A stretch of 64,000 nt of DNA from Physcomitrium patens (taxonomy: Eukaryota > Streptophyta > Bryopsida > Funariales > Funariaceae). The notes below the pieces were generated by a model that worked only from the letters and a program-made list of their open reading frames with translations, did no database searches and was not told the origin of the DNA. Numbering within the stretch: position 1 is the first letter of the stretch; the number at the start of each line of letters is the position of its first letter. Below, one piece after another: positions 1-64,000 of the stretch. Location of the stretch: positions 7,360,533 through 7,424,532 of the forward strand of contig NC_037257.1 of assembly GCF_000002425.4 (NCBI RefSeq), given 5' to 3'. A program made the translations under genes and the position numbers.

Positions 1-1904
1 CAATGACTTATTTCAATCTCAGGTATTGTGCAGCTCCCAAGAGCGAACATGCTCTAGTTCGTATTTGCGGAGAGTACTGGACGTTTCTCAACCGCTAGAA
101 ATTATGTCTAAGCATGGTCAGCGTTGTTCCCGCATTATAGCATGCAAATGATATATGAAGTGAATTGGTTTTGCAACTTCGATCTAAATTGGAGAGTTTT
201 TAGCTCTAGGGCGCCTTTGAGCTACCGAAGCCTAATCAATTTGCAATGTTAGAGCAGATTTCTCACTTGTCCAGCGACCGTGTTAGCAGATGGAGCTCAC
301 GTCATGTATTTCGAGCAGGTAGGAAGCTATTATTTCAATCCGTATCCAGAAGAGTTTCTGTTTTATCATTTTGTTGAAGATTATTTTTCTGATAGGTAAC
401 GTCTACTATGTGAAATGCACTTGAGTGGAAAGAGTGTTTATTGTAGTGCTGCTTTTTGGAGCTATTGACACGTTTGTAATTGTGTGCTACAACTACAGGC
501 TTTTTGGAGAACCCCAGAAAGGCCGTATCGTCAGGTAAAGCAAATGTTTTTCATCACTGGATTTTTGATACAACAGCGCAGATTGTTTGCTTCAAAGTGT
601 TCAGTAAGTGTTCAGTAACTGATGGTCATGATGCTAAGGATGGTGGACAGCGATCCACCTCTAATAGTTTGTTCTGGTGGTTTTACGCAGAGATTCTACA
701 ATGTAAAGCCTTGTCCAAAGGAAATGAAGTGTGATGTGGAGGTCAGTTATTTTGCCGCATTCTTTTTCCCTGTTCTTTCCGAGCCTAATCTTTTGCCTCA
801 TTTATAGTGTTGCAATACTTATCTGTATGAATTGGAAATGCAGGTTGGTTCATATGCTGTGCGAGATATTGAGGATTACAGAAACTTTTGTGATCGTCCC
901 AAAGATCAAAGGCCTCAACCTGATGAAGTGCTCAAGGTAGAGATATATATACAGTTCACGACTACGTCTCGAGTGACGAATATCTCCTTGTAATATGTCC
1001 TTTTTGTGTACATTATTGATTCCCTGTTCAGATGTTTGTAGTCATGGGTTCTTACGTTGGGTGTTTAAGTGGATGTGACTCTTGGTCAGTACTGAAATAG
1101 CTAGCTCAATGTTTACGTGCAAATTTCAGGATGTGGCGGAGCATCTCAACACGGTCTATCTTTCTGCTTGTGAACGAGGACGGCGTTGTTTGTATGAGGG
1201 GTCCACTCCACCAGAAGGCTTTCCTAATTCCTGGGTGCGTGACACTTTCTGTCACTGTTTGAATCATTTCGCAACAGAACACTGACATATTACTTATTCC
1301 TTTCGGTGAAGTATAGTCAAGGATTTTCGTGAATTTTGAGTAGTTGTGTATGTACACGTTTTTTTTAACTCATAATAGTATTCATTGTTCATAAGTGATG
1401 AATTGGAAAGATGTACAGGTAGCATGTGGCTCTGTAGTCAGTTATTTATATTTGACGTCTATAACAATATAATGCAAGGTGTTGAGAAGCTTATTTCTTG
1501 TCGAACAATTCTGCCGCCGGTCAGTTCCTGTACATTTCTGATCTCTTGAAGTGTTGCAGAATGGAGCGTCCAGATGCACCTCAGAGCTCACCATTTACAA
1601 GAACGGAGAAGTTCATTGTTGGGACCGTGCTTACGACAATGAGGGCAATCAGGTACATCGACATTTGAAGTTAGAAGTTATATGATGTGTTCAGCGCAAA
1701 TGTCAACTTCAACTTGCACCTGGAACTTCCTTTCATTCTCACTGGCGCATGATTCCTTTGTAGGTTTGGGGAGTAAGACAAGGGCCTTACGAATTCAAGC
1801 CCGCCACTCAATCAAGTTCAGTCGGATCACAAACGAAGTCTAACATTTCCAGTTATTTTACCTCCAAGAAAATGGAAGATACAGCTTCTGCTACCATGCA
1901 TTAA
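1..1904 (+). CDS. CRL: CRL-like CpcT/CpeT-fold chromophore lyase homologue, 5' partial
   Basis: Homologue of CRUMPLED LEAF, a plant protein with the CpcT/CpeT bilin-lyase fold; in Arabidopsis it sits in the plastid envelope and affects plastid division and cell differentiation. Exons by hand: <1-22, 258-318, 499-534, 691-741, 844-936, 1130-1234, 1560-1652, 1764-1904. All introns are GT-AG and all phases agree. The visible protein reads YFNLRFLTCPA, then MYFEQAFWRTPERPYRQRFY, NVKPCPKEMKCDVE, NFCDRPKDQRPQP, RCLYEGSTPPEGFPNSWNGA and VWGVRQGPYEFKPAT, all matching the family as I remember it. The N-terminus, with its membrane segment, lies left of the window. The last ~30 residues are Ser/Thr/Lys-rich and unlike the Arabidopsis tail I recall. 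No regulation is visible. Very sure of family, fairly sure of every junction. Confidence 0.93.
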
Positions 1905-3675
1905 GTATGCTTCCGAGCTATTTAATTGAGCAAAGTTGTGTGTGTAACAGAAATGCATTTTCTCCTGTATATGTGCTCTGTTCAGTCTGAATTGCTGATA
2001 GATTCCAGTCTAGTCTAGGATTTCGACATTGCTTCTAAAACATCTTCTTGGACAGATTGTTCTCTGTTGCCATGTCGTTAAGCCGTCATGCCCCTGAAGT
2101 ACGCTGACAAGAACAGAAAGTAACCCTCACAGTCACTATATTACTAGGTGCAGTGGATGCCTGTGGGCTTGTACGGTTTTCCTTTTATGTACACAAATCT
2201 TCAGTACAGAGTGGTTTTTTAGACTTGCATTCAAGCATCCAGGCTAATTTTGTACCACATGAAGGGCTTTATGGTAGCTTGAAATCTGGAGCTTTGAAGA
2301 TTAGTAGATTAGAAGAAAATGAAGTTGGAAACTCATTTTTTTGTTCAGATAGACTTGAAATTTTCACCGAAGTATCGTAAAAATCTACCACTTTTGTGAA
2401 AAGCGCCAGTTGGGTAAGAATTGCAAATAACTGTTGAGTTAATCCAGTTAATCAACTGCATCGGTGCTGTCATAATTTCAGTATTTGCCATCCTCAATGA
2501 TTCCATAACCACTTCTATCTCATGATCACCACTAAGCCACTTTCTCATTTATGTCATGTATTCATATTCAAATCTCAAGGGACTTAAAAAATTTAGCAAT
2601 CCTGCATCTACACAAATGATAAAAAATAATTTTTGGCAATCATTCTCTAATACTAGTTATAGTATGCAAACAGTTCTTGACTACCCATATGGTGATCCAT
2701 GGAAATGGAGGTAGATAAGCACTCCTTCCAATGAAACTTAAGACAAAAAATGTACAATCTGTAAGATGTGATCAAGGTTTCTACATTATATAAGTTTTAG
2801 CGTATCACATATCATACATTAAATCATAAATACAAAGCATTTTCGATTGAAGGGCAACATCATGGTTTTAATTCAAATGTGTTGTTAGTTTGATTAAAGA
2901 AAATGTGACAAATAAAAACTACATGTATACATACATACGTATATAAATAATTGATGACATTGTTTCATGTTATTATTGCAAATTTCTGATACCTTAATCA
3001 TCCAAAAAATCATTCATAACGACTTCTCCTTGCTGCTGGGAAAAAAAAAAAAAATACAAAAAATACAAAAAATTCAAATGAAAGAAATCCAAGTTACTTT
3101 AATTATTGTGACATAGCCAAATTTCAAAATTGTCATTGGCTTTTGAAGACTTTTATTTGTATCTATTGTACATATCAAGTAGAACTTTTGATACAAAACT
3201 AAATCTCATTTTTTTTTTCATTTAAAATTTTGTAAGCATGATAATATATTTTTTAAAAAATAAAAATAAAAATAAAAATCTGTAAATGTTGATCTCTCTT
3301 TTAATGATGACATGGCATATAATCCTTTCATTAAGGTACTTGTGAAGTTGATGATTTTGACAAGTATAGGACCTTTTTAAGAGCCTTGCAAAAAAAAATT
3401 GATTTTTTTTTTTTTTTTTCCATTGAAAAGTCATTAAAAAAATACACAATATTCATATGTTTCTATTAGTAGCATATTAATGTGAAAAATAATACAAGTA
3501 GTCTACCACCATTCTCTTAAGTATTATTTTTGCTTATAAAATTATCCTACGAGTCATAAGCTTCAGGGACAATTTAGTTTATATGCAATGCTTCTCATTA
3601 TTCACTCCAGAATATAGTGAAATATAAAATAATAAAATAGGAAGAGAAATAAAGGTCCATGCACAGACAATCACA
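1905..3675. other. 3' UTR of the CRL-like gene and AT-rich spacer
   Basis: No convincing gene. The first few hundred bases are probably 3' UTR of the CRL-like gene. From about 2570 the DNA is AT-rich with A and T homopolymers (about 3040-3055, 3240-3275 and 3388-3420). Short ORFs here lack family features. Confidence 0.6.
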
Positions 3676-3742
3676 TGGATGGATGATAAAGTCAAATGGA
3701 TGATAAAATCGAACGGATGATAAAATATATGGATGACGAAAA
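3672..3742 (+). repeat. Short tandem repeat, unit about 17-18 bp
   Basis: The phrase ATGGATGATAAAATC recurs four times with small changes (GATGGATGATAAAGTC, ATGGATGATAAAATCG, ACGGATGATAAAATA, ATGGATGACGAAA). It lies upstream of the J-protein gene and has no evident coding role. Confidence 0.7.
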
Positions 3743-3944
3743 GGTTCAACACAACACACAGAGTAAACCACGCGGTGGTGGGTACCTCAAGGGCATCACC
3801 GCGGCGCTTGGAGCCGGGAAGACCTCGTTCCCTCCGCCTCATCCTTGGCTAAGAATCGGAATGCTATCCCGGCGGATTTCTACCGCTTAGCCTTGAATTT
3901 CCGAGTTGTAGTACACCTGTAGGTTCTGAGGCACGTTTCTATGT

Positions 3945-3976
3945 GCGGAGTAGGGGGGGGGGGTGGGGGATGTGGG
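3945..3976 (+). promoter_or_regulatory. G-run cluster (possible G-quadruplex) upstream of the J-protein gene
   Basis: A run of 13 Gs is followed by T, then five Gs, ATGT and four Gs, about 400 bases upstream of the J-protein ATG. The pattern fits an intramolecular G-quadruplex on the + strand. A regulatory role is inference; the region 3977-4380 may be promoter or 5' UTR. Confidence 0.4.
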
Positions 3977-4380
3977 GTAGTGTATTATAGCCTGCTGGCA
4001 GCGCAATTCATGTGGTGAGTTGCGGGAACGGTGAATTTGCATAGGTCGGTTAACTGCTTATGAGGTGTGGGATTTTCGCCACTTCGGTGTGCAGAAGAAG
4101 GGACAGCAGTGGAATTGCTTCGCAGAGTGCACTTGTAGGATTGTAATGCAGCACTCTGCAGGGTCTTGAAAACTGTTTGTGGCACCTGGGTTGATGAGCT
4201 TGAGTTGTGGTTATCGTCGTAATCGAGGTGTGGTTTTCCGGGATTTGTGATGAATTCTACCCGAGTCTCACTCTTGCGTGGAATTTTTTAGAGCATCTAC
4301 GCAATGCAATTGTAAAGTTGTGGGGTTTCGCGACCTTGACTTATGGTTTAGGGTTTAGGTGCTCTGTTTGTGCGTGAGGC

Positions 4381-4620
4381 ATGTATTTCACGCGTTCACT
4401 CCGTTTGCAATTTTCAAGGGCCTACTCGTCAGTGGGAGGAGGGTCCGAGAATGCATACAAGATACTTGGACTCCAAAAGGATTGCAGTCCTGAGAAGGTT
4501 CGTGCAGCATTTCGGGAGCTAGCGAAAGCAACTCATCCGGACACGCAGCCTGGTCGTAGCGAGGCGTCCTCAAGTTCTCATTTTGTCCGAGTATTGGCTG
4601 CATATCAGGCACGTCTCTAC

Positions 4621-4657
<37 letters not shown>

Positions 4658-6928
4658 CCCCTATCACAATTCATTCTGTGAATTGTTCTCATGTCCGCAC
4701 GGTTGATCGTGCTCCTACATTCCTTATTAATCTCAGGTTAAACATGTGGCGACTCAAGAATTATTTGATGCTCGTATGGAGTAGTGTTGACAATTTCATT
4801 TAACTGGGGTCATTTCGCTCAAAGGTTCGAAGGCTTTGGGGTTTGCTCCAGTATGTAGATAGAGGATGCTGATGGTAATTTGCTGTAGATTCTCGCAGAT
4901 CCCCGCAAAAGAGCACTTTACGACGCTCAACTGGCAGCGCGAGAGGAAGCCCAGAACAAGCAGGAATTTTATCAATGGCAGCGTTACCGGACGAGAGACC
5001 ATTTCAAGAGAAGAAAATCTGTTGATCAACAAGTGGACCAATCTGAGGCAGAGGGAGACTCCGCAGATCACCATGCACGCGTCAATGAACCTGAAAGGCA
5101 GGAGTTTGTATGCCCAGAGACAGAAGTTGTTGAGTGGCTGAAGGGGTACCGCTCTGCTGTGACATCTGCTGTGCACCGGCGAGAAATAGGTGTTGGGGGC
5201 GGACTTATGGAAGGTGTGCGAGGGGAATTAGGATCTGCCTTGCGTAAAGCTTACCATGGTCCTCCAGTCTACGAAGAGAACGGAATACCCGTTTGTTTTG
5301 AAGCTGAGGAACGAGCTGAGCCGCATGTGGGAACAGACATTTTGCAGTTGGTTTCGGGGCACAATCTCTTTGGCTTTGTGCGTGCTCATCAGCAACCCAC
5401 CTTGGAGGATTTCCAGTGTCGCGTTAGGGTGATTGATGGCACGACACGAGTTAATGCTTCCGAATTTAAAACGGAGCATTCACATGTTAATTTTTCTAAT
5501 CATAATACTCTGGGGCATCAAGTACATAGTCATGCAATGCACAATGACAGAGAAGATACAGGGAACGAAGCTGTGGAATCAGAGTATGTGGATCTTGAGT
5601 TGCACTTATTTGGAAAGGTGGTTGCAAGAGCATCTAGGGTGCAGCCCAAGGTCGATGGTTGCAGTACGGATGGACTCAGGCCAACAGACTGCATTTACGT
5701 GTATTCCATTGCAGCTCAAGAAAACCTTAAAGCTTCTGAGGATAAAAGTCGGACTTTGAATTCAGCGCCAAACCTCTTAGGAACTATCCATGGGCTTGGT
5801 GACGTGAATCCTCGGCTGGTTTGCGCAGTGCATGGCCCTGACGGGAAGTTAACTCACAAGATTGTGCAACATCGTTCTCCACTGGTGGGTAAGGAGCCCT
5901 ATGGTTTTGTTGCTCGGTAATCTGGTGTTTTGAGCAGTTCTGTAACTTGTGGAGTTTAATTCCACGGTTATGTTCAATTTCTGGTTAAGAATCAGGTAAA
6001 CAGGATGTATATTGGCTTGAAGTATTGTTTTACATCCTGTTTCTCAATTACTGAGGATCATATCGATGTATAATGTGGGCTGAGATTTGCAGTTCTGTGC
6101 AGGTTAAGCATATGACGTGGTTCAAAGAAGGTGGAAGTTGTGAGTGCCGGTGTCGCCGAGCATCCTTGCTCCCGAGCAGGTTGAACTGCTTCCATTTAGT
6201 AAATATTCAAAATAGATGAACTTATTCAGTACGAATTTTTTCTGTCAATGGAATAAACAGCATGCAAAAACATAAAATTTCTGCTGTCAACTCCCTTTGC
6301 TACTCAACATTATGCTGCTTGCTGATAGTTTCTTGTGGTTGTCCTTAGGTATTGGATATTCGCACCTCGCTCTGCAACACATAATATTGGTGGGTGGTAT
6401 ATTGAATCTTGGAACACACAAGTCCGTCACGTGAAATATCACAGTGGAGAAAGTGGGGACAAATATGGTGTGATTTCATCAACTGATCAAGGGAATCTAA
6501 GGTCTTTTCACTCTTGTTAGTTTGTTTTTCAATCCATTTTCAGTAATCTTTTTGTTCTTAGTTATTGCGTTAGATATGCCAAGCTGTTTCATTCAGCTCA
6601 CCAAAAACAGCATGGCCCGATTTCTGAGTTCAACACAATACTTGTAACCTTGAAACAATGGACAGTTGTAGCAGGTTGTGCGGGTGATCTAATACTCTAG
6701 GCAAAGTAATGTCAATGCCGACGTCGTGTAATCTCTTCATTTAGCACTGATAGAGAGTGGTTGGCTTTGGACAGCAAAATTGATCCAGCAATGTACATAT
6801 TTGCTACGGCATACAAGACTTTAGATGAAGAGGCTGCTAAACGGCGCAAATTCTCGAAATTCATAGAGTTCAGCACTATGATTTCCACCGTCATGTTGTG
6901 GTGCAGATCCAAGTTTAAGGTGTCTTGA
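4381..6928 (+). CDS. J-domain (DnaJ/Hsp40) protein, probably mitochondrial, 545 aa
   Basis: Exons 4381-4608, 4889-5884, 6103-6179, 6349-6501 and 6745-6928 give 1638 coding bases with consistent phases. Residues 1-18 (MYFTRSLRLQFSRAYSSV) are Arg-rich with no acidic residue, like a mitochondrial presequence. The J domain spans about 24-90 with HPD at 52-54, so it should stimulate an Hsp70 ATPase. The middle is poorly conserved to my eye and has a His-rich stretch. The C-terminus has a CECRC cluster (421-425) followed by WIFAPRSATHNIGGWYIESW and a helical tail; I recall the same module in other plant J proteins but know no function. Intron 1 starts with GC rather than GT (CAG|GCACGT) and holds 35 Ts. 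Reading on to the in-frame stop at 5918 is wrong, because exon 3 continues the family sequence from 5884. Confidence 0.85.
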
Positions 6929-7910
6929 GAATCTGGAATATCCATCCCAACATTAACTCTTGAGGATGCTTATGTATTTGAGGTTGATATATTTGCAAAC
7001 GTACACGTCTCACAAAGTATGATGTATTGCAGTAAGTGTTTTGAAATCTTTTGAGTTGGTGTAATTTTGCATTGAAACTCTTTTCTTGATTCTTTCAGCT
7101 TAGATTATGAAAGTCATCTTGAGTACATTTCTCAACTTAGGTCCATATGGCGAAGCAAAGCTTACTTGTGTGATGCCACGGATTTTATTGTGGGTTCGTC
7201 ACCTATCTATTCTGATTAATCTACTGATGAGGTTATCATGGGTAGAGTATTCAGTTTAAATTCTGAACTAGTTCTGAAAATGCTTGGGGCATTCCTCAAT
7301 GGACGTTTTTGGATAGTGGTTGAGGTCAAGTTCACTCTATTTGTTCACGGATAAATTATTGATCTATCCAAACTCTTCAACAAATTCCTTCTGGCTTTTC
7401 CTTCTCAGAAATATGGTAAAGGTGTTGGAGTATGAAACTCTTCTTGGAATTGTGTTGAATGTAATTGTGCTGACAAATTAAAATAATCATTTTTAGAAGT
7501 TTGATTAGAAATAGTTTAAAAGGGATTTAAACTTGTGAAAAGAGTTGGATGAAGCAGAAATACATGACAATTGTAAAGGTAAAGAAAATTGTCTTTTTTT
7601 AATCAAAATTACAAGGCTATAGAAGATCTTATGCATGAGTCCAAAAAAATCATTAATAAATCACATATGATTGAATGATGAAATTTTCTTTCGTATATAT
7701 GTTCAATTTTGATTAAAATTAAGTTTTTAATACTTAAATTAGTTTTTATTAATTTGATTCTTAGCATGTGTCATGTTATAACTTTTGGTTTACATTACAA
7801 TAATTTATACAAGCTTGTACATACTATTATAAAACTCTTCATAGATTCAATGTAGAAGATATTTAAAAACTATTGTTGATTTAAGATAGATTTTTTTTTT
7901 TTAGATAGGG
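6929..7910. other. 3' UTR and AT-rich spacer up to the retrotransposon cluster
   Basis: No gene seen. About 7086-7140 (just after a TTTCAG) is briefly open but matches nothing I know. From about 7430 the DNA is AT-rich and ends at the TSD CAAAT (7911-7915) of chromovirus A. Confidence 0.55.
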
Positions 7911-7915
7911 CAAAT

Positions 7916-8466
7916 TGTCAAGGATATGAATCTCGAAGAAAGAAAATCCTCAACACACTCCTATATCACTTGAAAGGAACTAGAAAGTCACTCAAAGTTG
8001 ATATAATATAAAACTAGAATGGCTATTGTCAAAAACAAGAAGACTAGAAAGTCTTGAAATAAGACTATGGACTAGAAAGGCATTGATAAGAGTGAAGAAG
8101 GCTTTATTCTTGCCTCCATATATACTCTTTAACTGGGAGCTACATGGCAATATTCTATAGGACTTCCAACATGTGTTGACTTTACTAGCCACATGTTTTA
8201 ACTTGTAAGAGAAGTTATCTATATATGTGCCACATAGTTAGCTTATTCTATAAGCTATTACATGGAGTTAACTTGTTCTACAAGCTACCAATATGTGGTT
8301 TACTTGTTGGCCAAGTTTCTATCCTATAAATACATCTAAAGTCAAAATTGCATCTATGAAGCTTCTAAGAAGCTAGTTTAGAAGACTTTATAAAATTAAT
8401 CTATATTTACCTACTTTTACCTAATCATATAAGTAACTATTAGAATAAATGAATATGTCTATGATA
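7916..8466 (-). repeat. 3' LTR of element A
   Basis: 551 bp, matching 19001-19551 along its length. On the + strand it begins TGTCAAGGATATGAATC and ends TATGATA. It holds the conserved start-site block (GCATTGATAAGAGTGAAGAA near 8080), one base different from the right copy. Confidence 0.92.
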
Positions 8467-8529
8467 TTACCTCCCTTCTAGGGACGAGTTTTGTAAGGAG
8501 CAGTTATCATCTTTCATGGATCTTTGTAA

Positions 8530-11500
8530 TTCTTCATCTTGATTTTGATGGATGTCGTTGATGAAAGGCATCAATTTTCTTTATTGCATTTGTAAGATTC
8601 TTTATTAGCTTCTATGTGAGTTTGCTAATATCATATCCATATTAATGAACAAGATATTCCAACCTATTTTGGCATCGATTTTAGTCTAAGACTTCTTCTA
8701 ACTCGAAATCTTGATTATTATCCACTTTTATAGGAGGAGGTGATATTTGTCTTTTCCCCAAGATGTTTATTATCTTATATGACTCAAGAATAGACATGTG
8801 AAATATAAGGTAGATCTTCATAGACTCAACTAGATGTAATCAATAAGCAACATGATTGATTTCTTCACAAATAGGAAAAAGTTCCAGCCTACGATAGTCC
8901 AACTTATCACAAAGATGAATAGTCTTAATATTACGACAAAGTAATCATATCTTATCACCTACATTGAATTGTGATTGTTCTTTGCGATTGGCATCTGTGT
9001 TGGTCTTTTGTCGTTCTTGAGCTTCTTTTAATTATGTCTTTATTGTTGCATGTAGCTCTGACAAATGATTTGCTAAATCTTTTGGTGCAGGATTATCAAC
9101 TTTTGAAAAGTCAAAAGTATCAAGTGGTGGATGATAACCATGATTGACAAAGAAAGTTGTTTCTTGAGTAGAATAATGTATCAAATTATTGTATGCAAAC
9201 TGTGCCAATAGCAAAAGAGTTGTCTAATCATCTTAATGATAGTTGATGGTACACCTCAAATATTACTCCAAAACTTAATTCATCCATTCCGTTTGTCCAT
9301 AAGTTTGAAGATGAAAAGTCTAAGAGAGCTTTATATCCACATTTAGAATCTTGAATAGGATTTTTCAAAATCTAAATACAAATTGAGTCTTCCTATCCGA
9401 TATAATATCATTTGGCAATCCATGATAGCCATAGATATTGTCAATGAAAAGCTTAGCTGTTTCTTCACTTGAAATAGATTTAATACATGATACAAAATGT
9501 GCCATTTTGGTGAAGCGATCTATGATTACAAATATAGAGTCATATGAAATTGAACTTGAAAGATGTGTAATAAAATCTATAAAAATGGAAACCATGGTTG
9601 TTTGAGTATAAAGAAAGGTTGGAGAAGTCTATAAGACTGATGATGAGGAATTTTTGATCTTGAACAAATGTCACATGATTGGACAAAGTCTTTTACCACC
9701 TTTTACATTTGTAGCCACCATAAATCTTTGGATATAAGCTCCAAAGTCTTGTTGTATTCAAAATGTCCTACTGCTGGAAAATCATGATGTGCTTGAAAAA
9801 TACGTAAACATGCTTCTTCTTTTAGAATATATACGCATCTTTTAAAATAGAATAGGTTATTTTTGAACTCGAACTTTGAAACATCATGAGACTTAGAAGA
9901 AAGATTCTTGATATCATGAATAAGAGGATTTGAGGACATAGTCGATTGAATTTGTTTGACATTCTTGAACTGAATCCACAATTGCAAAAAGTTCTTTGTC
10001 ATAGATCTCATAGTTAACCTCGACTGCTAAAAGTTTCCTGGAATAAAAAGCTACTAGATGGAGTTTGTGACAATATTGCACATAAGGCAAATTTTAATGC
10101 ATCTGTTTCCATAAAAAATGCTTTAGAAAAGTCGACTCGATACAAAGTTGGTGCAGAAATAAATTCTTTCTTTAAAGCAATAAACGGTGCTTTGGCTTCT
10201 TTATTCTACTTAAATTTGTCTTTACAAGTCAAATATGTAAGTAGAATTGTAATTTGAAAAAAGTTCTTGATAAAGATTCAATAATAATTGGTAAAATCCA
10301 AAAAGCATTGCACATCTTTCACTATTTTTGAGTTCTTCTAATCTATGATAGTTTGGACTTTCTTTGGATCTATAAAAAGGCCTTCATTGGAAATGATGTA
10401 TTCCAAAAAGTCAACTTCAGTAGGGTGGAATACACACTTTTCTATCTTTGCATATAATCTTGCATCTCATAGTTTTTGTAACACACGATGAAAATGAACT
10501 TCATCTTCTTTTGTGTTCTTAGAATAGATTAAAATATCATCCAAATAATAGACAATAAAATCATGAATAAACTCATGAAAGACATCATTCATTAAATGTT
10601 GGAAAGAAGCTAGTATATTTGTGAATCCAAAAGACATGATATTATATTCAAAATGTCCATATCTAATTCAAAAAGTAGTCTTCTATTCACCTCCTTCTTT
10701 GATGCGGACCAAGTTAAATGCTCCTTATAGATCTATTTTTGTATAAATCTTTATTTGATTTAATTGATCAAAAAGTCCTGAAATCAAAGATAGATGATAC
10801 TTATTTTTGATAGTGATCTTGTTAAGTCCTCAATAATCCATCTATCTGTAAAGATTCATCTTTTTTCTTCATAAATAAGATATGAGTGCCAGTTGGAGAT
10901 TTAAAATAGCATATAAAGCTTTTAGCTAAATTCTCATCAATGTTCTCTTTGAGTGCAGCCAATTCATTTTGTGATAGGCTATACATTGATCCAAATGGTG
11001 GTTTAGTTCTTTCTTAAAGATCAATGGAACAATCTTAAAGACAATACTCTAGAAGAATATCTGCATTCTTGTTTTCAAAACCATCTTAGAAATCTTGATA
11101 TTGATTAGGAATACTACTTGATATCTTTTTACTATCAACAATGGGCATGGCATATATAGCAAAAAATGGCCCTTCATTTGCAGCATGCATAGAATCTTTT
11201 GTATCTATTAATAAGAGTTTGGATATATTAGATTTATGGATTTCTACTTGCCCAGCAAGACCTTGGGCCAAAGTATAGAAATTCAGCATCGAGTCTATCT
11301 GAGGATTATATCTTTCTAATCATGATAATTTTAAAATGATTGAATTAAAAAAAAAACTTAATCACATTAAATATTACTAAATTATTGTGACTACTAGTTG
11401 ATACTTCTAAATGAATAGTTTTGTGTGTGACATCCTTGGAAGATAATGAACATCCATCTATTATTTCTACATGCACAAGTTTAATTTTCTTAATTAAGAA

Positions 11501-12483
11501 TATATCTTATTTTTTGACAAAGTCTTCATCTTTAAAACAAGGTAAGGCTCTTGAATCCAATAAAGCTAAAACTTTATGATTTTTTGGTCATAAACAGACT
11601 TCCATTATAAAATAAGATGAAGGACTAAAGAAGAGAATAAGACCTTTGCTAGATGTTGCACATGATTCTAGTCGCATGGTTCCTATTGTAGTTAGAGTAA
11701 TTCATTTTGTCATACATTATCTTTTTTGGCAATTGTGTTTCTCATTTTGTAATTGTGTTGTTTTTTTGGATAATATTGAATATTATGTTTAGCTTCTCTA
11801 CAATATAAGCATAAGTCCTTTTGATGTCTTCAATTCTTTTCCTATTCATTGAGAGATTTAAAATGTATTGTATCAATTTGCATTGATTCTGGCTTTAATA
11901 AATAAGTTTCTAAAAACTTAGGAGCTACTATCATTATTTGATTTGTTCTTTATTAGCCATAATTTTATTCTTGATGTCTTTCAAATAATCAATCGTCACA
12001 TGCAATGGCTTTAGCAATAAATTGTTCCAAAGATTTTGTCTTTGGCATTGTCAGTAATAGTTCTTTGACATTATCCTTCAATCCATATCAAAATTGATTG
12101 ATAAGGGCTTTGTCATTCTTTTCCACTTCATAAGTGAGGTTTTGGAATTTAGTAGCATATATGGTGGCTAACTGTGATCCTTGCCATAAAAATAAGAGCT
12201 TGGTCTCTATTACTCTTTTTTTATTACTTTTTCCAAATATGGATGTAAACACATCTAAGAATGAATTCAAATCATAAAAGAGTCACAAATCTTTTTCCAT
12301 TAAAGATGAAAACCAAGAAAGAACACTTCCTAATAGAAGTACACTTATGAATCCTACTTGAATAAATGCATTGGAGTATTGAAAAGGGTGCAACCTAAAA
12401 TAGAGCTTGACTTATTACAAAAATCCTCGAAATCTTGATCTTGTTCCATCAAACTTATTAGGCATACTAATCCTTATCTCCAT
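8530..12483 (-). pseudogene. Element A gag (3' part) and pol, decayed
   Basis: Read on the - strand. Gag remainder 12483-11700 has a degenerate CCHC knuckle near 11776-11830 (last Cys now Tyr). Next come the protease remnant (about 11600-11300), RT (about 11000-10300; DDILIYSK-like box near 10540), RNase H (about 10250-9990), integrase HHCC zinc region (10011-9703), integrase core (9595-9365, MVSIFIDFITHLSSSISYD), integrase C-terminal part (9214-9032) and a weak chromodomain remnant (about 8720-8540, ending HQRHPSKSR). Stops and frameshifts throughout rule out a working polyprotein. The domain order with integrase after RNase H is Ty3/Gypsy. Confidence 0.85.
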
Positions 12484-12488
12484 CATAC

Positions 12489-12732
12489 TGTCATCGACAT
12501 ATATTTACTATAATTTTTATCTAAGTGATATGAATAGGTAGAAGTAGGTAAAAATAGATTAATTTCATAATATCTTTTAGAAAAGCTTTCTAGAAGCTTC
12601 ATAGATGTTGCTTTGACTTCACATGTGTTTATACTTGATTAATAGGTTAGAAACTTGGTCAACAACTTAACCACGTGCCATATATGTTGGTCCACTTATT
12701 TATTTGTTTTTATCAAATTCTTGTCCTTGACA
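12489..12732 (+). repeat. 5' LTR of B with a large internal deletion
   Basis: 244 bp against 584 bp for the 3' LTR. Both ends match, but the middle is missing between CCACGTGCCATATATGTTGG and CACTTATTTATTTG. The missing part contains the TATA box and transcript start block seen in the 3' LTR near 18265-18311, so this copy cannot be promoted from its own LTR. Confidence 0.88.
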
Positions 12733-12734
12733 AA

Positions 12735-12745
12735 TTGACAAGAGT
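12735..12745 (+). other. Putative self-primer binding site of B
   Basis: TTGACAAGAGT starts two bases after the 5' LTR, as in C. It is complementary to the start-of-transcript block of this family; B's own 3' LTR has ACTCATGTCAA (18301-18311), one base different. No TGG-type tRNA primer site is present at this position. Confidence 0.55.
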
Positions 12746-12899
12746 GTACTTACAATATCAGAGCTTTGTCTAATCTTAATTAAGAGTAGATTATTCCTTT
12801 CTCTTGAGTATTTTTTTTGTTCTCAAGTCCTCTCTTCTATTTGTCTTCAATGATATTAGACATCTTCTCTTTTCTAAGTATTATCATGACAAAACTTGC

Positions 12900-15800
12900 T
12901 GAAATGAAATGTGCAATGGCACAAATGCAAGAGTAATTGAGGGAGTTAATGCTTGCCATGCATCAACTCAATTTATCACCACAAGGAGCAACAAGATTCG
13001 CAAGAAGTGAAGATATAGAAATGATTCGAGCTACTTCAACATCTGCACCAAATCATGTCCCTTCTCCTATAGTGGAACATCCTTCTAGTGTTAGAGAACC
13101 AAAAATTGCCCTATCCGAGAAGTTAAATGGCACTAGATCAAAGTTTAGAGGATTTATCAATCAAATACAAATTGTGATTGAACTTCAAGTCCAAAGGTAT
13201 TCAACTCCAGGATCCCAAGTTACATTCATTGATACGCTTTTTTAAGATTCAGCATTATCATGGTTTTCATCTTTTTTTGAATGACAAGATCCAATATTAG
13301 ATAATCTGGATACTTTTTTGGCAGAGCTTTGATCCATGTATGGAGAACATGATATAATTCGTATTGCAACCAACAAGATCCGTATTTTATAACAAAGTAA
13401 TTGATCAGTAACGTTGAATACTTCACAGTTTTGATAACTTGCAACTAATACCAAGTGGGATGATGCTGCACTTGTTAGCCAATTTTTCTACGGATTATAA
13501 TATGAGGTAAAAAAATTAATACTCAACTTACCTAATCCTCAAACATTTAGTCAAGCAATTGACTTTGCTATGAAGTACGACTATCATCTTTTTGAATTTT
13601 GATCTGAGAACCATACAAGTGGATCTCAACATTACTATAATTCAATGGCAATACCAACATCTCTTCAACACATATATTTGGAAGTAAAAGATATGCAAAT
13701 TGATGTGGTACATTTCAAACCTCTTACTGAGCAAGAAAAGACTTGTCGTCATTAAGAAGGATTGTGCTTATATTGTGGAGAACCTAAGCACACTACTCAA
13801 CATTATCCAAAAAAGTGACGCAACCATAAAATGAGGAGTATGGCTATCAAAGAAGATAGTATGTCAGAAAACAAGTTTGTCTAGCTACAATAGGGACCGT
13901 GCAGTTGGAACCTTGTATAACACCTAGTGAAGGTCCTATTTTCTCCTCAGAATCCTCTCCTTGTTTTACGATAAATGTTATTTTAGGACCTAAATATCAC
14001 AAAGCCTTTGTCTTGTTAGATTCAAGAGCATCAACATGTTTCTTAGATGAAGAATTTGCTAAAAGACATAACATACTTTTAGTGAAGAAAACTAAACTTG
14101 TTCATGTAGAAGTCATAGATAGTCATCCATTGTCTTTAGGAGATGTTATTCATGAAACCCTTCCTATAGAAGTAGCAACTAATGGTCATAGTAGCTTTGT
14201 AATATTTAATATCATTAGATCTTCCTCTAATTCAATCATTTTAGATTTATCATGGCTAAAAAAATATAACTCTAAAATAGATTAGACTTCTTATAATCTT
14301 GACTTTTCTCAAAGTATAAGTAAGAACGTAGATAATCAAGTAGAAAGTCATAAGTCTAGCTCAATTAAACCTATATTTATATGTGCAAGCGCTTTCTTGC
14401 ATGATGTAAAAGAAGGATCACCTTATGTCATTTATGCTAAACTTGTTGCTACTAGTGGAAAGACTTCAAGTAGCATTCCAAGTCAATATCAAAATTTTTA
14501 AGATGTATTTGAGAAGAAAAATGCGGATACTCTTCCGGAACATCGTTCATATGATTACTCAATTGACCTTCAAGAAGGAATATAACCACCATTTGGATCA
14601 ATCTATAATTTATCATAAAATGAATTGGCTGAACTCAAAGAGTATATTGAAGAGAATTTGGCCAAGAACTTCATATGCCATTTCAAATTTCCACCAAAAA
14701 CTCCAATTTTATTTGTGAAGAAAAAAGATAGATCATTGCGGATGTATGTCGATTATCGAGGACTCAACAAAATCACCATCAAGAACAAGTATCCGCTACC
14801 TTTGATATTTGGACTCCTTGATCAGTTGAATCAAATTAAGATCTATACAAAATAGATCTACAAGAGCATATAATCTGGTACGCATCAAAGAAGGAGATGA
14901 ATAGAAGATTGTGTTTCGAACAAGGTATGGATATTTCGAATACAACATCATGTTTTTTGGACTTACAAATGCACCAGCAACATTCCAACATCTTCTGAAT
15001 GATGTCTTTTGGGAGTTTTTAGATGATTTTTTTATCTATTACCTAGACGATATCTTAATCTATTCTAAGAATATAGAAAAATATGAATTTCATATTTGTC
15101 ACATGTTACAAAAACTAAGAGATGTAGGACTCTATGCCAATATAGAAAAGTGTATATTTCTTACTACTCAAGTCGACTTCTTAAGATACATCATTTCAAA
15201 TGATGGATATATGATGGATCTTAAGAAAATTCAATCTATTATGGATTGGAAGATCTCCAAAAAAATAAGAGATGTCCAATGTTTTTTAAAATTTGTCAAC
15301 TACTATCGGATCTTCATCAAAGACTTCTCTGAAGTTGCACCTCCACTTATATGTTTGACTTATAAAGACAAAATTCAATGGAATCAAGAAGCTGAAGTAA
15401 CATTTGAAGCTTTGAAGATAGTCTTTGTTTCTGCACCAATTTTGTATTGTGTCAATTTTTCTAAGCCATTTTTTATAGAAACAGACACATCAAACTTTGT
15501 TTTGGATGTCGTATTGTTATAAATGGGAACAGATGATAAACTTCATCCAATAGCTTTTCATTCTAGAAAATTTTCAACAACCAAGATCAATTACAAGATC
15601 CAAGACAAAGAACTTCTTACAATCATGGATTTATTTCAAGAATGGTGCCATTATCTAGAAGGTACTCCTAATCTAATCACTATATATATGGATCACAAGA
15701 ACCTTGAATATTTTATATCAATACGTGTTTTGAATCATTAGAAAGCTTGTTGGAGTATATCTTTGTCAAGATTCGAATTCAAGATCACTTATCGACCAAG

Positions 15801-17375
15801 AAAACAACAAGGTTTGTCATATGCAATCTCTAGACGATCTTATCTTGCATCAAAGGAAGGAAATGTTGCTTTTGATTAACAACGGATAATTCTCTTCAAA
15901 CCATAGCATCTTTATCTTTGATTAATAAAATCAACATTAACTGTTGATTCAACTTTTATTAAATAAATTCAGTCAAGTATGTCTTCTGATCCTCTTATTT
16001 GTGATATTAAGGGAAACCCTTCAAAGTCTCATAATACTTCTAAGTTTGAATTCAAGAACAATCTACTATATTTCGAGGGATGCCTATATGTTCCAGAAGG
16101 TGAAGCTTGATTATAAATTCTTCAAGCTTATCATGACTTATTAGCAACATGACATTTTGGATACAATAAAACTTTAGAACTAATATCGAGGGATTTTTGG
16201 TGGCCCCAAATATGGAAGACAGTTAACGATTTTGTACAATCTTTTGATGTTTGCTCAAAATCAAAAACTCGCCATCATCGACCTTACAGACTTCTTCTGC
16301 CATTATCCATTTTCAGAACAACCATGGTCTTCTATTTCTATGGATTTCATCACAGATCTTCCAATCTCAGGTTCTTATAATTCTATATTTGTGATAGTAG
16401 ATCATTTTACCAAGATAGTATATTTTGTATCATGTACAAAATCTATCACATGTGAAAAAATAGCTAAGCTCTTTCTTGACAATATCTATCGCTATCATGG
16501 ATTATCCAAGGATATTATATCAGATAGGAAAATCTAATTTTTATCAAGATTTTGGGAGACTCTTTTCAAGACTCTAAAAGTGGATATAAAACTATTTTTG
16601 ACATTTCATTCTCAAATTAATGGACAAATGGAGTATGTTAATTAAGTTTTAGAGTAGTATTTAAGACGTACCATCAACTATCAATACGATGATTGAACAA
16701 CTCTTTTGCCATTGGTAGAGTTTTCTTATAATAACACAATATATTCTTCTATAAAATAAACACCTTTTTTTGTCAATTATAGTTATCATCCACGACTTAA
16801 TACTTTTGATTTTTCAAAAGCTGATAATCCTATGGCAAAAGACTTAGCAAATCATTTATCAGAGCTACATGCAACAATGAAGGTGTACTTAAAAGAAGCT
16901 CAAGAACAACAAAAGATCAATGTAGATGTCTATTGAAAAGAACAACCACCATTCCACATGAGTGACAAGATATGGTTACTTTGTCACAATATCAAGACCA
17001 CTTGTCCTAGTGACAAGTTGGACTATTGAAGGTTTAGACCATTTTCTATTTTTATACAAATCAATCCGGTTGCACCTACCAGAGTCAATGAAAATTCATC
17101 TAGTATTCCACGTATCTCTTCTTGAACCATAAAAGATAGTGGACATGCCAAGAAGAAGACAAGCTCCACCTCCTCCTATAGAAGTGGACAATAATGAAGA
17201 GTTCAAAGTAAAAGAAGTCTTAGATTCAAGATGGTGCCAAAATAAATTGGAATATCTTGTCCATTGGCACAGATATGATATTAGTGAATGCACATAGGAG
17301 CTAGTAAAGAATCTCATAAATGCACCAAAAGCGGTGGAGGCTTTTTATCAACGACATCCATCAAAATCAAGATAA
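12900..17375 (+). pseudogene. Element B gag-pol, decayed
   Basis: Gag remnant 12937-13245 and onward resembles gag of C (RELMLAMHQLNLSPQG) and has a knuckle CLYCGEPKHTTQHY near 13768-13810 with the last Cys lost. Protease lies at 13899-14285 (LLDSRAS; the usual Gly is now Arg), RT at 14625-15522 (YLDDILIYSK), RNase H at 15523-15741 (DHKNLEYF), integrase zinc and core about 16080-16700 (SISMDFITDLPISGSY), then a chromodomain remnant about 17200-17370 ending YQRHPSKSR. The frame is interrupted by many stops, most of them reachable by C-to-T change from the C sequence. Confidence 0.88.
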
Positions 17376-17471
17376 AAACCTTTCTTATGAAAGAAACAAG
17401 ATCTAGGTAAGATAACATTCTACTTTCAATCCTTATTTGTAGATTCTTTGTAGTTGTGATGCTGAGGAGAT

Positions 17472-17826
17472 ATAGAACCAACAACTAGTGGATTTGATTC
17501 AAGACCTTTCGTTTGCTGACCTGTCGGATAAGACATTATGATTGTTACAACCTTCAAGACGATGCAATTGAGATGAAGATCTTCAAGAATGACATATTCT
17601 TCCTTGAATAGATAGTGAAATATAATGCATTTGGTATCATGACGTTGGAAGGGACTCCTGATGTTTGGTAATTTTACTAGAAATAAGAAGAATTCTTGAC
17701 AGTATTCCAAATGTTTTATTTGAAGAAAGCTATGAAGGCCTCAACAATGATCAAATAACTTGGTGGTCTTCCCGGCTTGGAATAGAACACTATCAATGGA
17801 TGAGAGGCCCTATTAACCATCTTTGA
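17472..17826 (+). pseudogene. Element B remnant of the extra ORF downstream of pol
   Basis: Corresponds along its length to the intact 118-codon ORF of C at 42493-42849. The start codon is changed to ATA, one early base is deleted and several stops are present. The end, YEGLNNDQIT through HYQWMRGPINHL and the stop, is well kept. Confidence 0.75.
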
Positions 17827-17933
17827 AGAGAACAAAGATTAGAGTATGTGACAAATATATTTTTTTGCATCTTAAACTTCCTCAACTTGTGATCATCACT
17901 CCTCCTGGAACTCGTCCCTAAAAGGGGTGGTAA

Positions 17934-18389
17934 TGTTGTGGATATATATTTATTGTAATTATTATCTAGGTGATAAGAATAGATAGAAATAGGTAAAAAT
18001 AGATTAATTTTATAATATCTTTTAGAAAAGCTTCCTAAAAGCTTCATAAACATTGCTTTGACTTTACATGTATTTATACTTGATTAGTAGGTTAGAAACT
18101 TGGTCAACAAATTAACCACGTGCTACACATGTTGATAGCTTACAGAACAAGCTAACTATGTGGCACCTACATAGAAAACTTACCTTGTAAGTTAAGATGT
18201 ATGTTGTACAAAGTCAACACGTTTTTGGAGGTCCTATAGAACGTCGCCACATAGCTCCTAGGTAGATAGTATATGTAGAAGCAAGAATGAAGCTTTCTTC
18301 ACTCATGTCAACTCCTTTCTTGCGTATAGTCTAGTTTCAAGGATTTTTAGTTTTCTTGTCTTTTGACAATAGCCATTTCAATTTCTTTC

Positions 18390-18436
<47 letters not shown>

Positions 18437-18517
18437 TTAATTATTTCTATTTTGTCATATTTCTTTGAAAAAAGTCTCACTTGTTTATTTATTTTTATCA
18501 AGTTCTTATCCTTGACA
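17934..18517 (+). repeat. 3' LTR of B
   Basis: 584 bp, from TGTTGTGGATATATA to CCTTGACA. It contains TATATGTA near 18270, the start block ACTCATGTCAA (18301-18311) and a TA microsatellite (18393-18432), which accounts for part of its extra length. Confidence 0.9.
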
Positions 18518-18522
18518 TATAC

Positions 18523-18787
18523 TTGTTGAAGCAAAATTCCATGGATTTAGTTGTGAGGTCGATCTACTTGCTTCCTTTCACAGCATAATTTCTTATCGCA
18601 GACTTTGAACTTCTTCCATAGGCGTAAGCATAGTATTTTCATGATTCACATTGGAAATATATGAAATTTCTACTCTTATAGTGTGAACAAGCTCATAAAG
18701 ATCTGCAATAGTTGTAAATTTATTCTCACTTCCACTAAAAGTAGCATCTATAATCTTTTCTTCCATAGACAACTCAAACAAATTCAA
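18523..18787 (-). pseudogene. Element A gag, 5' part
   Basis: Read leftwards from about 18787. It resembles the gag starts of F (44209) and E (51798): FTTIADLYELVHTIRVEI, then NVNHENTMLTPMEEVQSLR. It stops at the B insertion; gag resumes at 12483. Confidence 0.75.
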
Positions 18788-18799
18788 AAGTTATATTAA

Positions 18800-18958
18800 A
18801 GGAGGATAATCCACAACCTCTAAAAATGTCCACAAAGAAGGATAATCCACTCTCTTTAAGGAAAAGATCAGTGTTAGAAAATAAGATTTTTTTATTTAAA
18901 GGTGGATAATCCGCAACCTTCAAAATACAACAATAGAAGTGAGGTAATTCACTCACTT
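18800..18958 (-). promoter_or_regulatory. Leader of element A with a four-copy GGATTATCC-type motif
   Basis: On the + strand the copies are GGAGGATAATCCACAACC (about 18801), GAAGGATAATCCACTCTC (about 18837), GGTGGATAATCCGCAACC (about 18900) and GTGAGGTAATTCACTCAC (about 18938). It lies between 5' LTR and gag. A packaging or translation role is inference. Confidence 0.5.
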
Positions 18959-19000
18959 CTAAAACAAGACAAATACAGTATGTTAGTATTCTTGTCAAAC

Positions 19001-19551
19001 TATCAAGAACATGAATCTCGAAGAAAGAAAATCCTCAACACACTCCTATATCACTTGAAAGGAACTAGAAAGTCACTCAAAGTTGATATAATATTAAACT
19101 AGAATGGCTATTGCCAAAAACAAAAAGACTAGAAAATCTTAAAACAAGACTAAGGACTAGAAAGGCATTGACAAGAGTGAAGAAGGCTTTATTCTTGTCT
19201 CCATATATACTTTTTAACTAGGAGTTACGTGAGAATATTCTATAGGACCTCCAACATGTGTTGACTTTACTAGCCACATGTTTTAACTTACAAGGCAAGT
19301 TATCTATATATGTATGATATAGTTAGCTTATTCCACAAGCTATTACACTGAGTTAACTTATTCTACAAGCTACCAACACGTGGTTAATTTGCTGGCCAAG
19401 TTTCTATCCTATAAATACATCTAAAGTCAAAATTGCGTCTATGAAGCTTCTAAGAAGCTAGTTTAGAAGACTTTATGAAATTTATCTATATTTACCTACT
19501 TCTACCTAATTATATAAATAACTATTTGAATAAATGTGTATGTTTGTGATA
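19001..19551 (-). repeat. 5' LTR of element A
   Basis: 551 bp, partner of 7916-8466. On the - strand it has the start block ACTCTTGTCAATGCC (near 19165-19180), and the leader directly downstream begins GTTTGACAAGAATAC, a 9-base complement of that block. Confidence 0.92.
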
Positions 19552-19556
19552 CAAAT

Positions 19557-20269
19557 TTATATATTTTTTAGATTGAATAAAGTTCAAAAAAATCAATGTA
19601 TTTATACTAGTAGCAAAAAGATGTTAAAAGTGGCATTTAGAAGGTAGGCTAATGATAGATGGGTTGCCTATAGGAGAGGGAGTATAATACAAAGAAAAGA
19701 AATAAAAAGAACATGAATACTTTGCAAATATTAAATTACATCAATTGTAGTTTAATTCTGAAATCTTATGCATGCTAAGTAATATTTAAGTAAACACTTC
19801 TAGTTTTTCCAATACTTAAGTTCTACAAAGAATAAAATCTATTTAAACAAAAATAACCATCTAATGTAATAGAGAAGCAATGTGTGAAAGTAAGAGGTCA
19901 AAACAACTAAACTCTACAATTGTTAATTTATAGACATAATTTATTTATACATTTTAAATTTATAACAAGTTATATAAAACTAAATTTTGAATAGGTATCA
20001 ATTATTTAATTAAATATGTTAGCTTTTTCAAACTTAAGAATTTATATTATATATAATGTGGATTTATTCATATCTATATGAACTTAAGTTGCAAAGAGTT
20101 TTCAAACAACGTCTTAAATTTCATTTTTTTTTATTAAAGCTCTATTACTTTAGAAGCTGCTCATTATTTTTAAAACCATTAAAAATTAAAGTAACCATTA
20201 GAAAAAATTTAGAGATAGATTTATTAACTAATTTTTTTTTGTTGTTGTTGTTATGATTTTTTCTATATG

Positions 20270-20304
<35 letters not shown>

Positions 20305-20940
20305 CTAAATTTTGATAACAAATTGTAAAAGAACATGACAAGTTCTCATTTATTTATCAAAAGTTAATTTTAAGTATCTATAATCTTGTGGTTATCTTCT
20401 CTTATAATAAAAAATTAAAATAAATAAAAATAAAAATGTGAGATTTTAAAAATTCTACAGCCAATCTATTTTAAAATAAAATATCTTTTTTAATATAAAA
20501 ATATATTACTATAATTTATTTATTTCTTCTTTTAGAGTAGAGATGAAAAGAGATACAAATTTTTTACAAAGATGGTCTCATTTTATTAAGAATTTTGTTT
20601 TTTTTTTAAATTCTTGTTTTGTGCTACATAGCATGGAGACAAATACATAAAATACAAGAAGAAGGGTGAAGAAGCATTAGAAAGAAAACACATATTCTAT
20701 TGAGTTTTTCTTTTTCAATTTCTTGTTTTTGTTTGTTTGTTTTTGGTGTCAAAACTTGTGGTTTTTCATGGACATAATTTTGATATTTCAAAGCAGGTTA
20801 TCTCCCTTATTCTTAATCTTCTTGCAACTCACAAGATTAAAAGCTACCTCAACAGCTGATACTTACACTTGTTTTAAGGAAAATCAAAATTCTCAAACTT
20901 TCCACAATGTAAAATGTCGAAGTCATTAATTCAACTTACT
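19557..20940. other. AT-rich spacer
   Basis: No gene found. It contains a run of 33 Ts (20272-20304) and several shorter A or T runs. Short ORFs at 20056-20336 and 20723-20929 are low-complexity and not supported. Confidence 0.6.
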
Positions 20941-21049
20941 AATCCATGACGCTCTTTGGTATCCAAGTCTAAAGAAGTGGAAAATATTAGTCAACGTCAA
21001 AGGCGCCATGAGGGGGAGGGGAATGGATGAATGTGTGAGTGAATGAAAA

Positions 21050-21130
21050 GGAGGCGGGGGGAAGCGACATTCGTTCGTTAGTTCGTCCACGGGGTTGGGG
21101 GGAGCGGGCAGGGCAGGGGAGGGTGGGGCA
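21050..21130 (+). promoter_or_regulatory. G-rich promoter or 5' UTR segment of the rhodanese-like gene
   Basis: Repeated G runs (GGCGGGGGGAAG at 21052, GGGGTTGGGGGGAGCGGG at about 21091, then CAGGGCAGGGGAGGG TGGGG) could form one or more G-quadruplexes. A CT-rich tract, TTTCTCTCTCTCTCTCCC, follows at 21250-21268, typical of plant 5' UTRs or Y-patches. Function is inferred. Confidence 0.4.
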
Positions 21131-21440
21131 CCTTATCGACAGGTCCAAATCCGGAGTGTCCCAATGGCGACTCTCGCAATGCCAGCGTCGTCAATCTCTT
21201 TGTGGTGCTCCGCTCCCCTTTCTAGATTCGCGTTACCAGCCTAACTCTCTTTCTCTCTCTCTCTCCCGATTCTACCCTCGAGCATGGCCACGCCAGCCTC
21301 GTCCAGGATCCGGACGCTGTGATGCTCTCCTGCTCGCCCTTAATGGACTGAGCTTCAATTCGCGGGGTGGTCGACGTGTTTTGGTGCAGGACCAGTTTTT
21401 GCCATCAATTCTGCGTGTTGGGGCACCCGCGCCAACGGCC

Positions 21441-24400
21441 ATGGCGCAGTCGTTGTTCTTAGTGTCCAGCGCAGCGGCTTCGTGTCGCGGCGCTGCGCAT
21501 CTTGTGTATACGCCCCTGCTGGTTAGGAGCACTAATTTTCAATACCTGTGGCAATTATCTTTTCTTTCAATTTTTATTCCTCGTGTTTCTCAAGAATTGA
21601 GCTTATCGAATTCCGTTCGGTGTTAGTGAGCGTGTAAGACATGGTTCAGTAATGTCCGGAGAATTGAGATTGCGTAGTTTGGATGACGATGTATTTGATT
21701 CTCTGGGAATTGATTCTTGTGTGCGATTCGTTTGCGAAAACATTTGTGTATTTGCCTTAACTTTTGGTGTGAAATGGCAGCAGAAAGGGAATGCTTCCAC
21801 TGCAAATGCATCAGTGCTTTTGCGCTCTAAGTTTATTCTGGGTAGAAAGCCATTGTTCAAATTTGACAGCGTTTCACTACCGAGGGGCGGCAGCGGCAGG
21901 AGGTCTAGATTGTTAGCCATTGCTGAGATAGATTATGCAGTCATTGGAGCGGAGCAGCAGCTCATTGACTCTGCCACGATCAGTACTTCTCCAGTTGGTT
22001 CAGAAATTGAGGTACTCTTTTTACATTTACTATATTTTGCCCAAACGACTTCTCTGTGAGAAGCTCCTGAGTATTGTGAATATTGGTGGTTGGATGTCGC
22101 AATGCAGCCCAATGATGCAGCATCAATCATGAGACAAAATGTGACAGAAATTCTTCAGTCTCCTCCCCAGAACTTGGACTCTTCTTCTCCGTCTCCTGCA
22201 GCTGTTGATGCACAAACCTCCCTGGGTGTATTTCAGGGAACAGGCACAGAGCTGAATGTTCCCGAACCAATAGTGTCATCTGTCGACGCAACCGCTCCAC
22301 AGACTCTTCCTGCAGAGTCTGCTCCAGCCAGTATTGTAGAGTCCGCAGGAACGGATGTACCTGATGTTATAAAAGCTGCTGGTGAATCTGTCGATAATCC
22401 TGGGGAACTAACACCTCTCCAGCGCTATGAAGCTATGATCAATCGTGGAAATGGTGGTGGAGGCGCGAGAAAACCTATAGCTGTGGAGGACGATGCTAAC
22501 TCATTTAGTTTTCCTGACTCCATTGAGGCTGCTCAGGAATCAGTAGCGAAGACTCTCACAGATGTTCAGGATGCTATAAACGACTCGGTTGGATCTGCTG
22601 GTAAAGCCATAAGGGATGCATATGAGAGTCTCAATGGGTCTATCAAGGGTTCAGTTAATTCAGTGACCGGCTTATACGATAGAACTGTAGACGGCATCCA
22701 AACTTCAGTTGACAGCACCGTGAAAAAAGCTGGAGGAGAAGCTGCAGGGTTAACAAGTGTGTTCCGCACAGGCACGCCTCTCAATAATCAACTTAAAGAA
22801 GTAGTAGTGGTTGTGAAGGGCGCATTAGGGACGACATTAGAGACGACTCGAGATTTTCTGATTAATGTTTATGGCTCAATTAAGGTTAATAACCTTTCCC
22901 CAGAGGTTCAATCAACCTTGAGTGAAACAGAGCAGAAACTCAAAGAAATCGCCGATCCTGTGGGTAGTTTCCTCCAACAGGTGGGTGGACCTATTGCGTT
23001 GGTTGATATGGAATGAAATCTTCCAACAGAATGAGGAATGTTTTCTACCATTTATTCCATCTTTAAAGAGCATTCCTTTAGAAGGCTACGTCTTGATTAT
23101 AATCTGGACTTCTGGTGCCTCTAGACTGTGGTTTTCACTCATCGTTATTCAAGGTGCAAGACGTCTGCGTGCAGGCATACGATGCTCTCGAGAACGTGGA
23201 GAGAGCACTAGGAGTGGATCCAGAGAATCCAATTATTCCTGTTATTCTGATTTTGGGTGGTACACTCTACCTTGGGTATGGGCAGTTAAACTTACGCGCC
23301 AATCTTGTCTACTTGTTAGTTGTGTCTACGTATTAATTTACACGCAGGAACGCTGAGTTGACACTTCCCATCTATGTGCGTGTACGGCAGAGTATCTTTT
23401 TGGCAGGGCAGATATGGAGGATACTCTGGTGACCTTTTGCCCGTCTCTGCTATCGACCTCTTGAAGAAAGAGCGAAATGTTGTCTTAGTTGACATACGGC
23501 CCCAGGCATGAACGATATTCCTTCTTTGTAAACTGAGTTCGTTGATCATTAAATGATCTTAAACAGTGTCTCATTAAGTTGACTATGTAGCAAGTCATTT
23601 CTGTCTGCATTTACATATGAGAGTATGTCAATTTTGGTCGATGAGCTAGTGAGCGTATTGTGGTGTGGTGGTTAATATTTCACGCAAGCTTCTAGTGATT
23701 AATGTTTCAAATCTATGCAATACAGGAGTTAAGAGAGAGTGAAGGTATTCCTGATTTACGGCGAGGAATGAGAACAAGATTTGCCACTGTTGAAGCCATT
23801 CAGGTTCGTTAGTCTAGTCTATAACACTGCTGGAATGCTCAAGGATATTGGTAGGTGTCAATATATTCCGAACAATTGAAATTAGGAATTAATTTTTCGA
23901 CTATTAGGATCGCATCGCACATTCTCATCGTCAAAAGACGTGCTGTTCATTTGTATTTCGACACATGTAAATTAGGTTTCATCTCAAAGTTGATGAGTGG
24001 ATAGTGCAAATTTTGCAGGTGGACGGCCCCTTTAGGAAAAGTGTGAGAAATTCCAAGGAAATTGACAATATCTTGACAGCAGCTGTGATCCGGAATCTCA
24101 AAACTGTGCAGGTTAGTGGCTATTTGCTTCTGGACGAACTGATCGGCGTGTTCTGTATGTTGTGTACCAGATGTCCATGATGATGATTTTAACTGGATTA
24201 CTTTGGCCTTTATTGTAAGAGATTATACCTGTTCTCACAGAGTAAAGAAGTTCTTGTAGCTTTCCTTGTAGATTCACTTGTGGCGATGCCGCATGTCGAT
24301 CACTGTATATTGTTGCTGAATTTTTGTTTGCTTACAGCCCAGTACCAAGGTGATCGTGATGGACACCGATGGGAGTCAATCGAAGGAGATTGCTAGAGCT

Positions 24401-26391
24401 TTACGCAGATTTGGAGTGAGGGTAATGATTTGGCTGAACCATTATACTTTAGTTTATACTTAATGGATGTTGCTTTGCAAAACTTCGTTCACGTAGCATT
24501 TTGACGTGTTGATTACGGCCTGGAATCTTTTGCTCAAAACTTTTTCACTGGCTGAGATTTACGGCTTACTCATGGGGGGTTATGGTAACAGAGGCGATAC
24601 CGAGTGGAAGGGGGATACAAGGCCTGGTCAGCCGCCGGCTTGCGGACAAAGCTGGAGGGCACAGATACTCCCATATCTATACTTAAGGAGGTAACAGATC
24701 ATGTCAAGATAGAGATGCTTCTCAGTCTACGTAGTGTCAGCAAAGATGTGCGATTAGCCTCCTCTTATATGTTTGGGCGGATGTACTCTTTCTTTCGTTG
24801 TTTAGATAATTGTCCTATTTGTCATGATTCTTCTAATTTGTTGTCGGTGAAGACAATATTGTGTCTTGTAACATAGAACTTGTTTGTACTGAAAGCTTGG
24901 TCTTTACAATAATAGATATTATTTCACATGAACTCTATAGTAGAGCTTAGCTTCATGTTTGGAAGTAATTTTGGTAGCGAGAAAATGCACGGTAGAGCTC
25001 CTATTTCGAGCTCTAATTTTATTAATTGATACGTTTTTGCTGCACCATCTTGAACATTTAGGACGCCGAGGAGATCGTGGAGGAAGTAAAGCCTACACCT
25101 GATGGGATCGTACTTGTTGCATTGGTACGATGGAACACTTTCTACATTTAGAGTTGGTAATGTTGTATGGATGAACGAACCTGCAGAAGGAAATTCATGC
25201 AAGTGGTCAAAATTCTTATTTCTGTTTATCTTTATGAAGTTTGACTCAATAAATCTCTGTTCATCCGAGTGTGATTTATTAGAGGTAGAGAAATTATTAA
25301 ATCTTAAACTCGATGGATGCAGGGTACAGTGGCGGGCATATATGCAGTGCTTGGTAAGTACTCGGCATACACAGCGTTTGTAAGCCATAGTGTTGATCAT
25401 TTACCATATATTTCAAATGATTTCTCTTTGCACATCAATTAAATATCAGTTATTGTGTTGGCTAACACGTATGACTGCGTGGAACTCATTATGATCATGG
25501 TGCTAACACCTTGAGAAACTTGTTCCACAGAATGGGAGAAAGCTCTGCAGCTTTTGGGAGTAATCGGTATTGGTCAGGTATTATTTTCCCTCATCATCAA
25601 CAATCTGAGTGTTTGAAAACTTTGTCACAAGTTGCTTCGTAATCTGCTATTTTCATCTTTTACGCGAGGTAATAAGCTTGCACAGAAGTTTGTTATAGTT
25701 CCGTATCTTTGAGGAGCGGATTAGGAGTGTTTGAATCTTGCTACTGGGTGGTTGTAAGATTTCATGGTTGAGAGTGTTTAAATCTTGCAGGCAATCTACA
25801 CAAGGGCTAACTCTTACGAGAGTTTGGAGGATGCGAAAGCTGACCTCAGGTCTTTTCCTTGTTATTTTTGTGACTTAAATTTAGTGATAGATCTCTGAAA
25901 ACTTCCTAAATTTCTACGGTTACTCGGAAATTTACTCGATATTACGAACTATTTCTCAATCTAGGTATTTGCACTGTCCTCAAGGTTTCTATGTGAAAAC
26001 TTCGACTGTCCGTAACGCGCGAGTGTCCCTTCGCTTCTTTTGTAGATTGCTTCAAAAGCCTTTCAAGTCTATCGGAGATAGAATCTTATGGCTGGTGGGC
26101 CAAGTGCAACCCGCAACTTTGCAGCTCGCCACTGCTCCTTCAACACTCGCTGTCCAAGATCGTGTCCTTCAAGCAGCTGCCAAACACGGGCCCCTTGCAT
26201 CAGAGCTGTCTGAACAGGACGAGTCTGGGTCCGAAGTCGACGTTGAAACATCACCAGAGACGCCGGCACCTCTATCAGCAGAGGAGACTGGTGCAGGGGA
26301 GTCGCTGCCTCCTGCAGGGGAGTCGTCGCCTCCTGCAGGGGAGTCGTCGCCTCCTGCAGAAAAGTCGTCGCCTCCTGCAGCATCTGAGTGA
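21441..26391 (+). CDS. Plastid rhodanese-like protein (rhodanese 4A / CAS group), 766 aa
   Basis: Fourteen exons: 21441-21521, 21781-22011, 22108-22980, 23154-23275, 23412-23505, 23726-23803, 24019-24111, 24338-24421, 24592-24690, 25062-25124, 25323-25353, 25531-25577, 25791-25849, 26046-26391. The sum, 2301 bases, is in phase. A Ser/Ala-rich N-terminus fits a chloroplast transit peptide. Residues 105-395 are a low-complexity acidic then helical stroma/lumen-type region. A membrane segment lies at 420-436 (IIPVILILGGTLYLG), a rhodanese domain at about 437-585 (GGYSGDLLP, VVLVDIRP, IPDLRRGMR), and two hydrophobic stretches at 599-634. The layout matches Arabidopsis At3g59780 as I recall it. 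The catalytic Cys position holds Asp 533 (VIVMDTDGSQSK), so sulfur transfer is unlikely. The tail has four GESxPPA-like repeats. Intron 5 has a GC donor. Confidence 0.88.
26297..26381 (+). repeat. 21-bp in-frame tandem repeat, four units
   Basis: Unit GGGGAGTCGTCGCCTCCTGCA, seven codons (GESSPPA), in the last exon of the rhodanese-like gene. The units are nearly identical and encode a Pro-rich tail; copy number may vary between strains. Confidence 0.85.
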
Positions 26392-27667
26392 GTTGTGCTG
26401 CAGCATATACAATCACTCTAGTTGTCATTACAAGTACATTATTATGTGGAAAATGAGGGTTTATCAGTATTCCAGACGTCTGACTGCAGAGCTCAAATCC
26501 TAACTCGATTCATTTTAGAGAGCTGAGTACAACAATCATTATCCTCTTGTCATATTATGACGAGCTTAGAAACAGGTGCCGGTGAAAAGGTGTAGATGTC
26601 TGGGTTGCCACGGTAGAGTTTAGAAAAGTGGATTTTACCGTTATTCACAATGTAACTTCACCTTGTAGTTTGAAGTAAGAACTCGGAGAGTGTTGACCAA
26701 GAGTTTGAATTCCATTGTATTGGATAATACACCAATTTACAGTTGATATTGAAGTTTGGAAACTGGCCTCATTGTAGGGAAATATTTCGTCACTTTTCGA
26801 AAAAATGAATTGGGATTGTTTATCTGAGCACTTTTAGATGCAATTGGAATAGTTGAGGAACCGTAACAAATTTACTCTTGCTACCTGATATTATTTAATA
26901 TAGTTATTAACATTCATGGTCGTAGAAAATAATTATGGTTGGTACCTAGCATATTCCCATGGTATAATGAGCTCATATCCCATGGCTTTATAATGGAAAA
27001 CAGCACATTCGGAAGGAATAAATTATGGAAGGTGCTCTTGAACAGTTTTTACTTTGAGTCCTATTGCCATTTTCATGCGACACTCAGAGGTGACAGACTT
27101 CAGCTTAAACACACATGCTGTTTAGTGAGTCACATCAAGCAGAAGATGGGAGACTTCAGGAGAAGAGACTATCAACGTTCCACTTTACGAGCTGAATCAT
27201 AGCTTAAAATAGAAATTATGCAGAGATTCCAAAGAGAGGAAGGCTATTGTTCGCTAGTAGCTTCTCAGTTCTTAGGCGCGTTCTTCAACTGCGAAGAGAA
27301 GCTACATATTCTGAAGGATTTGACTGAACTGGAGCGAAAAATTGTTCTCTGATCTAAATAGGAAGTCTACTGTTACGAGTTAAGGATTGCTAAGTCGGTC
27401 TGCTTCTTTCACAGAAGGGAAAGGACCTACTCTTTACAAAACTCCTATGCTTCTGTACATGGCCGTCAATCCTCATTCGTGATGGTTTGAATCTATCGGT
27501 GTGTTCATCTGCATCGATGAACAGATAGGTAAGCTGATAAAACTACCTGCAAATTTGATTACAGATACTGCAGTACGAGGTCCGCACTTGCCTGAAATCT
27601 GCAACAAACAAAAGTCAATTTTTAGTATGTGGTTATGCTAAACCATTTGCACTACGGCGCTTTTGTA
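26392..27667. other. Intergenic region between two convergent genes
   Basis: Holds the 3' UTRs of the rhodanese-like gene (+) and the IQ-motif gene (-). No further gene is supported; the open stretch 26939-27202 shows no domain. Confidence 0.6.
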
Positions 27668-30600
27668 CTACAACTCCTTCCATTGTACCCACAGCTGTGG
27701 GTAATAAATAGCTGAAATGATGGAAAGACAGATAAACTGATGGCAGAGTTCACACAGGCAACGCAGCAATTGTCGAAATCCTAACCTTTTGGGATCTTTC
27801 CAGAGCAGATCATAAATAATTTTCTTCAACCGCCCTGTCGACATCCTGCGGATTCCCCACTTACTATACAATCGATACCGCTCCCTCATGCTTGCATTCG
27901 TTGCAATATTGATGTAGATAGCATCCCTTTGCTGTTTAATAAGCTCCTTAAGTGACTCCCGACTTTCCAGTCTCTCCTGCAGTCTTTCAATATTTGGAAC
28001 CTCCCAAGAATGTGCTTCTGGACTGGAGAGATCTGGGTTACTAAATGCCATCTTTACCTGCCATAACCAGACGATGTTTGAGCCCTACAAACATTTATCC
28101 TATAAGAATGGATCGTTTTTGAATAATGCAGACAACTTTCCTCACATATGCTTAAAACCTATAGTGAAGTGACATGCCAACAATATCAGAGTCCAAGCGA
28201 GAAAAAGGAACAGGCTACAACCAATTGGTGACAAAAAGATTCATGGCTTCAAATCAGTTTTTAGGCGAACGGAGAAACTACAATGGTTACCTCATGACGG
28301 AGAAGAGTAGGATTGGTCACCAAATATTTGAATTTGAGCGATCTCGTCACAAGGTCGATACAGTTGTCATCCCACAGTTTGCATAAATCATGCAGGGAAG
28401 GGGCAGAGTTCTCTGCGCGCATCAATCCGCCGTCTGAAATCAATGTCATCAATCCACAATCCCAATAAGAAGAAGAGCTTCTTCTAAAACTCTCAAATTG
28501 TTCTCCAGTTGTAAGAAGTGAAGGATCAGAGAGTTCCTCTGGGAACCAAACACGATGACAATCTTTCTGCTTGAGCATGGCTTCATAATTGTCTTCAAAA
28601 CAGGAGTAATGAAGAACATCGTCCCACTGAGAGTCAGTTTCAGATTTCAAAACTCCATTTTCAGACACTTTACTAGAAACCTCCGGCGGTGGAAAAGCAT
28701 GTTTAGTCGAATTGGATACTAATGCTTCATCACCAGTGAATAGTGCTCCAGCATGTTTAGAAGGGACTTCCTGTGATGAGAAAACCACAGAACGAAAACA
28801 CAAGTTTAAAAAAAAATTATTGATAGCGTAACAGGACCATTTAAATTTCTCACTAATGTCAGTATGAATCAGAATAATGCACTACATTAATGCAACAATA
28901 AGAGCAAGTATACAAGTCAACCACCCTAAAGATATGAATTTGACAATATAGAACTTTGACACGTTGATGTACAACTACCAAGCGAAGTAAATACCTCGCA
29001 ACTGAACGCTGGGGAAGCTTTCGCGCGTACCTTCTCGACAACATCAAACTTCGAATCCAACTTCGAGGGAGATATGCATGTCGAGGAAGCGGCACTCTCC
29101 GTATCAGAGTCGCCTTTTCCATGGCGTTTTCTTGAAGATGGACTCTGCAGAAAGTACTTTTTCGACACAGACAAAGAGCTTGATCTCTCCTGACTGCTGA
29201 GGACGGGGTTGTACGAGACCAGCGGAGTATCAGGGGAAGCGGGACTGGTATGAAGCAATCTTTCACAAACCTTCCTCTCCGACGATACACACCTATCTTC
29301 ATCTGGAGGAGTCTGGTGTTCGTGGAATTTGTGCCCTTTCTCATCGAAGGAGATTCGCCTACTTTTCTTAGGCAATGGAGGCTTGGATCTGTAAATCGCA
29401 CTACAGGATCTTGTAACTACATTCCTAGATCGGCTTACTTTAGGAGTAACGAAGTTGCTGTAGTCTCTGCTGAAGCTGGTGTCGTACCGATCAACAGACC
29501 CACATTTAAGAGGTTCGTCTACAACTTTTTTATGAGACTCAGAATCTAACACAACTTCCCACTCGATTGGGTCCTCAAATGTATTGGGCAAGAGATCCCT
29601 AGGTTGGAGAATTGCATCTTGCACAGCAACAACGTTCCCATCCACAGCCTTGTCACAGAAGTCGTCCTCACCTTCAGATGTGGACAGCGGAGATCCCGAA
29701 ACCTGAAAATAAGTAGATTGGGATTTTTCAAAGCCACTTTGAGGAGTTTCAGAAACACCATCTCTAGTTCCATGGTTTTGCTCCACAAGCTGCAAAAAGT
29801 CTTGAACTGTGGCCTGACATCTTTTACTGTAACTTCGAGAATCTCTGGAAGCTCTTACATCGTCCAACTCATCATATAACCCAAGGAAGTTAGTATCGTT
29901 CTGCTCAGCCATGTCCCCTGCGTCATGTGAATCAGATATGGTTGGCTCTGGAAGAGTAGGTTTCGGCAATGCGGAGACAGGGGGTGATCTTTCTTCGAGG
30001 TCTTTAATAATATTGCCCGAGTTGGCATCTGAAGGTTTGTCCCCACGATTGTAATGGCATGCTCCTAGGTTGCCTTCACAATCTCCCAGTTCATCAACGT
30101 CGTCTAAATTGAAATCCAGTTTCCTTGCTGAATGTGAGAAATCATCACTTACAAAAGCGCCATTACACACTCTGATAAAGGTCTTCTGTTGAGAATATCC
30201 CACTGATCCCGGACAAAACGAGTCATCAACAGATCTGCCATTGCAAGATGGTGAGAATAAAGGATCTGAAGGTACTACTGGATCGGGCGAACTTTCAAAA
30301 AGCTTAGAGAGCTCATCCAGGAGTTCTTCCTCCAGTGCAGGTGATAGTGGAGAATCAAGAACCCTCGCTGGTACATTGGTATTCAGATCATCGGGGGTGT
30401 ATGCTAGTGCTCGAGAAACAGGCACCACCCCATCTTCCTTCGGAGTTGGAACTATGCAACCATGAAGGGATTTCATGTTAGGATCTGATGAAGTAGAAAG
30501 CGGAATGCTCGTCACCTCGGGATTGTCCCGATCGCTATCAGTTGTGTCAGATTCTTCAGGATTCATGAACTCGACTAGAAGTTGGACCGGTTCCATTTTT

Positions 30601-33544
30601 GATTCAGAATGAGGAGATCCTTCAAGAAGCAGAGTCGACTTCCGACCTTTAGTTACGGGTGTAGCCCAGTCTTTAGTGGGGGAGTGGTGAAGCTCAACCA
30701 CGTCATCAGTACTTGGCTCCAAAATAACTGGGACTGATGGTGAGCTCTTGGTAGGGTCTCGCTTTCGCGAACTCCATTCTTTGATAGGTGTTGGAGGAAG
30801 TGATCCTTCAATGCTTATTTTAGCAAATGTAAGTTCCTTCGCAGGTGAACACGCAGGACTATCTAGACTGCAGGAATCATAGTTCGACGTCCTAGTCTTA
30901 GACGGAGAAGGTGATTGAAGGTCTTTACCACTATCGTCAGCCAATACTGTGCTAGAGAACCCAGACGAGTAAGGAGAAATGGAGGTCAGAGTGGTGGAGA
31001 GGCCATTCACACTAGAGTCCTGCTCGCCACATGGTAAAAAACTTAAAAACTCGTCAAAAATCTCATCTTCTTGTGTTGCTGAAATGTCACAGTCGTAGAG
31101 ACATCGAAAGGGACATCCGAGTGTATTCGAACTTTTTTGGATGTCTTCCCCTGCAAGAACGAACAGCATGTTCAAATTAGGACCCGCTTTAACCATCACA
31201 GAATAGGTGGCAACGCACACAGGTTGACGTCTTGATCAAGTTGAAAGATCCTGCCTTTCTCTAACAGATATTAATAGCTGGATCATAAATGAACTTCGGA
31301 AAGTTATTGCAGATATATCACCAAACACGTTGAACAATGTTTCACCGCCCGAGTTATCAAACACGGGATCATCAAATCCTATAGAAGAAAAACTTAACGA
31401 AATTCGAAGTAACCGTTTCCTTACCTGTGACATCAAGTGCGGAATTGGTGCGACTGGAGAGTCTCCTGGATTCTCGCCATCGTCTTTGAATTGTGATAGC
31501 TGCATGTCGGAGGATACGGTGACTGCGTCTAGCCAAAAACATTCGCCACTGCGACTGCACAATATTTACATCAAGTAATTGATAAGATGACTGCAGAATA
31601 GCTCTGAAAACATAGAGCCGCTTTTCAGATTTTGAATCAAAGGTGGTTGATTTCATTTAGACTACTGCAACTAACTTAGCCCTGAATCATATCTTAATCA
31701 GTAGTGACATTTTCCCGTGACTCTAAGCAGGTAAGAGAGCGTTCAGATGAACCTGAATCAAAATAGCTGCTTTTGCTCGGTCAGCTGACCAGGAAACGTC
31801 CCGGTGACCCGAACGAAGAGCACTTCGATGTTGTAATCGACGGGACATCTTTTCGCCAGACGGATGACGCTTAAATCTAATTTGCGTTCTACGAAGAACA
31901 ATGGGGGCGACACGCTTTGAGTCGATGGATTTTGGAAAAGTTCTAGGGCTCTTTGCTCCTATCTTAGTAGGTGTTCGAGGAGCTCCCCCAGACCTTTGAA
32001 GTCTACCTTTGCTAGACTTTCGAACTTTGCTTTTACGTAACGGAGAAGGCACCCTGCTGGATTTCCTAGTTGTGGAAGAAATGTAGGATCTACTAGTTCT
32101 AGCTGCCATCGAGAATCCTCGCTTGCTGTCTGATGCTTTGAAGATTCGGTCTGCATATTCACGTCACACAAATTATATGAATGTTTCTTTGCCTTCCATA
32201 ATCATCATGCAATTACTAGCCCAAAGATGACTCTCATGCTTGGAGCCTCATCTAACTCAACTTGACTCTATGAAGAAGCGCTTTCGAAGACAAACACATA
32301 ACTAGGAACTCATGAGACAAAGCTGATGCTTAGTCCACGTATCAAGTGTCGTTCAAGAGAATTAAAATGACATAAAAGAAAATACAGTCGGTTGGAGACC
32401 ACGCTGACAAAACCTACAGTTCACGCCAGTATCCACACCTCTAAGATTGCTTTGAGCCGTGAGAATAGTAGTAATGTTATTGAAAGCAATAGGATCAATT
32501 TGCTGAAGACAACGCAACACTTTCCTCCAGAGGTACAATGCCTGTTCTTTGCCAGATCCCCGGACGTCTCCTGACATAGAGTACCAAATCAAAAGACATG
32601 ATACGCATGTTAGTGTTAGGTGAAGAATTAAGCCAGAGATTTTAAATTCCAATCTCTGTGGATTTTTCTCTTGAGAATGGCATCTCTCAGCACGTTACAA
32701 TAAAATACTTCTCTTCATTTGGGAAAATTGCTTACCATTATGGACCTTCGCTAGTGTCTCCAAGTCTGTCTTTAAAATTGCATCCTTGATGTAATTCGAC
32801 CAGTAAGCTACAACAGTGCTTTGAGCATGACCTAAATTCCTGCATGTTACAGGTATTTTCATTAGACAACGCCACCTGAAGTGATACGAATCAGTACCCA
32901 AACACCGAGGATTGGGAATATAATAATCATTAGCTCATTACAGACGACACCGTGGGGTAGATGCATAACCGCAACAGTCAATAATTGGGTTTCAAGTATA
33001 TTAGCAATGGAGAGATTTCAGCAAAAGAGTTCTACATTCAATACGGAACGCTCGGGAGTGGACTTCACAACCTGTAAAACTACTTTTAAAACAGAAGACA
33101 TTGATTCATGGAAAGAAGGCAGGAAACGGCCTTGTACCTCCACCGTAACCAAGCGTAAGACTTCTTGTGATTCAAGGAATCTGTGTGATGTTGGTCAGAG
33201 GGCTTGAGAGGTAGAGCATTAGCCCCAAAGTCGCCATTACGCCAGCGAACCCGGTTGTATGTCTCCACAAAATGTATCACATTTAAAAGTGGTCGCATAC
33301 AACGACTTCTGTTCGTCAACTTCGTGTGCTTCTTCAGCTCTACCAGGGCGTCTGACCCGAAAATTCCTTTTTCCAAACCATTCTTTGGTCCACTAGGCGC
33401 GCGCATACTTCCCTTCGGTTTCGGATGGCTGCATGCCTGGTGCTTCCTCTCAAGCCCTTCAGAGATCTTAATAAAATCAAAGACCAAGCCATTCCGAGGG
33501 CTGCGTTTCCCAATTCGAGACTGACTTGGGAGGTCACTCGCCAT
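27668..33544 (-). CDS. Large IQ-motif protein of unknown function, 1398 aa
   Basis: Exons in reading order: 33544-33138, 32839-32736, 32570-32439, 32150-31753, 31554-31425, 31150-28995, 28770-28291, 28057-27668; 4197 bases, all GT-AG and in phase, start MASDLPSQSRIGKR. Residues 1-214 are helical with aromatic patches (VIHFVETYNRVRWRNGDFG, AYWSNYIKDAILKTDLETL). Residues 215-340 are very basic with TPTK and SPR sites. About 342-378 carries two IQ-type repeats built across an exon junction (AAILIQ|SQWRMFLARR and AAITIQRRWRESRR), predicted to bind calmodulin-like proteins. Exon 6 (391-1109) is a long disordered Ser/Asp/Pro region with many SP/TP sites, suggesting phosphorylation. The last ~100 residues (RDAIYINIATNASMRERYRL, LYSKWGI, LLWKDPKR) recall the C-terminal domain of plant NACK-type kinesins, but there is no motor. 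Function unknown; cytoskeletal or cell-cycle role is a guess. Confidence 0.8.
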
Positions 33545-36500
33545 ATTCCCCTGAAATAGAATTGTTTTTCAAAGTGATCATCAAACTTCTGTGAGAGCCG
33601 AATGAAACTCAGTATTTCCGCTAACTTCCGTAAAGCAAAGCAATTTAAACTACATTGTCAATGCAGTATCTCCTCATTCACCCCTCAATAAGATTAACAT
33701 ACCCAGATCCACGATTGTCGCTACTAGGAGTACAACCTGCTTCCCAACACTTCCGTCCTCAATTCTAATTCCAAAATGTAGAAGCAATATTGCAGTCTCT
33801 TCAGCAGCTCAAAGCAACACCGAATCCTTTCAGCGACTATACGCAACTTGGGCACCGAGGAGAGCTAACATGTGTTGACAACACTAGCCCGACAGTTGTC
33901 GATTATCATGGTTGGAGATTACGTTGTGGTTCATTCACTCGGTCAGGTTGGATTCACAACTGCCAAATGCATTATGAAAGAATCTCAGAAACATAATGAT
34001 TGCCACATACGATATCCCTCGTCAAGTGATGTTGCATACAAGAAAATAAAATCTTCAATGCCTTCGGAGGGAATGCTCCACGTCCACTAGACAGAAAATT
34101 TAGTACCCAGTACTACTGCTTCAGGTATATTTCTTCAGAGATGTTCCGAAATTAATAAATTAGGCAATCGTTCAGCATCTTGAGGGCAAAGAGGGAGAGG
34201 GAGACCCATTTTCATAGAATTAGCAATCGAGAAGGAAAAAACACTCAGTAGAATACACGTACTGCGGAACACAAGTCCTGATAGATATACTGTTGGTGCG
34301 GCAAGAAGGAAACACTGTAATATTGGGTAAGCCTTCAATGGGACATCTTGGACAAAATGCGTAGTTGAATATCACACGTGATATACTAGCAGAAAATGTA
34401 ATTCTAAAAGCATGTGGAGAATGCAAATAAAACTGCAAAATTATGGACAGAATGCAACATTGAAGATTGACACTGCCGCAGAAACTGGAGCCGCGACTAA
34501 GCAGATGACGACCTCAGCCTCAACCCCAAAATGGCACTCAGAATGTCAACAGTCCTACCAAAGGTTCAATCGCTGTAGCTTAGATCCTTTCTCTCATCGC
34601 CAAGCAAACCCACCTAGGCACCAGCACGGCATAATAGCCAGTACCTCCACGCGATCAAATCTAATACATGCCCTTCCTCGCGAGGACAATGCAAAAGCTA
34701 TATTATCGCAGCCGCGAGAAGCTGCAGTTGAGAGTGAGGGGGAGGTGTGAAGAGAGTATCGACGATCGTCGACGAGACGAGGGTTCAGCATCGAGAAATC
34801 CAACATCAAAACTTCACCCCCACGAGCTGTTGTTACAAGGGAAAGTGAGACAAATGAAAAGGCAATACAAAGGATTGTCAACCTCAATCAACATGCCAGG
34901 TTTGAGATTCAGCTTTTTGGAGATGAAAGTCGCTGCAACGGTTGAATTCGGACACAAAGATCACTCTACTAGCTTCGATGCTATTGCCATCGTCTCGGGT
35001 GCGGACACGCCACATAAATGATGAAGTCCGCCTTCTCTGCAACCATGTAAACACTTACACAGATTGTCTTTATTGCAACTCCTATCTCCCGCATTTATGA
35101 CCCCAGACTTCCACGACCTTCCTTTCCCGGCCAGCCTATCCACGCTCACGATTAATTAAACTTCTAAATTCCAATCCCTTAGAAAACTGCTGATACAGCT
35201 TTCATATCCCAACGCAATGCTCATTAATAACCATCACCGCAAAGTTATCAGGTAACCACGCTGGCAATATCCAATATTTAAAGACGAATTCCAAACCCTA
35301 TGATATGAACTTTCACCACAATCGTCCTTTCACTCCAATCATTATTTCGTTAACGCTGCACTACTGCTGTGAGTCCGAAAGGGTGACAATTCCATTGCAA
35401 AAACCCAGTCCGAGTCGGAATGACATAATGGGTACCCGATAATTTAGCCCGGGCGCTGGCATTCGCAGAGCCTATTTGAGATCCTGCTCTTCAAATATAG
35501 CAATAGACCTTACAATTTCCAGGAGAGCCCTGGTGGCTCGAACATGGAAAATTTATTCTTGCAATTATAATTTCCGTTTCCAGAATGTTCAGAATCACTC
35601 TCAGGATCAATTACAGGCACCGTCGCTATTTTAAACTCCAAACATGGTTTGCTGTTGCCGTGCGCTCGATTCCAACTTGCATCGATTAATCGACAAGCCT
35701 TGATCGTCACATGGGCCGCAGGTTGCTGCGCCGCTATTGGCACAAAACAGATGCAAGATCCAGCCCCAACTCACCGCTGTCCACTCACCCCATAAAAAAC
35801 GGCAACCCCAACAGCATTGCGCCGTTTCCTGGGGCGAAGAACACAGCCTGACAGGCTGCAGCATTCCGGACCTGGTGCAGCAATCGACACTCCAAAATGT
35901 GTGCCACGACAGTGAGATTCGTGTTGCCCAGGAAAAACAGACTGCGGGGTATAGACCTAACTTAGGGTTTCATCTCGTGAAACGTAACAGAACCCATGTT
36001 CTTATGCACCCCGCGTCGATCACATCAAAGAAACCCAGTTCTCAAATATCATATTCCGGCTGTTACGAGTCGCCATCGTAGCCCTCCCCTCCCCTCCGCG
36101 ACGATCTTTCCAGCGTGGGCACCGCGACTTCTCCCTTTCCTCTGCCTATTTTCAAATTTCCTTTAAATTGATTGGGTTGTGGTCTTCGCCCTGCCATTAA
36201 GTAGCGATGAAGCGCCTTAAACGGAAGGCACAAAAGAAGGCACAAAAGTGCAACTTATCGACCTACAAATTCGCCCACATTAGTTGTATTACAATTAATG
36301 TCGATCGCACTCGGTATGCAGTCCCGCTGCTACCACCCAACCCCCCTTTCTTTGCAATTGGGCCTCCATATGAGACAATTTATAACGTTGTTATAATTAT
36401 TACGATTTTATTTAATAAAATTCCTGAATGGATTGTGACGATTGGAAGATTTATTTAAGTTGTTGATACAACTGTAAAATTAGAATAGAAATAAAAACAG

Positions 36501-36581
36501 TAATAGTAGTTTTTTTTTTTAAAAAAAATTGAGATTCATATGTAAAAATAATATTCAAAGCAACTTTAAAATATTAGATGA
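33545..36581. other. Upstream region of the IQ-motif gene
   Basis: About 3 kb with no supported coding gene. It is less AT-rich than the transposon zones, so it probably contains 5' UTR exon(s) and promoter of the - strand IQ-motif gene. The short ORFs on both strands (for example 34412-34750 and 35737-36081) show no domain or codon pattern. The sequence turns AT-rich after about 36370. Confidence 0.5.
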
Positions 36582-36586
36582 GAAAG

Positions 36587-36933
36587 TGTCAAGGACATAA
36601 ACCTCAAAGAAAGAAAAACTCAATATAATCTTGTATCACTTAGAAAGATAAGATATTCACTCAAAACTAATACAGTATTGAAACTACAATAGCTATTGCC
36701 AAAAAACAAGAAGACTAGAAAGACTTGAATAAGACTAATGACAAGAAAGGCATTCATAAGAGTGAAGAATGCTTCATTCTTGCCTCCATATATATTATCT
36801 AACTAGGAGCTATGTGGTGAAGGTTCTACAGGACCTCTAACACATGTCTAACTTATAAGACATGTATCTAAGTTACATGATAAGTTTTCTATATGTGCGC
36901 CACATAGTTAACTTATTCAAGCTACTAATAAGT
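36587..36933 (-). repeat. 3' LTR fragment of E, cut by insertion of F
   Basis: Matches the A and E LTRs from the TGTCAAGG end through GCCACATAGTTAACTTATTC, then stops where F's LTR begins (TGTTATGGACATAAATA). Confidence 0.8.
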
Positions 36934-36943
36934 TGTTATGGAC

Positions 36944-36982
<39 letters not shown>

Positions 36983-37136
36983 CTAATAACTATCCAGATA
37001 ATATGAATAGATAGAAGGTAATTATTGGTAGATTTGATATTATCTTATGGTGATGCTTCTTCAAAGCTTCAGAAATGCTTACTTGACTTCATGCGTATTT
37101 GTAATTATTTGGTAGGTTAGAAACTTGGCCAATAAT

Positions 37137-37688
37137 TGTCACGGCCATAATCATGTAAGCTAATAATTACATATAGAAATATGTAGAAGTAAGTAAAAGT
37201 AGATAAAAGTAAGTTAATTCTATAATATTTAATATAGAAGCTTCCTAGAAACTTTCTAGACGCTGCTTTGACTTCATAGATGTCTTTAATTGACTTTTTG
37301 GATTAGAAACGTGGTCAACAAGTTGGCCATGTGCCACACATGTTGTTAGCTTGAAGTTCAAGCTAACTATGTGGCCCATACGTAGAAAAACTTGCCTTGT
37401 AAGTCAAGGCATGTGTCCTACAAAGTCAACACATATTGGAGGTCCTATAGAACGTCGCCACGTAGCCCCTAGTTAGATAGTATATATAGAGAGAAGAGTG
37501 AAGGCTTCTTCACTCTTGTCAACTCCTTTTTTGCTTCTAGTCCAGGTTCAAGAGTCTTTAGTTTCTTGTCTTGTGGCAATAGCCATTCCAGTTTCTTTTT
37601 AATATACCTACTTGTTTACATTTTGACTTATTATATCGAGATAGCCTTTTTGTGTATATTTTCCCACATCGAGTCTTTGTCCTTGACA
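37137..37688 (+). repeat. 5' LTR of C
   Basis: 552 bp. TATATATA lies at 37481-37488, and 31 bases after its first T comes ACTCTTGTCAA (37512-37522), the predicted transcript start. An exact inverted repeat AAGAGTGAAG/CTTCACTCTT straddles that start. Confidence 0.95.
37481..37522 (+). promoter_or_regulatory. LTR promoter of C: TATA box and predicted start
   Basis: TATATATA at 37481-37488 and predicted first bases ACTCTTGTCAA at 37512-37522. The spacing fits plant TATA promoters. The start is not mapped; it is inferred from spacing and from complementarity to 37691-37701. Confidence 0.6.
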
Positions 37689-37690
37689 GA

Positions 37691-37701
37691 TTGACAAGAG
37701 T
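37691..37701 (+). other. Putative self-primer binding site of C
   Basis: TTGACAAGAGT, two bases after the 5' LTR, is an exact 11-base reverse complement of the predicted transcript 5' end (37512-37522). No TGG-starting tRNA complement is found there. A TATCAAAGC box 21 bases further on resembles part of the tRNA-Met site but is badly placed. Confidence 0.65.
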
Positions 37702-37738
37702 ACACTTACAATATCAAAGCTTTGTTTTTCTTGAGTAA

Positions 37739-37802
37739 GAGTGGATTACCCCTTTCTCTTGACAAGACATATGCGTATTAGAAGTTTGCGGATTACCCAC
37801 TT
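37739..37802 (+). promoter_or_regulatory. Leader of C with two GGATTACCC motifs
   Basis: GAGTGGATTACCCCTTTC and TTGCGGATTACCCACTTC, two members of the motif that occurs four times in the leaders of A, E, F and H. Confidence 0.5.
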
Positions 37803-37899
37803 CTAAACTGATATTGTTCTTAGTATCTTCTTTGTTATCAAGTCTTTCTTTTCTTTTGTCTTGAGCAGTATCAAAGAAATTTTTCTTCTTAGTGTCATT

Positions 37900-38904
37900 A
37901 TGGCAGAGCTTGTTGAAATGAAGAGTGCAATGGCACAAATGCAAGAGCAAATGAAGGAGTTAATGCTTGCGATGCATCAACTCAATTCACCAAGACAGGA
38001 AAGAACAAGAATAGCAGAAAGTGGGGATATAGAGATGATCGGAGCTGCTTCAACATCTACAACAAATCACGTTCCTTCTCCAATTGTACAACACCCTGTA
38101 AGCACTAGAGAACCAAGAATTGCCTTACCCGAGAAATTTGATGGTACGAGATCAAAGTTTCAAGGGTTCATCAATCAAGTACAATTGGCAATTGAACTTC
38201 AACCGCAAAGCTATCCAACTCCAGGATCACAAGTCAGGTTTATTGGCACTCTACTTTCTGGTTCTGCATTATCGTGGTTTTTGTCTTTTCTTGAACAACG
38301 AAATCCAATATTGGACAATTTGGAAGTTTTTTTGGCAGAGTTTCGATCTATGTATGGTGAACACGATGCAACTCGTGTTGCAACAAATAAGATCCGAATT
38401 CTGCGACAAGAAAATCGCTCAGTAATAGTATATGCTTTACAATTTCGACAACTTGCAATTGACATCAAGTGGGATGATGCTGCACTCATCAATCAATTTC
38501 TTTATGGATTGCAATATGAAGTAAAGAAATTGATGCTCAACTTACCTGATCCTCAAACTTTGAGTCAAGCAATCGATTTTGCGGTAAAATGTGATAATCG
38601 ACTTTTCAAATTTCGATCCGAAAATCATTCACGGGAACCTCAACGTTATTACTCAATGGCAACATCAACATCTTTGCCAAACGTACATTCGAAAGTAGAA
38701 GACATGCAAATTGACGCGGTACGTTTTAAACCCCTAACTGAGCAAGAAAACATTCGTTGTCGTCAAGAAGGATTATGTTTATATTGCGGAGAACCTAAGC
38801 ACACTGCTCAACATTGTCCAAAGAAACGACGCAACTATAAAATGAGGGGTACAGTGGTCAAAGAAGACAACATGTCGGAAAACGGATTCGTCCAGCTACA
38901 ATAG
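37900..38904 (+). CDS. Element C Gag, 334 aa, intact
   Basis: Capsid-type Gag that would package element RNA. The ATG at 37900 (MAELVEMKSAMAQMQEQMKE) is the first good one after the leader. The N-terminus is a coiled coil; the middle (PEKFDGTRSKFQGFINQVQL to about residue 240) is the retrotransposon gag domain. One CCHC knuckle, CLYCGEPKHTAQHC, lies near residue 305. There are no internal stops, the only intact long frame among these elements. The stop at 38902 is followed by pol in the -1 frame; the two frames overlap from 38841 to 38904. Confidence 0.9.
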   Translation: MAELVEMKSAMAQMQEQMKELMLAMHQLNSPRQERTRIAESGDIEMIGAASTSTTNHVPSPIVQHPVSTREPRIALPEKFDGTRSKFQGFINQVQLAIELQPQSYPTPGSQVRFIGTLLSGSALSWFLSFLEQRNPILDNLEVFLAEFRSMYGEHDATRVATNKIRILRQENRSVIVYALQFRQLAIDIKWDDAALINQFLYGLQYEVKKLMLNLPDPQTLSQAIDFAVKCDNRLFKFRSENHSREPQRYYSMATSTSLPNVHSKVEDMQIDAVRFKPLTEQENIRCRQEGLCLYCGEPKHTAQHCPKKRRNYKMRGTVVKEDNMSENGFVQLQ

Positions 38905-41900
38905 AGACTGTGCAGCTGGAACCTTGTACAATTCCTAATGAAGGTCCTATCCTCTCCTCAAAACCCTCTTCTTGTTTTATAATAGACTTATATTTAGGAT
39001 CTAAGAATTACAAAGCCTCTGCTTTATTAGATTCGGGAGCCTCAGCATGTTTTTTAGATGAACAATTTGTTAAAAGTCGTAAAATACCCTTTGTACAGAA
39101 ACCTAAACTAGTACATGTAGAAGTCATAGATGGTCGTCCCTTGTCTTCTGGAGATGTCACTCATGAAACTCATCCTATAAAAGTAACAATAGACGGTCAT
39201 GATAGCTACATAGCTTTTAACATAATTAAATCCCCGTCCAATCCAGTTATTTTAGGTTTATCCTGGCTAGAAAAATATAACCCTCGAATAGATTGGAATT
39301 TACGTAAACTTGATTTTTTCCAGAGCGTTATTAATAGTTCTACCAACCAAGTAAAAAATTATAAGTCTAGTATAGTAAAACCCGTACTGATAGGTGCAAA
39401 AGCATTTATACACGTAGCAAAAGAAGGATCAACTTTTGCTATTTATGCTGCACCTATTTCTGAAAACGTAAAGACTTCAAGTGGTATTCCAAGTCAATAT
39501 CAGGAGTATCAAGACGTTTTTGAGAAAAAGAATGCAGATATTCTTCCTCAGCATCGCCCATATGATTGTTCAATCGACCTCAAGGAAGGAACTCAGCCAC
39601 CATTTGGACCAATTTACAGTTTATCGCAAGATGAGATGGCTGAACTCAAGACATATATTGACGAGGATTTAGCAAAGAATTTCATACGCCATTCAAAATC
39701 TCCAACAGGAGCTTCAATTCTATTCGTAAAGAAAAAAGATGGATCTTTACGAATGTGTGTTGATTATCGAGGACTCAACAAGATCACAATTAAGAACAGG
39801 TATCCATTATCTTTGATATCAGGACTCCTTGACCAGTTGAATCAAGCTAAGATCTATACAAAAATAGATCTAAGAGGAGCATATAATCTAGTACGGATCA
39901 AAGAAGGAGATGAATGGAAGACTGCGTTTTGAACCAGGTATGGATATTTCGAATATAATGTCATGCCCTTTGGATTCACGAATGCACCAGCTACTTTTCA
40001 ACATCTCATGAATGATGTATTTCATGAATTCTTAGACAATTTTGTCGTCTGCTATCTAGACGATATCCTGATCTATTCTAAGAACGTCGAAGAATATGAA
40101 ATACATGTTCGTCAAGTATTACAAAAACTTAGAGATGCAGGATTGTACGCCAAGATGAAAAAGTGTGTATTTCACACTACTCAAGTTGACTTTTTAGGAT
40201 ACATCATTTCAAATGATGGTCTCATGATGGATTCTAAGAAAGTCCAAACAATCATGGATTGGAAGATTCCAAGGACAGTAAGAGATGTCCAATGTTTCTT
40301 GGGATTTGCCAATTACTATCGGATCTTCATCAAAGATTTCTCACGAGTTACAGCTCCACTTACGCGCTTGACTAGTAAAGATAAATTCCAATGGAATCAA
40401 GAAGCGGAAGCAGCATTTGAAGCCTTGAAGACATCGTTTGTCTCTGCACCAGTCTTATAACGTGTTGACTTTTCTAAGGCATTTTTTATGGAAACAGATG
40501 CATCAGATTTTGCCTTGGGTGCAGTTTTATCACAAATGGGAACAGATGACAAACTTCATCCGATAGCTTTTCATTCAAGAAAATTCTCAGCAGCCGAGAT
40601 CAATTATGAGATCCACGATAAAGAACTTCTTGCGATCGTGGATTCCTTTCAAGAATGGCGTCATTATCTAGAAGGCGCTTCTAGTCCAGTCACTGTGTAT
40701 ACAGATCACAAGAACCTCGAGTATTTCATGTCAGCACGCGTGTTGAATCGTCGTCAAGCTCGTTGGAGTATGTCTTTGTCAAGATTTGAGTTCATTATCA
40801 CTTATCGGCCAGGAAAACAACAAGGTTTGTCTGATGCCCTATCTAGACGTTCTTATTTTGCACCAAAAGAAAGAGATACAGCTTTTGAGCAATAAAAAAT
40901 GGTCCTCTTCAAACCGGAGCAATTTCATCTCCGAGCAATGAAATCAACATTGACTGTTGATTCAACTTTTCTCAAGCAAATCCAGTCCAGTATGTCCTCA
41001 GACCCTCTTGTTTATGATATCGAGAATAATTCTTCCAAGTCTCATGATCCTTCTAAGTTCGAGTTCAAGAATAATCTATTATATTTTGAAGGACGCCTAT
41101 ATGTTCCTGAAGGAGAAGCACATTTACGTGTTCTTCAAGCACGTCATGACTTTCCAGCAGCAGGGCACTTTGGATATAATAAGACTTTGGAACTCATATC
41201 AAGAGATTTTTGGTGGCCACAAATGTGGAAGTCAGTCAAAGACTTTGTACAATCATGTGATATTTGTTCAAGATCAAAAATTCCTCATCATCGACCTTGC
41301 GGACTTCTTTAGCCATTACCTATACCAGAACAACCATGGTCTTCTGTTTCTATGGATTTCATCACAGATCTTCCAAGCTCAAGATCTTATGATTCTATAT
41401 TTGTGATAGTAGATCGTTTCACCAAGATGGCACATTTTGTGCCATGTACAAAATCTATCACAGGTGAAGAAACACCTAAGCTTTTCATTGATAATATCTA
41501 TCGCTATCATGGATTACCTAAAGATATCATATCAGATAGGGGAACTAAATTTGTGTCAAGATTTTGGAGGACCCTTTTCAAGATTTTAAAAGTGGACATA
41601 AAGCTATCTTCGGCTTTCCATCCTCAAACTGATGGACAAACAAAGTGCGTAAACCAAGTCTTGGAGCAATATTTAAGGTGTACTATCAACTACCAATAAG
41701 ATGATTGGACAACCCTTCTGCCATTGGCAGAGTTTGCTTATAATAATACGGTACATTCTTCCACGCAACAAACACCTTTCTTTGCCAATTATGGCTATCA
41801 TCCACGACTTGATACTTTTGATTTTTCAAAAGTTGATAATCCTGCAGCAGAAGATATGGCAAATCGGTTGTCAGAGTTACATGCAATAATGAAGACGCAA

Positions 41901-42398
41901 TTGAAGGAAGCTCAAGAACGACAAAAGATAAACGCAGATCTATATCGTAAGGAGCAACCACAACTCAATGTGGGTGATAAGGTATGGCTACTTCGTCGCA
42001 ATATCAAGACTACTCGACCTTGTGACAAGTTGGACTATCGTAGGCTTGGCCCCTTTTCTGTTTCTGAACAGATCAACCCAGTTGCATATCGGTTACATCT
42101 ACCGGAGTCAATGAAGATCCATCATGTATTCCACGTGTCTCTTCTTGAACCATATAAGACAGTGGATATACAAGGAAGAAGACAAATGCCACTGCCTCTT
42201 ATAGAAGTAGATAATAATGAAGAATTTGAGGTAGAAGAGATATTAGACTCAAGGCGGCGCCGAAATAAGCTGGAATATCTTGTTCATTGGCGCGGATATG
42301 ATATTAGTGAACGCACATGGGAGCCATCCAGGAATCTAACAAATGCATCAGCTAAAGTCAAAGTTTTTCATCAACGACATCCATCAAAACCAAGATGA
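38841..42398 (+). pseudogene. Element C Pol (PR-RT-RH-IN-chromodomain), broken by five stops
   Basis: One continuous frame, stops excepted. Protease LLDSGASACFLD (about 39027), RT with [20 protein letters not shown] (about 39720) and CYLDDILIYSK (about 40050), RNase H with [14 protein letters not shown] (40488) and [11 protein letters not shown], integrase zinc region HFGYNKTLEL and CDICSRSK, integrase core MDFITDLPSSRSYDS with HPQTDGQT, the GDKVWLL module, and a chromodomain at about 42230-42360 (EVEEILDSRRRRNKLEYLV, HWRGYDISERTWEPS). Stops: TGA 39930, TAA 40458, TAA 40893, TAG 41310, TAA 41697. Four are explained by a single C-to-T change. There is no frameshift, so decay is recent. Not functional as it stands. 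Confidence 0.93.
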
Positions 42399-42492
42399 AA
42401 ATCTCTCTTATAAAAGAGACAAGATTGAGGCAAGATAACATTCAATTTCCTATCCTTGTTTATAACTTCTTTACATTTGTGACGCTAATTAG

Positions 42493-42849
42493 ATGGAGAG
42501 CCAACAACTAGCGGATTCAACTCAAGAACCTTCGTTTGCTGACTTGTCGGACGAGACATTACGATTGTCACAACCTTCAAGACGACGCAATCGAGATGAA
42601 GATCTTCAAGAACGACATGTTCTTCCTCAAATAGATGGTGAGATACAACGCGTTTGGTATCACGATTTGGGAAGGGACTCTCGATGTTTGGTGATTTTGC
42701 TAGAGGTAGGAACAACTCCTGATGGTGTTCCAAATATTCTATTCGAAGGAAGTTACGAAGGCCTCAACAATGATCAAATAACTGGGTGGTCTTTCCGCCC
42801 TAGTATGGGACACTACCAATGGTTGAGAGGCCCTATCAATCATCTTTGA
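42493..42849 (+). CDS. Extra ORF of C between pol and 3' LTR, 118 aa, unknown
   Basis: Starts MESQQLADSTQEPSFADLS and ends HYQWLRGPINHL, sense strand, in a different frame from pol. The N-terminal third is polar and basic (SRRRNRDEDLQERH); the rest, IQRVWYHDLGRDSRCLVILL to the end, looks like a small folded beta-rich domain. I know no family for it. Remnants occur at the same place in B (17472-17826) and H (58890-58590), while A has none. The ATG follows a pyrimidine-rich stretch and an AATTAG, a possible splice acceptor, so a spliced message is conceivable. It may be a chance-kept non-coding region, but length and shared position argue for a gene. Confidence 0.65.
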   Translation: MESQQLADSTQEPSFADLSDETLRLSQPSRRRNRDEDLQERHVLPQIDGEIQRVWYHDLGRDSRCLVILLEVGTTPDGVPNILFEGSYEGLNNDQITGWSFRPSMGHYQWLRGPINHL

Positions 42850-42956
42850 AGAGAACAGAGATCAGAGTATGTGGCGAATACAATTCGTCGCATCATAGAT
42901 TTCCTCAACATATGATGACCGCTCCTCGTGGAACTCGTCTCTAGAAGGGGGGGTAA

Positions 42957-43504
42957 TGTCACGGCCATAATCATATAAGCTAATAATTACATATAGAAAT
43001 AGGTAGAAGTAACTAAAAATAGATAAAAGTAAGTTAATTCTATAATATTTAATATAGAAGCTTCCTAGAAACTCGTAGACGCTGCTTTGACTTCATAGAT
43101 GTCTTAAATGACTTTTTGGATTAGAAACGTGGTCAACAAGATGGCCATGTGCCACACATGTTGTTAGCTGAAAGATCAAGCTAACTATGTGGCCCACACG
43201 TAGAAAAATTGCCTTGTAAGTCAAGGCATGTGTCCTACAAAGTCAACACATATTGGAGGTCCTATAGAACGTCGCCACGTAGCCCCTAGTTAGATAGTAT
43301 ATATAGAGAGAAGAGTGAAGGCTTCTTCACTCTTATCAACTCCTTTCTTGCTTCTAGTCCAGGTTCAAGAGTCTTTAGTTTCTTGTCTTGTGGCAATAGC
43401 CATTCCAGTTTCCTTTTAATATACCTACTTGTTTACATTTTGACTTATTATATTGAGATAGCCTTTTGTGTATATTTTCCCTCATCGAGTCTTTGTCCTT
43501 GACA
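42957..43504 (+). repeat. 3' LTR of C
   Basis: 548 bp; same ends as the 5' LTR. The start block here is ACTCTTATCAA (43329-43339), one C-to-T change from the 5' copy. Confidence 0.95.
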
Positions 43505-44208
43505 ATAATTTAGCCACATGTCAAACCTATTAGTAGCTTGTAGAACAAGCTAAATATGTGGCATATATATATATATAAAGTGTCTTGTAAATTAAGACAT
43601 GTATTAAAGATCCTATAAAACATCGCCATGAAGCTCTTAGTTAGATAGTATATACACAAGCAAGAATGAAGCATTCTTCACTCTTGTCAATGCTTTTCTT
43701 GTCTTTAGTCTTATTTCAAGGCCTTTTAGTTCTCTTTAGCAATATCCATTTTAGTTTATTATTATACCATTTTTGAGTGATTTTCTAGTTCTTTTGAGTG
43801 CCTTGAGAGTATATTGACTTTTTTAATTCTTTGAGATTCATAACTTTGATAATTTGATAAGAGTATTAATTTTTTTAATTATTTTTTTTTAAAAGAAGTG
43901 AGTAGATTATTCCACTTCTATTGTTGTATTTTTGAAGATTGTAGACTATCTACTTTTAAACTAAGAATTTAATCTTTTAATACTATTTTTTTTTTTTTTT
44001 TAAATCAAAGAGTGGACTATCTTTCTTTGTAAAACTTTTCAATTGGTATTAAAAATTGTGGATATTCTTCCTTTCATTTGACTTGTAGATTTATTTGAGC
44101 TATCTATAGAAAAAAAATATTTAATATTACTCTAGACAAAAGTAAGAATAGATTTGTAACTATTACAAATCTTTATGATCTTATTAACACTCTTAGGATT
44201 AAAATCTC

Positions 44209-44490
44209 ATGTATTTTAACCTCAACCATGAAAGTTCTATTTCTATACATATGGAAGAAATCAACAATGAGGTTCAAACTCTATATCAAGAAGTTGTGCA
44301 ATTGAGAGAATCAAATAGATCAAACTCACAACTAAATTTGAAAAGTGTTGCTACTACAAATGTGAAGGAGATAAGGATAAGTATGTCGAAGAAGTTTGAT
44401 AGAATAAGATCAAAGTTTGAAGGATTTTTACAACAAGTGAAGCTCTATCTAAAGTTGCATCATTCTTATTGCTTTTATAGATTTATTTAA
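44209..44490 (+). pseudogene. Element F Gag, N-terminal fragment
   Basis: Open for 93 codons (MYFNLNHESSISIHMEEINN; MSKKFDRIRSKFEGFLQQVK), matching E Gag on the opposite strand (51798-51517) almost residue for residue. The coiled-coil start differs from the C-type Gag, so A/E/F form a separate subfamily. It breaks off before the TA microsatellite. Confidence 0.8.
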
Positions 44491-44587
44491 GTTGGATTCA
44501 TAGGTATACTTCTTTCTATAACATGACAATGTCTCGAGAGGATAACAAAAAACCAACTATAGATTCTATATGGATAGATTAATTTTT

Positions 44588-44589
<2 letters not shown>

Positions 44590-44627
<38 letters not shown>
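44590..44627. repeat. TA microsatellite at the F/E junction
   Basis: Nineteen or so TA units lie exactly where F (+) gag sequence gives way to E (-) protease sequence, suggesting a deletion or recombination point. Confidence 0.9.
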
Positions 44628-44628
<1 letters not shown>

Positions 44629-44630
<2 letters not shown>

Positions 44631-44742
44631 AAAAGCTTAAATCTAATAAGATAAAGAAATTGTGATTTTTTTATCCTAAATAAATTACTATTGTAAAATA
44701 AGATGAAGGATCTAAAGAGAGAATATGACCTTTTTTAGATGT
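44629..44742 (-). pseudogene. Element E gag-pol boundary remnant
   Basis: Matches element A at about 11560-11675 (ATTGTAAAATAAGATGAAGG and GACCTTTTTTAGATGTTG). It is continuous with 50815 onward once D and its TSD are removed. Confidence 0.7.
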
Positions 44743-45504
44743 TGTAGAATAGATAATAATTCGTTTTTGAAAGATATTGATAAAATATATTAATAGTCCA
44801 TATAATAGGAAATTTAAGAGGAAAATGAGTGATTTAGTTCTTAAAAGTAGTTAATTACAAAATTATAGTTAGAATCTAGAAAATCAAAGGAAAGTATATA
44901 AGAGTTGTAGAAGTTAATTAAGGTGCCATCGCTGTGATAGTTGTGAGCCGGGGTAAGCTTGGTGCTACTTCTTTTCTTTTGTTTGTTATTTTCTTTGAAT
45001 AAGAAGATTGAGAGTTTCTGAATATTGTGAAGTGAATTGTGGAATGGAAATGTGATTGGTATTATTTGAAAAGAAGAAAGATTTAATGCTGAAATCTGAT
45101 TGTAGTTTAGTAGAGAGAATGAGTCTATGTTTGTGTGAAACACCGTAATGTAAATGGCAGTTCTGTGTGAAGAATTCCAATGATTGGAATGAGGATAATT
45201 GTATGCTGAAAGCTATGAGGGCGCAGTATTATAATTGGAGATTATGAGGGTGAATATATTGGTGGAAATAGCAATTATTGGTATGACTGAATTGCTTAAG
45301 GAAGAGATTGATAAGGTGAAGGAGGAGATTATAGTTTCCTTGTGTGTTCAGATATTAGAAATAGAGAAGATACATTGAGGAGATAATTGATTGTGTGACC
45401 CTAATGTGAACGCTTAAGCAACTAATCATTCCCCATGTTCGAATCTCCCTATATGGATTTATTTCCATTAGATTAATTTGGAATAAGTAAAATGAGCAAT
45501 CACA
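44743..45504 (+). repeat. 5' LTR of D
   Basis: Partner of 50047-50809, over 95 percent alike by eye. A GTTCGAATCTCCC block near 45435 resembles a tRNA T-loop but no full tRNA fold is evident. Confidence 0.93.
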
Positions 45505-45507
45505 TTT

Positions 45508-45524
45508 TGGCGCCGCTGCCGAGG
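45508..45524 (+). other. Primer binding site of D
   Basis: TGGCGCCGCTGCCGAGG, three bases after the 5' LTR. Close to TGGCGCCGTTGCCGGGG, the tRNA-Asp complement known from Athila/Tat-type plant Gypsy elements. Confidence 0.8.
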
Positions 45525-45581
45525 AGTGATAATAGCTTTCAGTGTTAGGAATTAATTACCAAACGTGTGAGAAAATTGGCA

Positions 45582-48500
45582 ATGAAAGACGATTCCAGTA
45601 GTGTTTGAAGCAAGATTATGGTTAATAAGAACGAGAGCATTGCATCGAGGAAAATAAATCAGTTGAGAGAAAGATATGGAAGAGCGCAAGGAAAGAACTT
45701 GCTTAGAGAGAAGCAAGAACATAATCTTAAAAAGAAGCATCGATAGAAATGGATTAAACCATGGATGCAAGCTTGTCGGCACATCCAAATATATCAAGAA
45801 CCAGACAGACTGTTAATTCTGCAGTTGTATGTATCGTTAGAAAAACTGCCAAAAACACTCGCGAGAAATTTTTTTAACATTCCACTGGAAATCTTGAGGC
45901 CGTTAACTGAAAGAGAAGGAGGCGTAGAAGAATTTGGTACTCCATTGGGTATTTATCCAATAGGGCGTACCGCTGAAACGAGCAATAGTGGTTCTTTAGA
46001 TTGGCACAAATTGGTCGCCAATAAAGATAACTATATTGTATTTCAAAATTAGATGTTTTCACCTACAATTCAACCAATAAAACTATTTGTAAAAAATAAC
46101 AGTAAATCAAGGAGCACTGAGAGTTCGGAAATTAGAATAAGAAAAAACAGAGATTATTTTAAAATAGAGTTTAGTGGAATAAAAAATTCAATGGCGTCAG
46201 GAGGACCAGCCGTTCTGATTGCAGTACAAATGGGTGTAGTAGGCAATCGTATGACTAGTGTCATGCCACTACCTACTTTTTGAGGATTTTCGAGTGCGGA
46301 TCTTGATCAACATTTGTCTCAATTTCATACAGCATGTGTAGCCAATAATGGCAAAATTGAAGATATTTGGTTGCGATGGCTGCCAGTGACATTGAAAGAC
46401 ACAGCGTTTGAGTGGTATAACTGCCAACCTGTGGGACAATTTATTAATTGGGAGGCATTGAAAAATATATTTTAAGCCCATTTTCGACCAATTGGTTTTG
46501 AAGAACGTCTTAGAGAAAAATTAATGAATAGCAGAATGGTACCAAGGGAAGCGGTACAGTCATATTATAGTCGCGTAGTAGATATACTTCAAAAATGGCC
46601 AAATAACCAAATACTAGAATCGTTTGTGTTGTCCATATTGGTTAATGGACTACATCTACCAGAATTGAAGATGTTTGTAAAAGAGGCCCAATCAGCCACC
46701 ATTGCATCATCTCTTGAGCGAGCGAAAGTATGGGAGGAATGTCACTATGATCAGAACTTAACAGTTGGAGCCACGATGATTCCATCTCAAGGAGATTATC
46801 AAATAATAAATTAGAATGACGCATCAGAAGGTTATCTAGGAAGAAATGATTATGGTACAATTCCATAGGGAATCGTAGATGTTGTTCCATTGCAGGCTGT
46901 ACCACCATCATCATCACACCCGTATGTCTCTTATTCCATGTATCAAAAATCAACACCTACGAAGGAATTGCCAAATGCATTGGTATCAAGGGATCCCAAT
47001 GAGTCATTGCTGTTAACATTGACGAAAAAAATGGATGAATTGGCTGTGAATCTAGCCAAGGATAAAGAAAAAAGATATAAACCAACCAATATGCGTCCCA
47101 ATGTCTGGTGCAGAAATTGTAAGAGACAAGGTCATTTAGTAACAGAATGTCCTTCACCTCTTCAAATGACTATATAATTTACCTTTTATGGGGGTAAGCA
47201 TATTACCAACAACTGTTGGAATTTACAGAAGCAACAATAACTCAGTAACCAGATAATGACTTAACCAACTTCGTGGGATGTCAATCAAGTACAAACAAAT
47301 AATAGTTTTGGCTGGAATAGAAATCGAGTGAATAAACAAAACAGGAATTATTCCAATTTTCTAAACTCTAAATTTCACCAAAAAGGTGTATCCAATACTC
47401 ATGGATTGGTGATGAACCAACCAGGATACCATCAATATCTATCCATGACGAAGCCAATGCCAAAGTCTACAATAACAATGGGTCAATCGGGATCCTTTAC
47501 TCATCCAATATGGAATAGACCTAGCCGTTATATACCAGTAGAGACACCCAATATCCCTAAAGGAGCTGGCAGGAGACAACTTCGTTGCTATCGTTGCAGA
47601 CAAATTGGTCATTATGCCAATGAATGTCCTAATCCAAGGGCTAGTGATGACTATGCTCCAATATGTGGAAATTGCAAGCAATCTGGTCACACTTATCAGT
47701 AGTGCAATGCGCCCTTTAATTATAATAACTAAGACCAGCAAATGTAAACAAGCCAACCGGCGAAGGACAAAGGCCCTGTTCAACTAGACTCACGAGTACA
47801 TCGTGTCGAGGTGGTGAACGTAGTGCTTACTAGAGGCCAACAAAAAGACAAGAATCCAATTCAGGACCTAGATGAACCAATCGCAGGAGAGCAAGTAACG
47901 CCATCCATGGCGCTAAACGAACTAATATCAGTATTGGGACGTATCCCAATATTGAGACCTCAACAAACTGAGGAATCCAATTTGGCTCCACGTGCCAATT
48001 TATCGTGACCATCAAGAACGATCTCAATTGACCAACTACCAATATCTGTACAACCCAATAAAAGATCTTACGCATTATAGGAACCTTTAGTGATAAAAAA
48101 GTTGGCAAAGTTACCAGCGGCAATCTCAATCGCCAGGAAGGAATTGCTGTCGAACGAAGTAAAATCGAAACCAATGAAACGCAAAAAAACATTGGAAATT
48201 ACTCTCAATATAGAACCCTATGATATTCTGAAGGATTTGGATGTTATTCACCCTTCAATTACAATGAAGCAACTTTTGGCTATAGCATTGGAATGTCGAT
48301 CTATATTGAATTCAGCACTAATATGACGAAGATCCCCCACTAAAGAAATTTATGAAGTTAGCTTAAATCTAGATCTGGGAGCACCAACAATTGATGTATC
48401 AATCGATGGCATTTTAATTCCAGGGATACAAGTCGATGGTGGCTCCAATGTAAATTTTATGAATGCAGATACAATAGAGGACTTGAATCTAAAGCAATTG

Positions 48501-49577
48501 CTACCTACAACATTGGTCTTGCGAATGACAGATCATAGTCGGGTAAAGCCAATGGAAATCTTACGAAATATTGCCACTGTAATTGCGGGGTTGACATACA
48601 AAATCGATTATATTGTATTCCGATTACAGAGTTCTACGTTATTGTATCCCATTTTATTGGACAGACCTTGGCTTTATCAAGCCAAAGCTAAGAATAATTG
48701 TGGCCGAGGTACATTGACAATTAAAAAACGTCGTGACCAGATTGTTCTATAGATGTATCCGGTACAATATCATGGAGAATCTAAATTGTCAAAATCAAAA
48801 TTTATATTGGACAATAAGAGTCAATCGATTGAGGAAGATGTCGATGCTATAGGTTCATCGTAATTTGGGGTAGGACAAAATACTTCAACAGCAAAGGTAG
48901 GAGTCTACCAATGTGGAAGTCACGGCGAATATTTATTGCATCAGGAAGATGCGACTAACTTAGATCATGCTATTGCCGAATGGATGAATAATTTTGCAGT
49001 CAATAGAGTTAGCACATTGGAACCAGATTTGGGTGGTTTCCATATGACGAATAATATAAGATATTCAGATCAGGAGAAGACAATTAAATCAGAGGTTGTT
49101 GAAGACCTTGTGTGTCAATCTATTAACATGGGCACCAACAAAATGCCACAACTAATTAAAATATATGCTGATATTATAGGTACAGAATTGGATGCTTGGA
49201 AACAATTTTTTGTCCATCACAAATTTGCCTTTGCATGGTCATATGCGGATTTGAAAGGAATTCCAATTGACATGTGTGAGCACCAAATTATTTTGAAGGA
49301 GGATGTTATGCCAGTTCGTCAAAGACAACACTGGCTTAACCCAAAATATTCACTTTTAGTGAAAGAGAAATTGGATAAACTTCTCGACGTGGATTTTACT
49401 TATCCTCTATCAAATAGTGAGTGGGTTTCTTCAATCGTGATGGTACCGAAAAAAAATGGAAAAATCAGGATATATCAAGATTTCTGAAAACTTAATGTGG
49501 CTACCAAAAAAGATTACTTTCCATTATCTTTCACGGACAGTATGGGTAACATGTTGTCGTTATCACTACTAGGTAAA
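45582..49577 (+). pseudogene. Element D gag-protease-RT fragment in one frame, many stops
   Basis: One frame runs from an ATG at 45582 to about 49577. Gag domain: about 46290-46810 (LRWLPVTLKDTAFEWYNCQP, YYSRVVDILQKWPN). Knuckles: CRNCKRQGHLVTEC (about 47110), CYRCRQIGHYANEC (about 47587), CGNCKQSGH (about 47670). Protease: about 48365-48700 (IQVDGGSNVNFMN; the DSG box reads DGG). RT start: about 49180-49560 (HHKFAFAWSYADLKGI, VSSIVMVPKKNGKIRIYQDF). RT ends abruptly after motif I. Nearly all stops (46050, 46281, 46473, 46812, 46866, 47175 and others) fit CAA, CAG or CGA changed by C-to-T. Gag-pol as a single frame is normal for this group. Confidence 0.88.
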
Positions 49578-49708
49578 AGAATAGGAGTGGGGTACTAATT
49601 AAAGTCATTTTGTGGTATTGTTTTCAGTTGGCTAGAGTGCCATTTTCTTATATTTCTTATATTTTCGAGAGTAGTAGTTAAGAATTAATAGTGAGGAGCT
49701 GGTCATAA

Positions 49709-49942
49709 GTGTCGATTGAAGATACTCCAGAATGGATGAGTCAGCAGCAACAACAATTGGAACTTCGGGATGTCCAGATCTTGAAACTGGATGCTCAAGT
49801 CCGTGTACTGGGTGAGTATAATGAAGATCTATCAAACCAGTTGAGGAAGGAGTCGATGGACTGGAGGAAGAAGAAGAAGATTTACAATTGGAATCAGATT
49901 TGGTCGAACTTACATTCGATAATGCGGCAAATGATTAATTAG
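49709..49942 (+). CDS. Small coiled-coil ORF in element D, about 77 aa, uncertain
   Basis: Reads SIEDTPEWMSQQQQQLELRD then heptad-like DVQILKLDAQVRVLGEYNED. It lies after the RT deletion in a different frame. It could be the remains of an extra ORF or chance. First codon apparently GTG in context, so no clean start. Confidence 0.35.
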   Translation: MSIEDTPEWMSQQQQQLELRDVQILKLDAQVRVLGEYNEDLSNQLRKESMDWRKKKKIYNWNQIWSNLHSIMRQMIN

Positions 49943-50046
49943 GTGGGCCATAGGAACTAGTAACTTTGTGGAGATTTGTAAAGTAGTTTTTAGATAAGTA
50001 TCAATTGAATGTTTGCGAAGACGCTGCACAGATAGGAGTGGAGCTA

Positions 50047-50809
50047 TGTAAAATAGATATTAATTCGTTTTTGAAAGATATTGATAAAATATATTAATAG
50101 TCCATATAATAGGAAATTTAAGAGGACAGATGAGTGATTTAGTTCTTAAAAGTAGTTAATTATAGAATTACAGTTAGAATCTAGAAAATCAAAGGAAAGT
50201 ATATAGGAGTTGTAGAAGTTAATTAAGGTGCCATCGCTGTGATAGTTGTGAGCCGGGGTAAGCTTGGTGCTACTTCTTTTCTTTTGTTTGTTATTTTCTT
50301 TGAATAAGAGGATTGAGAGTTTCTGAATATTGTGAAGTGAATTATGGAATGGAAATATGATTGGTATTATTTGAAAAGAAGAAAGATTGAATGCTGAAAT
50401 CTGATTGTAGTTTAATAGAGAGAATGAATCTATGTTTGTGTGAAACACCGTAATGTGAATGGCAGTTCTGTGTGAAGAATTCTAATGATTGGAATGAGGG
50501 TAATTGTATGCTGAAAGCTATGAGGGCGCAGTATTATAATTGGAGATTATGAGGGTGAATATATTGGTGGAAATAGCAATTATTGGTATAACTGAATTGC
50601 TTAAGGAAGAGATCGATAAGGTGAAGGAGGAGATTATAGTTTCCTTGTGTGTTCAGATATTAGAAATAGAGAAGATACATTGAGGAGATAATTGATTGTG
50701 TGACCCTAATGTGAACGCTTAAGCAACTAATCATTCCCCATGTTCGAATCTCCCTATATGGATTTATTTCCATTAGATTAATTTAGAATAAGTAAAACGA
50801 GCAATCACA
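50047..50809 (+). repeat. 3' LTR of D
   Basis: 763 bp, from TGTAAAATAGATATTAATTC to AGCAATCACA. Partner of 44743-45504. Confidence 0.93.
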
Positions 50810-50879
50810 GATGTTGTATAAGATTCTAACAACATAGTTCTTATTATTACTAAAATAACATATTTTTCAACACATTGTC

Positions 50880-51798
50880 TTATTTGGTAACCATGCTTCT
50901 CATTTTATAATTACTTTACTTCTTTGGATAATGTTTAGTAGTGTACTTAGATTCTCCACAATATAAGTATAAACATTTTTATTGGTATTAGGTCTTTTTT
51001 TACTTAGTAAGAGATTTGAATCATACCATGTCAATTTATATAAGTTTTGACCTTAATGATTAAGCTTTTAAAAACTTTGATGTTATTGCAATGACTTAAT
51101 TTGTACATTTTTAATCAAATCTTTATTTTTGGCATCTTATAAAGAGCTGATTATTACAAGGAAGAGCTTGAGTAATAAATTTCTCTAATAAATTTACTCT
51201 CAATATTGTCAATAATAAATCTTTGACATTATCTTTTAATCGATATCAAAATTGATTAATAAAGGCTTTGTCATTTCAATCCATGTTGCAAGTGAGGTTT
51301 TAGAATTTAATAGCATATATGGTAGTTGAATGTGATCTTTGTTGTAAAGATAGGAGTTTAGTCTCTATTACTTTTTTTTCAATAATTTTCTTCAAATATG
51401 GCCATTAAAATTTCTAAGAATAAATTTAGATCGTAAAAAAGTTATAAATCCTTTTCCATCAAAGATATAAAGTAAGAGAGTATACTTCTACATAAAAGTA
51501 TACCTATAAAACCAACTTAAATAAATCTATAAAGGTAATAGGAATGATGCAACTTTAGATAGAGCTTCACTTGTTGTAAAAATCCTTCAAACTTTGATCT
51601 TATTCTATCAAACTTCTTCGACATACTTATCCTTATCTCCTTCACATTTGTAGTAGCAACACTTTTCAAATTTAGTTGTGAGTTTGATCTATTTGATTCT
51701 CTCAATTGTACAACTTCTTGATATAAAGTTTGAACCTCATTGTTGATTTCTTCCATATGCATAGAAATAGTACTTTCATGGTTGAGGTTAAAATACAT
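50880..51798 (-). pseudogene. Element E Gag
   Basis: Starts at 51798 on the - strand (MYFNLNHESTISMHMEEINN), open to 51517, then decayed. A knuckle-like CGES region lies near 50955-50990. Equivalent to F Gag at 44209. Confidence 0.75.
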
Positions 51799-51924
51799 GA
51801 GATTTTAATCCTAAGAGTGTTAATAAGATCATAAAGATTTGTAATAGTTACAAATCTATTCTTACTTTTACTTAGAATAGTATTAAATATTTTTTTTCTA
51901 TAGATAGCTCAAATAAATCTACAA

Positions 51925-52130
51925 GTCAAATGAAAGGAAGAATATCCACAACTTTTAATACCAAATAAAAAATTTTAGAAAACAAGATAGCTCACTCTTT
52001 GTAAAAAAAAAATTAAAAAAAAATTAAAAAATAATGTTAGAAGATTAAATTCTTTGTTTAAAGGTGGATATTCTGTAATCTTCAAAAATACAACAATAGA
52101 AGTGGAATAATCTACTTACTTTTCAAAAAA
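51925..52130 (-). promoter_or_regulatory. Leader of E with the repeated GGATTATCC-type motif
   Basis: Degenerate copies on the + strand: AAGAATATCCACAAC (about 51940), AAGATAGCTCACTC (about 51983), GGTGGATATTCTGTAATC (about 52063) and AGTGGAATAATCTACTTAC (about 52106). Same position between LTR and gag as in A and F. Confidence 0.45.
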
Positions 52131-52178
52131 AATAAAAATAAAAAAAAAAATAAATAAAAGTTAATATTCTTGTCAAAT

Positions 52179-52628
52179 TGTCAAAGATATGAATCTCAAA
52201 GAATTAAAAGTTCAATATACTCTTAAATCACTAAAAATGACTAAAAAATCACTCAAAGATGATATAATAATAAACTAAAATGGATATTATTAAAGAAGAC
52301 CAGAAAGTCTTGAAACAAGACTAAAGACAAGAAAGGCATTGACAAGAGTGAAGAATGCTTCATTCTTGCTTTAATATATATGGTTCAATTAAGAGCTATG
52401 TAGCAATTTTCTTTAGGACTTTTGGCACATATCTACTTACAAGACAAGTTTCTTATATGTGCACCACATAGGTAGATTTTTTCATATGTTATTAACACAT
52501 GCAATATGTGGCTTACTTGCTAGCCAAGTTTCTAACCTATTAATCAACTACAAATATGTGTGAAGTCAATTATGCATCTATGAAGCTTTTAAAAAGCATT
52601 ACCACAAGATAATATTTAATCTATTGAT
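52179..52628 (-). repeat. 5' LTR of E
   Basis: About 450 bp, from TGTCAAAGATATGAATC to AATCTATTGAT, shorter than A because of an internal loss near its U3 end. The leader starts ATTTGACAAGAAT, complementary over nine bases to the start block ACTCTTGTCAATGCC. The right end rests on the candidate TSD GAAAG. Confidence 0.7.
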
Positions 52629-52633
52629 GAAAG

Positions 52634-54904
52634 CTAATATTAAAAGTGACAAGTAATCACTCTTATTGATATTATGATTATTATTATTATTAAGATTAAA
52701 TTATTTAAATATTAAAATATCAAATATTAAAAATATCAAATATTATAATTCTATTAAAAGTATTGAAAAAAAAAATTTAGTCAATCTAAAAATATTTAAT
52801 TGTAATAATTATTTAGTTTTTGAATAAATTAAAAAATAATAATTAATATTGATATATAATTAATTATTATATTAAATATCTTCTTTTAGATATAATTTTT
52901 TATATTAAGAACCTTGATTATCTTTTAAGTTCTAATTCCATTACTTATGTTTGTATCATACTTAGTTTAGATCAAGTTTGTATAAATCTTTATGGTATCA
53001 AAGCAAAATTCTTTACTTTTTTTGTTTCTTCTTAAGTAAACTTTAGATTGTTGTTTGTAGTTATTTCTTCTTCGTTAATATATTATTGTTTAGAAAAGCT
53101 AATTGTTTGACTGACTCAAGTTGGAGAAAATTGTGCCATAAATATTGTAGATAATTTAGAGGTTGTTAGTCACTACTATGATGGTTGACTAAAAGCCTAT
53201 GAGTTCACTTATAATGATTTTGAAATTTCCACCAATTCAACAAATTCAAGTGGCATAGTGGTTTTTCTAATTAATAGAAGTCTTTTTAATGCAATTGTGA
53301 CACCGGATTCAACCCATGGAGTGGAGAAAATAAGATGAACACCCTCTCCTTCAAAATACAAGTAGAGCGATGAAATTCTCATTTTGAAGGATTTAAAAAG
53401 AATTGCCAAGATCCTCGTAGGTAAAAACTTTCATAAAAAATGCAATTGAACATGGATTGAGGCATGTGAGTAGTTGATTTTAGCATAAAAATGTATTTTG
53501 AATACAATGATGAAGTTAGATTTACCAAAATGTGCTTTCTTGACCACTTACAAGAGCCATCATCATTGGCAACGAAATTTGCTCTTAAATGAATGAAGGC
53601 CATACATTTACAATAGAGATCTTAGAGATCAAGGGTGGAATGTGGCTGCCCTTCCACAACCTACCACTCAATTATATAAGAGTGGCTTGGTTCTCCAAGC
53701 CTTCTCTCTCCTTTTTTGGTGAAGGGCAAAGCCATGCCGAATTTTGGTTCTAAATCCTAATCTTAATTTTATTTATTTATTTATTTTTAATTTTATTGTA
53801 AACTTGTAGTTGTATATGCATGGATCTAGAGTAGTGAATGATGGTCATTAAGTTTTAAGACATAGGTCAATGTAGTAGATAGCTCCCTCAGCCTCCCAAA
53901 TACCCCAAAGATTCGAGAGCCTTGAATTTCCTTCAATCAATCATTTAATTTTTTGAATTTTGATGTGAATTTTTTTTAGTTGTAGATTTTAGTGTTAGCT
54001 TTCCAAGAAGATAAAGATTGCTTGATTTGAAGTAAGGGCGGAATTTTGAATGCATGGAGGTCAGCTGCCTTGGTAGTTTAGATCAACTACCTTTCAAAAG
54101 GCATTATTCAATGCCTTCTAATTGAATTATTGTGATATTTTCAAAGTAAGTGCATCTTTAAGCTAAGATTCTAATGGCATAAATTTTTATCAAATTCAAA
54201 GACGAATTGATTTTTTTGTTAATTTTCAAGTGGAGGAAGATTGCCTATCACGATAATCTTGATCAGTCAACTTTGTAGAAATATTTCTTATGGCTTAAGT
54301 ATTAGATTGAATTTAAATTTATTGGAGCAGAAGTTCCTTTAAGTTAAATTTTCAATAAACTAAAAATCATTCAATTTGGAGTCAATAAAAAATTTTAGAA
54401 AATTTTAGAATAGAAAGGAGTTGCTGCCTGTAATTCTTAGACATTGTCAAGGTACCTTTGCTTTTATATCTCTTTAGCCCCACTTTTACTTTTATTTTTA
54501 TGGTAATTTTTAACTTCTATATTTCAACTCTTAGATTTTAATTTTTAAGCTTCTTTTTTATTTTTAACTTTATTTTTTACTTTACTTTTAAATTTTAACT
54601 TTAAATTTTATTTTTAATTTTCAACATTTATTATTAATTTTTAACTTTTAACTTTTAATTCAATCTTTAAGTTTTTTTACTTTTACTATGGATTGATGGT
54701 AATAATTTGATCAATTGCTTTCACCGTCTATTATATAAGGAATAATAATTTATAAGTTTCAACTAATTAATTATTTTTCTATTCTAATTAATTATACTTT
54801 TTTAATCACGTAAAAAATAGTAATTAAGGATTATGTAAATGACCTTAAACAACTCATTGAGATTTAAGTGGAGATCATGCAAATAACCTTAAAGACCATA
54901 GTAA

Positions 54905-54940
<36 letters not shown>

Positions 54941-56040
54941 TATATTAGTAACCATTGCTTGGAAGGCTTAAAGTTAATTGAATTACTAACACTAAGTTTT
55001 AAATCAACTTAACAACAACACAATTAAGAGTTTTCCTATTCTACCTCTTGAACTTGTTGTATGGCATGAACTTCATCAAGTGGTGAAATTTGGACTCTCA
55101 GGTTGCTACAAGAATATACTTATTAGACTATATAAAGGCTATTGTAATAATTTAAGCACGATCAAAGCAAGCTAAGTAATAAAGAAGTAAAAATATTACA
55201 ACCGTGAGAAGAATTGAGGATCATATTGCAAAGCAATTTTATGTGAGGATTGTGTTGCTATGATATAGACAAAGAAATGAATGTCCCAAGCACAAACATT
55301 AAGAAAGAATTATGTTGTCCATGAAGGGCGTTTTGGCTCTTTAATACTTTTATTTTAAAATGAATACTAATATGTATTTTTATGCATATTTCTTAAATTT
55401 TTTTCACTGTGGCATTCTTTTTTATTATGTGAATGCAAAACAGAGTTTGGCTAATAATAAATCATAGGCTAAATTCAATTTCTTTTAGTTTATCTTTTAG
55501 AAATTTATCATCTTTAGAATTTTTTACTTCACACCAATTAGTATCAAAATCAATTTTGTTGCTATGAGATAAGTATACAGATTTTTGTGGAGACAAATCA
55601 ATTCTTAATATAAGAGCAATAGAATCAATTAGTATCTATAATTGTTGATGAATTAGGATCTTATTTAACTCCACCAAGTTCATGTAAAGAAAGTTGAATA
55701 TATTAGAATAATCAATGCCAAAATAAAGTTGCATGGTGCCAAATGAAAAGCCTCAAGATATAAGGAGGTCAATTGTCTCTAGATCTTTGACAATTACTTT
55801 AATTTTTTGCTCAAAGAACTTTAAAATATTGTCCTTAGTATCTTTTTATATTATAATTTTTATGCCTTGCCTTGTCAAAATATGTACCTTTGTATGTGTA
55901 AAACTTTGGTTTATATTCTCTAAAAAATACATAATTAAAAGTTAAAAATAGAATTAAGTATTGTATGATAATAATTAAATATTAATTGATTTTTTTATAT
56001 ATACTTATAATAGCTCTAATCATAAAAAAATTAAGTTATT
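52634..56040. other. AT-rich decayed DNA, no gene supported
   Basis: Holds a primer-site look-alike TGGTATCAAAGC (52994-53005) of the tRNA-Met type, a TTTTAACTTTTAA-like low-complexity zone (about 54480-54670) and a TA microsatellite (about 54909-54936). Stretches such as 53209-53603 are open on one strand but show no domain. Probably old retroelement debris. Confidence 0.5.
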
Positions 56041-56835
56041 TATTAATTCCAATAAGTTTGATGGAACAAGAAATTATTTTATTTAAAGAATTCATGTATA
56101 GATCTTATTTATGTGCGATAAAGTGTGGAATGAGCTAGCCTTCAAAATAATACCAACTTTCATTGTTGCTATTAGAATTGATGATTCTTTTATATAAAAA
56201 AAATAAAAAATAATAAAAAATAAACTTCTTATATAATTGATTTTCTAAGAAATAAAGAATGAGATATTAAAAACCATCTATATTTTATAGCTATAGTGCA
56301 TGATAAGCTCTTAATTATTGTTGAAGTCTTTTATACAAATCCAATCGGATGATAGATCCATTTTAAGGAATGTTATAGTAGTGATTTGACTTTGTAATAG
56401 TTGCTCATCAAATAAAAATTCTAAAATATTAAAATGTCTGAAGGATCTTTCACAATTTGATATGAATCTTTTTAAGATTCTTTAGCCTACATACACCACA
56501 TTAGTTAAATGTATGCAAATTAAAGAATATTGAAAGAAAGGTTGTAATAAAGAAGAGATTGAAAAAACCATGTACATTGCCAAATCCTACAATTCCAAAA
56601 TGTTTAATTATCACATTCATGATCATGAAGGTAAAGTAACTAAAGAAGCCATCTACATACTTAGATTGTACAACCTCAAAATTTATCGCTATTGAAGTCA
56701 TAATTATTAAGGATGTGGATGAGGTACTTATAGTAGCTCTCTAAGGTTGTAGTCAAATGAGTATGTGCCATAATTACAACAAGCTTAGACATTGAAAAGC
56801 TCAATGTGAATTAAAATATCTCAAAAAATAAATTT
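56041..56835 (+). pseudogene. Ty1/copia gag remnant (element J)
   Basis: NKFDGTRNYF near 56050 resembles the start of copia Gag, and MCHNYNKLRH followed by KAQCE near 56762-56810 resembles its CCHC knuckle with the second Cys now Tyr. Everything between is full of stops. The call leans on the pol remnants further right. Confidence 0.5.
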
Positions 56836-57394
56836 TTATCTTCCAAGCTTATGCTGCTGCCAAGCATGGTCTTTAAAAGAACTCTTAAGTCTAAGCCAAT
56901 TTCACTAAAATGTATGATCTTTTATAGTTTGATGTAGGTTAGTACAAAAAAAACTACTACAAATAAGATGAGATTTTTGAAACTAATCTCTTTAAATATC
57001 ACACTCTTCTTTGTTCATCAATTCTATTATATCTAGTCATGTTAGAAGACAATAAGATTTGCTAAATAACTTCAAATCAAGTAATTTTTTTGGTATTAAT
57101 GTAACCATTACAAATTAGGCTCATTCTCTATCTTTGATAAAAATAAATTGCCATTGACAATAATAAAGCCTTATCCAATATATTATATATATGGTCATAT
57201 TAAAAAAAATTAGTTGTATTATCTTTTGTATTATTTTTAATTAATACAAAAACTTATATAAATAATATAATATTTTTTTGGATATTAAAATAAATATTCA
57301 ACCACTCAAGAATAATTATTGAATATTTTATATTAAATTAATGTACTCTACTCAAGTTGCTAAAATCAATTAAGTTTGACATACTTTCATTGAC

Positions 57395-57620
57395 TTACAT
57401 GACTTATGGTATAAAAGACTTAGCCATCTTAATAACTTAACAATACATTATATGATTGCAAGATAAATGATTGCTAAAGTATCCATGCTTAGAAGAAATT
57501 ATACATCTTGTATATTGAACTAAAGTTGCAAAGAAAGAATTTTAAATCATACCAAATCTACTACCTTGTATCTATTGGAATTTCTTTTTAATGACTTATA
57601 TGGTGTCTTATTGTCTAATG

Positions 57621-57665
<45 letters not shown>

Positions 57666-57912
57666 TAAATAAATACATTGAATTTATATAAATCTATTTT
57701 CTTATAATAAAGAGCAAGATATTTCAATACTTTAAATCTTTTAAATTTATGGTCAAAAAAATTTGGGCAATAGATTTTATGTCTTTATAAAAATAAAAGA
57801 AGAATATACTTTATAACTAAATTTTCATACTTTTGTTTTTTGCATAGAATTTGATGTCAAATCATAGCTCCTTCAATTCTATACCAAAATGACATTACAA
57901 AGAAAAATAATA
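57395..57912 (+). pseudogene. Ty1/copia pre-integrase and integrase remnant (element J)
   Basis: GAG-pre-integrase domain at about 57405-57540 reads LWYKRLSHLNNLTIHYMIAR then MLRRNYTSCIL. Integrase core pieces at about 57735-57910 read FKSFKFMVKKIW and FCIEFDVKS then LLQFYTKM, as in copia integrases before the ERKN box. A TA microsatellite (57624-57662) lies inside. Element H starts right after. Confidence 0.75.
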
Positions 57913-58434
57913 TATCAAGGATATGAATCTTAAAGAACCATAAACTTAATACATTCTTATGTAATTCAAAAAAAATAGATATTTATTCAAAAATAATATA
58001 GTATTAAAATTATAATGGCTATTGCTAAAGACAAGAAAATTAAAAAGACTTAAAGAAGACTATAAACTAGAGAGGTATTGACAAAAGTGAAGAAGGCTTT
58101 ATTCTTGCTTCTATATATACTATCTAATTAGAAGCTATGTAGCAATGTTCTATAGGACTGTCAATACATGTTCAATTTATAAGACACATATTTTAATTTA
58201 GAAGACAAGTTTCCTATATGTACACCACATTATTAGCTTATATTACTAGCTACCAACACATGCAATATAAAGCTAACTTATTGGCAAAGTTTCTAACTTA
58301 TCAATCACTTATAAACACTTATAAAAGTGAAATTGCATCTAAAAAGCTTTTGAAAAGATGTTATCAAATTAATCTATTTTCATATATTAATAATATTTTT
58401 GTAACTATTGAAGTAAATATATATGTCCTTGACA
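57913..58434 (-). repeat. 3' LTR of H
   Basis: 522 bp from TATCAAGGATATGAATC to ATGTCCTTGACA; aligns with the A LTR throughout, including the start block (GTATTGACAAAAGTGAAGAA near 58077). Confidence 0.85.
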
Positions 58435-58589
58435 ATATCCCCCTTTTTAGAATTAAGTTCCACAAGAAACAATAATCATATGTTGACGAAGTTCAAGATG
58501 TAAAAATTTATATTTGCCTCATATTCTAATCTTTATTCTTTTTTGAAGTAGTTGATAAGTCTTCTCAACCACCAATAATGTCTCTTTTT

Positions 58590-58890
58590 AGGGCAGAAAG
58601 ACCATCCTATTATTTGATCATTGTTAAGGCTTTTATAACTACTTTCAAACAAAACATTTATAATACCATTAAAAATCGTTTTTATTTCCAATAAAATTAC
58701 CAAACATCAAGTGATTCTTCCAAAGTCATGATACTAAATGCATTATATCTTATCATCTATTTGAAGAAAAACATGTTATTCTTAAATTTTAATTACTTTG
58801 ATTTGAAGGTTGTAATAATTATAATTTTTCTTTCAATAAGTTAGCAAATGATGGCTCTTGACTTGAATTTATTGGTTGTTGGTTCTCCAT
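58590..58890 (-). pseudogene. Element H remnant of the extra ORF downstream of pol
   Basis: On the - strand it begins MENQQPINSSQEPSFANL at 58890, the counterpart of MESQQLADSTQEPSFADL in C. Later parts are broken. It lies between the chromodomain end (about 59000) and the purine tract, as in B and C. Confidence 0.7.
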
Positions 58891-58989
58891 CTCTTTAGCA
58901 CCACAAATACATAAAAATCAAAAATAAGAATAAAAAGTCAAATACAATCTTTCTTGAATTATAATTCTTTTATAGCAAAAATTTACTAT

Positions 58990-61200
58990 TTTTTATCTTG
59001 ATTTTGATAGAAGTCATCAATAAAAAGTATCAACCTTCTTCACTACATTTGTAAGATTCTTGATTAGCTCCTATGTATATTCAATAATATCATATCTATA
59101 TCAATGATTAAGATATTTTAAACTATTTTAGGATTTCTTTAAGTTTAAGACTTCTTTGATTTCATATTTTTGGTTATTATCCTATCCTATAGGAAGAGGT
59201 GGCATTTATCTTTTTCATAATATATCTATTATCTTTTTCATAATATATCTATTATCTTTTATGGCTCAAGAAGAGACACATAGAATATGGGATGGATCTT
59301 CATATACTTTAGTAGGTACAACCAGTAAGCAACTAAATTAATTTGTTTATATATAAGAAATGGTACAAGTATAGAAAAATCTATGATAAATTTTATAGAA
59401 ATAAAAGACCATGATTGTTTTAAAATAGATAATAGTTAAAGAAATCTCTAAAGTTGATGACAAGGAGTTTTTGATTTTAAACAAATGTCACATGATTGTA
59501 CAAAGTTTTTGACTGTCTTCCACATATGAAACCACTAAAAATCTCTACATATTAGCTTCAAAGTTTTGTTTTATCCAAAATATATGGCTATTGGAAATTC
59601 GTAAAAAGCTTGAAGTACATATAATTGTACTTTGTCTTTTGGAATATATGATTGCTTCTTTAAATAAAATATATTATTTATAAATTCAAATTAAGAGTAT
59701 TTTGAGACTTAAAAGAATTATTTTTAATATCATAAAAAAAGATCACAAAATATACTTGATTGAACTTACTTGAGAAAGGTTGAATAAAAAATTAACATTG
59801 ATTTTATTGCTAAAAAATAGATCAAAAATATTAATTTTTAAATTTATAATCTTAAATAAATATGAACATGAATTATTTTTTATTGATGAAAAGCTGCATC
59901 TTTTTCTATTGGTGTAAGATAATAATGTTTAAAAAAGATATTTAGCAAATCATATTGTTTTTTGGATTGATAAGTCATCTTAAAATCAAATTTTGATAAA
60001 GACATGTTCCAAAGGACTTAAGAATCATTTAACACATGTGCCAATATGAAATACTTAAGGTTCTTGTAATTTGTATATAAGGTGATTCGACTAGAAGTAC
60101 ATTCTAGATAATGATGCCATTTTTGAAATAAGTCTACAATTGCAATAAGCTCTTTCTTGTAGATCTTGTAGTTAATTTTGGTTGTTGAAAATTTTCTAGA
60201 ATAGAAAGCTATTAAATTGAGTTTATCATTTGCTTCCATTTGTGACAAAACTACATCTATAGTAAAGTTTGATACATCTATTCTTATAAAAAATGCCTTA
60301 GAAAAGTTGATACAATACAAGATTAGTATAAAAATAAATGATGTCTTCAAGGCTTCAAAAGATGGTTCAACTTCTTTGTTCCACTTAATTTTTTTTATAT
60401 ATGTCAGATGTGTAAAAAATTCTATAATTTGAAAAAAGTTCTTCATAAAGATCTGATAATAATTGGCAAGTTCCAAAAAAATATTACACATCTTTGACTA
60501 TTTTTAGAATATTTAAATTCATGATAGTTAAAACCTTATTAGGATTCATTATAAGGCCATTATTTGAAATGATGTATCCTAAGAAGTTAACTTGAATAGT
60601 TTAAAATATACACTTTTTTATCTTAACATATTATCTTAAATCTTTTAATTTTTTTAATATACAATAAATATGAAATTCATGCTATTTTATATTTTAAAAT
60701 AGATTAAAATATTATTCAAGTAATAGACAAAAAAATCATCAAAAAATTTCATGAAAGACATAATTTTTAGATATTAAAAAGTGTTTTGTACATTTTTGAG
60801 TCCAAAAAGCATTACGTTATATTTAAAATGTCCAAACCTAATTCAATTCATAGTTTTTATTTATTCACTTTTAAAATTTGTATTAGGTTGTATATTCTTT
60901 GTAGATCTATTTTGATATACATCTTTACTTAATTGAATTAATTAAGAATTCTTGAAATCAAAGATATAAGGTATCTATTATTGATGGTGATCTTATTGAG
61001 TCATTAATAATTCATATACACTCAAAGATTTTTCTTTTTACTTCATAAATTAAATAAGAGTCCTATAAGAGATTTAGATTGGTATGTAAAGTACTTGGCT
61101 AAGTTTTCATCAATGTACTCTTTAAGTGCAACTAACTTGTTCTAAAATAGGCTATAAATTGGTCCAAATAGTAGTTAAGCTCCTTCTTGAAGATCAATAG
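58990..61200 (-). pseudogene. Element H pol remnant (RT, RNase H, integrase traces)
   Basis: The best part is 60491-60018: LELANYYQIFMKNFFQIIEF, then a connection to RNase H (NFTIDVVLSQM, FYSRKFSTTKINYKIYKKEL, NYKNLKYFILAHVL). RT lies at about 61190-60500, much decayed. Integrase traces occur at about 59760-59350; most of the core is gone. Confidence 0.75.
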
Positions 61201-61254
61201 AATAATTATACGATTTTTTTTTTGTATAGATAGTTCAAAAAAATCTATAAGTCA

Positions 61255-61440
61255 AATTAAAGCAAGATAATCTATAATCTCTTAAATCAATTAAAATTTT
61301 TAATAAAAAAAGATAGTCTACACTTTCTAAAGAAAAAATCATTTTTAGAGAACTAAATTTTTAGATTGAAGATAGGTAGTCCATAACCTTCAAAACACAA
61401 GAATAGAAGTAGAATACTCTGTTCACTTCTAAAAACAAGA
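61255..61440 (-). promoter_or_regulatory. Leader of H with four degenerate repeat motifs
   Basis: On the + strand: AGATAATCTATAATC (about 61267), GATAGTCTACACTTTC (about 61311), GGTAGTCCATAACC (about 61375), AGTAGAATACTCTGTTCAC (about 61408). Same spacing pattern as in A. Confidence 0.4.
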
Positions 61441-61471
61441 CAAAAATAATGAATTAGCATTCTTATAAAAT

Positions 61472-61830
61472 TATTAAAGAAATGAATATAGAAGAATCAA
61501 AAACTCAATATATTCTTATGTAACTCAAAAAGAATAGATATTTATTTAAAACTAACATAGTAACAAAAATTGAATGACTATTACTAAAGATAAAAAGACT
61601 AAAAAATCTTAAAATAAAACTAAGGACTAAAAAGTCATTGACAAGAGTAAAAAAGACTTCATTTTTGCTTCCATATAAACTATCTAAGTAGAAGCTATGT
61701 CACAATGTTCTATAGGATATTTGATACAAGATCAATTTACAAGACTTATATTTTAATTTGGAAGGCAAGTGTCTTATATGTCTGCCACATCATTAGCTTA
61801 TACCACAAGTTATTGATATGTATAACATAT
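61472..61830 (-). repeat. 5' LTR of H, truncated
   Basis: Follows the H left LTR from its inner end to about ATTAGCTTATACCACAAGTTATTG, then leaves it. About 360 of 522 bp remain. Confidence 0.7.
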
Positions 61831-61844
61831 GATCAAATTAAATT

Positions 61845-62710
61845 CTAAGACAAATACCACATAAAGAATTTAGGAAAAATCAAAAAATACTTCAAAGTTG
61901 AATTTGAATGCATGCTCAATAGAATATTTTTTTATCAACATTTTTATTCTTAAGAAATATTGGATAAATTTGATTTAACAAATTACTTACTTAAATAAAT
62001 TTTTCTACTAAGAAAAATTATTACATAGTCTAGTATAAAGATATCATTGATTGATACTATTTAATATTACAAGATGGTTTGTAAATATCTATTCTTTTCT
62101 AATATAAACTCAATCTATAATATGCAATAGGCATTATTACAAGATTTGTAGCCAAGCTATAGCAACAACATTTGGAAGTAATTAAGCATATTTTGAAATA
62201 AATAAAGAGGATGTATGATTTTAGAATTTATTTCAAGCATCCTTTAAATCTTGTACTTAAAGAATTTATAGATGAAAATTACCTTAGTTGCCTTAAGACT
62301 TGGCGTTCTACTATTGAATGTATATTTAAACTTACGCACAGGTTAATTGCTTAGTCCAACAAACAACAATCAACTATTTTTGATAGTAAAACAAAGATAG
62401 AATAAAAAAATTTCTTAAAATTTACCAAAGAAGTAATGTATCTATAAAGGTTGCTTATTAAATTATATATTTTATTTCTATATAAGATATTTGTACATTT
62501 ATCAAATGAATCAATTTAGTTTGATTTTTTTAAAGTTTATATTTCTACAATACATAATTTTTTATCTCAACTACAATAACATGGACTTAGTTTATCTTGC
62601 TCAAAATCCTATATTCAAAGCAAAGCATCACTTTATTTAAGAACAGATCCTTAAATTAGAAGTCTCTTTTAATATGTATATGTGTGTATTTCTACTAATT
62701 ACCTAAATAC
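61845..62710 (+). pseudogene. Ty1/copia RT end and RNase H remnant (element J)
   Basis: RT end at about 61850-62120 (LGKIKKYFKVEFE; ILDKFDLTNYLLK). RNase H at about 62121-62440 reads GIITRFVAKL, LEVIKHILK, IDENYLSCLKTWRSTIE, then SNKQQSTIFDSKTKIE, which tracks the usual copia order closely. A last piece near 62595-62680 reads LAQNPIFKAKHHFI. Stops are frequent. It is the continuation of the integrase at 57912 across element H, minus the RT beginning. Confidence 0.8.
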
Positions 62711-62727
62711 AAAAATTCTAAATAGAC

Positions 62728-62762
<35 letters not shown>

Positions 62763-63485
62763 TTTAATTTAAAAAAATATAAATTAAAATTAAAAAAAAT
62801 AAATTTTTAATATTTAATTTTCTATGTATATTCTAAAAATATTTAGTAATAAACTAATTAGATGAAAATTACCTGTTTTTTCACTAAAGAGTTCTTTTTT
62901 TCTAAGAAGTCTTAAAAAATATCAAAAAAATGTGAAAAAATGATGATTTTTAAACTCATCAATTGATTAAATATTTCTTAATAGTTATGTCTAAATAGTT
63001 CTATTTGCACAAGATATCAAATAACACTTGACAAATATATTTTTTTTATCAAATAACAAAAAATCATCATGTATGTAAGAAAGTCACTAGAAAGAGTTTA
63101 TATAAAGCTACATCAAAAGGTTGTAAATATTTTACAAAAAAATACTAATTTAAATTAAAAAATTATTATTTTAATTTTTTTGACAAAGATAAAAGCTGTT
63201 TTAAAATATTATTATATTTATAGATAAGAAAAAACTAGAAATTACATCAAAAAATTAATGATTTAAAAGAAATTTTATTATTTAAAAAAATAATAATATG
63301 ACATGTGTTATTTTTACTTTATTTTTTATTTTTTTATAATATCTATTTTATAAATATAATTATTTTTTATTTTTTATTTTTAATTTGACTTGATACATAA
63401 TATGTTAGTTTAATAAAGTTAATAAATATTAACTATATTTGACTATATTTTGACTATATATACACGTACACATACACACACACAT

Positions 63486-63532
<47 letters not shown>

Positions 63533-64000
63533 ATTTTATTTATACTTTATATTACATTTTTTTCTGTTAAAGTGAGAATTTTATTATTTTATTTGTTAAA
63601 TTTATTTAGATGCTGTAATTTCTAAGAAATAAAGAAAATAATAGATCAAAGTTTTATTAATAAATAATTATACTAATATATTTATCTATATAATTAATAT
63701 AAAGATATATATATATATATATTTGGTATTTATATTTATATTTCATAAATTATATTTTTATTCCAACGAGCTAATTGTCAAATACTATATTAATAATATT
63801 ATTTTTTTAAAAAATAACATAAATAGAATGCTTAGTTGAAAGTATATATTTTGATTTTTGTAAAATGTACTAGTTTGGTCGTATGCACAATGACCAAGAG
63901 TGATTGATCTTAAAAACTAACCATTATATAAACTTACACAAAGCAATTGAATCAATCTAGACTACAAGTGATTTTTAAATTCATTGATATATAAAATTGT
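62711..64000. other. Very AT-rich DNA with microsatellites
   Basis: No gene seen. Microsatellites: TA at 62732-62760, a CA run passing into TA at 63463-63530, and TA near 63705-63722. The 3' LTR of J might lie here but I cannot recognise it. Confidence 0.6.

What the first reader, a model, noticed from the sequence alone, without database searches (positions are those of the whole stretch)
37481..37701. Chromovirus family that appears to self-prime reverse transcription
In C, TTGACAAGAGT (37691-37701) sits two bases after the 5' LTR and is an exact 11-base complement of ACTCTTGTCAA (37512-37522), which begins 31 bases after the TATA box, where the RNA should start. The match ends at exactly 11 bases on both sides. 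The pair recurs in B (one mismatch), F (one mismatch), A and E (nine bases plus one G-to-A change). No TGG-type tRNA site adjoins any of these LTRs. Known from Tf1/sushi-type fungal elements (first 11 bases of the RNA fold back as primer); in a plant chromovirus this would be notable.
Basis: partly seen in the sequence, partly recalled or inferred. Interest (0 to 1): 0.88.

Follow-up and report, generated by a model that had tools for sequence, protein, structure and literature searches.

The report
Self-priming jumping gene in moss
This is a moss retrotransposon whose RNA very probably folds its own first 11 letters onto a matching site to start DNA copying; that trick was already predicted for this group of plant elements, but relatives examined here support it strongly and show a further matching hairpin that may hide the second copy of the primer.

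Summary
In element C, R (37512-37522) and a site 2 nt past the 5' LTR (37691-37701) are exact 11-base complements, and R lies 31 nt after a TATA box. The host is a moss and the element a Tcn1-like chromovirus, so self-priming is not new in kind: Neumann et al. 2019 predicted it for moss and club-moss Tcn1 elements. New is the evidence. The own genome holds 3,605 exact pairs of this type and 1,638 of a second family with another primer. With contaminant contigs that look like moss and fern DNA, five R/PBS types pair fully, differ at up to 7 of 11 positions, and sit at the same places (TATA 31-33 nt upstream, 2 nt after TGACA). Within one family, dead copies show no covariation. Four of five types also carry an inverted repeat across the inferred start site (12-13 pairs, 4-nt loop) that changes with R. 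Its left arm is in U3, so in RNA it can form only at the 3' copy of R. I propose that it hides that copy from the PBS; I saw no description of it in the passages read. Transcript ends were not measured.

The parts
37137..37688 (+). 5' LTR of element C (TGTCA...TGACA)
   Evidence: blastn to 3' LTR, TSD ATAAT at 37132-37136
37481..37489 (+). TATA box TATATATAG, 31 nt before R
37491..37503 (+). U3 arm of the hairpin spanning the inferred start site (GAGAAGAGTGAAG; GACAAGAGTGAAG in 8 of 16 C-type picks)
37504..37507 (+). 4-nt loop; 7 forms in 16 C-type picks, but conserved in the A/D-type sample
37508..37520 (+). right arm of the hairpin, covers R bases +1 to +9
37512..37522 (+). self-primer: inferred first 11 bases of the RNA (start of R)
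37689..37690 (+). 2-nt spacer between LTR end and PBS
37691..37701 (+). primer-binding site, exact reverse complement of 37512-37522
37709..37720 (+). CAATATCAAAGC, at the place where family 2 keeps TGGTATCAGAGC; possible vestige of a tRNA-Met site
37861..42398 (+). interrupted coding region: gag, protease, RT, integrase C-terminal and chromodomain pieces
   Evidence: ORF list and Pfam on separate pieces
42943..42953 (+). polypurine tract AGAAGGGGGGG
42957..43504 (+). 3' LTR of C; its R copy 43329-43339 carries one G to A change
43680..43690 (+). R of element D
43854..43864 (+). PBS of element D (10 WC + 1 G.U to its R)
19168..19178 (-). R of element A
18988..18998 (-). PBS of element A (10/11)
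52339..52349 (-). R of element E
52166..52176 (-). PBS of element E (10/11)
61638..61648 (-). R of element F
61459..61469 (-). decayed PBS of element F (8 WC + 1 G.U + 2 mismatches)
12735..12745 (+). PBS of element B, whose 5' R is deleted

Best explanation
C and its kin are Tcn1-like chromoviruses of a moss that prime reverse transcription with their own RNA. Transcription starts at A37512, 31 nt after the TATA box (inferred). The first 11 bases fold back onto the PBS 2 nt past the LTR; by analogy with Tf1, the element's RNase H then cuts after base 11, and the short RNA primes minus-strand DNA (inferred). Shown here: the complementarity, its fixed geometry, and fully paired R/PBS sets of other sequence at the same places in other families. 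Also shown: an inverted repeat across the start site, made of R from about +1 to +9 and a U3 arm, which follows the primer's changes in four of the five primer types. In an RNA that starts at R, U3 is present only at the 3' end, so that hairpin can form only around the 3' copy of R. I infer that it hides that copy, which must later serve as template to restore the primer, from the PBS.
For: Exact 11-bp pair, 31 nt from TATA, 2 nt past a TSD-backed LTR end. Own genome: 20,479 exact 11-mers against 123 for the reversed control; 3,605 exact R..PBS pairs, control 0. Second family (RT 65-67% to C): R AGTCTCGACAA and PBS TTGTCGAGACT, found by place (32 nt after TATA, 2 nt past an LTR end defined by its 3' LTR), three positions changed on both sides; 1,638 exact pairs, control 0. 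Contaminant contigs: L116 same type; L117 12/12; L118, L120, L122 AAGGCGAACAA; L121 AAGGTGAACAA; all six lie 32-33 nt after a TATA box, have C before R and the PBS 2 nt after TGACA. In 62 copies ascertained without R or PBS, the R block ranks 3rd and the PBS 33rd of 311 windows for conservation. Folding puts R on PBS in 4 of 5 window leaders. Hairpin: z -3.5 to -7.4 in 8 of 9 loci; 10 of 16 C-type picks keep 13 of 13 pairs.
Against: No transcript 5' end, RNase H cut or cDNA was seen. Within the family no covariation at bases 2 and 7. The contaminant R/PBS sets were found by a search for reverse complements, so their full pairing, and the 55 of 55, is partly by construction; only their places are independent. 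That same search gave 11- and 12-base chance pairs in two unrelated contigs, L124 and L123. LTR ends of the contaminant contigs are read from TGACA, not from a second LTR. Only 16 of 61 copies pair 11/11, and 33 of 62 leaders fold with R on PBS; one of three family-2 leaders prefers another fold. Base -1 pairs in 33 of 62, so the primer could be 12 nt. Family 2 keeps a 12-base tRNA-Met-like site 23 nt past the LTR, 3 of 3. L117 has no U3 hairpin; in the A/D-type sample the loop is as conserved as the arms. No consistent side helices of the Tf1 'pretzel' were seen.
Confidence: 0.88

Rival explanations
1. A tRNA (whole, or cut within the anticodon arm) primes, and the R/PBS match is incidental.
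For: Family 2 keeps TGGTATCAGAGC, the plant initiator tRNA-Met site (recalled), 23 nt past the LTR end in 3 of 3 copies. C-type has a degenerate form at the same place. Half-tRNA priming is proposed for some plant copia lineages (passages of PMC6317226).
Against: A site 23 nt inside would leave extra bases beyond the integrase end (inference). No TGG lies within 34 nt of the LTR end in C or in the six contaminant loci that hold it. It does not explain matching R/PBS sets at the same places in five types. No tRNA set of this genome was compared.
Confidence: 0.06
2. The PBS-like block is a copy of the LTR's integrase end (TTGACA) or of the U3 arm, and R matches because of repeated motifs rather than priming.
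For: In C-type the LTR ends TTGACA, the PBS starts TTGACA and R ends TGTCAA; the U3 arm shares GACAAGAGTG with the PBS in young copies.
Against: Family 2 and the fern-type elements end TGACA too, yet their PBS and R carry other bases that still match. Position, 2-nt spacer and length are constant.
Confidence: 0.03
3. The start-site inverted repeat is a by-product (snap-back DNA synthesis) or a DNA promoter palindrome, not a primer guard.
For: Nothing here shows an RNA function. One element with a full R/PBS pair (L117) lacks it. In the A/D-type sample the loop (CCTT in 49 of 62) is as conserved as the arms.
Against: Similar stem length, loop size and place in moss and fern-type families with unlike sequence; in the C-type picks the loop takes 7 forms while 10 of 16 keep all 13 pairs. 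A protein-bound palindrome should keep its sequence.
Confidence: 0.42

Closest known systems
Tcn1 clade of plant chromoviruses (moss, club-moss)
   Same: Chromodomain gypsy element of a non-seed plant; no adjacent tRNA site; self-priming predicted for the majority of members (PMC6317226, passages read).
   Different: Here the prediction is backed by several families with different but matching R/PBS and by a start-site hairpin. Novikova et al. 2010 found neither tRNA nor self-priming evidence in SM-Tcn1 and no Tcn1 clones from ferns (PMC2864245, passages read).
Tf1/sushi elements (Tf1, Tf2, Tj1, sushi-ichi)
   Same: First 11 bases of the Tf1 RNA complement the PBS; cut between bases 11 and 12 (PMC7175516, passage read); 5' LTR ends in CA (PMC10085805, figure legend).
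   Different: The two side helices of the pretzel (PMC10085805, passages read) were not consistently seen; host is a plant; a U3-R hairpin is not mentioned in the passages I read.
Plant chromoviruses with tRNA-Met PBS (Beta chromoviruses)
   Same: Chromodomain gypsy elements; family 2 keeps a tRNA-Met-like 12-mer.
   Different: Beta elements have the tRNA-Met PBS at up to three nt from the LTR (PMC3605345, passages read); here that place holds the self PBS.
Fungal GalEa copia elements with a Conserved Hairpin Site
   Same: Hairpin near the priming region; no tRNA PBS (PMC5445492, passages read).
   Different: Their hairpin lies directly after the 5' LTR; here it spans U3 and R and contains the primer.

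Membership tests
Chromovirus | gag-protease-RT-integrase with C-terminal chromodomain | tested here: met
   Pfam hits on separate pieces of C: Retrotrans_gag, RVP_2, RVT_1, SH3_Tf2-1, Chromo
Tcn1-like plant clade | groups with moss/lycophyte Tcn1 rather than seed-plant chromoviruses | tested here: met
   Integrase/chromodomain piece hits Ceratodon (73% over 67% of the query) and Ceratopteris 52%; RT tree puts C with moss- and fern-type rows apart from Iris and Tanacetum, support 84/82 for the 33-row group. No named Tcn1 reference sequence was in the tree.
Tf1-type self-priming | PBS at LTR end complementary to R start | tested here: met
   11/11 in C and family 2, 12/12 or 11/11 in six contaminant loci
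Tf1-type self-priming | RNA starts at the first base of the 11-mer | not testable with these tools
   TATA 31-33 nt upstream and C before R in the ten loci are consistent
Tf1-type self-priming | primer and PBS change together | tested here: met
   between families (the contaminant pairs were found through complementarity); not within the family
Tf1-type self-priming | three-duplex pretzel fold of the leader | tested here: inconclusive
   R-PBS helix in 4 of 5 window leaders, 33 of 62 A/D-type copies, 2 of 3 family-2 leaders; no consistent side helices, judged by eye
Tf1-type self-priming | RNase H cut after base 11 | not testable with these tools
   no biochemical data
tRNA-primed chromovirus | TGG... 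tRNA 3'-end match within 0-5 nt of the LTR | tested here: not met
   no TGG in 34 nt after the LTR in C and in six contaminant loci; in family 2 only at 23 nt, 3 of 3

The most novel reading that the evidence does not exclude
Self-priming elements of mosses and ferns carry a U3-R hairpin around the transcription start that can form only in the 3' LTR part of the RNA. It masks the second copy of the primer, so that the PBS pairs with the 5' end alone and the copy needed to restore the primer is not cut. Primer, PBS and U3 arm thus evolve as a three-way set.
Probability: 0.42. Interest if true: 0.78.

Novelty: new variant of a known kind. Interest (0 to 1): 0.62.

Why it matters
Self-priming in plant gypsy elements has rested on prediction, as far as the passages I read show. 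Several families with different but matching primer/PBS pairs at the same places make it very likely, in a lineage with thousands of copies in one moss. Both LTRs carry the primer sequence, so an element that primes with its own 5' end must avoid using its 3' copy. The U3-R hairpin that follows the primer's changes suggests a simple answer, testable on short RNAs and in the Tf1 group.

Tried and rejected
Host taken for an arbuscular fungus at first (metagenome hits); rejected after moss hits. IMG/VR: three scans gave no usable relatives (the four pattern loci L001-L004 matched the LTRs over at most about 24 bases around the searched 17-mer, output cut). Genome searches with P0015 and P0096 were meant to find a third family and a tRNA-primed control and gave neither that I recognised; I did not assign the listed hits one by one. 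The two examined, L126 and L127, fall with C; one hit of 47% identity was not followed. Within-family covariation: absent. Pretzel side helices: none consistent. One search, first part, used a wrong offset for the arms; one search replaces it. Rows dropped: one of 62 (L047, gapped PBS) before the pair counts. The 15 C-type picks were chosen by me for diversity from 100 listed of 2,322 places; window C makes 16. Of 100 listed A/D-type places (282 in all) I fetched 60, in contig order, and added the window's A and D. L119 is not in the primer table: by the place of its RT the contig lacks the 5' LTR.

Full report
OBSERVATION. The C element has LTRs at 37137-37688 and about 42957-43504, TSD ATAAT on both sides and a polypurine tract. 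R starts 31 nt after the start of TATATATAG; the PBS starts 2 nt after the LTR's terminal CA. In the window five 5' LTRs keep R and PBS (C, D, A, E, F). By strict matching alone only C is far from chance (0.1% of 2,000 shuffles); A and E are at 3.7 and 4.7%, D and F are not significant. The case therefore rests on relatives.

WHAT IT IS. Pieces of C match gag, protease, RT, SH3_Tf2-1 and Chromo in Pfam. The integrase/chromodomain piece hits Ceratodon purpureus (73% over 67% of the query) and Ceratopteris (52%). A 763-aa window ORF has seven database relatives, of which the two named ones are mosses: Ceratodon 48%, Physcomitrium patens 37%. The genome G000 has 470 Mb in 101 contigs. That size resembles P. 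patens (recalled), but the identity is not proven, and the 37% hit does not help it. An RT tree places C with moss- and fern-type rows (33 rows, 84/82), apart from Iris and Tanacetum.

GENOME-WIDE COPIES. The exact 11-mer occurs 20,479 times against 123 for the reversed control, and as R..PBS pairs 3,605 times with control 0 (the pattern is its own reverse complement, so each place is listed twice). From an anchor that uses neither R nor PBS (282 places, 100 listed, 60 fetched plus the window's A and D), 16 of 61 copies pair 11/11 and 42 of 61 at least 10/11. The R block is the 3rd and the PBS the 33rd most conserved of 311 overlapping eleven-base windows (0.935 and 0.911 against 0.853 for other columns). 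The changes look like independent decay of inserted copies. Base -1 also pairs in 33 of 62, so a 12-nt primer is possible. Folding puts R on PBS with mean probability over 0.5 in 33 of 62.

BETWEEN FAMILIES. A query with P0056 found a second family, RT 65-67% identical to C in the five rows shown. Its LTR, bounded by comparison of 5' and 3' copies, has TATATATAG 32 nt before AGTCTCGACAA, ends GTGACA, then GT, then TTGTCGAGACT. I found this pair by place, not by complementarity. R and PBS differ from C at three positions, all changed on both sides; 1,638 exact pairs exist, control 0. A scan of bacterial genome assemblies found ten loci: L116 in a cyanobacterial MAG (moss-like by the tree), L117-L122 in a Trichormus MAG, and the distant L123-L125 (36-44%). 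Trichormus is the Azolla symbiont (recalled), so L117-L122 are probably fern DNA; not verified. A search of each contig for a block and its later reverse complement gave as longest hit: L116 AGTCTCGACAA (12 with the C before it), L117 ACTCTTGATCAA, L118, L120 and L122 AAGGCGAACAA, L121 AAGGTGAACAA. The same search gave chance hits of 12 and 11 bases in L123 and L124, so length alone proves nothing. What sets the six apart is place: each lies 32-33 nt after a TATA box, with C before R and the partner 2 nt after TGACA. Their LTR ends are read from TGACA and not from a second LTR. Over the five types own pairs score 55 of 55, the mean over all assignments is 34.2, and 1 of 120 assignments (the true one) reaches 55; for the three fern types that is partly by construction.

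THE START-SITE HAIRPIN. Half of the C-type picks (8 of 16) have the arm GACAAGAGTGAAG, mostly before GCTT and CTTCACTCTTGTC: the right arm is R -4 to +9, the left arm lies between TATA and the start. Family 2 and L116 have GTCGAGGCTGAAG..CTTCAGTCTCGAC; L118 has GTTCGCCTTGGT..ACCAAGGCGAAC; L120 and L122 the same with one G.U; L121 GTTCACCT..AGGTGAAC, with an A.A mismatch at R+1 and pairing that runs past +9. Window C itself has one mismatch. Folded windows give 12-13 pairs with 4-nt loops (L121 with three more outer pairs) and z from -3.5 to -7.4 in 8 of 9 loci; L117 has none. In the 16 C-type picks the loop takes 7 forms while 10 of 16 keep 13 of 13 pairs (WC or G.U). The A/D-type sample does not show this contrast: the loop is CCTT in 49 of 62 and the left arm GGCAAGAGTGAAG in 25 of 62. 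Because the left arm is in U3, an RNA that starts at R has it only in its 3' LTR part. My inference: the hairpin withholds the 3' primer copy from the PBS. Unmeasured alternatives are a by-product of DNA synthesis or a promoter palindrome.

TRNA TRACE. Family 2 keeps TGGTATCAGAGC 23 nt past the LTR in 3 of 3 copies; C-type has a degenerate form there. I read this as a relic of tRNA-Met priming, or as a kept accessory. It does not sit where a primer would make a clean LTR end.

LITERATURE. Neumann et al. 2019 (PMC6317226; [quoted passage not shown] Novikova et al. 2010 (PMC2864245; passages) saw neither kind of priming evidence in SM-Tcn1 and got no Tcn1 clones from ferns. The Tf1 mechanism is taken from passages of PMC7175516, PMC10085805 and PMC4600332. 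Searches were run; of their papers I read passages of eleven, and looked for 'hairpin' in four (PMC10085805, PMC7175516, PMC5445492, PMC3601003). None of those passages describes a U3-R hairpin around the self-primer. The other papers I saw as listings only, and most subscription papers are not in that library.

VERDICT. Self-priming: very likely, known in kind for this clade, newly supported by matching primer/PBS sets in several families. U3-R hairpin: a real sequence feature in four of five primer types, function open.

Noticed in passing
L095-L097; window 12754-12764 and 37709-37720: Family 2 keeps the 12-mer TGGTATCAGAGC (tRNA-Met site, recalled) 23 nt past the LTR, beside the self PBS; C-type elements show a degenerate form, as if tRNA priming was replaced.
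   Followed up: partly
window A leader, minus strand, about 18931-18963: A leader hairpin TTTAGAAGTGAG..CTCACTTCTA after the PBS; its left arm is the most conserved 11-base window of the A/D sample outside the anchors.
   Followed up: no
window 44743-50809: Unrelated LTR element, LTRs 97% identical, with TGGCGCCGCTGCC after its 5' LTR (a tRNA-type site by its TGG start), lying between D and E.
   Followed up: no
window 28926-31220 (-): 763-aa ORF without Pfam match; two named relatives, both mosses, the better a Ceratodon protein with a UG locus tag (perhaps its U sex chromosome).
   Followed up: partly
P0001, P0122, L116, L117-L122: Bacterial records (Streptomyces, Kitasatospora, cyanobacterial MAGs) hold moss- or fern-type chromovirus sequence, i.e. 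probable contamination.
   Followed up: partly
window LTR copies of A-G: The five 5' LTR copies that keep R have it exact, while the five other LTR copies (C3, A3, F3, G, B3) each have 1-2 changes in it; possibly chance or ascertainment.
   Followed up: no
L117-L122: Tcn1-like elements in probable fern DNA, whereas a PCR survey found no Tcn1 clones in ferns (PMC2864245, passages).
   Followed up: partly
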